Shown here in pieces: positions 1-64,000 of a DNA stretch of 64,000 nucleotides (its first letter is position 1; every line of letters starts with the position of its first letter). This DNA comes from Prorocentrum cordatum (Eukaryota > Sar > Dinophyceae > Prorocentrales > Prorocentraceae). Below the pieces are notes generated by a model that made no database searches, had not been told where the DNA came from, and was given only the letters and a program-made list of their open reading frames with translations. Location: positions 312,501-376,500 of the forward strand of contig CAUYUJ010018059.1 in the NCBI GenBank assembly GCA_963575745.1. The letters run 5' to 3'. Position numbers and translations under genes: made by a program.

Positions 1-1745
<1,745 letters not shown>

Positions 1746-1867
1746 TAGGAGAGGATAAGGAGGAGGAGGAGGAGGCGCCGCCTGCGAGGCAGGGCTGGAG
1801 GTTGGCGAGTGGCCATTCGCGCGCAGGCACGGCACGGCACCAGCCCGCAGCAGTGTTGTATGTTTCC

Positions 1868-2216
1868 CAATGTTCGGCAGATGGCGTGCAGGTTAGTAGG
1901 GGAGAAGAGGGGGTGCTGATTCACGAGGTCAGCGGCTTCTTCGAAGCTCCCTGGAATCTTCTGCGAAGTTGTTTTTTTTCGACCTTGCAAACGTCCTTTC
2001 TAGCATCCGTGCAAGCGTTTCCCAACGGCTTTTCGCTCGCTGTGGAGTGCGTCGATATCTGGTTTTGGGACCCCACAAGTTTCCATTGGTCGGCAGATCG
2101 CGGGCAGGTGAGCGGGGAGAAGTGGAGGTGCTGATTCACGGGGCCAGCACCAGCGCCAGCCGTTCTCCAGAATTGGAAGAACAACGCAACTCCAGAATTG
2201 GAAGAACAACGCAACG
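1868..2216. repeat. Local duplications: about 75 bp repeated 218 bp apart, and a 25 bp tandem pair
   Basis: A stretch around 1870-1945 (CGGCAGAT, then GGGAGAAG, then GTGCTGATTCACG) recurs around 2090-2160. At 2167-2216 a 25 bp unit beginning CCAGAATTGGAAG is present twice in tandem. A further partial copy of the GATTCACGAGGTCAG end lies near 2388. Confidence 0.8.
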
Positions 2217-2727
2217 GCATACACATAAATTGTTTGCGCTCCGCGTGGGTTTCTTGGATCGGCGCCTGGGGGCTCCCGCGCGCCAGGGGGTGTGCAGAAC
2301 AAACCAAAAAAATCCGCGCGGCGCGCCAAATGTTCTTGTTTACGCAGTAGTTGTTGTTGTTGTTGATATTCTTCTTCTTCTCCTAGATTCACGAGGTCAG
2401 TACCAGACCCAGCCCTCCTCCCCAGAATCGTAACTGGCGAGTCGAGCAAGTCATGCGGCTGCCCGGGGGGATGAGGAGCCGGCCCCGAGGTCGCCCAGAA
2501 GACGGCTCCAAACGAGAAGACTGCCTTTGGGATGGGCTCGCAAAGTTTGGGGCCCATGTCACGAACGAACGGTATCGCTGGATGTTTGGACTCGTCGCCT
2601 CCCCTGCACCATCGTCACATATTCCACATTCCTACCGCCCCCGTCACTCCTCTCCCTCCCCTTTTCCGCCCTCCCTCCTCTGCATCTCTCCTCCCTCCTC
2701 TACCTCTCCGTAACTATTTCGTCTCAA

Positions 2728-2743
2728 ACAATGTTGGCTCAAG
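2728..2743 (+). other. Candidate relic of the dinoflagellate spliced leader
   Basis: The sequence ACAATGTTGGCTCAAG matches the 3' part of the conserved dinoflagellate spliced leader (which ends CCATTTTGGCTCAAG) at 13 of 16 positions, including the terminal ten bases. It lies about 170 bp upstream of the decayed LINE reading frame on the same strand. Genes retroposed from trans-spliced mRNA are known to keep such relics. A chance match is possible. Confidence 0.4.
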
Positions 2744-2911
2744 TTCGAAACGTTCGCCATGGCGTTCTGAGCTTTTCCGCAGCCAGGGGGCTTGGTTCAG
2801 AGGCCGCGCGCGACCCAGGCGTCCTCAGCTCCCTGCTCCCGAGGCTGCACCATTCAACCACCCGCAGGATCCTCACCATGTCCGTCTTCTCTGGACCGCA
2901 CTGGTTCTCCG

Positions 2912-3802
2912 ATGTCTCGCTACGCGTGCTGCAGCAAGCGGGAATGCACTGGATGGGCGTGGGCCAACCGAGCAGATTGGTGCAGTCAGTGTGGCACGAA
3001 AATCCAGAAACAGTCCGACCAGAGAGGCAAGCATCCTACGATGAAAGAGGGCGTGGAAATCCTGACAGTTTCAAACCTGGCAGCTTGAGGCGAAGTGGGT
3101 CCCGTCACCCTTCCAGTTCAAAGGCAGAATATCAGGAACAGTGTGAACTTGCCCCCAGCCGAACACGGGCCTCCTGATCCAGTGTCCCTGGCCCAAGCCG
3201 AAGTTTCATTTTCGAAAGAGTGGGCGGGCGCTCAGGGCAACGAGTGCATCGACGCAGTGGAACATCGCAAGCATTTCAAGGGAGCCAAGAATGCCGCACG
3301 TTGGGGCAAACACTTGGACCAACAAACCAAGTCCCCCAACGGCCACACGCAGTCCATCAAAGCCAAGGTCGCCTCTAACGTGGACATCCAGGCCATCGAG
3401 GACCAGATCGCCAACCTGGCCGACCAGTACAAGTATAATATCAGTGGGTTTCATGAACGTCGTGTGGAACTCCAGCAGCTCGAAGCCCGTATGGCCATGG
3501 CAGCTACAGCGGCAACCCAAGAAGCTGCGGAGTCCGCAGACGTTACCCAGATATTCCAAGCGGCCCTCCAAACGAAAACGCTACAAAGCGGAGTCATCCC
3601 AGAAGTTTTGTCCAAGAAGGTGCAGGAGTTGGGCCTCCTATTCCATCAATTTCAGGAGCAGCACGAGCGCGCCGCCCCCAGATCAACCAGCCCCAGTGGC
3701 ACCAGCCGCGATGCCTGGAGTTCCAGACCTCAAGCAGCAGCTGCGGCGGTCGCTGCTGAAGGGTCAGGAGCTGATGATAAGACAGCCCCCGCAAAGGACT
3801 AG
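2912..3802 (+). pseudogene. Decayed LINE ORF1-like protein: zinc ribbon plus coiled coil, broken by an in-frame stop
   Basis: One reading frame runs from an ATG at 2912 to 3802 with a single in-frame TGA at 3086-3088. The first part (about 2927-2992) is a zinc-ribbon-like segment with Cys pairs around a GWAWANRADWC core (CCSKREC and WCSQCGTK), of the kind I recall at the start of dinoflagellate retroelement proteins. After the stop the frame continues for about 235 residues. This part is Gln/Glu/Ala-rich and predicted helical, with coiled-coil character around DIQAIEDQIANLADQYK and VELQQLEARMAM, and it ends in a Ser/Ala/Pro tail. An endonuclease remnant follows directly, so I read this as the ORF1 or N-terminal part of an old LINE. 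The match is from memory of the family type, not a search. Confidence 0.55.
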
Positions 3803-3993
3803 GACGAGGACGAGGACACGCCCCACACCTTCAGCGGTATCAGGCGCGTGGCGGAGAAGTCCGACGAGGCGTCCAATCTCATGGGGAGCAGGAGCGTCGA
3901 CAACGCCAAGGAGCGCAAGGACGCTTCGGCGACATCAGCTTCCGCATCCGAGGACAAGAGTTCGGCGCCGAGTCCCGCCAGCAAATAGCCGTG

Positions 3994-4756
3994 ATGACGT
4001 TCAACGGCAGTTGCCCGAGTACCTTCAAGGAAGTCATTATTTCCCAAAGCGCGCTCAAAGCCAATCCCATCTGTGTCCAGGAAACACAAGCTACGAGGCT
4101 GCGACGTGGCCGCGCAGCGTGTGCAGAGGCGCCAGCGTGCGGGATGGCTGGCACACACTGCTGCAGCTGACATCACTGACAAGGGTAAACTGACCAGCGG
4201 GGCAGCCACCCATGTTGGGATCAACCGAGGTACCGGCGCGCCCAGCATGACGATACCTCAGAAGGTTGCCCGCAGCAGGTCCACCGGCGTCTTGCTCAAC
4301 TTGCCCAGCCTGCCCAAGATAGGTCTCATAGTATTCGTGCTGCAAGGCCTCAGCTGGACTGGGGGAAGTCGGTTTAGGCCCGTGAGCAGGCATTACAGTT
4401 CAACAGGAAGTAAAGCAGGGCCGATTGATGTAAGTGGAGTAGACAGCCTGGCTCCGTCGAGGATCGGGGGCTCCGATTTCCTTCACAGGGCCTCTATGAA
4501 ACTGGTGTCCCCGCAGGTCACGACCTACCGAGCCAAGAATACCCAATCCGTTTTGGACTGTTTCCTGTGCGGCGGGCCATCTGGGGAGCGCATCCTGGAC
4601 GTCAAGATCGCTATCCGCTGTTTCCTCACAGGCCAGTATCTTTACGTATGTCAGAAGTGGAACACTGTTTGGCGCCAGTATTTGCGAAGCCACAAGGCTA
4701 CCCACAACGGCGTCAATAAGACGCTAGCTCGAGGACAAATCTTGGATCCAGAGTGA
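3994..4756 (+). pseudogene. Decayed AP-type endonuclease of the same old LINE, frameshifted
   Basis: The frame starting at 3994 reads MTFNGSCPSTFKEVI and then ANPICVQETQA. This matches the opening of exonuclease-endonuclease-phosphatase domains (catalytic Asn, then the QE motif). That frame stops near 4167. The next conserved-looking piece, GWLAHTAAADI followed by TSGAATHVGI, lies in another frame (the one open from 4073 to 4756), so a frameshift separates them. Catalytic Asp and His motifs and a reverse transcriptase are not recognisable further on. Together with the zinc-ribbon and coiled-coil piece upstream this is a truncated, mutated LINE copy. It is shorter than, and not closely similar to, the intact LINE at 24.2-34.0 kb. 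Confidence 0.5.
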
Positions 4757-7042
4757 GCAAGCAGTTTGCTACGCCGCACATCTGCTCGCCGATGCCACCC
4801 AGCCCATCAGGGACCCAGCCTCATCACGGATACCCCTCTCCGTCACAGCGGTGCCTCACGAGCCAGCCCTCCTGTCATCAAGTGGGTGACAGCCCAAAGC
4901 AGAAGTCAAAAACTCAGCGCCACTTGGAAATCCCTGGAGACGCCTCCCAACTGGCTGAAGAATCGGCTGGTGGGCGCGAGCAGAGAATGCTCCAAGCTGG
5001 GGCATCACAGGATGCTCTCCATCGTGGCCGGCTCGTAGGACCACCCGGACGAGGTCAACAGCACATCTTCACTGCAGGGGGGCCCACGGCGCAGCCTCGA
5101 TCTATCCTCGCCCGATGTCATCCTCGCCCTGGCCCCGTTTCAGGGCAGGGGTGGCTCTCGGCCGAGGGCCCGCGGCGACGAGGCCCGGGGAGCCGAAGGC
5201 GACGGGCGTCGGGCCCGCGGCGACGCGCGGCGGCCCGCGCGCGAGGCGCGCGCCGGCGTGCGGGAGAGGAGCTGCTTCTGATGGTGCGTCCTTTGGCTGA
5301 TCAGGGCCCCCGAGCCCCCTCTCCAGGTGCCCGATGCGGGGGGCTTATTTTAGTCGAGGCAGGTTTCCGAAATCAGGTTTTCGTGAGGCTTAGCTGCCTG
5401 TAGTGGCCCTCAGCGTTTGCCCGCCTGGCCCGCGGGGATGGGTGGGAGAGGGCCTCTCCCCCCCATCCCCCACGCAGTCAAGACGCTGACATCAGGAGCA
5501 ATTTGGATTCGCAAGGGGCTCAATCTTCCCTAGATTCCTCCATAGCTGCTCCTCTTGCCCTCCTCGGACACGGATGCGCTTGTAGGGCCAAAAAGGGGCG
5601 TCGTATCTCAGTTAGCGTTCCTTCTTTCAGCGGCCCGACTGTAGACCAGAGACTGGCTGCTCTTGGCGGCTGCTTCTGGCGACTGGTCAGGGCCCCTTTC
5701 CCCCCGTGTGCTGGCGCGACCGGCAGAGCTGGATCGACTGATGCACGGGCCCGGAGCCAGGAAAAACCTCCTCCCCTACCCTTCGGCCAACTGTCGAAAC
5801 CAAGAAATTGTAATTTCAAAACGCCTACAGGCTTCCCCCCAGCGCCTCGCGTTGCTTTTTTTGTGTGTGTGCCAAGGAGGATAAACCACCCTGACCCCCA
5901 GAATTGGCGTTTACTAAACGGCCCTGGGCGTTTACGAAGCGGCCCTGCCCTGCTCAGTTCCTTCCTTCGGTGCGTTTGTCGGGGTGTTTCTTTATGAGGG
6001 AATTGCTTACTTGGCTCCAACAAAAGTTCCCTTGGAAACTCGCAAGAGGAATAATATGTATGTAAACCCGTCGGCAAGATGAAAAGTCGCGCGCGCGCTC
6101 AGCGTTCGCACGCACGCGATCCCAAGACGTCCCATGGCCACAACATGCTTCCAGGAATGCCTCAGGCCACGGACGATAACGTCCAGAGGACCCAGGATGA
6201 TGCCGCCCCAACGCGATCCCGCCATGGATTCTGGACCGTCTCAGGCCGACTCGCAGATGACGAAACACATGAGCAACGCGTGACGCCGAGATGGCCCGAT
6301 GGCAACAAGATGGATCCAAGCGCACCCAGGGTGGCCTCATAATGACCACACGATGGTTGCGTGATCCAAACATGACCGGGATATGATCTCAAGATGACCT
6401 CAAGACGACCCCAACACGACAATCATACTGCAACTTATGAGCCCCATCTTACTTCGAGCCGATCCCAGCATGGTGGGATCCGTGAACGGCCCGGGATTTT
6501 GGTCTACCCCATTTTTCATGGGTGGGATCTTGATCGTCCTGAACTAAATTTCTAATATTCAAGCGGAATAAGCCAGGCGGGATCCCGCCCGGCCCACGGA
6601 GGAAGACAACATTGCTAGGCTTCTACGGGGGTGGGGGGTTCGGAAGGGGCGTCGTTTACTTCCGCTGACATTGGCAAGCCTTCCGGCGGCCTTCCCCCGT
6701 CTTCCGCCTCGTTTTACTTCCGTCGACTTCCGCCAGCCAGCGTCGTGATGAAAATTCCAGGAACTTTCATTGGGCCGACGTATGCTCGCTATTCTGGGCC
6801 GCCGTGGGGCCTCTCGGCAGCGAATTCCCGACCCGACCCTCGCCGATAAAGGGTTCAGGCAATTGATGGGCGGCGGGGGTAGGATTCGGGTTTCGTCGAG
6901 CACGTGGCGAAGTCCGAGCGCTACCCCCGCCTCGCACGGGTTCGGGAGAATCGATAGTTGGTGTGGATAGGGTTTGGATGTCGCCACCTGTCTGTGGCGC
7001 ACGGCCCCCTTCGTGGTAATGCGAAGCAGAAATCAAGTATGC
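4757..7042. other. Gene-free stretch
   Basis: No convincing coding region or RNA gene was seen. It holds GC-rich sequence around 5150-5280 with CGCG-rich short repeats. It also has degenerate short repeats based on ATGACC/CCAAGACGACC around 6300-6425. Confidence 0.5.
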
Positions 7043-7180
7043 GGTTGGTTCGCGTCGTGTCGACGCGGCGGCGACCCCGCCGCCGGCCTTCAACGTTGAA
7101 CGCCGCCAGCGACCCAGAATCGGACGATGTGGAACGATTTTCCGTTTCGGAAGTGCCGATCGTTCAAGGTTGAACAATCC
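7043..7180. repeat. Dispersed repeat family G, copy 1
   Basis: GTTCGCGTCGTGTCGACGCG, then GAACGCCGCCAG, then GATCGTTCAAGGTTGA recur in the same order and spacing at 43036-43170 (GTTCGCGGCGTGCCGACGCG and so on). Two copies in one window indicate a mobile or amplified sequence. No clear termini were found. Confidence 0.65.
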
Positions 7181-7574
7181 CCCTGCGTGGCAATGCGAGG
7201 CAGAAAAAGCATACACTTCTCCGGGCTCCGAAATAGTAATGGTCCTGCATGACGCATGGCAATCGTACCCTGCGCATTGTGCCCGTGCTTTTGGTGCTTG
7301 CTCAGGGCTCTCTCGCGGTGTCATCGGCGCTCCCGGTCGCTTGCTCGGGTGCCCAAATCGTCGGAGCAATTCGAGTCACGCGGATGGGGAAGGCGGTTTC
7401 AAGCTGGTTTGTAGATTTCTACCCCGCGCTCTTCCGGATAAGCTGTGTCCAGCCCGCTCATAGAGAAGAATGGTTGACCCCCCATCGGGGGTAGGAGCGC
7501 CGTCTGCGAGGGTGGAAGGGACGAAACGGAGAGAGGGAACGAGAGAGAGAGAGAGAACGAAAGAAATGATATAT

Positions 7575-7576
<2 letters not shown>

Positions 7577-7668
<92 letters not shown>
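7577..7668. repeat. (GACA)n microsatellite
   Basis: About 22 tetranucleotide units in nearly perfect tandem, flanked by GAGA-rich sequence. Confidence 0.98.
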
Positions 7669-8001
7669 AAAAGAGGCAGACTGAGATAGACTAAGGAAGA
7701 ACGAGGAACCGAGAGAGAGAGAAGGGGGAGTAAGGTCAGATTGAGAAGACAGGGTGCCATCCTCCCCGACCAACGGCAGGATAGCACCCCTGACTGTCCG
7801 ATCCTGCCGTGCTTTCATACTCCCAGGCGTCCGACCCTCAGCCCCTTCTCTGGGGTGGTTTCTTGCTCGGGAGTGTCTGTTTGATTGTCCTTGGGCCCCG
7901 AAACCTCCGCCCGAGGCCGAAGTGGAAGACAGCTTCCGGGATTGAGCAAGAACAAATCTTCCCGAAGCTCGAGCTGGGCTGAACCCAAGACCCCTCGGGT
8001 C

Positions 8002-8103
8002 GTGAGGAGGAGGAGGAGGATGAGGAGGAGGAGAAGGCGGAGGAGGAGGAGGAGGAGGAGTAGGAGGAGGAGGAGGAGGAGGAGGAGGAGGAGGAGGAGG
8101 AGG
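8002..8103. repeat. (AGG)n array
   Basis: About 33 purine triplets, mostly AGG with a few AAG and ATG variants. The frame through it encodes poly-Arg/Glu and is not a gene. Confidence 0.97.
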
Positions 8104-8615
8104 GCGTCCTAAGCTTTGGCTGGTGGCACTGGGAGCGCAGCGGCAATCCGCCTCGCCCGTCGCCCCGCGCCGCCACCCGCCTCGCAGGCCCGTGGAGAGC
8201 CGCTGGTGCTGATGCCGGCGCCGGTGTGCGGCCAACCGGGTGAGAGTCAAGCGCTGGCGCGCGCTAAGCGCAGGTTCAGCGTTTGTGCCAGCCTCGCTCG
8301 CTTCCTGCTGCCGGTGCCTTCCGTTGGGCGCTCCACGGAGGGCCTCGTTGGCGTCTCGCCCTTGACGGAGGGCGGCGGAAGGGTCGGCGGAAGGGTCGGG
8401 CGGAAGGGTCGGCGGATGTTGGTGGCGGCGAAAGTTGCTCCCTCACGGATGGCAAGTAGTTGTTTTTCATAGATTCTGGAGTTGGCCAGCCCAGCGTTTG
8501 TGTTCGCCTCACGTGGCTTCATTTCCCAACCCTCCTTGGTTGGGCATTCGTTTTGAATAGAGCACTGCGGTCGCGTCCTCCCGCCCCCCTCCCGTCTCCC
8601 GTCTCCCGCCGGGGG

Positions 8616-9125
8616 CTGCTATCTGCGAAAATGTCGCCACTTTCGAGGGCTGCTGGCGGTCCAGCGGAAGGAGGCACCGCGCAGAGATTTGAGCGGGACC
8701 TCGCCGTCCTTGCGGGTCTGCGATCTGCGAAAATGTCGCTACTTTCGAGGGCTGCTGGTGGGTCCAGCGGAAGGAGGCACCGCGCAGATTTGAGCGGGAC
8801 CTCGCCGTCCCTGGGGGGCTGCGATCTGCAAAATTGTCGCCACTTTCGAGGGCTGCTGGTGGGTCCAGCGGAGTGAGGCACCGCGCAGAGATCTGAGGTA
8901 GACCTCGCCACCCCTTTGGGGCTGCGATCTGCGAAATTGTCGCCACTTTCGAGGGCTGCTGGTGGGTCCAACGGAGTGAGGCACCGCGCAGATCTGAGGT
9001 AGACCTCGCCGTCCCTGGGGGGCTGCGATCTGCAAAATTGTCGCCACTTTCGAGCGCTGCTGGCGGTTCCGGCGGGGGGAGGCACCGCGCAGATCTGAGG
9101 TAGACCTCGCCGTCCCTGGGGGGGC
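8616..9125. repeat. Five-copy tandem repeat of about 102 bp
   Basis: Units start at 8616, 8718, 8819, 8922 and 9023 and the array ends at 9125, giving lengths of 102, 101, 103, 101 and 102 bp. Each contains CTGCGATCTGC, then TTTCGAGGGCTGCTGG, then GGAGGCACCGCGCAGA, then ACCTCGCC. Because 102 is divisible by three, long minus-strand frames run through it. Those frames switch with the 101/103 units and look like by-products. Confidence 0.95.
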
Positions 9126-9756
9126 TGCGAGCCTCGCGCAGGCCGCTGACAGAATCATATGCGCCCATGTCACGTCACCACCTCTGCACAGCGTGTCCCA
9201 GGCTACTCGTGCCCCGCGTTTGCGCAGGGGTTGGGGACGCCGCCTGGGTAATGTCCCCCCCTCTCTACGCTGTGCGTGCAGTGGGTTCCCTGGCGATGAC
9301 CGCGCTGAGAGCTCGCTGAAAGGATGGTCGTTGGAGGGGCGTGTGGAAAGCGGCCCTGGACGTCTGCTTCAAAGCGCGCGGAGAAGTCGCCAGACACGTA
9401 TGTGCCGTTGTGCTCGCCGCGGCGGCAGGGAACAGTTCACCAGAATGCCATTGTTCACCGCGTGTCGGCCAGAAGGCATTGGTGTTCTACACCTGCATAC
9501 CACCCATGTTATGCAGCAGGCGCAGGGGATTGGCGTGCCAACTCCGAAGAACAAAGAGCCACAGTGAGGCCGGCGTGGGCGTGCAACCGAGTTCTCAAGC
9601 CTGCAGCAGAGATAAAGTCAGATGTGGGCGGAACCTGCGAATTCGTTGCAAGCGAGTGCAGATACGGCGAGATGGCAAGGAGACGTTGGGGGAGGGGGGC
9701 GCTTGCTTTTAGAAGCGTGAGCTCTGTAAGAGCCCCCTCGGATATCACACAAAGGC
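9126..9756. other. Gene-free stretch with one exon-like piece
   Basis: No recognised gene. A frame at 9341-9440 reads plausibly amphipathic (WKAALDVCFKARGEVARHV) with GC-rich third positions, but it has no recognisable family or splice context. Confidence 0.3.
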
Positions 9757-10245
9757 AGTGTGTATATGTGTGTATGTGTGTGTGTGCGTGGGTGCGTGTG
9801 TGTGTGTGGATGTGTGCGCGTGTGTGTGTGTGTGTGTGTGTGCGTGAGTGTGTGTAAGTGTGTGTGTGCCGGCCGCGCACGCCCGCTCCCGCTGCTCTTC
9901 GACTTACTCCGCCTCGTCGCTGCGCGAAAGGCCACGACCGCCAACCATTATATGTTTGCGTGCGTGTGTGTGTGCGTGTCTGTGTGTGTGTGTCTTTGTC
10001 TTTGTCTGTGTGTCTGTGCCTCTGTCTCTGTGTCTTTGTCTGTGTGTCTGTGCCTCTGTCTCTGTCTCTGTCCATATGTGTATGCGTGCTGTGTGTTGGG
10101 TGTTGGGTGTTGGGTGGTGTGTGTAGTGTGTTGTGTGTTGTGTGTCATGTGTGTTGCGTGCCGCGTGCTGCGTGCTGTGTATTGTTTGCTGGGTGATGGG
10201 TGCTGGGTGTTGTGTATTACGTGTTGTGCGCGTGTGCGTGCGTGC
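9757..10245. repeat. TG-rich microsatellite complex, interrupted by a 90 bp unique block
   Basis: (TG)n runs at 9757-9868 and 9958-10245 contain TCTGTG, TTGGG and GTGT variants. A unique block at about 9870-9957 separates them. The open frames here are Cys/Val-rich artefacts. Confidence 0.95.
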
Positions 10246-10771
10246 ATGTGTGCGTCCGAGGTCACGGCTGCTTTCGTATGGCCTGTGCGCTTGTGACAGA
10301 TCGTGGGGTTACGGGTGGATGGTTCGACTCAGAGAGTGCGTGGCTTCGCGCCCCCCTCTGAGCCGAAAATTTGCGAGGGGGAGGAGGTGGAGGTGGATGT
10401 GGTTAGTCTTAATTAATGCCGCCCAAGATCCTGATCCGCGAACGTATCCCCCAGAGGTCTCAGGAACCCCTCTGTGGCCAATCCACCTGAAACCTCGACC
10501 CCCGGGGGCCGCATTCTTGGGCCGTCCAGGGAACGTCGCGGGGCAAACAAAAATAGTCCCAGGGAGCGGGTCGGACAATATGGGAGGCCTGCCCTAAGAA
10601 CCAGAGGAGCCAGAGATCATGAGAATGCTACGTCCCCACATGGGCCGGATTCCCCAGACCCCCTCATGGTCCACACGGGCTGCAGAAGCGCAGGCCGTCA
10701 GATATTCCGGAAATCCTGGATCGCTTCCTGAGCCAATCCTATCATGGCAGCTTTTTCGCCGCGGAGAAGTA
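10246..10771. other. Gene-free stretch
   Basis: Unique GC-rich sequence. No coding region, hairpin or repeat was recognised. Confidence 0.4.
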
Positions 10772-10925
10772 CAGTCGAGGTTGACTGGTAGGTCGACCCC
10801 GCCAAGAGTCAAGGGCAACCTCGTGCCTTGTACTTCTCGACACATGCCCTTCACATTCCTGAGGCAGTGCGGCCCTCGGAAGGGTCTCCTCCCCTCTCGT
10901 CGCGTGCCCTCTCCAATCAGAAGCC
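10772..10925. mobile_element. MITE family D, copy 1 (right end decayed)
   Basis: The left end is TA followed by CAGTCGAGG, and the interior (AGGTCGACC, AGTCAAGGG, GGCCCTCGGA, CCAATCA) aligns with the copies at 50142-50295 and 61014-61167. The right terminal inverted repeat has been lost. Confidence 0.7.
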
Positions 10926-11102
10926 TGCCTGCATCAGGGCACTCGGGAGGTCTGGGGCCGCCCTGCGGCATGGTGCCGCAGGGTGCCTGGTGGGGCCTGG
11001 GCGCAGCGTTGGAGGTACTGGGCGCACCGGCCTCGTCTGCCCGCGCGCTCGGCAGACGAGTGGCTCGGCGGATGCCATCGGCTCGTTGCAGTCAGCGCGC
11101 AC

Positions 11103-11248
11103 AGTAAGGACGGTCCACCTTACCGAGGGTGCCCTTGCATCCTTGCCTCGGTCCATCCTTGGCCGCTTTCGCTGGCCCCGCCCCGCTTGCTGCAAAGTGT
11201 CAGCATTGCCTTCCACGGCCCTTGCAACCTTACAGTGCGTCCTTATCA
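11103..11248. mobile_element. MITE family E, copy 1
   Basis: GTAAGGACGG at the left and GCGTCCTTATC followed by TA at the right form an imperfect terminal inverted repeat. The interior (GTGCCCTTGCATCCTT, GGCCGCTTTCGCTGG, GGCCCTTGCA) matches the copy at 50327-50469. In both places this family lies just downstream of family D. Confidence 0.7.
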
Positions 11249-11572
11249 TACGGGTTGACTGTAGCACCCTCCTCCTCGTCCTCCAGCCCCCCCCCCACCC
11301 AGCAGGGGTGGGCGACGAGGTGCGGGCGGAAGAGAAAGAGCCCAAACATGCGATGTCCTCATATTCCCAACGCGGGTTCCCCGGAAATCCCGACCTTTTC
11401 CCCACGGCTGGTTTTCATCCCGAGCCGTTTTTGAACGGTCCTGGGGCCAGGCGAGGGCCCCTGGAGGCCGAAACGTCAAACAACAATCTCGCCGTGATTT
11501 TCTCACGACACGAGCATGGTTGGGCAGGCGGTGGAAGAGAACGAGGCGAGATGGGACGACGAGACGACAAGC

Positions 11573-11775
11573 AGGAGGAGGAGGGAGGAGGAGGAGAAGG
11601 GGGAGGAGGAGGAGGAGGAGGAGGAGGAGGAGGAGGAGGAGGAGGAGGAGGAGAGGAGGGAGGAGGAGGAGGAGGAGGAGGAGGAGGAGGAGGAGGAGGA
11701 GGAGGAGGAGGGAGGAGGAGGAGGAGGGAGGAGGAGGAGGAGGAGGAGGAGGAGGAGGAGAAGGAGGAGGAGGAC
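11573..11775. repeat. (GGA)n array
   Basis: About 65 purine triplets with occasional GGG and AAG. The frames encode poly-Glu, poly-Gly or poly-Arg and are not genes. Confidence 0.97.
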
Positions 11776-12004
11776 GACGACGAGTTGCCACGGCCGCAGG
11801 CACCGCCTCTCCCATCGCGCGGCGCCGGCTCAGCCCAGGCGAAGATCCGCCGCAGCGCCCTGCCCTTCCGCTGCCGCCGAGCGTCGTGTCGGCGAAGCCC
11901 CTGCGCAGCGCGCGCGCGCGCCCGCTCCCGCGCAGCTCGCCAGGAAGCAACGGGGTCCTTCGGTCTCTCGCTGGCTTTGGCCGGGCCCTCTAATCGGCAG
12001 AAGT

Positions 12005-12230
12005 CAGAGCCCCGGATCATCAGGGGTAACTCGGGTCAGGGCTAACTCGGGTTCGCTTTTCGGGATTCCGAGCACGAGTTACCCCGGGCCCGAGTTACCC
12101 TGGATAACTCGGGCGTCCAGAGCCCCACATCATCAGGGGTAACTCGGGTCAGGGCTAACTCGGGTTCCTTTTTCGGGAATCCAAACCCGAGTTACCCCGG
12201 ACCCGAGTTACCCTGGATAACTCGGGCGCC
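12005..12230. repeat. Tandemly duplicated 113 bp foldback rich in TAACTCGGG
   Basis: Two units, 12005-12117 and 12118-12230. Each contains GGGTAACTCGGGT and GGCTAACTCGGGT on the left and GAGTTACCCCGG, CCGAGTTACCCTGG and ATAACTCGGGCG on the right. The arms are inverted repeats, so each unit can fold into a long hairpin. The core TAACTCGGG or its complement CCGAGTTA occurs about ten times in 226 bp. Confidence 0.9.
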
Positions 12231-13688
12231 CAAAGAAGGGGGACGAAGAGCGACGGCATCTCCAACTCCTCCTGAACAGGGAGCCGTGCTGGTGTCTTCG
12301 CGGAGGGTGCCCGTTCGAGACAGTGTGGTCGCCTGCCCAGCGGCGGCCGCCGTCGAAGTTGGGCAACATTGGCCACCGGACACTGCGCAAGGCTTCCCGG
12401 GCCCCTGTCGGGCGTGCCAGCCCACGGGCCCCGGGACCGCCAGGAAACGGCTTGGGATGATGAGCTGGTCTTGGGGGAAAGCCGCCAGCAGGGTCCAGGA
12501 CCTTGATCACTCAGGAGCAGCTCCACTCATGCCAAGCAAGTAAGACTAAGCCGCGCCTCAAGAGCGGGTCGGGAAGACTGCCGCTTGCCGATTGGGATCA
12601 GCGGTGGTCGGCTGTTTGCAGATCCCGAGGGCCGCCAGGGGGCCCCAGGGTGCCCCGAGAGGGGGCCACAGAGGTCCACCCCGACGCCGCCAAGAGGCTC
12701 CGCGGCGCCCCCGAGAGTTTTGGAGAAGCCCCGCGATCTTCCCGACGGCGCAAGATATGCATGCAAGTATTCTCGATCAATTGCGAGGCAGCGGTCTAGT
12801 CTAGCACCGACCTGGAAGTAGCACGTGACAATCCAGATGTCGGTGGGATTGGAGGTTTCGCCAAGAAACGCGTGTGAAGCTTTGGCGACGTTGATGATTG
12901 ACAGACGTTCATCCTGTCATGTATGAAATAGCGACTTCTGGGCAAGTTGAAACGAGTACCACACACGTATGGACGCGCGTGGAACATATCGGAAAGCACG
13001 TGCATCAACGCATTGAACAGCATCGCTTTCTCCACCCGCCAGGTCGGCCGCTGGCTTGCATCACAGCCTAAGTGCATGTTTGTTTGTTTGTTGGGCTGCT
13101 ATTTACCAGGGATGAATCGCCCAGTGCGCGCATGTGCGTTGGCAAGGCAGTGGGACCAGGTCTCTCGGGGACGCTAGGATGTCGGCCACGTTGTGTCACT
13201 TGCGACTGCCTCGCACGATGTCTTACAGCAAGGCCACCCCTCGTGCCCATCTTGTCTGCGGCTCCTCGTTGGCATGTGGATCTGCTCCTCCACTGAGTTG
13301 CAGTCCTGGCACGAGATCTACGCCGGCCCGTTCCTGCCCGCCGTTCGCATTGCTCGTCTGGATCGCGTTCGGCGCGCCCTGACCTGCGCACCTTCGCTTT
13401 GGACAAAAACGTGCATAGTGCGCGTGTGTGCTCGTTCCTGCGTCCACCCATCTTAGCTCTTGCCTTACCTCTCGCTGCAGTGGCGTCACTCGGGCGCTGT
13501 ATGACAACTATTCGCTCCTGCCCGCCTCCAACACGGGCGAAGCTCGGGCTCGTTTTATAAAGCCTCAGTGCATTATGGTGTCGGTGGCCCGGAGATCTTT
13601 AGCACGCTTTGGTTTCATAGCGGCGTCGCCGGCGGTGTTCGGTAAAGTTCTCATTGGCACCACGCGATGTATGAGTGATGCGCAAATT
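12231..13688. other. Gene-free stretch
   Basis: Unique sequence with no recognised gene. The frame over about 12245-12460 (LQLLLNREPCWCLRGG and onward) is fairly well behaved but unrecognised. Confidence 0.35.
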
Positions 13689-14205
13689 GCGTGGACCAGG
13701 TGTGCGAACGCAGCTAGTGGGGCCTTCGGTGGAGTTCCCTACGGGCCACGGAACATGCTAAGGATGCGCCGAGTTGGTGTGGACCAGGCATGCGAACGCA
13801 GCAGTTGGGCGTTTGGTGGGGCTCTTTCTGGGAACACGAAGCGTCTGAGGGGTGCGCCGACATGGAGTGGACCAGGTATGCGAACGCAGCTACTGGTGCC
13901 TTCGAAGAATTCCCTACAGGCCACGAAACGTGCGATGAGTGCGCCGACATGGCTTGGACCAGGCATGCGAACACAGCCGCTGGTGCCTTCGGGGGGGGGC
14001 TCCCCATGCGGCCACGCGCGTGAGGAGTGCGCCGACATGGAGTGGACCAGGTATGCGAAAGCAGTCATTGGGGCTTCCGGAGGGGACACGAAAATTGTGA
14101 GGGGTGTGCAGGAATCTTGCGGGGCAGGTGTGCGAACGCAGCTACTGGGGCCGCTTTGGCGAGCACCCCATGGGGACGCGAAATTTGTGAGGGGTGTGAC
14201 GACAT
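13689..14205. repeat. Six-copy tandem repeat of about 87 bp
   Basis: Units begin at about 13689, 13776, 13864, 13951, 14040 and 14120, each with a TGGACCAGG(T/C)(A/G)TGCGAA core. The unit is 29 codons long, so repeated peptides such as CADMEWTRYANAATGAF appear in one forward frame. No start, splice context or family supports a real protein. Confidence 0.9.
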
Positions 14206-14923
14206 GGACATGCGGAAGAAAGATGCGGGGGGAGGGAGGACGGGGAGGACGGAGCAGGAGGATGCGCTCGCGTGGCGATGCGCATTGAAAACGAGGACCC
14301 TACTCAACACAGGATGGTTGGGAACAAAATCAGTTTCCGCTTTGTTTTCGCACGAGGGCGGATGGGGGCAGCACGCGGCGACTGGCCGCGAGTGCCCCAG
14401 CCGCTGGCGGCCGCCCGAAGCCGTTTTCGGCTCAGCCAGCCGCTGGCCCGCGATCGCGGACGGGACGCGCCGAACCCGCAGGCGGGCGGGGGAGGGGCAG
14501 TCCGGCCGGAGGCCGAGAGGTTGGCCCTAACACCAAGAGACACAATCTTCGTTTGGCGCTGCAGCCGAGAGCGGATGCACATCAGGTTTTGCTTGGTGGA
14601 GCCCCCTCCCCATCAGTTGGGAAGCCGGCGGTTTTCATCGTTCTCGGAGTCTGGAGGGACAAGCAACACATGCGATGTGGTTCCACCAAAATAAAATCAT
14701 CCCGATTTCGGCGACGATGGTAACAGTCGGGTTTGCCAGGTGGTCCAAATATCACCACCAACGTTCAAGTCTAGGATCAATTCGCCAGTGAAAGGCCCCC
14801 CCCTGTGTTGGTGTTGGTTTTTGCTCCTGGTCCAGAGTTTGTGGCGGTTGTCTAATTGACGCGTTCCAGGGTTTCCGTATTGAATGTTTTCATGTGTTTG
14901 GAATGTTCTGGGGCCCCAGTTGG
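14206..14923. other. Gene-free stretch
   Basis: Unique sequence. No coding region or repeat was recognised. Confidence 0.4.
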
Positions 14924-15079
14924 TCGGAGGTTGATAGACCTCCTACCCTCATACGCCGATTCGCGAATTGGCCGTTTTCGGTTCGCGAGAGGGCGTCGCG
15001 GCCGTCGTTTCTGCGGGTCCAGGTCCGTCGGTTCCGGTCCTAGGCCGTTTTCATGAAAGGGAGGTTTGTCCACCGCCGA
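14924..15079. mobile_element. MITE family A, copy 1
   Basis: The left end is TCGGAGGTTGATAGACC. The right end is GAGGTTTGTCCACCGCCGA, its inverted complement with a few changes. Flanking pentamers are GTTGG and GTCGG (4 of 5 identical), fitting a 5 bp target duplication. The interior (ATTGGCCGTTTTCG, CGAGAGGGCGTCGCGGCCGTC, CTAGGCCGTTTTC) matches copies at 19835-20005 and 40374-40544. No transposase is encoded. Confidence 0.85.
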
Positions 15080-15279
15080 GTCGGTTCCCATCCGCTGGGC
15101 GTCGACACCCGGCATGCCGAGGATGCCAGGGTCGCCCCGAGCGGCCGCAGCCTGGAGTCCGGAGCTGCGGCCCGAGAGCCGTCGGGGGAGGGCCGGCCGA
15201 GGCCGCCGGGGCCGCCGAGCCCGGCTCGGGGGCCCCCCCCATGCCTCTCGTGGAAGCTTCGAGGCCAGTCCCAGAGAAA

Positions 15280-15487
15280 GGTTGGCTTGTTCTCCACCAC
15301 CACCACCCTAAGTTGGAGGGGGGGAAGGAGGAGGACGAGGAGGAGGAGGACGAAGAGGAGCAGGAAGAGGAGTAGGAGGTGGAAGAGGAGGAGGAGGAGG
15401 AGGAGGAGGAGGAGGAGGTGGAGGAGGAGGACCCCCTCCCCCTCCAACTTATGGTGGTGGTGGTGGTGGAAAACAGGCCCATCAACC
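15280..15487. mobile_element. Foldback element carrying a GAG microsatellite, copy 1
   Basis: The left arm contains CTCCACCACCACCACC and AGTTGGAGGGGG. The right arm contains CCCCCTCCAACTTATGG, then GGTGGTGGTGG, then AAAACAGGCCCATCAACC. The arms are inverted complements of each other over about 45 bp. About 110 bp of (GAG)n lies between them. A second copy with the same arms and a CTC array is at 63643-63838. Confidence 0.85.
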
Positions 15488-15632
15488 AAGGCTATGCCCT
15501 CGCGCCGCCAGGGTCTGATGACGCGGCGCCCCTCGTCCCCCTCCGATGCGGTGCGAGGCGGCGCCCCCGCCGAAGCCTGGGAGCTTTGGAAGCACGTCGT
15601 TGGTCATTTTCCGAGAGGGGGCCGGGGGCTTG

Positions 15633-15755
15633 GCATCGCTTGGACGTGTGCATGTTTCTTTCGGCGAGGACCATCGAGGAGCATCCTTGATCTTTTGGCG
15701 AAAAGACCACGCACGAAACCAAAAAAACACACAGGGAATGGACGTCCGAGCGATG
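15633..15755. repeat. Short inverted-terminus repeat family F, copy 1
   Basis: It starts GCATCGCTTGGACGTGTGCA and ends GGACGTCCGAGCGATGGC, giving about 12 bp inverted termini (TCGCTYGGACGT). The interior shares TCGGCG, ATC, GCGAAA, ACGCACGAAACC and ACACAGGGAATGGACGTCC with the copy at 34605-34727. Confidence 0.8.
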
Positions 15756-15822
15756 GCCAGGGGGAGGGGGAAAGGGGGAATTGGCACCGTAAGGGGATGG
15801 GGACCAAATGGCATGTCCCCCC

Positions 15823-15887
15823 GTAGTAGTAGTAGTAGTAGTAGAGTAGTAGTACTAGGTAGTACTAGTACTAGTACTAGTAGTAGT

Positions 15888-15918
<31 letters not shown>

Positions 15919-15948
15919 CGTAGTAGTCGTAGTCGTAGTACTAGTCGT

Positions 15949-15988
<40 letters not shown>

Positions 15989-15998
15989 CGTAGTAGTC

Positions 15999-16035
<37 letters not shown>

Positions 16036-16048
16036 GAGTAGGGTGTAG
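15823..16048. repeat. (AGT)n array
   Basis: Triplet array with TCG and ACT variants, similar in composition to 1-1745 and 17154-17710. Confidence 0.97.
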
Positions 16049-16329
16049 GAGTAGGAGTCAAGCTAGCCAGCTCGAGCGAGTCAAGCATGGCATGCCCAGT
16101 CCCACCCGCCCTCCCACAACATAAGAAGCAAAGCTGGCACAACTGGGGGCCGAAGTCACACCGGCCAGCCGGTTTGGTACAGCTGATGCGGCCGCGATGG
16201 CGGTTGCCGACGGGAACTGGCGAGCGCGTGTTGAATGCCGCGCACGCATTGCCAGACGAGTCGAGAATGGCCCGGTACACCGCAGGAAGCCTGAAGGCCC
16301 CAACTTGTACTGTTTTTTTATAAAGGGGG

Positions 16330-17115
16330 GGTTTGGATGGGCGGGCGCGGGGTGTGCGCCGCATCCCATTCCTGCCAAGCATTTTGCGACGTGGACGACA
16401 GGACGTCCATGCTGAGAGGAAAAACGTTGGTGCGCGGCGCCGAGGCGAGAGCGACATGTCACCCCTTCGCGCGGGGTGTGCACCGCGTCCCATTCCTGCC
16501 ACGCATTTTGCGACGTGACGACAGCACGACCATGTTGACAAGAAAAACAAAAACTGTGTATTGTCTTTTGCAGATTAGAATGGGACGGATTGGATGGGCG
16601 GGCGCGGGGTGTGCGCCGCGTCCCATTCCTGCTATGCATTTTGCGACGTGGACGACAGGACGTCCATGCGACGGTGCCAATGACGGCGACGACTCTAGAA
16701 GGATTTGAGCATGCGCTCGCGGCGACGCGCGCGCATGTCGCCCGCGTGGTATTTTTTGCACAGGATTCGCGGCCTGGGTGCATGACAGAGCATCGCGAGT
16801 GCACCGCGCGATGACGTGAAATCGCTGGATTTGACAGAATTCTTAAGATTCCTATGGTTTTCCTATGATTTCAGCAAGAGAGCCGGGCAGGAAAATTGTA
16901 GAATTTTTGTGAAAAAACATTGGGTTTTTGATGTTTTTATGTTGAAATGCTTGCAAACACACGGTGTTCGGTAGGATTCTGACATGAACGCGCGCGTGTG
17001 CTCTTTGTGGTATTTTTTGCAATGGATTATCGCCGTGGACGACAGGACGTCCATGTCGAGAGGAAAAAATAAGAAAAATGTTGATTTTGTATTGTTTTTT
17101 ACAGGTTAGGATGGG
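16330..17115. repeat. Dispersed-tandem repeat: ATTTTGCGACGTGGACGAC unit, four copies
   Basis: A unit containing CGGGGTGTGC, CCCATTCCTGC, ATTTTGCGACGTGG, ACGACAGGACGTCCATG and (in part) AGAGGAAAAA occurs at about 16335-16425, 16470-16560 and 16590-16670. A diverged fragment is at about 17030-17115. The ACGACAGGACGTCC core is partly palindromic (GGACGTCC). Confidence 0.85.
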
Positions 17116-17153
17116 ACCACCCGGATGCGGCCCCTATGGCCGGCCTGAGGGGG

Positions 17154-17710
<557 letters not shown>

Positions 17711-18850
17711 TTCATATTAGGCGTAGGTGGGTCGGTGTATTGGTGGGTCGGTAGTGGTTGTCTTCGTCGTATACCGTAGTGGTAGGAGAAGAAGCCGTAG
17801 TCGAAGTTGTCGTCGGGGTCGTAGTCGCATCAGTAGTCTTAGCCGAAGTCGTAGTCGTGTTCGTAGCCCGAATCGTAGTTGTAGGGGTCGTGATTGTAAT
17901 CGTCGTGGTGCGAATCGTAGTCGTATTATTGGCGGTGGTCGTGGCAGGCGTACACGTAGCCGGATTACGGGTCATCCTCGAGCGCGTTTGCGCGTCATTT
18001 TCGTGTTGTGTGGGTACGGTAGCGGCATCTTCGTGCTCAGTGCCTTTATGCCAAGCAAGATTTGTCCCACGCCTCAGTTTCGATAATTCAGGGTTCCTCT
18101 TGGTTTTTCCGGAGCCCATTATGTTCCTGAGTTCTCCGCTTAGGGCTTAGGAATGCTGTGACGCTCTTGTGGGAGCGCTGCACGGATAGTATATCGCTGC
18201 CGTCGGCCAATCCCACCAGCGCCCCTGTGTTGTAGGTCAGAGGCCTCGGGGATGCATGCCGGAATCCCCTGGGAGGCTGGATTCGGTTTTGGTGTCTTCT
18301 GAGCCTTTTCGGAGGTCTTTTGGGAATGTCTTGGGACCTGATTTGGGCCTCTGAGAGGATTGTGGAGCTTGCGGAAAGCCTCTTGGAGGCCTGCTGGCTA
18401 TCTCTGAGGGGCATCTCGGGGCGAAAGGCTCGAAAGTTTGATTCGTGCTCCTTGGGGCCTTTCGTGAGCCCTCTTGGGCCGTGTTGGGGGCCTTTCGGGC
18501 CGTTGTGGGTCCAGCTTGGGCCGTCTTTGGGCGCTGTTTGGGCCCTTTCTTGGGCCGCCTTGGGGCAATGTTTGAGGCTTGAGTGCCGAAAACACGAAAG
18601 GGCGAGGACACTAGCATCTACCAGAAACCTCCAGAAACTCATTGAGTTTGACATCTCGGGGCCTCTTCGGGGGTCCTCTTGGATCGTCCTTTGAGCGTCT
18701 TGGGGGCATCATGGAATCTTTGTTGGCCACCTTGGGCGTTTTGAAGCGATTCTGGCCACCCGGGGCCAATTTGCACCGTTTTGGCAGCATCTTGGGGCCC
18801 TGCTGACCCATGTCACGCGGGAATGCCGGGAAGGATTGGGATTTGGGGGC
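17711..18850. repeat. Degenerate triplet sequence, then GGGCCTCTTGG-type cryptic repeats
   Basis: From 17711 to about 17970 the AGT array decays into TCGTAGTCG-rich sequence. From about 18250 to 18850 a loose motif of CTTGGGGCC/TCTTGGGGG recurs many times without fixed spacing. The same style appears at about 51030-51620 and 53930-54390, so these are related cryptic repeats. No gene was recognised. Confidence 0.6.
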
Positions 18851-18951
18851 CCATATGTGTTTTTTTGCATTTTCCAATACTGAGTGGACCGTATAGAGAA
18901 CTCTCGAAGCCTTGGGAGCACTCCGTTTCGTGCCTCGAGGCACGGTGGCGG

Positions 18952-19027
18952 GTAATAGTACGATAGGGGTGCTAGAACAATGATATGGGAACGCTACAGG
19001 AATACCCCTGTAAAGGGGTACTATTAC
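18952..19027. repeat. Short foldback hairpin
   Basis: GTAATAGTAC at the left pairs perfectly with GTACTATTAC at the right, and inside these ATAGGGGT pairs with ACCCCTGT. The 76 bp unit could be the footprint of a tiny inverted-repeat element. Confidence 0.7.
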
Positions 19028-19834
19028 ATGCGACAGGACTGTATAGGAGTACTGAATAAATTTGTGTGTGTGTACAATAGTGTGAGAATTCGCGCACGTC
19101 CGTAGATGAGCATGTTTACATATGTGTATGCGGTCCGCCGTTGGGTTTTTGTTTTCCACGTACGTGTCTGCGAATCTCATCTGCGATGTGTCACGGCGAT
19201 TTTGAAAGATTGCGAAATCGACGCGCGACGCTTCCTATGACAAGCTGACCAGCATTTCGCTCTTGCACCGTGCTCTGCTGGGAAAGAACCCAGTTCGCCA
19301 GAGTCAAACAAAAATCAGTTCGCCAGGAAAACAGAGAAGAAGGCCTAAGTGTTCCCCCCTTCGATTTCTTCCACCTCCCCGTCTTGCCAAGGCCGGCGGG
19401 TGCTCGCGGTTCGAGGGTTTTGCCTTTCCCTGGGGAGGGGGAAAAGGGTCCTCCCAGTTTCGGAGGGGCCCCTTGCTTCGTTTGTCTGCCAGGTGCCCGT
19501 GAAACGCGCCCCCTCCAAAACATTGGCCCTGGCTCCCGGACCCTCCTCCTCCTCATCATCTTCGTCCTCCGCCCATCAGCCTCAAGGTCCGATGCCCCAT
19601 CAGGAACACATTTGCTGAACCTCACCTGGCAGACACTGGCGGGCTGCAGACACCAGGGAGTCTTTGGCTCCCCAATCTCTCACAGACACCTCTCACGGGC
19701 CGACAAATCTGCCCCCACACAAAATTGAGACGCATCTTCCCAGGCCGCCCCTCTGGCTAGCGAGTCCAAGGAGGGGCGTATTTGTGTGTGCGTGTGTGGA
19801 TATGGTGGCCGGGGCCATGGCCCCCTTTTCCTTC

Positions 19835-20005
19835 TCGGGGGTGGACAGACCTCCTACCTTGACACGTCGATTAAGGAATTGGCCGTTTTCGCTTCGCGAG
19901 AGGGCGTCGCCGCCGTTATTTTTGCGGGTTCGGGTCCGTCGGTTTCGGCCCTAGGCCGTTTTCAATAAGGGGAGGTTTACTAAAAGGAGGTTTGTTCACC
20001 GCCGA
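19835..20005. mobile_element. MITE family A, copy 2
   Basis: It is 171 bp with termini TCGGGGGTGGACAGACC and AGGTTTGTTCACCGCCGA. Flanking pentamers are CCTTC and CCTTT, a near-perfect 5 bp target duplication. The length is identical to copy 3 at 40374-40544 and the interior is alignable throughout. Confidence 0.9.
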
Positions 20006-21275
20006 CCTTTTTCTCCCTCCACACCCGCTGGTCCCCACACCCGTCCGCACGTGACGCGCACCCCAGCCCCTCTTCCTGGCCCCCCCTCCCCCTGAAACAT
20101 GGCAAAGAATGGCATCACCGCGAAAGACCAAGACCGACGCCCCAGTCAATCTTTCTGCGCCCTCTGTCCAGCCGGATCGCACTGCGCGGGCCCCAGGGGG
20201 CCGAGGCTTGGCGAGAGCGCTCGTCGCGAGGAAGCTGCAGCGCCAGGCTCCTACGGGTCTTCGCCCCCTCCCCCCCAATTGGGCCGCTCCCACTGCTCCA
20301 GACGTGGGCGGCATGCGACATCCAGCCCCGAGCCAAACCTCCCGGTCGCTTCGCGAGGTCGCCGCGGCGATCATGGCGGCCACACATCGGGTCGTGCTCC
20401 CCGCCCGCCCCCCCCCTTTTCTGCGATGCAGCCGTGGCTCCTAGCTGGCAGACTATATAGCGACAGGGAATCGCTGACTTATGCACAGCCGGGGCCCTTC
20501 TATTTTTTTGGGCCCCGGGGACCAATCGGGCCTGATCCATGCCAGACCCCAGGACTGAGCTGGACTCCGCTGGAGGAGCGGGGTTTTGAGCCAGTTTCGG
20601 TAGGAAAATGCCGGATTCGGCGAGCTTTCGACGATAAACCAGCGCCCGTGACGAGTTGCACCTCTCAAGAGTTGCATCCCAAAGGGGGACAAGGAGGGAG
20701 GAGGGAAGGAGGGAGGGAGGCACCGAGGGAGGACTCCCACGTGGGAGTCCTCAAGTCCCCCTCCCCCCCCCGCCCCCCCCGCGCGCCGCTCCCCCCCGGG
20801 CGGCGCGCCGTTCCGCCCTCCCCCCCTCCCCTCTCGGGCCCCCCTCGGCCTCCCGGCAGGCCCCCCGAGCGCGCCGTTGCGGCCGAGATGGCCAGCAGGA
20901 CCCGGCTTCGCCCTCGCCGCCACCTTCGTCGCCGCCGCCGCCGCCGCGGCCCGGCGAGCTCGGGTCCAGGACGAGAGCACACTCGAACGGTGAAAATTGC
21001 CGCGGCACGACCTGCCAGCCGCCACGAATGTCCCAAACTGCGACGCCGACGTCGGTCGTCGCAGTCGCCGCCGCAGGCGTCGCCACCGTCGCTTCTGTTG
21101 TCCTCGTCCTGCCCCGTCCTTGTCGTCGCGCTCCCGTTGGCGTCATCGTTTCCTGCTTGTCCTTTCCATCCTTCCGCTTGCACTCCCGCCTCCTCCCTCC
21201 AGTCCTGGGGTGGCGGGGGCGCCGCGTCCACGACGGATGCCGGTGCCCCCTGGCGCTTTTGAGTCGGGCCCCCAT
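20006..21275. other. GC-rich gene-free stretch
   Basis: C-rich runs around 20750-20870 and CGCC repeats around 20900-20960. The open frames reflect base composition. No family was recognised. Confidence 0.4.
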
Positions 21276-21955
21276 CCTCTCCTCCTCCTCCTCCTCCTCC
21301 TCCTCCTCCTCCTCCTCCTTCTCCTTCTCCTTCTCCTTCTCCTCCTCCTCCTCCTCCTCCTCCTCCTCCTTCTCCTTCTCCTCCTCCTCCGTCTCCTCCT
21401 CATCATCAGCAGCATCATCATCAGCATCATCATCCTTTCCCGCCCCCTAGTCAATCCTGCAAACTCGTGCTTGGCCGATTTCGGGTGGCTGCCGGACGAT
21501 CTCGTGCTGTGCGACGGCTCATGCCGACCGCTGGTTGATGCGCTTCAGTCGTGGGGTGGGAGGCCGCTCTGTTCCCGATGGAGCCGTTTCATCGTGAGCT
21601 CATCCTCGGCAGACTCCGGGCGGCTGCCAGGCGGTCTCGTGCTGTGCCACGGCTCGCGCCTGTCGCTGGCTGAGCCGCCTCAGCCGTGGGGCGGGGGAAT
21701 CTCGACGCGCCAGGGGAGCGCCTCCTCCTCCCCCCCCCTGCTCCTCCTCCTCCTCCTCCTTCGCCTCCTTCCTCTTCACTCCCCCCCCCACTGACCTCTT
21801 CGCTCTTCCCCCCCCACTGACCCCGCCTTCCCACCTCGCCCCCCTGCTCCTCCTCCTCCTCCTTCGCCTCCTCCTTCCTCTTCGCTCCCCCCCCCCCACT
21901 GACCTCTTTACTCCCCTCCCCCCCCACTGACCCCGCCTTCCCACCTCCCTGACAG
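21276..21955. repeat. (CTC)n array and a duplicated about 105 bp pyrimidine unit
   Basis: 21276-21395 is a CTC/TTC triplet array. At about 21735-21838 and 21840-21955 a unit of CTCCTCCTC, CTTCGCC, CTTCACT/CGCTC, CCCCCACTGACC is present twice in tandem. Confidence 0.9.
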
Positions 21956-23516
21956 TCAGGGCGCCGAAATATGAGGACCGCTCGGGGGCTGGGGCGGGGC
22001 CCCCGGGGTGTTTCGAGTCGTGATGTCGCACCTGTCTGCGGCCTGGGCCCGCCGTTGCGAGCAGAGGGCCCAGTGGTTTTTCTGCTATGATTAAGGAGGG
22101 GAAAAAACACACAGACACAATTAATCTTCGATCCCCAGAAAAGATGGGAAAATATGGGAAGTGGGGGGGAAGACAGAACCCCAGAAAATATAGGAAAATA
22201 TGGGGAATCTTTTTATTTGTGTGTATTGATTTGTGTGTCCCAGTTCCCCTTCAATGATGCCTGCCTTGTGGCAGCACGGTGGCGGCAGTCCCCCCGCTCT
22301 CCGCGAGCCTTCGCGCCCGCGGGCCACACGAGGGGTCCAAAATGGGGCCCCGGGAGCCGGCCCGGCCGCCGTGCTCTCGCGGGGCCGTCCTCCTGGACCC
22401 TCGCGCCGGAATCGTAAGACATGCAGAAGGAGAGCGTGATTCCCGAGTGTCGAGGGCGCCGCACGTGAATAAGTTGTCAAGATGTCCCACGCGGCAGTGC
22501 GGCTCCTGTAAGAAGTGTGAGAAGTCCCGAGCGAGAGCGTCCCGCCTCGCCCTTCGCAGCGTGCGCGCGCGCGGCAGGGACCTCGTTCCCAGATGCGAGG
22601 GGGAGCTTCCAGCGAGGCGCTCCCGGTGTCTTTCGGTGGAGGGGGGCGGCGGCGAGCCAGACGCCCTCTCGGCGTGGAGAAGATCACGGCGGGAGGCTTT
22701 TCTCGCAGTGCTGGGCCTCCTGGGGAGCCCTTACGGGGCCTCGGGATTCTGCAGCCATTATTCAGGATGAGACACCGGTCCCTTAGAATGGGTCGAGACC
22801 TTTGGGGGTCGACGTCGTGAACAATTGCCGAAGTCGGTGGTCTGGAGAGGAAGGAGGAGGAGCAGGAGCAGGAGCAGGAGACCGAAGAGGAGTTAACCCA
22901 ATGGCCGTTGGAGTCCTGGGGGAGGGAGATCCGCAGTCTCCTCCCCTTGCACATTCTGGGCAGCGGGCCCCGTGATCGGGGAAGAAGCGAGCTCCCCGCA
23001 CGGCTAGAACTGGCACGCATCACCTCATTATTCCCCCCTCCCCGGCCCACGTACCTGTAGGGGGGTGCTGTGCCTCCGTCCTCCTGTCCTCCCCCCTCCA
23101 TGGAAGACCCGCCAACCGGCGTGGGTGCGGCGCGTCTCGGGGCCGCTGGCTTGCCCACCGCGCGAGGCGCGGGCGCCGCAAGCCTCGGATGCTGGGGTCG
23201 CTTCCGTATAAAGGCGTTGGAAGAGATGACCAGATCATCCGGATCATCGTGCATGTCGAGCGTCCTTATTACACAGTCGTGCACCCTATCCTCCCAACCC
23301 CATCCTCCCAACCCGGTGATTGTCTTTCTGGGCAAGGCGATCTTCGATGCCCGGGGCAGGGGCCGGGCGGCAGCGGCCAGAGGCCTCCGCGGACCAATGG
23401 GGACTTGCGGCGAGCCGCGGTTGGCAGCCGAAGCGGCGCGCACGCCTCCCGTCAAACTTCTGGTCGGCGCTGTGGCAGATTCGACCTCCAGTGGCCCTTG
23501 CTCGAAAATTACGTTA
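21956..23516. other. Gene-free stretch
   Basis: No supported gene. The long minus-strand frame at 22121-23455 is unrecognised and contains no family motif. Confidence 0.35.
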
Positions 23517-23692
23517 CAGTCGGGGCACTGAGGAAGGAACCATTTTCGTTGGGGAGGGGCTCGGTGTTCCTTAGTTGTTTTGCAGTTCGCCTTTGGTTTT
23601 GCTTAGGGCTTCGATGGGAAATCGAAGTTTAACTTATGGGGAAAAGAGGCATCGTTCATTAATTAGGGTTCCTTAGGTAAACGCCCCTGCTG
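23517..23692. mobile_element. MITE family C, copy 1 (TA flanks)
   Basis: The left terminus is CAGTCGGGGCACTGA and the right terminus, read on the other strand, is CAGCAGGGGCGTTTA. TA lies immediately outside both ends (23515-23516 and 23693-23694). The interior (GGAACC, TTGGGGAGGGGCTC, TCCTTAGTTG, GGGAAATCGAAG, AACTTATGG, GGTTCCTT) matches 55921-56086. TA flanks and a CAGT start are typical of Tc1/mariner-derived MITEs. Confidence 0.85.
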
Positions 23693-24151
23693 TACAACTA
23701 GTGTCGCGCCCCTGTGTTCCGACGGGCTCGCGCTTGCGCGTCGGCCCGTGGCCGAACTCCCCAGAAACACGCCGAGCAGCTACGTCTTGGTATCGTGCGG
23801 CATACGACGGATCAGCGTTCCGCCACGTGAGACTGCAGTATTGTGGACGTTTGATCTGCATGGTGCAGCATATGATCGCGCAGCATAGACATAGATGGCG
23901 CGGTGCACGCGAGATCAATATGGCGCAGAATGCCGCCTGGGAATTCTGAAACGCCGCGTCAAGCGGTCGGCCGCCGAGTGGGTAATGTGGAAAGGCAGCC
24001 GGTGCCTCAAAGTGCGGGCTGATGCAGCCGAGCGCGGGCGAGCGCCTGGCCGCTTGCAGGCCCTTGCTGACTTCCAGGACCTGGTGCAGGCGAGTGCGGG
24101 CGGGGGCCTCGAAATCGGAGGTTCTCGCCGGCCTGCAGCGTCAACTGCCCT

Positions 24152-24212
24152 TTTGCTCAAGAGGAGAGCGGCAAGGGGCTGCTCCTTGCTCACGAGGAGA
24201 ACGGCAAGGGGC
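24152..24212. repeat. Tandem near-duplicate at the LINE insertion site
   Basis: TTGCTCAAGAGGAGAGCGG at 24152 and TTGCTCACGAGGAGAACGG at 24186, each followed by CAAGGGGC, form a 34 bp tandem duplication that abuts the 5' target-site duplication of the LINE. Confidence 0.85.
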
Positions 24213-24218
24213 CACACT
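24208..24218. repeat. 5' target-site duplication of the LINE
   Basis: GGGGCCACACT here is identical to 34048-34058, directly after the hexanucleotide tail of the LINE. Including the preceding A the match is 12 bp. It fixes the element start at about 24219. Confidence 0.7.
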
Positions 24219-24590
24219 AAGCCCATTTGGCCTCTGGCGATCTGGGCCTGCGATCCGATCGATCGGTCGGGTTCGATCGGCGCCTGCCGCCCGATCGATC
24301 CCGCCTCGCAGGCCGATCGCGAGGCCGGGCTCAGCGCGCCGCGGATCGGCGATTCGCCGCCTCCGCGGCCGCGCCCTGGCCTCTGGCGGCTGCCGCGCGC
24401 CTTCGGCGCGCCCTGGAGATGCCCGACGCCCCAGGAGCCCGCCTGGCACAGGCGGCAGAGAGAACGCCGAGCCTCTGCACGAGCTCTTCTTCGTGTCGTG
24501 AAGGCGGCCGACCTCCTCAGCGGCCACCACTCCGCGCAGCAGCACCAGCGCCCCCAGCAGCACGTGCTGCAGGACTTCGAGACCAGCGCG
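24219..24590 (+). promoter_or_regulatory. LINE 5' untranslated region with a CGATCG cluster
   Basis: Between about 24250 and 24360 CGATCG occurs several times (GATCGATCGG, TTCGATCGG, CCGATCGATCC, GCCGATCGCG). LINE promoters are internal and lie in this position. A dense palindromic motif here could be a regulatory cluster. No start codon in the ORF1 frame precedes 24591. Confidence 0.4.
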
Positions 24591-27179
24591 ATGGCAGCCA
24601 ACGCCAAGTCTCACGGTCATCCAGTGGGCGCCAAGCCGTGGCCATGGAGGTCAAGCACACCAGCATCTGGCTCCTCTCACCGCCGACACCACGGAGGGCA
24701 CGGACAGCAGCAGCCACGGTACCAGCCCCAGCACAACCAGCACCACCACACCTCCTACCACGACGAGGACCGACAGCAACACAACTACGCCCAGCATCAG
24801 CAGCAGTATCAGTACGATAGCACCACAGCGAGAACGAAGCGGCCTCCCTCGAGACGACGCCGCCTGGCCCCCGAGGATACCACCAACGACCACCGACATC
24901 TACAAAAGATGACGAAACGACAGTTGGAGGTCACTGACAAGGTAATGCCCGCCTTGCTTTCGGATGCCAAGGGACATGAAAGTTTTTCTCTCCCTCCCGA
25001 CGAGCCAGACATACGTCGGGTCTGGCACGCGACCAAGGTGGCGAGGATGGCACGTCTTGCCGACCAAGTCCTCGGAGCCAGGCAAGCTCAAGTTGACCCA
25101 ACCCGCCTGATCGAGGAGCTGGCCATAGTCAAGACCATGCTACATCTATTGGACACGCCGACGGCTCGCATCGCTCAATATAGGTCTCAAGTGGAGTCAC
25201 GGATCCAGAGACAACAGATCGTCGAGAGCCAGCTTCACGACCTCAATAAGGAGCACGACGAGATCAAGCGCGAGATCGCATCCCTCAAGGCACTCATCTC
25301 CGAGGCCAAACAGCATCGAGAACATGCGGACCTTTCGGAAGACAGTTGTGACGGGGACGGAGAAGATGACGCGCGCCACCGTGTCAGGGGCAAAACACCA
25401 CACCCTGAGGGACGACAGCGACCACCAGTTCGTCAACCTGCGTCCGAGCCAGCGCCTGCTTCGACTACCAACGACGACAGCGACCTGCGGAAACTCATTG
25501 ACGTGCTGACGAGGAGAGTGGATGAGCAGCAGCGCAACCACGGGATACACCAACACCATCTGGCGTTTCTCCATCATGAACGTGCCGAATCTGATCAACA
25601 CGAAGCACAGCGTCAACTGCAGACCGAGCAGATTCAGGAGCTTTCGCAACATCTACAACACTGCCAGGAACAGTTTCAGCAAGCACAACTCCAGCAGAGA
25701 CAGTCGTACTACGACGAGATCCAAGTCTTCCGACGGCGCGAGGAGCGGCTCCGACACGAGGCTCGCGAATCCATCACGGAGAACATGGCTCACTACCAGC
25801 GGAAGGAGGCCTACCTGCGCGACCAGCTCAAGGAGGAGGAGTCAGCGCACCTCGCCACTTTCATCACCCAGAGGAAGCAAGAGGAAGAGACTTTCCGACA
25901 CCAGCTACACGAGAACGCCGAGATCATGGTCCAACAATATCAACAACGCTGCCACGAACAACAGCAACGTCTTCTCTCCGAGAAAGCTCAGGCTCAGCAG
26001 GACATCAGCAACATCGCGAGGCTTGAACAGAACCAGCTTCAGGATGCCAAGGAGCTACTTTTGGAGGAGTTCGGACAGGTCCAGGCTCAGAAGTACCGCA
26101 CTTTGACGGCCCAGAGCGAGTACAACAGCGAGATCGACAGGCTTCGAGGCACTTCCCGTGACATACAGCGCTTCGAGAACGAACTCCAGGAGCAGCACCA
26201 ACTCCAACTACAGGAGCACCTTCAGCAACACAGACAGGAGCGCGAGCGACTGCACTGCGAACTACAGCAAGCCCACGAGTTCGGCACCAGCATCGACGTG
26301 GACATCCTCAGGGAGCTCGACACACAACTCCAAGAACGAGACGAGGAAGACGCACGACTGCAAGCCCAAGCAGACGCTGAACAAGCACATGCCGACCAAC
26401 AGATTCAAGCGGCACTCGACCTGCTGACCCCACCTTCTACCTCCGAGGACTCGGGCTATCAACTCTACCTCAGAAACCGCGGCAGCAGCAGCGGTGGACA
26501 GCACAGCAGCAGCGGACAGCGCGGCAGCACACCACCACCACGACCGACACCTGCGACGCCAACCGCTACTCCGACCGCGCGACGCCCATGCCACGACGCC
26601 GACGACGCCAGCGTGCACACTCCAATCCCAGCCGACGACGACGACCTTTGCAGCCCAACCCCTGTTGCGAGCGACGCATATCCCTTCCCTGCCCCTACGC
26701 CATTACCTACCCCCGCCTCGCATACGCCGATTCCCACCGAGCAGCCTACGCCCATCGACTTCCACCCACCCGACCCGCAGAATGACCGACCCAGCTCAGC
26801 GCCACCACCACGCACCAGAAGGACAGACTCAACTCGGCACACCCACCCATCCACTACTCTTCTCATTGACATCACATCCGACGACGACGCACCACCACCT
26901 TCCACCCCAGTGCGCATTCCACTAGCCGACATATCCCCTACCGCACCGATGCAGCCACTCCTACCACCACCCCGCTTCCACCTCGCCACGCCCGACCGCG
27001 CCACCTCTGCTCCTCCACCCCGCACCGCTCTCCGAAAAAACGGATCATCTAGCCGAGCGGCCAAGCCCAAGAAAGTCCGTATCTGCGACATCGGAGACGG
27101 CTTCACAGACCCAGGAGACCGTGTGCCAGCCTTCCTCTACGACGAGGAAGCCCCTGCGGTCAACTCACCAAAAAACTAA
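24591..27179 (+). CDS. LINE ORF1: 862-residue coiled-coil protein
   Basis: This is the ORF1 protein of the LINE, expected to bind element RNA and form the retrotransposition particle in the cytoplasm. The frame is open from well before the element, but 24591 is the first in-frame ATG inside the element boundaries, giving 862 residues. Residues about 1-105 are His/Gln/Arg-rich and low in complexity. Residues about 107-165 form a globular-looking segment (MTKRQLEVTDKVMPALL). Residues about 165-610 are strongly heptad-like and rich in Gln, Glu and Arg, a long coiled coil with a short acidic break near residue 250. Residues about 610-830 are Pro/Thr/Ser-rich, and the last 30 are basic then acidic. 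I see no zinc knuckle or RNA-recognition motif. The last two sense codons and the stop form the frameshift site described separately. The ORF1 role is inferred from position and coiled-coil content. Confidence 0.9.
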   Translation: MAANAKSHGHPVGAKPWPWRSSTPASGSSHRRHHGGHGQQQPRYQPQHNQHHHTSYHDEDRQQHNYAQHQQQYQYDSTTARTKRPPSRRRRLAPEDTTNDHRHLQKMTKRQLEVTDKVMPALLSDAKGHESFSLPPDEPDIRRVWHATKVARMARLADQVLGARQAQVDPTRLIEELAIVKTMLHLLDTPTARIAQYRSQVESRIQRQQIVESQLHDLNKEHDEIKREIASLKALISEAKQHREHADLSEDSCDGDGEDDARHRVRGKTPHPEGRQRPPVRQPASEPAPASTTNDDSDLRKLIDVLTRRVDEQQRNHGIHQHHLAFLHHERAESDQHEAQRQLQTEQIQELSQHLQHCQEQFQQAQLQQRQSYYDEIQVFRRREERLRHEARESITENMAHYQRKEAYLRDQLKEEESAHLATFITQRKQEEETFRHQLHENAEIMVQQYQQRCHEQQQRLLSEKAQAQQDISNIARLEQNQLQDAKELLLEEFGQVQAQKYRTLTAQSEYNSEIDRLRGTSRDIQRFENELQEQHQLQLQEHLQQHRQERERLHCELQQAHEFGTSIDVDILRELDTQLQERDEEDARLQAQADAEQAHADQQIQAALDLLTPPSTSEDSGYQLYLRNRGSSSGGQHSSSGQRGSTPPPRPTPATPTATPTARRPCHDADDASVHTPIPADDDDLCSPTPVASDAYPFPAPTPLPTPASHTPIPTEQPTPIDFHPPDPQNDRPSSAPPPRTRRTDSTRHTHPSTTLLIDITSDDDAPPPSTPVRIPLADISPTAPMQPLLPPPRFHLATPDRATSAPPPRTALRKNGSSSRAAKPKKVRICDIGDGFTDPGDRVPAFLYDEEAPAVNSPKN

Positions 27180-27223
27180 CGAGGCCCTCGCCCCCTGGGG
27201 GGCAACTGGCCCAGGGGGAGCGG
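27170..27223 (+). promoter_or_regulatory. Predicted -1 programmed ribosomal frameshift site
   Basis: The ORF1 codons CCA AAA AAC TAA place the canonical heptamer A AAA AAC at 27170-27176 in the correct phase, directly before the UAA stop. Downstream, CCCCCTGGG (27191-27199) is perfectly complementary to CCCAGGGGG (27210-27218). Weaker pairing (27186-27189 with 27220-27223) extends the stem to within 9 nt of the heptamer, a typical spacer. Shifting by -1 gives CTA ACG AGG and an open frame into ORF2. Confidence 0.8.
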
Positions 27224-27322
27224 CCCAGCATCATACCAGAAGACTGCCAGCGCAACGACGGCACTTCCGACTCCTGCAGTGGTTACGCCGACGACGTCAC
27301 GCGCCGACTATTTGAGCCCCTG

Positions 27323-30300
27323 GTGAGCTCCGATTCACCATGCGACACTTCACAAGTTTCACCTACCCTCTCATCAGCCAATAGCGGCATGCGCGTTGGG
27401 GACAGCGCACCTCCAGATCTTTACGAGCATGGCGACATGTGGGAAATCCACACACCGCCCAACATGCTACAGCCTAGTAGTGGACCGTGGACCATCCCCT
27501 CGGCCTCTACCTCTCGCTTGGGGAGCGCGAGAAGGCTGTCTAACACAGATCCCACACTAGAACCACATACGCTAGCTGACCGACCAACTACCGCCACCCA
27601 ACCTCGACGGCAGCATGTCGACTCACATCCTCCACCAGCGGAAGCCCAGTCACGGTCGTTCCCGACGATGACGACGCCACCGCCTACGCCTCGAGAGGAA
27701 GCATCGCTTTGTGAGTACGACACGGGGGGGGCCTCCATTGGGTGCGGCCGTCTGGGGCCAGAACGACCAGAGCCACCAACAAGGCATCGACGCACTAGCC
27801 ATTTTGGCCAAGATGGCGATCGAGACCGACAATTTTGTGACTCACCGAGCCGGCCATGTACATCAACTTCCTGCCGGCTACAACCTCCCATTTTTGACTC
27901 CCTTGACGCTACCCAGATCCCACGCGGACAGACCGACCTGCCAAAGGCGGAGAGCCACGAGGCAATACGGCATGTTCGTTTCTCCCGCGAGGTTCACACC
28001 CGCGACCATCAGACCGACAATATCCTCTACCATATCGACTTCGACGAACAGGAGCCCTTACTCCAGCACCTTCGACGACTTCAGGCTCCCAGGCTTACCT
28101 TCGACTTTACCGACCGTTGCCACAACGAGGTTTCAGATTACATGGTGCGAACATTTCCATACCGACAGCTTCCACGAGATTCTCGCCTGTATTTATACAC
28201 CGACGGCTCCAAACACCCACGCCAACATGGTCAAGACGGATGGTCGGTTGTACTCGTCGGAGAAGACGAAGAAGGTTTCTCTTTTCAAGGCGCAATAGTC
28301 GGCAAGCACCGCGACTCCACCCTCGTAGAGATACAAAACCTCACGGACAACGAGACCACCTCGACATCCAGCGAGATCACAGCGCTCATCTGGGCGCTCG
28401 CCTACATCATCCACAAGGACATCAACCACAGTATCTCGGTCCACTCCGACTCGCTGGGAGCGATCCAACTGGCCAGGATGGAGGCTTTTACTAACCGCGA
28501 CGCCCACCTCGTGCAGCTACTGGTGATCATGTATTCGCACGTCAAGGAATATGTCGACCTGCGTCACGTTCATGCCCACGAGATGAACCCGTGGAACGAA
28601 GTTGCCGACGCCGCGGCCAACTACGCCCGCATCGAGGACTACCCGCACCCACAACCTGAATGGGCTAACATACTCAACGCGTCCCCTCAGCGCAGCTGGG
28701 AATTCCTACTTGACGCCGACAACCACACCAAGGACGCTTACCCATCCTTTTCACCTGGGATGCTCAAGGCCCAGCGCATCGATACCACGGCAACGACAGC
28801 TCACCTTTCGACACCAGCCAAGTCCACGAAGACCTCGACCGAGATAGATGTCAACATCGCCACCTATAACATTCAGTCAGGGCGCGAACCTGGCCACGGC
28901 GCTCGACGACGCAAAGAAAAGATCCACAAGCTCAGAAAGACTATGCTCAACCTGTACATGGAGGACCTCCACCTGATCGGCATCCAGGAAGCCCGCACGC
29001 CCTGGGGAGTTCGCAGCGGCAACGACATCACCAGCACGAGTGCGTACGCCTACCACGTCATCTCAGGGGGCCACGATCAGTACAACCTCGGCTGCGAGCT
29101 CCACATACTCACCAGCAAGCCGTACGGAAAGGCAGGAGCCAAGGACCTCTACTTCCGCCCCGATCAGTTCACCGTCATCGAGCACAGCCCTCGGCATCTC
29201 GTAGTAAGGATCGAAGCTCCAGGCTTTCGACATACAGTCTGCGTCGCCCACGCACCACATTCACGAGCCAAGCCACACGAGAAGGATATCTTCTGGGAGA
29301 TGATCGAGTGCGCAACTTCTAACCACAATATCAACATCTTCTTCATCGACGCCAACGCCCGAACGGGCAGCTTATGCAGCCAGGCAATCGGCGATCAAGG
29401 CTTCAAGCAAAAGGAGGACGACAACGGCGAACGCTTCCACAAGGTCCTGCAAGGCAACTCTCTCATCGCCGCGAATACCTTCAAAAGTGGAGGCCAGGAC
29501 CACTACACATGGGACTCAGGCAAGGACGTGCACAGACTGGACTACATAGTGGTTGGCCACGAGCTCTTCGACTCCATCTCCTACACGTCCGTAATGTACG
29601 GTATCGACACAGAACACGACCACTCACACAAGAACGACCACTTCCCTGTCAAGGCTAACCTCGCCTACACCGTCGAGACCGCCTACCAGCACGGCACGCC
29701 CAAGCTCGACATCGCTAAGCTCGACTCCGAGACAGCCAAGAACGACTTTCAACGACGCCTGCAGAAGATCCAACACCCCCCCTGGGAGACCAACCTCAAC
29801 GACCATACTAAGAGCATCGTCGATCAGATAAAGGACGCAGCCTACGCCAGCTTCAAGAAGCAGCATCATGCTCCCCGCAAGCCCTACATTACCGAGGCCT
29901 CCTACGCGCTTCTTCGATTCCGACGCACCCTCCTCAAGACGATCCGCATCGTGAAAAGGAATGGCATTGGCTCCAAGAAATCACGCAGACGGATCCGATA
30001 CACCGCGCACCTCATCGCAAACCAGTCGGCCTCAGCGTCCCCTGACGACGTCATCCACCTCATGGACATCCCTGGATATACTCAGCTGATGATCAAGACC
30101 ATCCTCTTCATCAGCCACGCGGACCCCGACCATACCACGGCTCCACACCACGACAGCACCTACTGCACTACCACCTTCACTACTGATCTTTTCGACTCAT
30201 ACATGAGCTTCATCCAAGATACCGACCGCGTTCTCAGAAACCGCCTCGACCACGACCGCGACGCCCACCTCGAGCGCTTCTCCGACAACATGATATTATC

Positions 30301-33300
30301 AGCCGCAGGGAACGCCCCGCGGCAGGAATGGGCAAACGTGAGGGCCTTACTCACATACGGCGGCCGCACACCTAAGAGAACTCCGACTCCCAAAATACGC
30401 CAAGACGATGACGGCGCTCCACTCACGACGCCACAAGCCATTGCGGAGCACGCCCTTCGATACTACGGCAACATCGAGAACGGCATCAACACCGACATCG
30501 AAGGCGTCGTCAAGTACTACAACAACAAGACCGCGCACACAAAGCCGATACCCCACATCGACAACGTCCAGACCATCCGCAACCTGACATCCGCCCTGGC
30601 AGCCGCCAAGAAAGGCAGACGCGGCGGACCCGACGGGAACACCGACGACATGGCACGAGCAGCGCCGCGCCAGATTGCCCGACTTCTGCACCCCATCATG
30701 ATGAAGATGCAACTGATGACGACGGAGCCCATTTCGGCGAAGGGCGGTTTCTCCACCCATTTCTCCAAAGGACAAGGACAGCTTCATCTGCAGAAAGCCT
30801 ACAGGGGCATCCTCCTGAACAACACTATTGGCAAGATCAACAGCAAGTTCCTGAGAGGCCTCTTCCGCGACATCTTACCCGACCTGCTGATGGATACACA
30901 ATGCGGCGCCGTCCCTCACAAGGCGACTGACTTCATCACTCACACCGCCTACACCTTCTTGGACGACTGCCGTACGCAGGCTCGCACGGGCAGCATCCTC
31001 TTCCTGGACTTGAAAGAAGCCTTCCATTCGGTAATCAGGGAGTTCATTTTCCAGCTGCCGACTCAGGAGGACGAGCTCGAAGACGTCATCGACAACATCG
31101 AGATTCCCATCTGCCTCCTCCCCTCACTACGACAACGTCTTCGCTGTCCAGCACATCTCAACGCCCACGTCGACGACTCTCACCTCTGCGCCCTCGTTGC
31201 CGACCACCACACGGCCAACTGGATGACCGCCAAGGGCACCGACGCATACGTGATCCCTCGCACCAGTACCAGGCCAGGGGTGCCATACTCCGACGCAGCT
31301 TTCAACATGCATTTCTCCCTAGTGCTTCAGGCCATCGCCGACGACACCGATGGGGCAGAAGACGGCGAGAGCGGCCACCACATCCGCCCCTGCGACAACC
31401 CGCTCTTCTCTACGGCTCCTCATCAAGGCGGCAAGCTGACCAACATGTCCTTCGTCGACGACCTCACTGACTTCAACTCGACCACCCGCCACTCCGACAT
31501 CATTGACATCACAAGAACTTCAGCCGAACGTCTATGCCGTACAGCCTTTACCTACGGGCTCAAGCCACACCCAGACAAGACCAAGGTCATCATCTCCTTT
31601 AACGGGACGGGCTCCAACGTCGCACGCAGCAGGCTCGCACAGCAGAACATTACATCAATCCAGCTGAGCATCATGTCGATTTCGGTCCAGATCACAGACC
31701 AGCACCGACTCTTAGGCACCATCCTAACCAACGGCAGCATGGGCCCCGAGGTGCAGAATCGCATGCGACGAACCGACGCTTCGGCACGAGCTCTTGAGAG
31801 GCAAATCCTAAGACGTCGACGCCTACCCCGCAAAACGAAGATCAAGTACGTGCACGCCCTCTCGACTGCCTCATTGACCTGCAACCATCACGTCTGGCCA
31901 GCACTGACCCAGACTGACCACCAGCGCATCTCCAATGCCTACTCGAAGCCCTATCGCACGGCAGCTGGATTACCCAAAGCTAACTCGCAGCTTCATCATT
32001 TCACGGCCACCGAAGTAGTAGCTTACACTGGCATCCCCGACTTCGACCACCACCAGTCTGCTGGACGGCTGCGATACTTACCACGGCTTCTACGACACGC
32101 TCCTCAGCAGCTCCTCCAACTGCTTGACAACCAGCGACGGAGAAAGGGCTCATGGACATACATGCTTTTCCAGGACTTCGACTTCCTGCGCACATACCTG
32201 GACGACCAGCGCTGGCCCACGGCCAGCAAGCTCGACTCCGACGCTTTTGCATGGGCTCGCACCACGCCGAAGCACTTCACCAACTCCGTCAACCTGGCCG
32301 TCACAAACTACATCCGCGCCTCCAAAGACCACGCCCACGCCGACAAGTTGACCAAGGTGCTCAGACCCGACGGTCCCATTGGTGCGGGCCCCACGCCATC
32401 ACGCGACAACGGCGCCAGCAACTTCATCTGCTACGAGTGTGGAATCGTTACCAAGACCAAGCAGGGCATGGCAATACATATCGGACGTGAACACCGACGA
32501 CCTGATCATCCGCGAAACTGGGCATCGGGTACATCGTGCAGAATATGCCGCCAGAACTTCCACTCCTTCGCCAAGCTAGTGAAGCATCTAACGACGGTCG
32601 CCCGATGCCGACGGTCATGGCACCTGTGGTATTTACAAGGACCTGCCCTCACGGAGGAGGACGTGGCCACCAATCAGGCGATCTACGCGGCCAGCATAGC
32701 CGACAACAAACGTAGAGGCCGCCCCGAACTATACCACCCTATCCCTGCCCATGCATCCGACGTCACTCCCTTACCCTCCCTTGACCTATCACCTTCACCA
32801 CCGCCATTCTTCCCGACTGTACCAGAGCTTACACCACCACCACCAGCCCACTACCCTCGTACACCGACCAGAAACCGATCTCTGCTTTACCTCACCAACA
32901 CCGATAGACACCCGAACGATCCGCTCGACATTACGGACCAACGACTATGCTACAATGGAATGGTGATGGAACGGGTTACTCTGACCTTCGATGATCTCTA
33001 CTCTGTCGATCACCCATCCCAGTACGACGTCCTCGACTCGATCCACCAGCACATTCGACAAGGCGTCTTCGCGGGAGTGATGATCAACCTCTCACCCAGC
33101 ACTTGGATCGACCAAGTCGATGGCGACCCGCACGACAGAACGGCAGCATCTTCCAGAACAACCACGGACCCTTGGGGCAGAGTAAACCTTGGAGGTGAGG
33201 CAGCCGAACGTCGACTGATCGCGAACCACCATGCCCGCCTCGCCATCCACACCTTCCATGCTGCTCACGTTGCCGAAGTACCAGCACTACTAGCGCAATC

Positions 33301-33670
33301 CGCAGCCCCAGCAGGTCCGTCGGTGATGTGGAATACTGAGCTGATGTTCTATGCTACGGAGAATCTTGCTACGAGACGACCGACCATGGCAGACGCCACC
33401 AGCAGCCTCTACGCCATCTACTACGGCCTCTCCCAGGAATACGGCAATCCCCTCGACGATTTCGTCACCTCCATTTTGGGCAGCCTGCCCCAGCTTGAGG
33501 TCGGACTGCAGCATGCTGATCCGACGACCCGATCTGGCCGTAACAGGGCCCATGATGGTCGAGACAGGCGCCCACAACGGCAAGACGGCCGTTGCGCTCA
33601 AGATGGCCGCCAGCCCCATCCTGGACACCCCCTCGAGGGCGAGGGGGGGGAGGACACGGTTCAGGCCTGA
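27323..33670 (+). CDS. LINE ORF2: RNase H, AP endonuclease, reverse transcriptase, zinc fingers
   Basis: This polyprotein nicks the target and copies element RNA at the nick. Residues are counted from the GTG at 27323. RNase H is at 285-440 (D294 in TDGS, E351, D376, D429). The AP-type endonuclease is at 508-785 (N516, E556, D676 and N678 in DANAR, D772-H773). The reverse transcriptase is at about 1090-1470: GPDG 1102, YRGILLNN 1160, D1229 in LDLKEAFHSV, RPGVPYSD at motif B, D1379-D1380 in FVDD, and HRLLG 1461. Zinc finger 1 is C1703-C1706-H1719-H1724; finger 2 is C1739-C1742-H1755-C1762. Residues about 1870-2060 resemble a domain in the 38 kb pseudogene. RNase H upstream of the endonuclease is unusual. 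The frame is open upstream to the ORF1 stop and lacks an ATG until 27389, so expression is probably by -1 frameshift (about 2,164 residues from 27176). Confidence 0.95.
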   Translation: MSSDSPCDTSQVSPTLSSANSGMRVGDSAPPDLYEHGDMWEIHTPPNMLQPSSGPWTIPSASTSRLGSARRLSNTDPTLEPHTLADRPTTATQPRRQHVDSHPPPAEAQSRSFPTMTTPPPTPREEASLCEYDTGGASIGCGRLGPERPEPPTRHRRTSHFGQDGDRDRQFCDSPSRPCTSTSCRLQPPIFDSLDATQIPRGQTDLPKAESHEAIRHVRFSREVHTRDHQTDNILYHIDFDEQEPLLQHLRRLQAPRLTFDFTDRCHNEVSDYMVRTFPYRQLPRDSRLYLYTDGSKHPRQHGQDGWSVVLVGEDEEGFSFQGAIVGKHRDSTLVEIQNLTDNETTSTSSEITALIWALAYIIHKDINHSISVHSDSLGAIQLARMEAFTNRDAHLVQLLVIMYSHVKEYVDLRHVHAHEMNPWNEVADAAANYARIEDYPHPQPEWANILNASPQRSWEFLLDADNHTKDAYPSFSPGMLKAQRIDTTATTAHLSTPAKSTKTSTEIDVNIATYNIQSGREPGHGARRRKEKIHKLRKTMLNLYMEDLHLIGIQEARTPWGVRSGNDITSTSAYAYHVISGGHDQYNLGCELHILTSKPYGKAGAKDLYFRPDQFTVIEHSPRHLVVRIEAPGFRHTVCVAHAPHSRAKPHEKDIFWEMIECATSNHNINIFFIDANARTGSLCSQAIGDQGFKQKEDDNGERFHKVLQGNSLIAANTFKSGGQDHYTWDSGKDVHRLDYIVVGHELFDSISYTSVMYGIDTEHDHSHKNDHFPVKANLAYTVETAYQHGTPKLDIAKLDSETAKNDFQRRLQKIQHPPWETNLNDHTKSIVDQIKDAAYASFKKQHHAPRKPYITEASYALLRFRRTLLKTIRIVKRNGIGSKKSRRRIRYTAHLIANQSASASPDDVIHLMDIPGYTQLMIKTILFISHADPDHTTAPHHDSTYCTTTFTTDLFDSYMSFIQDTDRVLRNRLDHDRDAHLERFSDNMILSAAGNAPRQEWANVRALLTYGGRTPKRTPTPKIRQDDDGAPLTTPQAIAEHALRYYGNIENGINTDIEGVVKYYNNKTAHTKPIPHIDNVQTIRNLTSALAAAKKGRRGGPDGNTDDMARAAPRQIARLLHPIMMKMQLMTTEPISAKGGFSTHFSKGQGQLHLQKAYRGILLNNTIGKINSKFLRGLFRDILPDLLMDTQCGAVPHKATDFITHTAYTFLDDCRTQARTGSILFLDLKEAFHSVIREFIFQLPTQEDELEDVIDNIEIPICLLPSLRQRLRCPAHLNAHVDDSHLCALVADHHTANWMTAKGTDAYVIPRTSTRPGVPYSDAAFNMHFSLVLQAIADDTDGAEDGESGHHIRPCDNPLFSTAPHQGGKLTNMSFVDDLTDFNSTTRHSDIIDITRTSAERLCRTAFTYGLKPHPDKTKVIISFNGTGSNVARSRLAQQNITSIQLSIMSISVQITDQHRLLGTILTNGSMGPEVQNRMRRTDASARALERQILRRRRLPRKTKIKYVHALSTASLTCNHHVWPALTQTDHQRISNAYSKPYRTAAGLPKANSQLHHFTATEVVAYTGIPDFDHHQSAGRLRYLPRLLRHAPQQLLQLLDNQRRRKGSWTYMLFQDFDFLRTYLDDQRWPTASKLDSDAFAWARTTPKHFTNSVNLAVTNYIRASKDHAHADKLTKVLRPDGPIGAGPTPSRDNGASNFICYECGIVTKTKQGMAIHIGREHRRPDHPRNWASGTSCRICRQNFHSFAKLVKHLTTVARCRRSWHLWYLQGPALTEEDVATNQAIYAASIADNKRRGRPELYHPIPAHASDVTPLPSLDLSPSPPPFFPTVPELTPPPPAHYPRTPTRNRSLLYLTNTDRHPNDPLDITDQRLCYNGMVMERVTLTFDDLYSVDHPSQYDVLDSIHQHIRQGVFAGVMINLSPSTWIDQVDGDPHDRTAASSRTTTDPWGRVNLGGEAAERRLIANHHARLAIHTFHAAHVAEVPALLAQSAAPAGPSVMWNTELMFYATENLATRRPTMADATSSLYAIYYGLSQEYGNPLDDFVTSILGSLPQLEVGLQHADPTTRSGRNRAHDGRDRRPQRQDGRCAQDGRQPHPGHPLEGEGGEDTVQA

Positions 33671-34047
33671 CCGACCTGGGCCGCCACCCGCGTGCAGGCC
33701 GTCATGGGGGTGGTTTCCCTTCCTCCTCAGGCCTTTAATGAGCCCCCTCCTCCCGCTCCATCTTGCCACCCCCATGCGGCCTCTCCCTTATCCTCCATCT
33801 TGTCATCCTCTTTCTTCCTTCCTCTGGCCGCTCGTCCCCGAAACTCCTGGGCCCGTTTTTCTCGGTCCTTTTCGGCCCCCGCCCCTCCCCTTTCGAAGCC
33901 AATGCGGCTTTCCCTTTGTCCTCCTGGCGGGGGTCTGTGTCGGGGGGTGGCCCCCCCTACGCGCTTTGGGCGCGCGCGCGTAGCTCCGGCCGCGCGGACG
34001 GCTGCGTCCGACAGGACATCGAGCCGATAGCGATAGCGATAGCGATA
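33671..34047 (+). other. LINE 3' untranslated region and CGATAG tail
   Basis: Pyrimidine-rich sequence to about 33900 is followed by a small hairpin (CGGAC at 33994-33998 pairing with GTCCG at 34005-34009, six-base loop). The final tract at 34025-34048 is four perfect CGATAG units. Short tandem tails in place of poly(A) occur in several LINE clades. The hairpin next to the tail could be the site recognised by the reverse transcriptase. Confidence 0.75.
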
Positions 34048-34058
34048 GGGGCCACACT
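34048..34058. repeat. 3' target-site duplication of the LINE
   Basis: GGGGCCACACT, identical to 24208-24218. Confidence 0.7.
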
Positions 34059-34204
34059 GCGCCGCTCTTGGCGGTGACCTCCCACGCGAGGTGGGTCCAG
34101 CAACTTGCGCGCAGTGCCTCGAGCACCGTTGTCGGGGGCGCGACTGGGGCTCAGAATCCAGCAGTGGCGAAGCGTCCTGGCTCGCCTATAGGCCTACCAA
34201 ACAA

Positions 34205-34303
34205 TGTTCTAAGAACAGTTTCTGGTTTCCACGACATGTTCTCAGAACATTTCTGGCGGAGTCTGTCTTGTTTCATCACGTCGGGTTTAGGTTCTGAGAA
34301 CCT
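34205..34303. repeat. Cluster of three GTTCTNAGAAC palindromes
   Basis: TGTTCTAAGAACA (34205-34217), ATGTTCTCAGAACAT (34236-34250) and AGGTTCTGAGAACCT (34289-34303) are three near-perfect palindromes sharing a TTCTNAGAA core within 100 bp. Whether they are protein sites or RNA hairpins cannot be told from sequence. Confidence 0.8.
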
Positions 34304-34604
34304 TGTTCTTGTCCTCAGAGCATTTTGGGGTTCTACGAGCGCGTCGTGGTAGGACTGCAGGAATGCCGGGGCGGTCGGCCCCTGCTCAAGGCCCAGGGAG
34401 CCGAGCAGCGTCGTGGCGTCGGCGAGGGACCTCGCCGACAAGCTCGGCGCTATAGAGCGGCCGCCGATCGCGAAGAACGCGCGCGCGCTCCTGGTCAGGG
34501 CGGGGCCCGGAGACCCCCTGGGCGCTCGGCGGTCGGTGTCCCGCCCCCCCGGGCCCACCCCCGCCGTCGGCGCCCCGGGCCCTGCGGGCGCAGAGGGGGC
34601 TTGG

Positions 34605-34727
34605 TATCGCTCGGACGTGTGCACTTGTTCTCGGCGGGGATCATTAAGGAGCGTCCTGGATCATCCTGCGAAAAAAAAAAACACGCACGAAACCGAAAAC
34701 AGCACAGGGAATGGACGTCCGAGCGAC
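34605..34727. repeat. Inverted-terminus repeat family F, copy 2
   Basis: It starts TATCGCTCGGACGTGTGCA and ends TGGACGTCCGAGCGAC. The interior shares GCGAAAA, ACGCACGAAACC and ACAGGGAATGG with 15633-15755. Confidence 0.8.
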
Positions 34728-34765
34728 GGGGAGGGGGTTGGGGGAGGGGTGGGAGGGCTTCTTAG

Positions 34766-34905
34766 AAGCACCCCTGCTTCTTAGAAGGCGCGGGCCTTAC
34801 CCATATAGATGTAAGGCCGGCGCCCTCTAAGAAGCAGCCTCCTCCTAAGAGGCCTTCCCCCCTCCCTCCACCCCCTTGTGCGCGCCGCCAGAGGGGGGCC
34901 CCTGA
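34766..34905. repeat. Hairpin repeat family H, copy 1
   Basis: A 27-base arm at 34774-34800 (CTGCTTCTTAGAAGGCGCGG onward) pairs at 25 of 27 positions with 34811-34837 across a 10-base loop. The hairpin and its flanks (CTTCTTAGAAGCACCCC before; CAGCCT and GCGCGCCGCCAGAGGGG after) recur at 62405-62528. Confidence 0.85.
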
Positions 34906-35154
34906 GCTTTCTCACGACCAAGCGGGCAAGCGCGAGCCCATCGGAACGCGGCTCTGTGCTGCGTTCCGATGGGATCGCGCTTGCCCGATCCGATGGGCTC
35001 TGCTATGTGCCGATGGACCTTGCCGAGGTCCAATGGGCTAGCGCGGCTCCAGAAACCCTGGACCCCAAAGTGTTTACGTCTCTGTGTTGTTTCCGCAAGC
35101 TTCAGCCGGCGGAGCCGCCGCCGTCTTACTTAGGCCTGCATCGACGCATGGGAA

Positions 35155-35700
<546 letters not shown>

Positions 35701-35799
35701 CAATGATGCAAACGATGATGATGGTGACGAGGATAATGATAATGAGGATGAGGAAGAGGATGAGGAAGAGGAAGAAAGGAAGAGACGCAGTCGGCGACT

Positions 35800-36559
35800 T
35801 GGGACGGCCATTGAACCGAAACTTGGCTTCTGCTCTTCTGGCTCCCCCATCGATCTTTCCTTCACTCCCCCTCCTCGGCGTGGCCATCTGCGTTTTCCTC
35901 GTCGTCTTCCTCTTCCTCTTCCTAGTCCTATTCGTCCTCTTCCCCCTGTCCTTCTCCTCCTCCTTCTTCTCCCGAAGGAGGCGGACGCAGATGGGGACGG
36001 GAGAGGGGGGAGAAGAAGGAAGACGAAGGGGAACATGCACAGGGGTGATGTGGTGGGACCCAGCGGGAGGATCGAGGGCCACAGGAGCAGAAGCCACGTT
36101 TTGGGTTCCAACTGCTGGTCCACACCATGAGGAAGGGGGGTTTGGAAGAATGCGAAGAAGAAGACGAAGAGAAAGACAGAAACTCCCTGAAGCACTCAGA
36201 TCCGAAAAGGGCTGCTGGGAGCATACCTGGGATGCATCAACGATGCTGCGAGACACCCTCCCGCCCCGAGCCGCTCCTCTCGGGTCCTCCCTTCTCGCAC
36301 CGCGAGCGAGGTGCCCCGTTGAGAGGCCCACACAACGCACGGGGCCAGCCGCTCGGGCGAGGGCCCCGCTCTGCACACGGAGCTGCCCTCGGCACCCTCC
36401 GAGCGTACCGTGCGGCACGCGAGAGGAGGGGCGTGAACACACAGCCCAGCGGGGTGCTCGGCGACGTCTCCGCGCGGTGCGCGACTGCTCACCACGAGCT
36501 CTGAGAGGGCCGCCCCCCCCCCCCCCCCTTGCCCCACCCCGTCTGTGCGCCCCGCCCAC
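35800..36559. other. Region upstream of the EB1-family gene
   Basis: No gene was recognised. A pyrimidine tract lies around 35860-35970. The long forward and reverse frames are extensions of triplet-array frames. Confidence 0.4.
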
Positions 36560-36594
36560 CTTCGCCTCCTCTTCCCTCCCCTTCTCCTCCCCAG
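36560..36594 (+). promoter_or_regulatory. Polypyrimidine tract and AG upstream of EB1 exon 1
   Basis: A run of C and T ending in CTCCCCAG (AG at 36593-36594) lies 10 bases before the ATG of the EB1-family gene. This is a good 3' splice site, either for the trans-spliced leader or for an intron in the 5' UTR. Sequence alone does not distinguish these. Confidence 0.55.
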
Positions 36595-36604
36595 TGGCAG
36601 GAGC

Positions 36605-36660
36605 ATGGGCCGCGGGTCCTCCGCCGTGGGCATGATGGAGGGCGCGTTCTTCGTGTCCAG
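36605..36660 (+). CDS. EB1-family gene, exon 1
   Basis: It encodes MGRGSSAVGMMEGAFFVS plus two bases of the next codon (Arg). The MEGAFFV(S/G)RTELL pattern across the junction is the typical protist EB1 start. The donor is AG|GCCCGC, a GC donor. AGG is repeated at the far end of the intron. Confidence 0.75.
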
Positions 36661-39600
36661 GCCCGCCGCGTCACGGGGGGGAGGCTTCCGGACACCCTAA
36701 GGAAAGAGAGGGGCGGGATACGTGTGTGCTATCCTCCTCATCCTCCACCCCTCTTCCTTGTAAGCAGCTCCTCAGGGCGGGCCGGGCGTTTCGCTTGAGA
36801 TTTCCCTGTTGATGATCTTGACGCTTGAATCCTGCAGCACATTCAGTCATGGAGGGCGTGTAGTTGTCCAAACGAGGTTTTCGCCCTAGCGCCCCGCGCT
36901 CTCGTCTTGAGCAAGTGCAGCAGTTTCAGGGAGGAAGGGCGGGCGGTATTCAAACGTGGGGAAAAACACACAAACAACACCGTGGGGAAAAACAGACACA
37001 TCTGTGTGTGTGTGTTTTGCTTGTTTTTGTGTGTGTGTGTTTCCCCACAGTGTGTGTTTTTCCCCACAGTGTGTGTGTGTGTGTGTTTTTCCCACAGTGT
37101 GTGTTTTTTCTCCACTTGCTCTCGACCCAGCGCCGCGCACACTCGTGCTCAGAGCCTGCGACGCCTGCACGGACGGAGGGCGGCTCCTCTTCAAAAGTGA
37201 GGGTCTGTCGCTGCAGCGCCGCGCGCACCCGTTCGCGCAGGAGCTTCGAGGGTGCGCGTGGTCGGAGTTACGGAGGAGGAGGAGGAGGACGAAGAGGAGG
37301 AGGAGGAGGAGGAGGAGGAGGAGGAGGAGGAGGAGGAGGAGGAGGGGGGAGGAGGAGGGGAGGGTCCACGGGCTAGGGCCGCGGATTCCGAGCGCCCTCT
37401 CGGCCTTTCTTTTCCGCGGGCGGACGGCGCGGGTCGTGCAAGAGCTTCGAGGATGCGCGTGGTCGGAGTTACGGAACTGGTGCCCCAGCAAGCGTTGAGA
37501 CTGCCGTGGCGTAGCCCTCACGTTGATCCGCGGTGTTGCAATCCCAGGATTGGCGTCCTGGCCCGATACAGGACTGTCAGGACGCAACGGCCATGTTGAT
37601 TCGCGACGCTCAGATCCCAGGAGCGTAATTGAATTTTGGCGCGACTGAGGATTCTCAGATGGTTGTGTTCCAATAGGGCATTCCCCGCAATGGAAAATAA
37701 GCGCTTGTAGGGCCCAGTGAGGAGTCAACTTGGAGAGAGTTGTTGTTGTTGCAACATGGTTGATGCGTTTTGGGTGTACACTGGTCCTCCTCATTCTCCT
37801 GTTTCTCTTCCTCCTCCTCCTCCTCCTCGGTCGGTCGGTCGTGCGCGGTAAGGAGGGGGAGGCGCACCAGGGGCAAGAGGCGTAACAGACGGGCGTGAGT
37901 CCTTACTCGAAATGTCTAGACAAAAGGATGGGGAACCTGGAGCGGATGTCCTGAAGCATGGTGAAACGAATCAGGACACATTAGCCCGCCGGGTAAGCCT
38001 TGGCCGCAGCAGTTTCCCAGGTGATATCGCTCACTATTACACAGGGCCCCATCCAGTCATAGTTTGTCGAAGCTGATCCATTGCAGGTAGATGCACACAA
38101 AGCAACACGGGTGGTTTCACCACTCTTGCCCCAAAGCGACATTGGTGCAACACATGTTTGGAAACTCCTTGGCGGGCCTCTACCGCACACTCTTTTGGAA
38201 GAAACCATATGCTGGGGCAGTCCTGAACTCTCTTGCCCTGGGCGGGATATTCCAGTACGGTAGCTATCCCGTGTACCCAAGCCTTGCAAAGAAACAGCAA
38301 AGCCGTGCGTAGGAGTCGGTTGCCTAACTCCATTTGGGAGCCCTCTCTTGTCGTCACATGGCCCAGCCCCCAAAGTTTGTTGGCAAACCGTAGTGGACGG
38401 GGAGGCGTAGCAACGCCAGGAGCAGGCTTGTGCCTTGCCACTGACCAAGTCTCACAACGCGAACCCTCTACTACCCCCGCAACTCTCCCCGACCTGAGGG
38501 AGTCCAGCCAAAGGTGCACCGACTGGGCCCAAGGGAGGCCCCCCCAAACGGGACAATTGACAGCATCCAAACTGAGAGCGTGAAGTTTCGTGAGGAACCT
38601 AGTTTGTAGAGCCCGAAATGATCCTGGAGCAAGTGCTGCCGCGTTGACGTAGCCTTCGACATCTTGAGAACAGGGCCGATTGCTGGTCCTTGGCGCTGCA
38701 ACCACGAAGGAGAAGCGTGAGAGTCAGACCTGCCCGCCTTTCGGAGTGTGGCTGCTTCGTTCTTCGCCTCCGCACTCGCCTCGTTGAGCTCCTCCTCGCT
38801 GGATCGGAACCTGGTGGTTGCCCAAGATTGTCGACACGTCGGCGAATTGCCAAGATGCTTAGCGAGACGGCATACCTGTCGGACATCTCCAAGGAACACC
38901 TGGCAACATGTGCCAGAGGTTAGTTATCCTTTTCCTCCTCCTCCTCCTCCTCCTCCATCAGTCTTCCTTAAATATAATCCTGTCGCACCCCGTGGCCGGT
39001 CGAAGGGGCAAGCCAGGCGCTTCGCCGGAGATCTCCTCACCAGCTCTGCTCTTGAGGCTTGGCAATGTGCAGCGGCTTCGTGGATGGAGGGCGGGCTGCT
39101 TTCAAAGCGTAATTCTCGCTCGTGGGAAAAACATATACACACACACACACACACTGTGGGGAAAAAACACACTGTGGGAAAAAAAACTCAGTGTTTTTTG
39201 TGTGTTTTTGTCCCACAGACTCGTGTGTTTGTTTCCCACAATGTGTTTTGTGCCGCGCGCATTGGTGGTAAAACATTGCAAGAGATTCGGGGATTGAGGG
39301 CGGGCCGGTTTCAACATGTGGCTCTCGCTTCAGCTTCGCGCAAGGCGCCGCGCACATTCGTTGCGAACGCTTGCAGGAGCTTCACGGATGGAGGGCGGGC
39401 CGACTTCGAATTGCGGCTCGCTCTAGCGCCGCGCACATGTTTTCCAGCATTTCGCAAGAGCTTCACGGATGGAGGGCGGCTCCTTTTCAACAAGCGATTC
39501 TCGCTTTACCGCTGCGCGCATTCGTCGTTATGCAACCGATTCAAGAGTTTTCAAAGGTAATGTACGAGAAATTGTGCTTTGGCACGATGTCGGGACGCCA

Positions 39601-42600
39601 GGGCGCAACTGTCACGTTGACTCGCGGTGTTGTACTCCCAGGAATGGTATCCTGGCACGATCCAGGGCTTTCCAGGAGCAACAGTAACGGTGATTCGTGG
39701 CGTTGAAGTCCCAGGAATGGCGTTCTAGCACAATTACGGATTATCACAGGCTTGTCTTCCAACGGGACTATTCGAGTGATATTTTTCGTAGGGGCCTCTA
39801 TAGAGGGAATTAGCAGGGAGGGTTTATTGCAAAATCGCTGGTGAGTCTTAGTTGTACACGTGTCCTCCTCTTTCTCTTCCTCCTCCTGGGTTTCCCATCT
39901 CCTCCTATGCATCCTCCTCCTCATCCTCCTTTTCCTCTTGCTCGTTGCTCCTCTTCCTCCTGCTCCTCCTCCTCCTCCGCCTCCCGACGGTGAGCCCTTG
40001 CGTCTAAATGACAATCGCCGCACCAGGGGTCGTCTGTTCGATGGGTTTCCCCACGCGGGTGAGGAACACAGCTCCCCCTGTTTCTGGCTGGTCGGCAAGG
40101 CAGCGAGGAGGAGCAGGGCGGACCCAGCCAAGGGTGAGCCCCCTCCTCCTGTTGTCTTGTGCCCAGGATGTCCAGGGAGTAAACACACCCCGGACCCACT
40201 AGTGGAGCCTGCCAAACTGGCCTGGTCAGTGATGTCCCTGCGTGCGTTTGCTGCAGGGCTTCTCTTGCAGGGACCGTTTATTATGAGGGGCTCCTCGCCC
40301 TGTGTCTCCCTCCGCGGCCGCTTTCCCATACATCCGACGACATGATCTGTTTCAATGCGCGGCCCCAGAGGTATCGGGGGTGGACAGAGACCCCACGCTG
40401 ACACGTCGATTAGTGAATTGTCCGTTTTCGGTTCTCGAGAGGGCGCCGCGGCCGTCATTTCCCAGGCTTGCGCCCGCCAGGTTTGGGCCCGAGGTCGTTT
40501 TCGCTAAACCACGTTTTACTAAAGGGGGTTCTGTCCATCCCCGAAGGTAGTTTTCTGGACGGTATCGGCACATGTGCGTGTGAAGGCGGTTGGAAGTTGG
40601 TAGGAAAAAACAGGAGGTCGTGGTTTTAGACAAGGGCCACGTGCTGTCATACTCGCGTCCTGCCTCATCCTCCCGGGTGGCGTCCCAGCTCCGCTCTCCC
40701 ACGACGGCCTCCGGAGGCCGAGCACTCGAGGACACGCGCCCGGACTGCAGAAGCCCCCCCCGCTCGTCGTCGGAGATTCGGGCTCCCTCCTCTCCGTTCG
40801 TGTCGGGCTGCTGTTGCCCGACGCCTCGTGCCCAACGCCGCCGCCGCCGACAGGAGGAAGGAGGAGGAGGAGGAGAGGAAGAGGAGGATGAGGAAGAGTA
40901 TGCGAGTATAGGGAGGAGGAGGAGGAGGAGGAGGAGGAGGAGGAGGAGGAGGAGGAGGAGGAGGAGGAGGAGAGGAGGAGGAGTAGGAGGAGGAGGAGGA
41001 GGAGGAGGAGGAGGAGAAGAGGAGGAGGAGGAGGAGGAGGAGAAAGAGGAGGAGAAAGAGGAGGCGGAGCAAGAGGAGTACGTAAGAGGAGGGGGAGGAG
41101 GAAGGAGGGGAGGAGGAGGAGGGGAGGGGAGGAGGAGGAGGAGGAGGCGGAGTAAGTGGAGTAAGAGGAGGGGGGAAGGAGGAGGAGGAGGAGGCGGAGG
41201 AGGAGGGGGAGCAGGAGGAGCAGGAGGAGGAGGAGGCCCTGCTGCTCGCCCCGCGGGCGTGCGCGGGAGCGTCGGACCGCGGGGAGGACGGAGCTCCTCC
41301 AGTGGGCGAACGACCTGCTGCAGGTGTCCCTCACCAAGGCGCGGCGGGTTCCGAGGCTCGGAGCCTCAAGGTTTGTGGAGGACGATCAATGGAGAGGAAG
41401 CATGCTGCCAAATAATTTCCAGATATCAGAAGACATGTTTCAAACATGTTAAAACTATAAAAATCATGTTTGAAACAGTTTTAGAAGATGCTTTACACAT
41501 GTTAAACACATCTTTAACTCAATGATAGGATTGTTAGAGTGTCCATTGGCATGGCATCCACAGCTTCAGGTACTGAGGACCCGGACGCGGCGCGTTTCTC
41601 TCTTCTTCTTTTGGGCGGCCCCGTGAGATCCTGGCGTCGCATGTTTGGTCGCAAGATGCGTTTCCGCTGGGCTTCCGGCCCTGGGACCATCGCAGTTCGA
41701 TCCGGCTCGGAAAATGCCGCAGGAGGATGGGGTTTGGGGTCTGGTCGTGATTCCTCGCGATGTTGCAACTTTTTCGCATCGTCGGATCTGAGGGTCTCGG
41801 GTGCGCCGAACAATGAGAGTTAGGACTACAGGGAAGTTTGGGAAAGTGGCCGGGGCCAGCCCCATCCTGTCTGTCCAGCCATGCCCAGTTTCCTTCTGGC
41901 TTGTGCAGCCCTGGCGACACCATTCCTACCGTTTCGCCCCCTGCCAATTGTTCCAGCGCTGGCCACTTCCACTGTCATTGGAATTCCAACTCCATTTTTT
42001 CAAGCTTCCCTGAAGTTCATGATTGTGGCTATGAAGTATCCGTAGTCGTAGTTGTAGTAGAAGTGGTAGTAATAACAGTAGTAGCAGTAGTAGTGGTGGT
42101 CAGCATGGTGTAGGTATGCAATCCGCTTCACAAACAATATAGGATCCCCTAGGATTCCCACAGGATTCCTTCGTATCCCCTCATATTCCCATCGGATTCC
42201 CTAGGACTCCTTAGGATTCATATAAGATCCCCTCGGAATCCATAGGATTCCCGTCGGAGTCCTTAGGATCTCCATGGGTCTCCAGGATTCCAGCGTGAGT
42301 GCGGGACGCCCACTCATGATCCAGTTTTATCCGTCACGTGCGTGCTGTGCGTTGTTTCTTCTGACAGGGGCGGTTGCCGGGGGGTTGGGGAAGGGTTCGT
42401 CCAGTGATAGGGAGCAGTGGTGATCCCTCCCCGAGGGGCAAGAAAGGGGGTCGCAAGGGGAAGAAGCTCTGTACCGCCTGCGCCCACAGGGCGGGTGGGA
42501 CTCCGCCAGGCGCCGCTGCCGGCCTGGCGACCGCCCCCGCGTGGGGGGGGGAAGGTGGAGCAGTGCGCGAACGGTTGCATCTACTGCCAGGTGGTCGACT

Positions 42601-45600
42601 CCTGCTACCCAGGTCACGTCTCCGACGTGCCGCTCTCGAGGGGTTGGAGGGCAGGAGCGGGAGGAGGAGGAGTAGGAGGAAGGCAAGCGGGAGGAGGAGG
42701 AGGGGGGAGGATTAGGAGGAGGAATAGGTAAATGAGGAGGATAATGATACTGATAATAATATGTAGAGAAGCGGCGAGGAGGGAGGAGGAGAGCGGGAGG
42801 AGAGTGGACAACGAAAGGGAGAAGAAGGAGGAGGATGAGGAGGAGGAGGAGGGGGAGGGTCAACGGGAGGAGAAGGAGTATTGGGAGGGGGAGTGATAGG
42901 AGGAAGAGGGAGGAGGAAGATGAGCATGGGGAGGAAGATGAGCATGGGGAGTGATAGGAGGGAGGAGGAGAGCGACGAACGGGAGCAGGAAAAGGAGGGA
43001 GAGCAGAAGCGAGTATAGACGAGCACGATCAAGTACGGTACGTTCGCGGCGTGCCGACGCGGCGACGACCCGAGCGCGGGCGTTTTCAAGCTTCAACGCC
43101 GCCAGTGGGCAGTATGGACAGACCTGGCGATCGAAGAGCCGCCGATTGTTCAAGATTGATAGATCCACGCGGTGCCAGAAACCCAAAATTGGGGTCGTCG
43201 GGGTCGTCACGACCCGAACCTGTCGTACACTTTTTGTCGCTGGCGGCGAAACAAAGGCAGTCCGCACCAGCGTGGGGCTAATCGGGGGCAGCGATCGGCA
43301 ACTTGTCAGGCGTGCAGCAGAGCGAGGAGGAGAAGAGGGATCGAGAGTTTGTCGCACGCACGGATTTCAGCATACGTGGTTTAAAACATTTGCCACTCGA
43401 GCGAACCGAAGAGGCAAAGACATCCGAGTGGGCGGGCGCCCGAGGCTTGGCGACGAGCCCGCTTGCATTACACGATTGGCATAACGCCACCTGCAAATAT
43501 CACAGCAACACGACGTAAACAAACCAATAACAACCGCCCGACCAGCGCAAGACGAGGTAGGAAAAGAAGGGTGAGGAGGGAATTGCACCCGCAGAACTTC
43601 GACGCCAGAATTGTCGTCATCCGGGAGGCTCCCGAAACCCGTCGTTCAATACCTTCGGACCTTGTAGATGTCCCGCCGGGATGGCTTCTGGCTGCCAGCA
43701 CTGTTTTTCTGAGCTTGGGCCGTCAATGTAGCTTTGGGCTTTGATCTGTCGTCCATTCCGCTTACCCGTCCCATTCCCGCGCTTCAGCCTGCTCCGTTTG
43801 CTGTTTATGTTTGTGGTCTCTTTTTCTCTCGCTCTCTCTCTCTCTCTCTGTCTCTTTCTTTCTTTCTCTCTCTCTCTCTCTACCTACATCTCGTGTACTC
43901 TCTCCCTCTCTTATTCTTCCTCTATTCGCTGGCACTCGAGGGTCGACATAATTGTGGGCGTCTGTATTATCGTTGTGCTTGCCCCTGTTCGTTGTAATTC
44001 GTCGTTCCTGCTTACATTTCGTTCTCTCTCCTCATCTGTTATTATCTTAGTGCGGCTAGTTTCTTGCTATGGTATATGAGTGGCCTGGGGATCGTCGCAC
44101 AACGCCGTTGTACAGTCTCCTCTTCCGCATCTTCGTTTCTTCCCTCTTCATCTTCCCTCTGCTGCCAGCAGTCTGCAGCCCCTCGTCCACGACATCCGCT
44201 AGCACGTTTAGCCTGATCACTTTGAACTGCCAGCGCACGTCGAAGACTCATCCTTGACGTGACATTTTATCGTGAGTTGCTTGTGCTGAGCAAGGCGCCC
44301 GAACGATTCGTTGTCCTTGTGCGCGCTCACTGCATATCGTCCAAAGGGTGCCCACTGTGCGCTGGTTTCCCTTTTCTAAAACACCAACTCGCTGTGCTCG
44401 CACGCAAGCATCGGCCAGGTGCACCGCAGCCTGAGTCACAGCTAGGGATGGGGGGGGGACGGAGCGGAGCTGGACGAGGAAAGGTGAGGAGGAGGAGGAG
44501 GAAGAGGACGACAATGGGTCTGAAGGGTTGCGAAAGGGGAGGGAGACAGCGGCAAGAAGGACTGGAGGATGGGGGGGGGAGATGGGGAGAGCGAGGAGGT
44601 GGATGACAAGGACGATTGGTCTGAATGGTTGGAGGGGAAAAGGCAGCGGCAGGAGGGACGGTGGATGATAGGGGGAGACGGGGAGAGCGAGGTTGAGGAG
44701 AAAGACGACGACGACGATTGGGTTTGAAGGTTTGGGAGGGCGAGGGAGGAATCCGAGCGATGGGGGATGTGGGGGGAGACGGGGAGAGTGAGGAGGAAGA
44801 GGAGGAGAGAGGAAGGAAGGGGCAGGCGCGGATTCTCCACCAAACCTAACAGCCTCGACATGCCGGACGGGGCCCCAGGAGGCGGAGAGAAAGAGGTCGG
44901 GAGGCGAAGGAGTGCGGACGAGGAAGAGAGGGGGGTGGGGAGGAAGAGGAGGAGGAAGAGGAAAACCTCGAGGAAGAGGAGGAAGAGGAACACGCGGTAA
45001 GGGCAAGCAGGGAAAATGAGGAGGAGGAACAGGGGAAGGAGGAGCAGGAGGAGGAGGAGGAGGAGGAGGAGAAGGAAGAAGAAGACGCCCGAGCGATGAA
45101 ACGCGAGTCCGAACGAACGGAGCCGCGCCAGCGAAACGATATGGAAGGGCGCCCAACGAGGAGAAGGAGGAGGCGGAGGAGGCGGAGGAGGAAAGAGCAG
45201 TGGAGGAGGAAGAGGAGGGGGGGGGAAGGAGGAGGCGGAGATTGAAAAGGGGGGATGGCACGCTAGGTTCGCGATGCGCCATATCTGACATCCTATCCTT
45301 CCCTCCCTTTCCTTCCAAATGCGCTGATATTTTCGTTATCCGCGGACGCTTTCACAGCTGACCTGGAGCTCGAAAGGATACCTCATCGTGTTATGGGCAA
45401 TCGGTAAAAGGGGGCTGCGTACATACGGGGGGAAGTGGCGGAACAGCAGGAAGGAAAGAGGAACACAAGAAAGTAACAGGATGAGGACGAGCAGCAGCAG
45501 GAATTGGAGTGAAAGGAGCGGGAGGGCCAGGAGAAGGATGAGGACGAGAAGCAGCAGGAACTGGAGTGAAAGGAGCGGGAGGGGCAGGTGAACCAGGGGA

Positions 45601-48600
45601 AGACGAATGATGGGAAATGAGGGGGTTGGGACAACGATGAAAACGGATTCGGATCCACAAAAAGGGCCCGCGTTGGAGCACAAGCACGAGTCTGACTGGC
45701 CGGAGCAACACGCCGATCCTAAACGAGGCCCGCGCTGCAGCGGATTCTGAAACATCGAAAGCACTTGGGGTGTTCTGGGGGGAAGACAAAGAAAAACCAC
45801 GTGTGGCTAATCCTGTGCGTAAGGAACAGTACGCGGAGAGAGCGGGTCATCTTCCGGACAGGGTCGGGGGAGAGGGGATAGTAGTATCCGTAATGTGCAA
45901 CTCTGGGGGTGGGGGGTGGGAAGGAAAAGGAGGAGGAGGAGGAGGACGAGGACCAGAGGCGGGAGCGGCAGAAGCGGGCCGTGGGCCACCCTGGCCAGGC
46001 ACGGTCGGCATGAAGAAGCTCAACTGGATGGCGCGGTGCGCGCCCGCGCTGGGGGGGGAGGAGGCGGACGAGGGAGACGGCGACGAGGCGCGGGGTCGAG
46101 GAGGGGGTGAGCAGAACTTCGAAAGTTCTTCGATTCTTCATTTCTAATTCTTCGAAAGTTCTTCGATTATGACATTTCTAATTTTTCTATCCTGGACCTC
46201 TTCCTGGCCACTAGGGGTCCAGGAACAGTTAGAAACGAGCACAATTAGAAATGAGCACGATCAGAAATGAACGACGTGTACCTTAACAACAATCGTCGCA
46301 TCGCCTTAACGCGGGTGCCGGCCACCTCGAAAGATTGGTCAAGGGACATCTCGGAGAGACGAGGTATATGCGTGGCGCCAGAAGGGCTCAGTACGGAAGG
46401 GGCTGGTTCCTCCAGTGACACCGCGAAGCAAGCCAGACGCCTCCGCGCTTGCTGCCGCCGAGCAGCGGGGCGCGGGCAAGGAAAGGTTGCCCGAGCGTTG
46501 TGTGCGGGAAGTGCGGAAGGGTCGGGGAGCCTCGCCGGGGCCGCAGCTGAAGAGCTCCGCCAGGAGGCACGGCGGAAGGCATTGCAGCTCTCTTTCGCTT
46601 GCAGATTCACCGCGTGCATGCTGGTCCTATGCCTGGCGTGGCAATTTCTGGCTGCAGCCGGATGAACCATTCCCACGAACCCCACGCAGAAAAAAAGGTG
46701 CTTCCCAAACTTCAAGGTGAGGTGTTACACTAATCGTCCAGAAGGGGATAACTCAATTTGTTGTTTTCGCGGTGGCTAACATGTTTTCGTAGTGTTGTAC
46801 CGCGACAGCCGTTCAGCTTTCAACTGAAAGTATGGTTGCACAGCTTTGTTCCCTCTCCCGAAGTTGCGCCGTCGCTGTGAATCCGCACTGCCGCGCGCCC
46901 GGTGCTCTTTCCCCACGATTTCTTTCACGTGATCCGCACATCCTGTTTGTGTCCTTTCCGTTCGTCACCCGCTTCTTATTTCCTGTGCCCGACCTGCGTC
47001 TGTGACCCGCTTGTGGGCCTGCACTCTGAGCCCGCTGCGCACCCGCGTCTTGTTTTCCCCCCTCCGCGCGCCGTGTTCGCTTGGGCGTTATCGTGTTCTC
47101 CTGCGTGCGTGTCTGAACATGCTCGCGTTTCTGCAGTTTGCTGTGTCTCGTGAGGGGCAGTCTGTTTCTGCATTCGGTGAACAGGTTCCGTGGATATCTT
47201 GGAATCCGAAGCCATGTGCTTGTTAGGTATTCCAGCATCACACTGGCTGTTGTATGGTTGTGCCACGAAGCCGCCGATGTGCACACATGCACGATATTGC
47301 CGCTGTTCTCGCACGGATGTGGCGCTTGTCCCTGCTTTCTTATAGTGGTTACGTGCACCGAGAAGATATGTTTCTTTCTCGCACGCCTTCGATCACTGCG
47401 AATTTCGCATGGGATATGACAGAAACGATGCCATCCGTAACGGCGCCCTAGTCACGTCAGTCCCGATCAGTCGCGCCAGAGAGATCCATCGTCCCCAGAA
47501 CATTCGGGCGTTCCTCGCGTTCTCCCCCCGTTTCTCTTGCTGTTGCTCTTCCGCCCCCCCTCGTCCGCTTCCCCCACCTGCCTTCAGCTCAGCAACAAGG
47601 GGTGCAAGGCGACGGGAAGCATCGACAGGAGTAAAATGGAGAATCTGTTTCTTTGGGGGTGGGAGCAGGAGCAGAAGAAGGGACAGGACGAGGAGCAGGG
47701 GGAGGCGGCGGGAGCGGCGCAGGAGGAGGACGGCGCAGCCAGTCTTGCTGCCCTGGGCCCCTGGGCCTTTGAACCCCAAGAGGCCAGGTGCGGCCGCGTT
47801 TTATTGGCGCTTCCCCCCCCCCCATCCGCGTCTTCCGTCCCTGTCGCCCCCTCCCCTCCCGTTCCCTCCCCTGCGCAGGCCCCTCTCTTGCCCATCCCCC
47901 CCCTTTGGCCACCCCCCGGGCCACGGCTGGATGACCTATTCCCAAACGGAAAACCCGCAGCAGCAGGAGCCGGCGGCCAGTGAAATAGCCGCCCGGAGGG
48001 GGGGACAGATTCGATGGTTTCCGCGGCGGCAGACATGCGTCCGGTGCGTTGTGCCGCTGCGGCCGCTCGGCTTCCAACCGGCAATGTAGTTCCGCAGTTC
48101 TGTTCCCAAACATCTCGCGAAGTTGCGCCGTCGCCTGCGATCCGCATTGCCGCGTGCCCGTTGCGCTTTTGTATCCCACGCCTCCTTCCTCCATTTCCCC
48201 GCCCCCTTCTGTTGCCCCCTTCCGTTCCTGGCCCCCGCCTTGCTTTTCGCGCGCCCGACCGGCATCTGCTGGGCCCGCGCGCCGCACCCGCAGCGCGCCC
48301 GCGTGTTCACTTCGCCCCGCTCCGAGCTGGCCGCGTTCCGTCTTCGCTGGAGTTCCCCTGCCTCTAGCCATCATGTCGCGTTGGGTCCTGGATTTGAGTC
48401 CGCGGCGCCCCGCGTTCACGCTTCCCCCCCTCTCTCCTTCTCCCCCCTTTCTATCCCTGCCCCTGCCTCTCCGCATGCTCTCATCGCCGCCGCCATCCTT
48501 CCCATCGTGGTCGTCGCCATCACCATCAGCTTGATTGCCGCCGCCATTCTCGCCATCGCCGCCACCATCGGCCACGCTTCGGCGCGTCCCTCGCACGTTC

Positions 48601-51600
48601 CGCGGCCCCGCAGAGGGCTCCGCCTGAGGCCCACCGCGTGTTCATTGTGGCGTATTCTCCATACGCTATGTGGCCCCAGCCATCCTGTGGCCCCAGCCTT
48701 GTTTTTAAGAAGTGGCAGCGCCCCGCGTTCCCCGTCACTACTCTTCCCCCTCCCCCCTCGCCCCGCTCCCCATCCTTGCCTCTGCCCTCCGCGCGACCAT
48801 TCCGGCGCACCCCTTCGTGCGCTTCGTGGCCCCATGGGGAGTTCCACCCAGGGCCCCAGCGGCAGTGTTCGCATGCATGCTCCAGCCCAGTACCTCCCAC
48901 GTGCCGTGGCCTCCTCGGGAGGTCCACCCGAGGCCACAGCGGCAGAAGGCACGCGCGTCTCCCCCGCCTATTGCTTCTTGAACGACCTCCAGCCTTCTGC
49001 GAAGTTTCTTAGGAGCCTTGCCACCCTTTGGGAAGGCTTGCCTCTGTCACTTCCCCCTCTCGGCGCGCCGCCGAAGATGGCATCGAGGTGAGCCAGCAGC
49101 GCACTTTGCGAGTAAAGCTGAAGCTCTGGGAGGCGAGGGGACAGGCTTCGGCATCGGCGCATCGAGTGGTAAGGAGATGGGTAGTGGAACCCATTTTGCG
49201 CCGATGCGATTTGTGGCTTGCAGCACTGGCGTTGCAAGCAGGTGTTTTGACGTTCGCCCTGCGCATGCGTTTGGTCACCAGCTGATTGACGTGTTCTGTG
49301 CGGCGGTGTCAGCGGCAGCGCGTAATGTCTAAAGCAGCACAAAGGAGACAGCATACTGTTTGAAGCAACGCTCAACCATCTTCGAGTGGCACCAGGCTTG
49401 TGATATGTTCCGACGGGCTATTACAGATTTTCATAACCAAAGCAGGTCATAGTGTTCATGCGCGGGCAAAGTACCGCCATGCTGTTTGATACTAGGGTCC
49501 GAGAATGCGCCGTGCGTGGCCTGATTTATCTGTTGTACCTATGCAGGAGGTTTGTTTTTCACCACAGACTGCGACGACGTGCCAGTCACGCGGATGGCGT
49601 CGTCCATGATGCTCTGATTCGGTTCCCGGTGCCTCGAGGAACGAGTCTGAAACAGGGGTCGTTCTCATTGATTTCATGGCTCTTCCCTCTTGCCCTCAAG
49701 GGGGGTCCAACGAAGGAGCGCTGCGTCTGCAGCGGCCGCCCCGGCCCGAGGGCCGACCACGAGCACGTCCCGAACTACAAGGTGCTGCAGGCCGCCTTCG
49801 ACAAGAACGGCATCGAGAAGCACATCGAGGTGGAGAAGCTGACGCGCGGCAAGTACCAGGACGGCCCGAAGGGGCGCGAGCGGCGCGGGGGCGGCACGGC
49901 TCTCCTGCCCCGCCCCCGTCGATCCTTCTCCTGCCTCCGCTGCCTCCCCCCTCCCTCACCCCCACGGGGTTGATACACCCTGCGAAATGCTCAAGAAATC
50001 ATGGGTTAAGAAATTCATAGTCTCAGAATTGGAATAAAAACCCAAAGTTTCTATTAATTTTTAGGATTTACATTGAAACAGTAAGAAGACTCGAGACTCT
50101 GGCCGAAAACTTCAGTTTTCTTAAGCATCGCCTAAGGTGTACAGTCGGCCAGGAGTAGTAGGTCGACCCTGCCAGCTCAAGGGTACCCTTGTGTTCTGTG
50201 CCTCGCGACACGTGCCTGCTAACACTCCTATGGCGACGTGGCCCTCGGAGGGGTCTTGTGTCCTCTCGAGAGTCCTGTCCAATCAAGGCCGACTGTAGGA
50301 TCGGACTGCACAACTCAACCGGCATAGTAAGGATGAGCGACTCTCCAAGGTCACCCTTGCATCCTTCCCCTTCGGCCCATCCTGGGCCGCTTTCGCTGGT
50401 CGCGCCCCGCCCGCAAAGGGTCGACATGGCCTTCCGAGGCCCTTGCATCCTTACCGCGCATCCTTCCTGTACGGGCCGACTGTAGGATCGGACTGCACGG
50501 ATCTGGCGACGGACACGCAACACGCTGTGCACATGCTTGCCGGCACGCGGCCCCCCCTCGTCGAGGACGCAGCTCCCCCCAGTCCGGTGCCCTCGCTGCG
50601 CGCCGGCGACGTGCGGTGCATTCTTTGGTGGCCAAGGGAAGGGGAGCGGGAGGAACGAGGTGGCCTCCTCCCTCCTCCTCCTCCTCCTCCTCCTCCTCCT
50701 TCTCCTCCCTCCTCCTCCCTCCTCCTCATCCTCCTCCTCCTCCGCCTCCGCCTCCTCCTCCTCCTCCTCCTCCTCTCCTCTTCTCCTCCTCTCCTCCTCT
50801 CTCCTCCTCCTCCGCCTTCTCCTCCTCCTCCTCCTCTTCTCCTCCTCCTCCTCCTCCTCCGCCTTCTCCTCCTCCTCCTCCTCCTCCTCCTCCTCATCCT
50901 CCTCCTCCTCCTCCTCCTCCTCCTCCTCCTCCTCCTCCTCCCCCTCTCTGGTGGTCGAGTGATGGGCAGCAAGGGCAGAGCGAGGGCATCTCTTGACCCG
51001 TCGTGGGGACCAGCAGGGCCAGCCTGTCCTGGCCGTCTGTGATCTTGGCCGTCTCGGGGGCAATCGTGGGCCCTCTTGTGGGCCATCTTGGACAGTTTGC
51101 GCGCGATCTTGTGGCACTCTCGAGGGCCTCGTGCGCTGTCGTCGGGCCATCTTCAAGACCTTCCTGAACCATCTGAGGTTAATAAAAGGCTCTTTCGACA
51201 TCCGATGTGTTGCGGACGTATCGTGCGAGAGCCCCAGTGTTGGAACACACACAGAGTAGCATTCGCGAGCTCACTCAACATTTCCATGCTCCGACCATGT
51301 CTACAGCGCGATTTTCACGTGCAAAAAATGACGATCGTAAGCCATATCTTCCAGCATCTCCGTGATATGAGGATGTCTCAGGCGAAACGCCTGGGCCCTC
51401 TTGGGGCCTCATCGGGCTTCTTGGGGGCCTCTTGGAGGCCTGCCGGCGGTCTCGGGGGTCATCTTGGGGGGGAAGGGCTCGACATGTCACTTCGTTCCCT
51501 CTCTCGGGCCCCTCTTGGGCTGCTTTAAAGGGCCTCTCGGGCCGTCTTGGCGCCCTCTTGGGCCGTCTTGGGACCCTCTTGTGGGCCTCGTGGGGCCGTC

Positions 51601-52476
51601 TTGGGGCGATCTTGGAGGTCCTCTTGGTTGGAGCGTCGGAAGCCCGAAAAGGTGAACATGCGGCATACTCATAAACCCGAAGAGCCAAGGGAAAGAGTTC
51701 ACGATTCTCTACAGCAGAAACAGATGTCTGGGACGAGCGCAAGCTGACACCGACCGTGGTGTTCAAAGTTCTTTGCTCCAAATTACTGTGGCGAGGCATC
51801 AAGGACAAGTGCGGTTCCAGACTCGTCTCAGGACGGTTCGACAATTTTTGGTCCTCGGTGAACGTCTTTCGACCGTCTCCCGCGGCATTTCTGGTCAAGA
51901 TGCGGGCACCCGGACACCACGACTACATGTCTGTGGGCTTGGCAGGAATGCCAACCGGGTTTCCAGAGGACTTTGTGTCTTTGCGGCCCTCTTGGATGGA
52001 TGGCAGGGCGGCAGAGGCATTCAGACGTGCGATCATGCACCGTTACACATTCTCCCCATTCCCTGCCAGGATAAGGGGGATGAGGGGGAGTTGGGCATGA
52101 GCACGGGTGTGTGCGCTATCCCCTCTGAGTGCGCAGCGTGTATCGCAAGTCTTCAGAGGGTTGCCCTCCGGCTACTCCCACGTCGAGTGGGCGTGGGTGC
52201 GAGTTACAGGATGTCTCAAGATGTTTTGAAGTTGGTCGAACGACCAGAAAGGTTCGTACATCGAAGCAAGTATAGTCGCCCGCAAGTATAGTCGCCCGCA
52301 AGTATGTCGTTGTATGTAGTACACACCTTGGGGGACAGATGGTGAGAAACACACACGTAGCCGTTGACCTCCGCCATCATTGTCCACGCGAGGACAACTT
52401 GGAGTTTCTGCAGTGGATGAAGGCGTTCTGGGAGCGCGAGGGCGGCATCGGGAGGGTGGACTATGACCCGGCTCAG
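36605..52476 (+). CDS. EB1-family microtubule plus-end protein (calponin-homology domain), split gene, six exons found
   Basis: EB1 proteins bind growing microtubule ends through an N-terminal calponin-homology domain. Six exons (36605-36660, 41287-41338, 42555-42612, 45999-46035, 49751-49859, 52393-52476) join in phase into about 130 residues that follow the family from the N-terminus: TELLQWANDLLQVSLTK, VEQCANGCIYCQVVDS, YPGTVGMKKLNWMA, HVPNYKVLQAAF, KLTRGKYQDNLEFLQW, then VDYDPAQ. The 14-residue spacing between the PG motif and HEH equals that of human EB1, which supports the 37-nt exon. Introns are 4626, 1216, 3386, 3715 and 2533 bp. Donors are GC, GC, GT, GT and GA; every acceptor is AG|G. 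The linker and the C-terminal EB homology domain were not found with certainty. The host-gene call rests on motif recognition without a search, but the agreement over five junctions is strong. Confidence 0.85.
36880..37640. repeat. Duplicated repeat block, copy 1 (inside intron 1)
   Basis: It contains about 70 bp units (AGCGCCGCGCACACTCGT, then GGACGGAGGGCGGCTCC) interrupted at 36955-37115 by inverted copies of CACAGTGTGTGTTTTTCCCCAC. A (GGA)n array at 37268-37350 follows, and then CGTTGATCCGCGGTGTTGCA/ATCCCAGGATTGGCGTCCTGG units. The same series recurs at 39030-39760. Confidence 0.8.
37981..38899 (-). pseudogene. Retroelement-associated protein fragment, CETWSVAR family, frameshifted
   Basis: A 222-residue frame (38037-38705) reads FRALQTRFLTKLHALSLDAV, then WAQSVHLWLDSLRSGRVAGV, CETWSVAR, LWGLGHVT, GNRLLRTALLFL, LEYPAQGK, PSIWFL and HQCRFGA. 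I recall this pattern as a recurrent dinoflagellate protein family found with reverse transcriptases, although no accession can be given. Its RCETWS segment resembles the PC-containing motif IV of cytosine-5 DNA methyltransferases, an inference from one motif. The true C-terminus (SDITWETAAAKAYP) continues in another frame that ends at 37981, and the N-terminal part (about 38700-38899) is in a third frame. It is therefore a broken copy. It lies antisense inside intron 1 of the EB1-family gene. Confidence 0.6.
39030..39760. repeat. Duplicated repeat block, copy 2 (inside intron 1)
   Basis: Four or five tandem units of about 70-80 bp (GGATGGAGGGCGGGCCG, then TCTCGCT, then GCGCCGCGCACATTCGT) are broken at 39118-39250 by inverted copies of CACACTGTGGGGAAAAA. 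GTTGACTCGCGGTGTTG/CTCCCAGGAATGG units follow. The order of parts is the same as in 36880-37640, and the two blocks flank the 38 kb pseudogene. Confidence 0.8.
39845..39990. repeat. Degenerate CTC/TCC triplet tract
   Basis: Pyrimidine triplets with interruptions. It corresponds in position to the CTC tract at about 37780-37835 after repeat block 1. Confidence 0.8.
40374..40544. mobile_element. MITE family A, copy 3
   Basis: It is 171 bp. The left end TCGGGGGTGGACAGA and the right end (read on the other strand) TCGGGGATGGACAGA form a terminal inverted repeat of about 21 bp. A perfect 5 bp direct repeat, AGGTA, flanks it (40369-40373 and 40545-40549). It lies in intron 1 of the EB1-family gene. 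Confidence 0.93.
40858..41240. repeat. (GGA)n array before EB1 exon 2
   Basis: About 380 bp of purine triplets with TAG, AAG and GCG variants, ending about 45 bp before exon 2. The open frames through it are artefacts. Confidence 0.96.
41287..41338 (+). CDS. EB1-family gene, exon 2
   Basis: It encodes one base of the shared Arg codon and then TELLQWANDLLQVSLTK (17 residues), helix 1 of the calponin-homology domain. The acceptor is GGGGAG|G and the donor AAG|GCGCGG. AAGG occurs at both ends of intron 2. Confidence 0.85.
42125..42295. repeat. Degenerate GGATTCC minisatellite
   Basis: More than ten imperfect copies of CTAGGATTCC/TCGGATTCC at 10-16 bp spacing, inside intron 2. Confidence 0.8.
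42555..42612 (+). CDS. EB1-family gene, exon 3
   Basis: It encodes VEQCANGCIYCQVVDSCYP plus one base of a Gly codon. This corresponds to the KIEQ...YCQ.MD..FPG segment of EB1. The acceptor is GGGAAG|G and the donor CAG|GTCACG, a GT donor. CCAGG is repeated at both ends of intron 3. Confidence 0.85.
43036..43170. repeat. Dispersed repeat family G, copy 2
   Basis: GTTCGCGGCGTGCCGACGCG, CTTCAACGCCGCCAG and GATTGTTCAAGATTGA align with 7043-7180. It lies inside intron 3. Confidence 0.65.
43821..43920. repeat. (TC)n microsatellite
   Basis: CT dinucleotide runs with short interruptions, inside intron 3. Confidence 0.9.
44490..44795. repeat. Three-copy degenerate tandem repeat of about 100 bp
   Basis: Each unit contains GACGA(C/T), TGGG/GGT(C/T)TGAA, a GGGAGG run and GGGGGAGA.GGGGAGAG.GAGG. 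Units lie at about 44490-44597, 44598-44694 and 44695-44795, inside intron 3. Confidence 0.75.
45478..45591. repeat. 57 bp tandem duplication
   Basis: AGGATGAGGACGAG, CAGCAGGAA, TGGAGTGAAAGGAGCGGGAG occur twice, at 45478 and 45535. Confidence 0.93.
45999..46035 (+). CDS. EB1-family gene, exon 4 (37-nt micro-exon)
   Basis: It completes a Gly codon, then encodes TVGMKKLNWMA and two bases of an Arg codon. This supplies the KKVKF-like segment of EB1 between the PG and HEH motifs. The acceptor is GGCCAG|G and the donor CG|GTGCGC. Phases with exons 3 and 5 fit, and the residue count between the flanking motifs (14) equals that in human EB1. Confidence 0.8.
46120..46290. repeat. AT-rich foldback repeat family I, copy 1
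   Basis: ATTTCTAATT motifs on the left and AATTAGAAATGAGCACGA on the right are inverted. Inside is a TCCTGGACC/GGTCCAGGA hairpin around CTTCCTGGCCAC. The copy at 55510-55680 shares CTCTTCCTGGCCAC, TTAGAAACGAGCA and GACGACGTGTAC. It lies just downstream of exon 4. Confidence 0.8.
46291..49750. other. Intron 4 of the EB1-family gene, remainder
   Basis: No second gene was recognised. A diverged repeat of about 230 bp (CGAAGTTGCGCCGTCGC, then GATCCGCATTGCCGCG) occurs at about 46855-47060 and 48110-48330. Homopolymer C and GGA tracts lie at 47560-47900. Confidence 0.5.
49751..49859 (+). CDS. EB1-family gene, exon 5
   Basis: It completes the Arg codon, then encodes ADHEHVPNYKVLQAAFDKN and continues to KLTRGKYQ (36 residues). 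Third positions are almost all G or C. The acceptor is CCCGAG|G and the donor CAG|GACGGC, a GA donor. AGGAC is repeated at both ends of intron 5. An alternative acceptor at 49732 would add six residues but breaks the AG|G rule and the spacing to EB1. Confidence 0.88.
50142..50295. mobile_element. MITE family D, copy 2
   Basis: It is 154 bp, starts CAGTCGGCC and ends GGCCGACTG (perfect 9 bp terminal inverted repeat), with TA on both sides. The length is identical to the copy at 61014-61167. It lies in intron 5. Confidence 0.9.
50327..50469. mobile_element. MITE family E, copy 2
   Basis: The left end GTAAGGATGAGCG and the right end (other strand) CAGGAAGGATGCGCG form an imperfect inverted repeat, with TA on both sides. 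The right flank GGCCGACTGTAGGATCGG repeats the right end of family D at 50288, as if one element inserted into or duplicated with the other. Confidence 0.75.
50665..50943. repeat. (CTC)n array
   Basis: About 280 bp of CTC triplets with GCC, TTC and TCT variants, inside intron 5. Confidence 0.97.
51030..51620. repeat. GGGCCTCTTGG-type cryptic repeats, second locus
   Basis: Loose repeats of TCTTGGGGC/CCTCTTGGGCC resemble 18250-18850 and 53930-54390. One isolated GAGGATGTCTCAGGCGAAACGC at 51367 matches the unit of the 54.4-55.2 kb satellite, linking the two repeat types. Confidence 0.65.
52393..52476 (+). CDS. EB1-family gene, exon 6
   Basis: It encodes DNLEFLQWMKAFWEREGG and then GRVDYDPAQ (28 residues). 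This matches the DNFEF.QW.K.F and YDP segments that close the calponin-homology domain. The acceptor is CGCGAG|G and the probable donor CAG|GCGTGC. The frame stays open past the donor for a short way but loses EB1 similarity. Confidence 0.87.
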
Positions 52477-53929
52477 GCGTGCAGCCTTCCCTGCAGTTCC
52501 ATGCGATTGCAGCCTGGAGCCGAAACAGCGCACGATCGCAATTTATGGGGTGTTGAGTGTGTGGGGGGCAGTCTGTGTGGTGCAACCTCTGTGTGGGGTA
52601 GGGTGGTGAGCGGGGGGGGGGGGAGGACGGGGCAGCAATCTGCATGTGGCAATGGAATGCAAACCGTACGGGGAAACTTGTATGGTGCAATCTATGGGAT
52701 GCACTCTGTGTGGGGTGCGATCTCTGTGGTGCAAGTCACCCACCGCCCGACATCCGCGCGTGACCCCCACCCATGCTCGTGCAAACATGCCACCAACCCA
52801 CCCGGGACCCGTTGACAACCCTAATTGGACCATGGTCTCAGCGAGCGCACGGGCGTGTGGAGCCCAATCGCGCAGACGTCCTGCAGGACGCGACGTGGCG
52901 ATGCCGAGCTGGCGACGGCGGTGGCAGAGGCGACAACGACGACGATGATGATGATGTTCACGACGACGGTGGGGACGATGTTGACGACGATAAAAGTGAT
53001 GGTAATGAAGCTGGTGGTGGTGAAATTGACGGTGGCAACGATAACACTGGCGATGACGACAATGGTTTGGGGATGAGCATGAGGAAGCGCACGCGCGCAT
53101 CATTTTGACCAGGGCGACGACAGTCGACAATGATGACGGCTGCGGTGATGATGTCTACGATGTTGATGCGCACCATGGCGATGACAGTGATGTTGGTGGC
53201 GATCGCGGTAACGAGTATGATGATGAGGATGAAGAAGCACCCGCCCGCAGACAATGTCACCTCATATTCTTGGCACGTGTGTATTGGGTAGCCACGTGGG
53301 TTTCGTGTGTGTGACCAGGTATGTGTTGAAAGCGTGAGGCACGAACGAGTTCTGCAATGATTTTGAGATGTGTGCGTACGGATAGGCGCGCTCGCGCGTA
53401 TGGGCCGCCTGGTGTGGCTTGACACGGCCAGCGGGCTCGCGTCGGTTGCGGAACGTTGTCGGCGTGCGCGCGCATGGGGCCCTCATGGCCTCCTTTGACA
53501 TACGGGCTGAAGCCAGAAGGCTTTCGCGCAGGCGTGTAGCGATTGCGCGCGCGAGGACTCAGGAGACCTCCTCGCGGGCAAAACCGATGGGTCCTGACCG
53601 CTTTCGGCTAGCCATAGTTTGAAATGGTTGGGACACACACGCAGTGGTTCTGAATGACTCTGGCATGCGCGCGCGGCGAGGAGCGCATCTGCCCTGCACT
53701 GATATCTGGTGCAAGGGAGTTTGTTTGTATCAAAGACGCTGACGGCGAATCACCGCCGCCCCCTGCCTTTTAGGATACACGCCGATGTGGCCAAACGCTT
53801 GGGCACAGCTTGGCCACGCTATTGGATCGTGCGTTGGGTCCCCCAGCCATTGTGAAAGCCCCTCGGGAAACACCTGGGGGAGGAAGTGGAGAATGAGGAG
53901 AGGGAGGAACAACGAGGATGAGGAGAAGG

Positions 53930-54384
53930 ATAAATCGACCTCTTGGGAGCTTCTTGGGTCCTTCTTGAGGTCTTCTGGGAGCTTCATGTGGGCCTCTTGG
54001 AGGCCATTTGGGGGCCTCCATGGGCCTCTTGGGGGCCTTTGGGGGCTTCGTTGGGGACTCTTTGGCAGTCTCACGGCGTTCCTGACCCGTTTTACGCTTT
54101 CGGAAGCCGTCGTGGGAGCATCTCTGGGCCGTCTTTTGGCCTTTTTGGGGCGCTTCAGGATCGTCTTGAAGGCCATCTTGGACATTCTCGAGGCCTCTTG
54201 GGGTCGTCTTGGGGCCCTGTGGGGGACGTATTGGGAGCCTTGTCCGCTGTCCTGGGGCCTCTCGGGCCGTCGACCGTCGAAAGGCCGTTTTGAAGCAAAT
54301 GCCCAAATCGTTCAAACATTTATAAATCCATATTTTGTGCATCTTCGGGCCTTCCTGGAGGAACTCTTGGAGGCCAGAGGTTCG
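53930..54384. repeat. GGGCCTCTTGG-type cryptic repeats, third locus
   Basis: Repeated CTTGGGGGCCT/CTTGGGAGC motifs without fixed spacing. They run directly into the 64-65 bp satellite. Confidence 0.65.
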
Positions 54385-55195
54385 AGGATGTCTCAGGCGC
54401 AGCACGCCAGTCCACCTCGCCCGCAGCATCTCGGAGCCCCGAATGGCGAGGATATCTCGAGCGGAACGGGCCAGACCACCCTGCGCTAATCTTCTCAGAG
54501 CTCAGCGTTGCAAGGATGCCTCAGGGGAAACAGACTGGAGCACCTCTCGCGCAGCATCTCGGAGCTCAGGGGTGCGAAGATGTCTCAAGCAGAACGGGCT
54601 GGACCACCTCTCGCGCGGCAGCTCGGAGCCCAGAGTTGCGAGGACGTCTGAAGCGAACCGCGCCAGACCACCCCGAGCGCGGCGCCTCGGAGCGCTGCGT
54701 TGCTAGGATGTTTCGAGCGAACCACGCTCGGCCAGCGCACGCGCGGCAGCTCGGAGCCCAGAGTGGCGAGGATGTCTCGAGCGAAAACGGGCCAGGCCAC
54801 CTTTCGCGCAGCATCTGGAAGCACAGAATCGCAAGGATATATCCTGCGAAACGCGCCGGACCTCTTCGCGAGCGGCACCTCGGAACCCAGAGTTGCGAGT
54901 GTTTCTGAGGCAAAACGCGCCAGACGACCTCGCGCGTGGCAGCTCGGATCACAGAATCGCGAGGATGTCTCAGGCGAAACGAGCCAGACCACCTCTCGCG
55001 CGGCAGCCTGGAGCGTAGAGTTGCGAGGATGTCTCAGGCGAAACGCGCCCGACCACCTCGCGCGAGGCGTCTCGGAGCTTAGAACTGGGAGGATGTCTCA
55101 GGCGCAACGCCCAATCCCGGAAAGCTCAGAAACGAGAGTTGTGAGGATGTCTACGAAGCGGCCCAGACCACCACATGTTCTTGAGGATGTCTCTG
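54385..55195. repeat. Satellite of 64-65 bp, about 13 units
   Basis: The core GAGGATGTCTC(A/G)GGCGAA(A)C recurs at about 54385, 54449, 54514, 54576, 54640, 54704, 54769, 54833, 54896, 54961, 55025 and 55090, with shorter units at 55141 and 55182. Each is followed by GCCAGACCACCTC and CGCGGCAGCTCGGAG. The unit length is not a multiple of three, so the reading frame rotates and no protein is implied. Confidence 0.93.
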
Positions 55196-55509
55196 CTCGC
55201 GCGCCCCTCGATCAGAACCAGGGGTGGACCTATAAGGTGTTTTGGCGATTTCGTGGGCCGTTTTCGTTTCGAATTCGTTTTGCAGCAAAGGCGAATTCAA
55301 GACAAAACGAGGAACAACGAAAACACAGCGAACACGAAAAACACTGTTTAGGTCCAGCCCTGATCAGAACCAAACAGCACCCCGTGCAGCAAGCTGTCTG
55401 GGAAATCGTGACGTCGGGGGTCGGAGTCCCTCTCTCTCTCTCTCCCCTGCCCTCGCTGGCCCGCCTCGCCCCCGTGAGAAGGCCGAGGGCGTGGGAGGAA
55501 CAATTACAC

Positions 55510-55680
55510 AGTGTTCATGTCTAAGTATTCGGAAGTTCGTTGATTGTTTTGGGGGCCAAGATCCTCTCATTTCTAAGTCTTCTGTCCCTGGCCTCTTCCT
55601 GGCCACCAGGGGGCCAAGAACAATTAGAAACGAGCAGAATTAGAATGGAGCACGATTAAAAATGGACGACGTGTACATAA
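55510..55680. repeat. AT-rich foldback repeat family I, copy 2
   Basis: It aligns with 46120-46290 from ATGTCTAAGTATTCGGAAG through CTCTTCCTGGCCACCAGG to TTAGAAACGAGCAGAATT and GGACGACGTGTACAT. Confidence 0.8.
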
Positions 55681-55920
55681 GCATAAACTTTCGGAGCTCC
55701 GCGCGGATCTCCTGGTTCGGAGCCTGGGCCCTCCTAGCGGCGCCTCTCGCCTCCCCCACGCCAGGGAGGGGTCCAGCGCCGATCTTGGAATGCCGCGCGG
55801 ACCTCTCAGAGTTTCTGCTCGTGCCGTTCTCCGTGCCCCTGCTCCTGAAGCGGCGAGCGACGTTCGTTCCCACACCCCCGCTGCTGCCCCCCAATCTGGA
55901 CGCCAGGTGCAGCAGGGTTA

Positions 55921-56086
55921 CAGTCGGGGCGCTGAAGAAGGAACCCTTTTTCTTTGGGAGGGGCTCAGTGCTCCTTAGTTGCTCTACAGTTCGCATTTGG
56001 GTTATCGATGGGAAATCGAAGCTTAACTTATGGAAGAAAGGGGCCTCGTTCCTTATTTGGGGTTCCTTCGGTCAACGCCCCAACTG
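55921..56086. mobile_element. MITE family C, copy 2
   Basis: The left end CAGTCGGGGCGCTGA and the right end (other strand) CAGTTGGGGCGTTGA extend into GAAGGAACC on both sides, an inverted repeat of more than 20 bp. TA flanks both ends. The interior matches 23517-23692. Confidence 0.92.
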
Positions 56087-56278
56087 TAAGATAAAACCCG
56101 AGAAAAAACAAAAAGGTGGCCTCGGAGGCCAGAATCACATCCACGTGCCCGCGCCGGCCCCCTCGTGGGGGTTGGGGCGCGAGAAGGGGCGCATGGATAG
56201 ACTGCCCCAAGTGCAGCCGCTGCCTCCTCGCCCTGGCCGTCGCAGGCCGTCGCCTCCCCCCCCGCGGCCCCTCGGCAG

Positions 56279-56345
56279 GCGCGCGAGGGCAAGGCCCTGC
56301 CGCCGTGGGCGCGCCCCCTCGACGCCTCCGGAGGCGCCCGCGCCG
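56279..56345 (+). CDS. Possible EB1-family gene exon 7 (3' end uncertain)
   Basis: After an AG|G acceptor (GGCAG|GCGCGC) a phase-0 frame reads AREGKALPPWARPLDASGG, which would follow DYDPAQ directly. EB1 proteins have a basic, Pro-containing linker here. Third positions are G or C. The donor cannot be placed. The only support is splice context and plausible composition. Confidence 0.4.
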
Positions 56346-56424
56346 CGGCGAGCGCGCCGGATCGCTGTGGCCCTGCGGGCGTCCTCGCCGCCGTGGCGTC
56401 GATCGGCGGCGCGCAACCTGCGAC

Positions 56425-56660
56425 TCCCCCCCCTCCTCCTCCCCCCCCTCCTCCTCCCCCTCGTCTTCTTCCTCCCTCCTCCTCCTCCTCTTCCTCCTCC
56501 TCCTCGTCCTCCTCCTCCTCCTCCTCCTCCTCCTCTCCTCCTCCCTCCTCCTCCTCCTCCTCTTCTCCTCCTCCTCCTCCTCCTCCTCCTCCTCCTCTCC
56601 TCCTCCTCCTCCTCCTCCTCCTCCCCCTCGTCCTCCTCCTCCTCCTCCTCCTCCTCCGCC
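56425..56660. repeat. (CTC)n array
   Basis: About 235 bp of pyrimidine triplets with CCC, GTC and TTC variants. Confidence 0.97.
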
Positions 56661-57129
56661 TCTTCCTTTGTGCCGGCGCGTCCTTCCAACGCTCTGCGCC
56701 GGCCCGCCTGGGACGGTCGTTGTCGCCTCAGGCGACGGCCATCCCTAAGGGGAGCGGGACGCGCAGGCTGGGGTCTATGCCTGGCGCTACCCACGTGAGG
56801 AAGACGTCGCCGGCCTCCTGGCGCCTTCTGCCGCAACCAGGCGCAGCCTGCCGCCGCCACTCCCAGGAGCGCTCCAGAGCAGCGCCCGCAGCCCCGCGGC
56901 GCGGCTGCGCCGCCGTCGCTGCGCGCCCTTCTCCCCGGCGCCCTCAGCCTCCGCCGCGGCGGCCCGGGGCCCCAGCGAGCCTTGGCCGCCATCGCCCGCG
57001 CTTGCGGCCGCCCGCGCGCGTTCCGCGCAGCTCAGCAGCGCGCCGGAGCTTCTGCGCCAGCTCGCGCTGCAGGGCGCAGCTCGGCGCCCGTTGGGCCCGC
57101 TCCTCGGACTGCGCGTCCTCGGGGAGCTC

Positions 57130-59253
57130 CCAGACGTGGCTTACAGGAGCAGGCCCGCGCCTCGCCACCAACGCGGTCTCCGGGCTCAACGGCGAACGCT
57201 GTGAGCCGCTCGCTGGGGTAGCGCGCGTGCGTGGCGCGATCGGCCCAGCGCGCCGCCTCGCCAGGGCGTCTCGCCGCCGCGCGCACGGCGGGCTGGTCGC
57301 CAGCCGCTGTGGGCGGCGGACGGTCACGTCCAAACACCGCCTGCCGTCGGCGTTGCCGCTCTCGACGTCAGGGATGGGCCTTTCCAGGACCGCCTCTTGT
57401 CCTGGCCGCGGCGCGCGGTCCCTATCCCAGGTGGGAACCCGCTGCAGGTAGAGCGGAGCGCAGTGGCTCCGCTTTCCTACGAGAATGCCCGGGGCGCGCG
57501 CCACTCAGCCGTGCCGCTTGACGACGCCACCGCCAGGCTGGCAGATGGCGGCGTGGAAGCCCGCGGCGTCTAGCGGCCCCTGACATGGCACGCCGTCCGC
57601 TTTCAGGTTTTGGCAGGTCGCCGCAGCTCCCGCGAGCTCGTCGGCGGCTCAATCAGGCCTCGGGAGGCGGACGCGGCTCCAGGTCGCCCGCCGTCTTCCA
57701 GTGAGTGTCCTCCAGCGTGCATGCCGGCTCTGGAGCGGTACTTCAAGTAAGCCCCGGCCCCTGGTCCCTAGGCGGAGAGCAGCGACTCCTGGCTGCAATG
57801 ATGCGTTCGCTGCTTCGCAGCTATGCTACGCTACGCTAAGCCACACGCCTAAGCGCGTGGGCGAGATAGGGAAAGCAGAAGTACACCAAGGCACCGGGCA
57901 TTACGTGCAATGTTTGTATAAACTTGATACTGGTAGCCGCCTTCATCATAATTGCTCGCGATGCTCTCCGCAATGATTCGCCATTCGGCGGGGTCCTGCA
58001 GGAGCGGCAACCAATTTTGCTCCGGCCCGAGATGTGCAACCAACGCCTTGTGTTTACATTTCGCAGCAGCGTGGGCTTTCTTTTTGCACCATAGCAATCA
58101 AGGTCTTCTGCTTGGTCGGGTGGCCCAGCACGGCCTCGAGGGAGGCGGCCGGCTCGGGGTCGGCGCCCTCGCCTGCGTCCGCGCCGCCCAAGACGCCCCC
58201 GCGCGCCGAATGGACGCCCACTGCGCGCGCAGTCCGCACGCCTCCAGGCCGAGCGACCGTCGCAGCAGGCTTTCCCGGCAGCCCCGCAGTGCGGCGTCGT
58301 GGAGGGAGGTTTCGTCGTCCGAGGCCAGGGCCAGCTGCAGGTGGCGCTGGCTGACATGCAGGCGTAAGTGTTGAACAGCGCCGTCGCCGCCGCCTGCCGC
58401 GTGAGCTCTCCTTGCAGCAGCGGCTCCAGGCTGGCCCAGAGCTTCCCAGGGCGCGCCGTGGCCCCGTCGAGCCTGCCCCCCTGCCCGCCGAGCGGGATCG
58501 CCTCCCCGCAGGCGTCTCCTGGCGTCCTGAGCTGCGCGCCGAGGATAGGCGGCACGGCCACGTAGCTGCTGGAGAGCTCTGCCTGGACAGCCCGGACTCC
58601 CGCTGGCGACCAGACCAGATCAGCGTTTTGCCGTCGTTGAGCGCCAGCCCCAGGGGCGCGAGCACCTCGCGCAAGCCCGCCAGCGCCGAGGCGCCGAGGT
58701 CTGCCCGTTCCGCCAAGCAGGAGCCGTCGTGGTCGCCCAGGCCCAGCTGCTGCAGCAGGTGGAGGAGCAGCTCCAGGGCGCAGCGCTGCCGAATGGCAGA
58801 GCTCGCAGGGGACAAGGGGTTGCCCTGGTTGAGCCCGCGCCTGCTCCGGACCGTTTCGAGGCGCCTGCCGGCCGTGCGTCGGTGGTGCTCCGTTGGCTCC
58901 AAATACGGCAGACCCGCGAGGCCGCCGCCACCTCGGTCGGGGACGGCTTCGCCCATGGCCTCGAAAGCAGATTTGACATCCACTAACAGGAATGTCGCGC
59001 CGGGGCGGGCTCCCGCAAAGGCCTGCAGTCTTTTTGCCAGCACGGTCGCGCCGCAGTTGCGTCCAACGCCGTACTGGTTCTTCCTGGCCGCTCCATCTAA
59101 CTGGGTCTTCCGCGCCCGCGATAGCGCGCGCAGCCCCAGGAAGGGAGGCTCCCACCAGCAGAGCCTCACCTCCCCAGCGCCCTCTGCGCAGGCAGCGCCA
59201 GTCTCCCGCGGCAGCGCCCCAAAGGCGACCCTCGCGGCAGCCCCGGCGAGCAA
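57130..59253 (-). pseudogene. Decayed reverse-transcriptase retroelement
   Basis: The 399-residue frame 59253-58054 contains QYGVGRNCGATVLAKRLQAF (residues 60-79), motif A FLLVDVKSAFEAM (88-100), motif B GLNQGNPLSP (140-149) and the later LALNDGKTLIW (203-213). Between them motif C is degenerate: GDHDG (173-177) replaces the xxDD signature. Further on, in other frames, come a Cys/His segment (CQGPLDAAGFHAAIC and KRH, about 57500-57600), then DVESG and LDVTVRRP (about 57309-57387), then LTAFAVEPGDRVGGEA (about 57160-57210). This order (reverse transcriptase, Cys/His knuckle, DVTV-type domain) is known from non-LTR-like elements of protists. At least two frameshifts and the lost motif C make it inactive. 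It lies antisense downstream of the EB1 exons. Confidence 0.7.
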
Positions 59254-59354
59254 CCGCGCAGTTTCGCCGTCCTGGCGGTCGCCCCCAGGTGCTCGAGCTG
59301 CGTCCCCAGCAGGCCCGGGGCCGCCAGCCGAGGAGGGCGCCGCAGCAATGTGCG

Positions 59355-59456
59355 CACCTCCTCCTCCTCCTCCTCCTCCTCATCCTCCTCCTCCTCCTCC
59401 TCCTCCTCCTCCTCCTCCTCCTTACCCTCCTCCTCCTCCTCCTCCTCCTCCTCCTA
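59355..59456. repeat. (CTC)n array
   Basis: Pyrimidine triplets directly upstream (minus-strand sense) of the reverse-transcriptase remnant. Confidence 0.97.
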
Positions 59457-59854
59457 GGGCCTCAAGGCGGAAGAAGCGAGGGGGGGGGCAGGCCTTTGTC
59501 GGGTTCGAGGTTCGAGATCTTCGGGCGTTTTCGTAAGCTCTCGGCGGCTTTCGTGGTGCTCTCCAGCAGTTGCGCCTGGCCTAGTGAGCTCCAGGGGCGC
59601 CCGGATCGTCCCGAATGACGAGTTATGACCCGAACAGGCGGAGCGCCGGGGCAGACCTTCTCGGAAAAAAGTAGTTGGGATTCTCACAAGTCGTCCAGCG
59701 TCTGAGAAGCTCAGGGATCCCTCTGTCTTCTCACAAGCTGTGCGGCCTTGGGTTTCGGAGAAGGCGCAGAGGAGGGCTGGAGGCCTTCTGAGAAGGCCCG
59801 TCCCCTCTGACATTTGCTGTCCTTCCGAGCGACCCCCTGCGAACGGATCGGGCA

Positions 59855-60033
59855 GGAGGAGGAGCAGGAGGAGCAGGAGGAGGAGGAGAGTAGGAGGAGG
59901 AGGAGCAGGAGGAGGAGGAGGAGGGGAAGGAGGAGGAGGAGGAGGAGGAGGAGGAGAGGAGGGAGGAGGAGGGAGGAGGAGGAGGAGGAGGAGGATGAGG
60001 AGGAGGAGGAGGAGGAGGAGGAGGAGGAGGAGC
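59855..60033. repeat. (GGA)n array
   Basis: Purine triplets with AGC, AGT and GAT variants. Confidence 0.97.
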
Positions 60034-60114
60034 AGGAGGTCAAGAACCTTCGGTTCAGCCCACCGCGCCCACCGCGCCGCGCCCTCGGGCTTCATTCCCA
60101 GCGTTCCCACGGTA

Positions 60115-60146
<32 letters not shown>

Positions 60147-60150
60147 GCAG

Positions 60151-60201
<51 letters not shown>

Positions 60202-60202
60202 G

Positions 60203-60256
<54 letters not shown>

Positions 60257-60312
60257 CCATGCGTTCCCAGGGGCTCCCAGGCTCCGCCCGGCGGCGCTCC
60301 CAGGCGCTCCCC
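60115..60312. repeat. 10-bp minisatellite (CAGGCGCTCC)n
   Basis: About 17-18 copies of CAGGCGCTCC, most perfect, with single-base variants (GGGCTCC, CGCTCG, TGCGTTCC) and one CGGCG interruption near 60290. The unit is not a multiple of three, so all three frames encode repeated peptides. No gene is implied. Confidence 0.97.
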
Positions 60313-61013
60313 GGCGACACGCTATCCACTTCCCAGTCCCCTGGCGTCCACGTCCCGAGCCGTTCCGAGCCTCTCGCCCCGCGGAGCGGAGCGACGCGCA
60401 GTCCGCTCGCATGGCATAGCGTGTCGCGGGAAGACCTCAGGCACCGAGCACGGGTGCATTGGAAGGCGAGCGACGAGTGCGAGTTGCCGCAGGAGGAGGC
60501 AGCGTGGGTCTCACCGGAGGTGGCCTAGTGAGGAGGAGAAGGAGGAGGAGGAGGAGGAGGAGCGTCCATGGAACGACATGAAGCGCCACGGCGCGAAGCT
60601 CTCGGGAAGGCTCTGGAACGGCTGCGACGCCCGATGTCGCAGGCGATGCCTCGCCTTCCATACAAGAGTCCCCCCCCCTGAGAATTGGCTGCTCAGAAAA
60701 CCAAAGCATCGGGGACACACCCCCGCGAGGCTGTCTGGGCGCACCCCTGTCGAGGACCAGGGCGCCCTGGGCGCCCCCCGCCGCAGATCCCCGAGCCTGG
60801 CATCACCCGTTGTTGGGTCCCAGGCGAAGGGCCCCCAAGGGAGTCGGGGGTACGGCTCCGCACGTGCCCCCCGCTGCGACGCCTCCTCCTCCGGCCCCGC
60901 GGGCTCGCAGGGACGCCGAAGGCATCGGGCCCCGGCGCTGCCGCCCTCCTGCCGCCGCCGCACCGGGGGCGGCCACGAGGAGGGTGGCGACTTCGGGGGG
61001 AGGGGGGGAGGTA

Positions 61014-61167
61014 CAGTCGGCCTTAGATTAGAAGGTCGGCTCTGCCAAGTCAAGGGTACCCTTGCGCCCTGTGTCTCGCGACCCATGATTCCTACATTCC
61101 TGTGGCAAGGGGGCCCTCGGAAGGCTCTCGTGTCCTCTCGCGTGCCCTGTCCAATCGAGTCCGACGG
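61014..61167. mobile_element. MITE family D, copy 3
   Basis: It is 154 bp, starts CAGTCGGCC and ends GTCCGACGG, with TA on both sides (61012-61013 and 61168-61169). The interior (AAGTCAAGGGTACCCTTG, CTCGCGACCC, GGCCCTCGGAAGG, CCAATCGAG) matches 50142-50295. Confidence 0.9.
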
Positions 61168-61373
61168 TAGATCCTGGCCGGGGCCAGTAGTGTGGGGGGG
61201 GGGGTCAGGCCATGAGATCTCCCCGAACTTCATGGCCCCTCGTTCTTGCCTTCACGCCTTTCCTGGCCCCCCCTCGTCCGAGCACGTGCCTCGGGCCGTG
61301 CTCTGCGAACCCCCCTCCCCCCTCCTGGGCGCCCCTGATCTCAGGTCTGGACGTAGGACGTACCCCCCTATAG

Positions 61374-61535
61374 TTAGGTCGGGCCTGTCCCTCCACAGGG
61401 GGGATATTCAGAAATGGCCAAACATAGTCCAGGAGCTATGTTTCGAGTACTTTTGGACATCTTCTGTTGAGTATGTTTGAAGCGTGTTTTATTTTTCGCC
61501 CAGCATCCCCCTGCAGGGGGACAGGCCCGACCTGA
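61374..61535. mobile_element. MITE family B, copy 1
   Basis: It is 162 bp with termini TTAGGTCGGGCCTGTCCC and (other strand) TCAGGTCGGGCCTGTCCC. The flanking octamers CCCTATAG and CCTTCTAG agree at 6 of 8 positions. The interior AT-rich half (AACATAGTCCAGGAG, TATGTTTGAA, CAGCATCCCCCTGCAGGG) matches 63302-63465. Confidence 0.88.
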
Positions 61536-61799
61536 CCTTCTAGATGTCTTTCTGCCCGCGCGCGCCGCTCCTCGAGTGTGCTGCCGGAGCAGCGCGCGCG
61601 CCCCTCTGGCCAGCCAGGCGCCCCTGCCGCAGAGCGCCGGGTCAACAAGGAGAACCTGAGACCCAGCCGGGGCCCCAGCGCCGCCGGCGGCGCAGGGGGG
61701 GTCGAGGAGCAGAGAGCCCGGGGAGCACGGAGCTGGTGGAAGTCTGCGTGGCTGCACGTCGGTTTCGGCCTCGCGCAGAGGATATATGATCCCGAGCTC

Positions 61800-62071
61800 C
61801 GGGCCCACGGACCCCCCCCCCAGATGGTATGGTCCCAGGATTCCTCGGGCCCCCCCCCAGATGGTATGGTCCCAGAGACGACGACGACGACGACGACGGC
61901 GACGACTACGACGACGACGACGACCACGACGACGACGACGGCTGCGGCGGCGACGCCGCCGGCGGCGACGGCGGCGACGACGACGATGACGACGATGACG
62001 ACGGCGACGACGACGATGACGACGAGGGCGACGAGGACGACGAGGACGACGAGGACGACGAGGACGACGAG

Positions 62072-62104
<33 letters not shown>

Positions 62105-62396
62105 CTCTGAACCACCACAGCACCACACCACATCCACAGGGGGGGGGGAGGGGGGCACCGCAGCGCAGCACCACGCCACGCCCACCTCTGAACCACCACA
62201 GCACCACACCACATCCACAGGGGGGGGGAGGGGAGCACCGCAGCGCAGCACCACGCCACGCCCACAGGGGGGGGCGGGGGGGACCATCGCGCGGGGGGGG
62301 GGGGCCAATGGCATCAGCATGGGGGGGAGGGGGGGCCAAGCCCTGGACCATTGGGGGGGAGGGGGGGGGGCCCAAGCCCTGGACCATATATAGGGC
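61800..62396. repeat. Cluster of G-runs, (GAC)n array and short tandem duplications
   Basis: A 46 bp pair (CAGATGGTATGGTCCCAG at 61820 and 61857) is followed by a (GAC)n array at 61877-62106. Two tandem units of about 80 bp (AACCACCACAGCACCACACC) lie at 62107-62264. Two GGCC(C)AAGCCCTGGACCAT units lie at 62333-62390, set among runs of 7-13 G. Confidence 0.93.
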
Positions 62397-62404
62397 AGGG
62401 GGGG

Positions 62405-62528
62405 CGGCTTCTTGGAAGCAACCCCTGCTTCTCAGAAGGCGCAGGCCTTAACTGCGGATGTAGGGCCGGCGCCTTCTAAGAAGCAGCCTTCCCCCTCCCC
62501 TGCGCCCCTTGCGCGCGCCGCCAAAGGG
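62405..62528. repeat. Hairpin repeat family H, copy 2
   Basis: A 27-base arm at 62425-62451 (CTGCTTCTCAGAAGGCGCAG onward) pairs with 62460-62486 (GGCGCCTTCTAAGAAGCAG at its end). Flanks match 34766-34905. Confidence 0.85.
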
Positions 62529-62542
62529 GGAGGGGGAGCCAT

Positions 62543-62869
62543 CGCCGAGCCAAGAAGTCCGCGCGGACCTCCGACGAGGGCCGTGGTTCGATCGAGTCCA
62601 TTGAGGACAACCCAGTCGAGCCTCAACGCAGTGGCATGCGACATTGCCAGGGACTTCCCGCCAGAGTCCCAACGAAAGGCCAGGTCTTGAATCGGAAACG
62701 ATCGTTGCAGCGCTTCAGCGTCATGCGGGACGTCTCGCCGGTCCATACTCATTGGGCTTCCTCCGGTCGCCACGCCCAAGCGGCAAAGCTTTACGGGTGC
62801 ATCTGCCAGGGGGAAACAGTTCTCCATCCTGGAGCCAGGTAGGTTTGGGCGGGGACTGGCAGCTAACAC
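62543..62869 (-). CDS. Unrecognised protein-like reading frame
   Basis: The minus-strand frame reads VKLCRLGVATGG, MSMDRRDVPHDAEALQRSF, WDSGGKSLAMSHATALRL and DWVVLNGLDR. This has a natural amino-acid mix and is unlike the repeat-driven frames nearby. I cannot assign a family. It could be an exon or a retroelement fragment. The end at about 62543 is arbitrary because the frame runs on into repeat family H. Confidence 0.25.
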
Positions 62870-62958
62870 GAGTCACTCAGGGGTTGGGGTGAAAGTCGTT
62901 TTGGTTGCAAGTTCACTGACAGCACACCTATGAGAATGTTACGCGGGACCCTCTGTAG

Positions 62959-63039
62959 GTGAAGGTATTCCTGCGCTGCCCTGTCAAGAAAGCGGGCATC
63001 CTCGCCGTGCACTTGAAGCGCTTCTTGATTCGACAAGGG
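62959..63039 (+). CDS. Exon-like fragment resembling a ubiquitin-specific protease
   Basis: After an AG|G acceptor (CTGTAG|GTGAAG) the frame reads VKVFLRCPVKKAGILAVHLK and then RFLIRQG. The ILAVHLKRF motif is a hallmark of the catalytic domain of ubiquitin-specific proteases (consensus L.I.LKRF), preceded by a plausible strand. A possible donor lies at CAAG|GGGTGG near 63037. Nothing else of a protease was recognised, so this is a single exon at most, or chance. Confidence 0.35.
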
Positions 63040-63301
63040 GTGGTCGAATCACATTGCGGCTCTGGAGGGTTAGCTCTGTATTGTATTGGAGGGGCTGCTA
63101 CTCGAAGTGTAAGGCACTGCGCCTGATCCGGGTGCCGAATGACGATCGCAGTTGCCCACACAGCTGCCCCTGATGAAGGCTGTCGGCCATCGCCATAGCT
63201 GGTCACCGGCGATCCCCGTCGCCACCGCTGCTTAGCCCGCTCACCGTTGCTGTGGTCGCCGCAGCCTGCATTGGAGTTGTACACAAATTGCACATGTAGC
63301 C

Positions 63302-63465
63302 TTAAGTCGGGCCTGTCCCCGAACAGAAGGAATAGTTAAAAATAGTCCAAACATATTCTGGAGACAATGTTTGGGAGCTTTTTTTGAATATGCTTGAATA
63401 TTTGCTGGGTATGTTTTAAAATTTGTCGTCCAACATCCGCCTGCAGGGGGACACGCCCGATCTGA
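63302..63465. mobile_element. MITE family B, copy 2
   Basis: It is 164 bp with termini TTAAGTCGGGCCTGTCCCC and (other strand) TCAGATCGGGCGTGTCCCC. A perfect 8 bp direct repeat ATGTAGCC flanks it (63294-63301 and 63466-63473). The 8 bp duplication points to a hAT-like or P-like transposase acting in trans. Confidence 0.93.
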
Positions 63466-63642
63466 ATGTAGCCAGATACGTAGCGAATGAGGGCGTGCAT
63501 ACGTTCAGTTGAATATACACGTCCGTGCCCCGGCACGCATCCGATAGATTCGACTTGCATAGGTGTGTCCACATGCATGTCAGTAGTGCGCGTGCGTGGT
63601 TGGTCCACTGAGCTTTTGTCGCTCATGGCAAACAGTCAAATC

Positions 63643-63838
63643 TGATGGGCCTGTTTTCCACCACCACCACCACAAGTTGGAGGGGGAGGGGGTCCTCCTC
63701 CTCCTCCTCCTCCTCCTCCTCCTCCTCCTCCTCCTCCTCCTGCTCCTCTTCGTCCTCCTCCTCCTCCTCATCCTCTTCCTCCTCCTCCTCCTTCCCCCCT
63801 CCAATTTATGGTGGTGGGGGTGGAAAACAGGCCCATCA
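63643..63838. mobile_element. Foldback element carrying a CTC microsatellite, copy 2
   Basis: The left arm TGATGGGCCTGTTTTCCACC, the CCACCACCAC run and AGTTGGAGGGGGAGGGGG are the inverted complement of the right arm (CCCCCTCCAATTTATGG, GGTGGGGGTGG, AAAACAGGCCCATCA). About 100 bp of (CTC)n separates them. The arms match those at 15280-15487. Confidence 0.9.
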
Positions 63839-64000
63839 CAATCCCCAGAAATATGGTGTCTGGCGACGACGGCGTCTCGTTAGGAGAGCTACAGTTGTCT
63901 GGCACAGGGCACAGCAGCATGGAGGTAGACTCGATCGACGCACGTTTCCGACAGGCCTCCCCAAGCCAGGGTGAGCCGACCCTTTGAGCCGACCTTTGGC

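What the first reader, a model, noticed from the sequence alone, without database searches (positions are those of the whole stretch)
27170..27223. Canonical -1 frameshift signal joins LINE ORF1 to ORF2
The heptamer A AAA AAC sits in the right phase as the last bases before the ORF1 UAA stop. It is followed 9-14 nt later by a 9-bp perfect GC-rich stem. The -1 frame has no stop from upstream of the heptamer to 33670, and ORF2 lacks an ATG until 27389. Canonical X XXY YYZ signals are classic in retroviruses and LTR elements. I know of few LINEs proposed to use one. The predicted product is about 3,026 residues.
Basis: partly seen in the sequence, partly recalled or inferred. Interest (0 to 1): 0.92.

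Follow-up and report, generated by a model that had tools for sequence, protein, structure and literature searches.

The report
Conserved frameshift switch in dinoflagellate LINE
A jumping gene of a bloom-forming alga seems to make its copying enzyme by telling ribosomes to slip back one base, a trick familiar from retroviruses, and the slip signal is kept in many copies and recurs in related families.

Summary
The window lies in the 4.13-Gb genome of the dinoflagellate Prorocentrum cordatum. A 9.8-kb LINE (24219-34046, 12-bp target-site duplication) has ORF1 (862 codons) ending A_AAA_AAC_TAA and ORF2 in the -1 frame. In family A the heptamer is kept in 74 of 76 copies and the adjacent stop in 75; another in-frame A_AAA_AAC, at 27035, is broken in 25 of 76. 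The seven-A form, which would fuse the ORFs, has 0 places against 86 for six As. A related, older family B (ORF2 46% identical) has the same junction with compensatory stem changes; of 26 copies, 10 keep heptamer and stop in phase, and 7 have an added base that fuses the ORFs. Three more junction types turned up; across five types, stem rungs 1-9 pair in 45 of 45 cells while rungs 6-8 change pair type. A loop segment and its downstream complement are invariant, so a pseudoknot is possible. Best reading: -1 ribosomal frameshifting makes an ORF1-ORF2 fusion. Frameshifting was not measured, the peptide before the first AUG shows no amino-acid selection, and the stem is not unusually stable.

The parts
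24207..24218 (.). 5' target-site duplication AGGGGCCACACT
   Evidence: perfect 12-bp repeat flush with the element
24219..34046 (+). full-length LINE, family A
   Evidence: target-site duplications; 5' end at 24218/24219 shared by two other copies in different flanks
24591..27179 (+). ORF1, 862 aa, coiled-coil-like and Gln-rich by eye, no Pfam match; frame-0 purifying selection over the parts tested
27170..27176 (+). slippery heptamer A_AAA_AAC
   Evidence: kept in 74 of 76 family-A rows
27177..27179 (+). ORF1 stop codon UAA directly after the heptamer
   Evidence: kept in 75 of 76 rows
27180..27182 (+). rest of the 6-nt spacer, variable at all 3 sites
   Evidence: 61 rows
27183..27188 (+). 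5' arm of lower stem (pairs with 27219-27225)
   Evidence: minimum-energy fold
27191..27199 (+). 5' arm of 9-bp upper stem
   Evidence: covariation
27200..27209 (+). loop GGGCAACUGG; CUGG 27206-27209 invariant in family A
27210..27218 (+). 3' arm of upper stem
27219..27225 (+). 3' arm of lower stem, one bulged base
27236..27239 (+). CCAG, candidate pseudoknot partner of loop CUGG (inferred)
   Evidence: 76 of 76 family-A rows; present in the other junction types read
27176..33670 (+). ORF2 as reached by the -1 shift, 2164 codons
27389..27391 (+). first AUG in the ORF2 frame
28184..28624 (+). RNase H domain, N-terminal to the endonuclease
   Evidence: PF00075 E 2.5e-7
28850..29608 (+). endonuclease domain
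   Evidence: BLASTP E 3e-20 to P0016, in the stretch matching PF03372; no direct Pfam match
30794..31591 (+). reverse transcriptase
   Evidence: PF00078 E 0.00044, 20.4 bits, below the 29.6-bit cut-off
32417..32494 (+). C2H2-like zinc finger (weak)
   Evidence: PF18387 E 0.085
34023..34046 (+). 3' tail of GATAGC-type repeats
34047..34058 (.). 3' target-site duplication AGGGGCCACACT

Best explanation
Ribosomes translating ORF1 reach A_AAA_AAC directly before the ORF1 stop. A hairpin starting 6 nt downstream, possibly a pseudoknot closed by loop CUGG with downstream CCAG, makes a fraction of them slip back one base on both tRNAs. They bypass the stop and read ORF2, giving an ORF1-ORF2 fusion (3026 residues here) beside excess ORF1 protein, as in retroviral Gag/Gag-Pol. 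Shown: phase, adjacent stop, open -1 frame, conservation of the signal in many family-A copies, recurrence in a diverged family, covarying stem. Inferred: that slippage happens, its efficiency, the pseudoknot, and the fusion being the active enzyme.
For: Family A: heptamer in 74/76 and stop in 75/76 rows; internal control heptamer at 27035 intact in only 51/76. -1 frame unbroken to the 27389 Met in 73/75 other copies. Six-A pattern 86 places, seven-A pattern 0. In 61 rows 27183-27219 has 2/37 variable sites, the only 37-nt window of 368 that low, while 27180-27182 is 3/3 variable. Family B (ORF2 46% identical over the aligned part): in one family-B junction of 210 nt, blastn aligned only 27167-27221 to the window at E below 1. 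Stem on 33 rows of A and B: 93.3% of cells paired against 40-62% when slid, two pairs compensated. One representative each of five junction types: rungs 1-9 paired in 45/45 cells while rungs 6-8 use 2-3 pair types; CUGG and CCAG in all. Family-D pattern with six or more As and UGA: 120 places, 0 in the reversed control; 4 of 4 read have exactly six As. Family A versus B: the rung-6 compensation changes amino acids on both sides in the -1 frame (Pro to Ala, Gly to Arg).
Against: No translation data. Between heptamer and AUG the ORF2 frame shows no amino-acid selection within family A (27183-27388: S 13, N 31, null S 12.8), nor does the stretch just after the AUG. Fold energy not unusual (z -0.62). 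In family B, of 26 copies with a junction, 10 have an intact heptamer in ORF1 phase with the adjacent stop, 6 are in phase with a broken heptamer, 7 have an added base (or equivalent) so that ORF1 runs straight into the ORF2 frame and needs no shift, and 3 are in the third frame; this may be decay of an old family or a shift-free lineage. L118 has AAACAAC and L119 a stop in the -1 frame. D, E and F were not shown to be LINEs, nor was their ORF1 phase checked beyond about 20 nt. A more distant family (one copy read) has no such signal. In 10 of 39 family-A copies an indel near 27723-27733 breaks ORF2 further down.
Confidence: 0.85

Rival explanations
1. ORF2 is started independently at AUG 27389, by reinitiation after ORF1, internal entry, or a separate spliced-leader mRNA; the heptamer is incidental.
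For: First AUG of the frame precedes all recognised ORF2 domains; MR[VD]GE is present in frame in 73 of 75 other family-A copies; an annotated P. cordatum gene model, P0003, starts at that Met. Family C (one copy) has an ORF2 AUG 22 nt after the ORF1 stop. Other LINEs reinitiate (recalled).
Against: Does not explain the conserved heptamer, adjacent stop and covarying stem. In the family-B copies translated, Met near codon 49 alternates with Thr. Of the AGs in the 50 nt before the AUG, 27376 is kept in 62/76 and 27383 in 49/76, but 27355 in 76/76, so splicing is not excluded. No rise of selection at the AUG.
Confidence: 0.08
2. The RNA polymerase slips on the A6 run and a minority of mRNAs carry A7, fusing the ORFs at transcription.
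For: A six-A run; one added A gives the same fused frame (sequence); family B has copies with an added base there.
Against: Six As is short for slippage (recalled); does not explain the stop set directly behind the heptamer or the covarying downstream stem. Seven-A genomic copies, expected if such mRNAs were often retrotransposed, are absent in family A.
Confidence: 0.03
3. The stem is kept for another RNA job (packaging, reverse-transcriptase entry, pausing) and its place beside the heptamer is coincidence.
For: The loop is the most conserved piece; the stem stays paired in family-B copies whose heptamer is broken or out of phase.
Against: Heptamer, stop and stem stand at fixed distance in the junction types read.
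Confidence: 0.035
4. Assembly error or a recent one-base deletion split an ancestral single ORF.
For: Site is a homopolymer; 7 of 26 family-B copies are fused through an added base or equivalent.
Against: Family A: 86 places with six As, none with seven. In family B the in-phase, stopped form is the commonest (16 of 26).
Confidence: 0.005

Closest known systems
Retroviral/LTR-retrotransposon gag-pol -1 frameshift sites
   Same: X_XXY_YYZ heptamer (A_AAA_AAC is named among the most shifty in mammalian ribosomes, PMC5009743, passages), GC-rich downstream structure, enzyme ORF in -1 frame.
   Different: Element is a LINE: no LTR-like repeat found, endonuclease upstream of RT, target-site duplication; stop codon directly abuts the heptamer.
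Paramecium non-LTR retrotransposons (PMC5405496)
   Same: Protist LINEs whose ORF2 was proposed to need recoding (passages read).
   Different: There +1 frameshifting or reinitiation (Groups 1 and 2) or readthrough (Group 3) were proposed, not a -1 heptamer.
LINEs with independent ORF2 initiation (Zorro3 ORF2 AUG, PMC1965478, passages; SART1 and L1 recalled)
   Same: Two-ORF LINE layout.
   Different: Here ORFs overlap in -1 phase with a conserved recoding cassette.
Drosophila telomeric HeT-A and TART (PMC5009743, passages)
   Same: Non-LTR elements discussed with recoding.
   Different: HeT-A's gag itself needs a frameshift; TART route unknown; no -1 heptamer in the passages seen.

Membership tests
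LINE (non-LTR retrotransposon) | target-site duplication and no LTRs | tested here: met
   12-bp duplication; no direct repeat of 60 nt or more in 24100-34200
LINE (non-LTR retrotransposon) | reverse transcriptase | tested here: met
   PF00078 E 0.00044 but below its curated cut-off
LINE (non-LTR retrotransposon) | APE-type endonuclease N-terminal to RT | tested here: met
   indirect: BLASTP E 3e-20 to the PF03372 stretch of P0016
LINE (non-LTR retrotransposon) | many dispersed copies in one genome | tested here: met
   40 scored of 251 candidates; 86 exact junctions
-1 programmed ribosomal frameshift site | in-phase X_XXY_YYZ heptamer, conserved | tested here: met
   family A 74/76; family B 10 of 26 with heptamer and stop in phase
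-1 programmed ribosomal frameshift site | open -1 frame overlapping the zero frame | tested here: met
   27053-33670; 73/75 other copies unbroken to the 27389 Met
-1 programmed ribosomal frameshift site | stimulatory RNA structure at suitable spacing | tested here: met
   6 nt to lower stem, 14 nt to upper stem; covariation; energy itself not unusual
-1 programmed ribosomal frameshift site | pseudoknot | tested here: inconclusive
   CUGG and CCAG invariant in the rows, so no covariation to judge by
-1 programmed ribosomal frameshift site | amino-acid selection in the -1 frame right after the shift | tested here: not met
   S 13, N 31, null S 12.8; weak at 27800-28170, clear in RNase H
-1 programmed ribosomal frameshift site | measured frameshifting | not testable with these tools
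   no translation data held

The most novel reading that the evidence does not exclude
A clade of dinoflagellate LINEs, not single copies, carries a shared -1 frameshift cassette (heptamer, abutting stop, covarying stem with fixed loop, pseudoknot partner) and so expresses ORF2 as a Gag-Pol-like fusion, a LINE strategy for which I found no earlier evolutionary evidence. The cassette is a single module held across at least five diverged junction types.
Probability: 0.7. Interest if true: 0.82.

Novelty: new variant of a known kind. Interest (0 to 1): 0.75.

Why it matters
How LINEs make much less ORF2 protein than ORF1 protein is an old question; the answers I know of are mostly reinitiation-like (recalled). 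A covariation-supported -1 frameshift module gives a LINE the retroviral answer, in a dinoflagellate nucleus, with many natural variants on which stem, loop and heptamer rules can be tested. It would also predict that the active LINE enzyme carries the ORF1 protein at its N-terminus.

Tried and rejected
Rejected for family A: indel/sequencing-error reading; in family B 7 of 26 copies do carry a fusing length change. Rejected: chance heptamer. Not supported: selection on the peptide between shift site and AUG. Led nowhere: viral and prokaryote contig scans; ORF1 protein search, where 8000 capped candidates gave no match at E 0.001; Rfam (one match, far below its gathering score); solved structures; a mis-specified pattern with 0 hits; placing family-D junctions beside ORF2 hits by eye (none seen adjacent; the D list is itself truncated).

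Full report
Source and element. ORF2 finds Prorocentrum cordatum proteins at 97-98% identity. The window's own genome has 4.13 Gb in 21,875 contigs, close to the published assembly of strain CCMP1329 (4.15 Gbp, 22,724 scaffolds; PMC10666404, passages read). A perfect 12-bp target-site duplication brackets 24219-34046 with a short GATAGC-type repeat tail, and two other copies begin at the same base in different flanks. ORF1 runs 24591-27179 (862 aa, no Pfam match) and the -1 frame is open from 27053 to 33670. ORF2 carries RNase H, an endonuclease (indirect, via P0016), a reverse transcriptase below its Pfam cut-off and a weak zinc finger.

The signal in this copy. A_AAA_AAC at 27170-27176 is followed at once by UAA. 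The fold gives a lower stem from 27183 and the 9-bp upper stem from 27191. The energy is not unusual for this GC-rich sequence (z = -0.62; 46 of 200 shuffles as good). The chance of a canonical heptamer ending at the stop is 0.00087 under codon shuffling.

Family A. I examined 79 other loci taken as family A (39, 40; these are the best-scoring candidates, not all copies). Four did not align at the junction (L080, L093, L102, L103), leaving 75 plus the window. Heptamer intact 74/76, UAA 75/76. A second in-frame A_AAA_AAC at 27035 is intact in 51/76. From the heptamer the -1 frame reaches the Met at 27389 unbroken in 73 of 75; L079 and L081 lose the frame by small indels. Leaving out 15 rows (a 14-copy subgroup with a replaced stretch, and L079), 61 rows show 2 variable sites in 27183-27219, the lowest of 368 windows of that size, while 27180-27182, the spacer, varies at 3 of 3 sites. 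Genome-wide, the six-A junction pattern has 86 places and the seven-A pattern none; the window itself does not fit that pattern because it has G at 27190, where the other 75 rows have A. Not all copies are intact elsewhere: of 39, L003 and L021 have ORF1 indels and 10 have ORF2 broken by indels near 27723-27733.

Selection. The end of ORF1 shows purifying selection in frame 0 (S 30, N 18, null S 14.1). Between the signal and the AUG no frame shows selection, nor just after the AUG; it is weak at 27800-28170 (P 0.048) and strong in RNase H. So the linker peptide is free to drift, and there is no step at the AUG that would mark it as the real start.

Family B. Of 30 loci, four gave no junction (L045, L048, L055, L064), leaving 26. 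By letters, in the 25 that could be registered on the loop (L053 dropped), AAAAAAC stands in 16 and a stop directly behind it in 22 (UGA 20, UAA 1, UAG 1). By ORF1 phase the picture is weaker: 16 of 26 reach that stop, 10 of them with an intact heptamer (L047, L049, L054, L056-L059, L061, L062, L070); 7 of 26 (L043, L044, L051, L060, L065, L067, L068) have a length change at the A run that carries ORF1 straight into the ORF2 frame; 3 (L042, L052, L069) are in the third frame. These copies are diverged and many carry stops further down, so decay is likely, but a shift-free lineage is not excluded. With one family-B copy's 210-nt junction as query, blastn aligned only 27167-27221 of the window significantly (79% over 57 nt, E 3.6e-7). 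On 33 of 35 distinct 60-nt rows of A and B (L042 and L079 left out for indels) 93.3% of cells pair, against 40-62% for slid partners; two pairs are compensated between A and B, which may be as few as two events. RNAalifold by itself predicted 11 pairs, one compensated. The CCAGAAGA downstream is present in 97 of 101 A and B rows. Family-B ORF2 translations show no conserved AUG near the start: near codon 49 Met alternates with Thr.

Further junction types. A pattern fixing only AAC-UNA and the inner stem and loop found 262 places, 0 for the reversed control. Of these I read six: four of type D, one E, one F. Not fixed by the pattern, yet present: AAAA before AAC in 5 of 6, the complementary 3' arm in 6 of 6, and CCAGAAGA downstream in 6 of 6. 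Over one representative each of A, B, D, E and F, rungs 1-9 are standard pairs in 45/45 cells (one bulged A in D stepped over, one G-U in F), with rung 6 CG/GC, rung 7 CG/GC/UA, rung 8 CG/AU/UA. The type-D pattern has 120 places; it would also match longer A runs, but the four read have six. E's heptamer is AAACAAC and F has a stop in the -1 frame, so those two copies look decayed. D, E and F were not tied to an ORF2.

A contrast. One copy of a more distant family (C) has no canonical heptamer in the 2.2 kb read; its ORF2 lies in the +1 frame relative to ORF1, with an AUG 22 nt after the ORF1 stop. The cassette is therefore not general to these LINEs.

Literature. Full-text searches over an open-access library listed no paper that I recognised as describing a LINE with a -1 heptamer site; most I judged by the listing only. 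The 2016 review PMC5009743 (12 of 15 matching places seen) covers LTR elements, HeT-A, TART and mammalian LINEs without one in those passages; Paramecium LINEs were proposed to use +1 shifting, reinitiation or readthrough (PMC5405496, passages). Subscription papers are not covered, so absence from print is not established.

Verdict. The sequence evidence for a functional -1 frameshift signal is strong in family A and supported by the stem covariation elsewhere; the act of frameshifting, its efficiency, and the pseudoknot remain to be tested.

Noticed in passing
28184-32494: Domain order in ORF2 is RNase H, endonuclease, RT, zinc finger; RNase H lies N-terminal, whereas in I/Jockey-type LINEs it is C-terminal (recalled).
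   Followed up: partly
24219-24240: The element's 5' end AAGCCCATTTGGCCTC resembles the dinoflagellate spliced leader (recalled) with gaps; two other copies start at the same place.
   Followed up: no
L111: A distant LINE family has ORF2 in the +1 frame with an AUG 22 nt after the ORF1 stop and no heptamer: related elements use different ORF2 strategies.
   Followed up: partly
L043, L044, L051, L060, L065, L067, L068: Seven family-B copies have a changed A-run length that fuses ORF1 to ORF2 without any shift: decay or a shift-free lineage.
   Followed up: partly
27035-27041: Second in-frame A_AAA_AAC in ORF1, broken in 25 of 76 copies; used as an internal control.
   Followed up: yes
27308-27388: A 14-copy subfamily (L081-L092, L099, L104) carries a different stretch here; 13 of the 14 still reach the Met in the same frame.
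   Followed up: partly
44-1708: Very long imperfect GTA repeat tract with strong GC skew.
   Followed up: no
37029-37115 and 39149-39185: GTGTGTG/TTTCCCCACA repeat occurs in both orientations, possibly introner-like ends.
   Followed up: no
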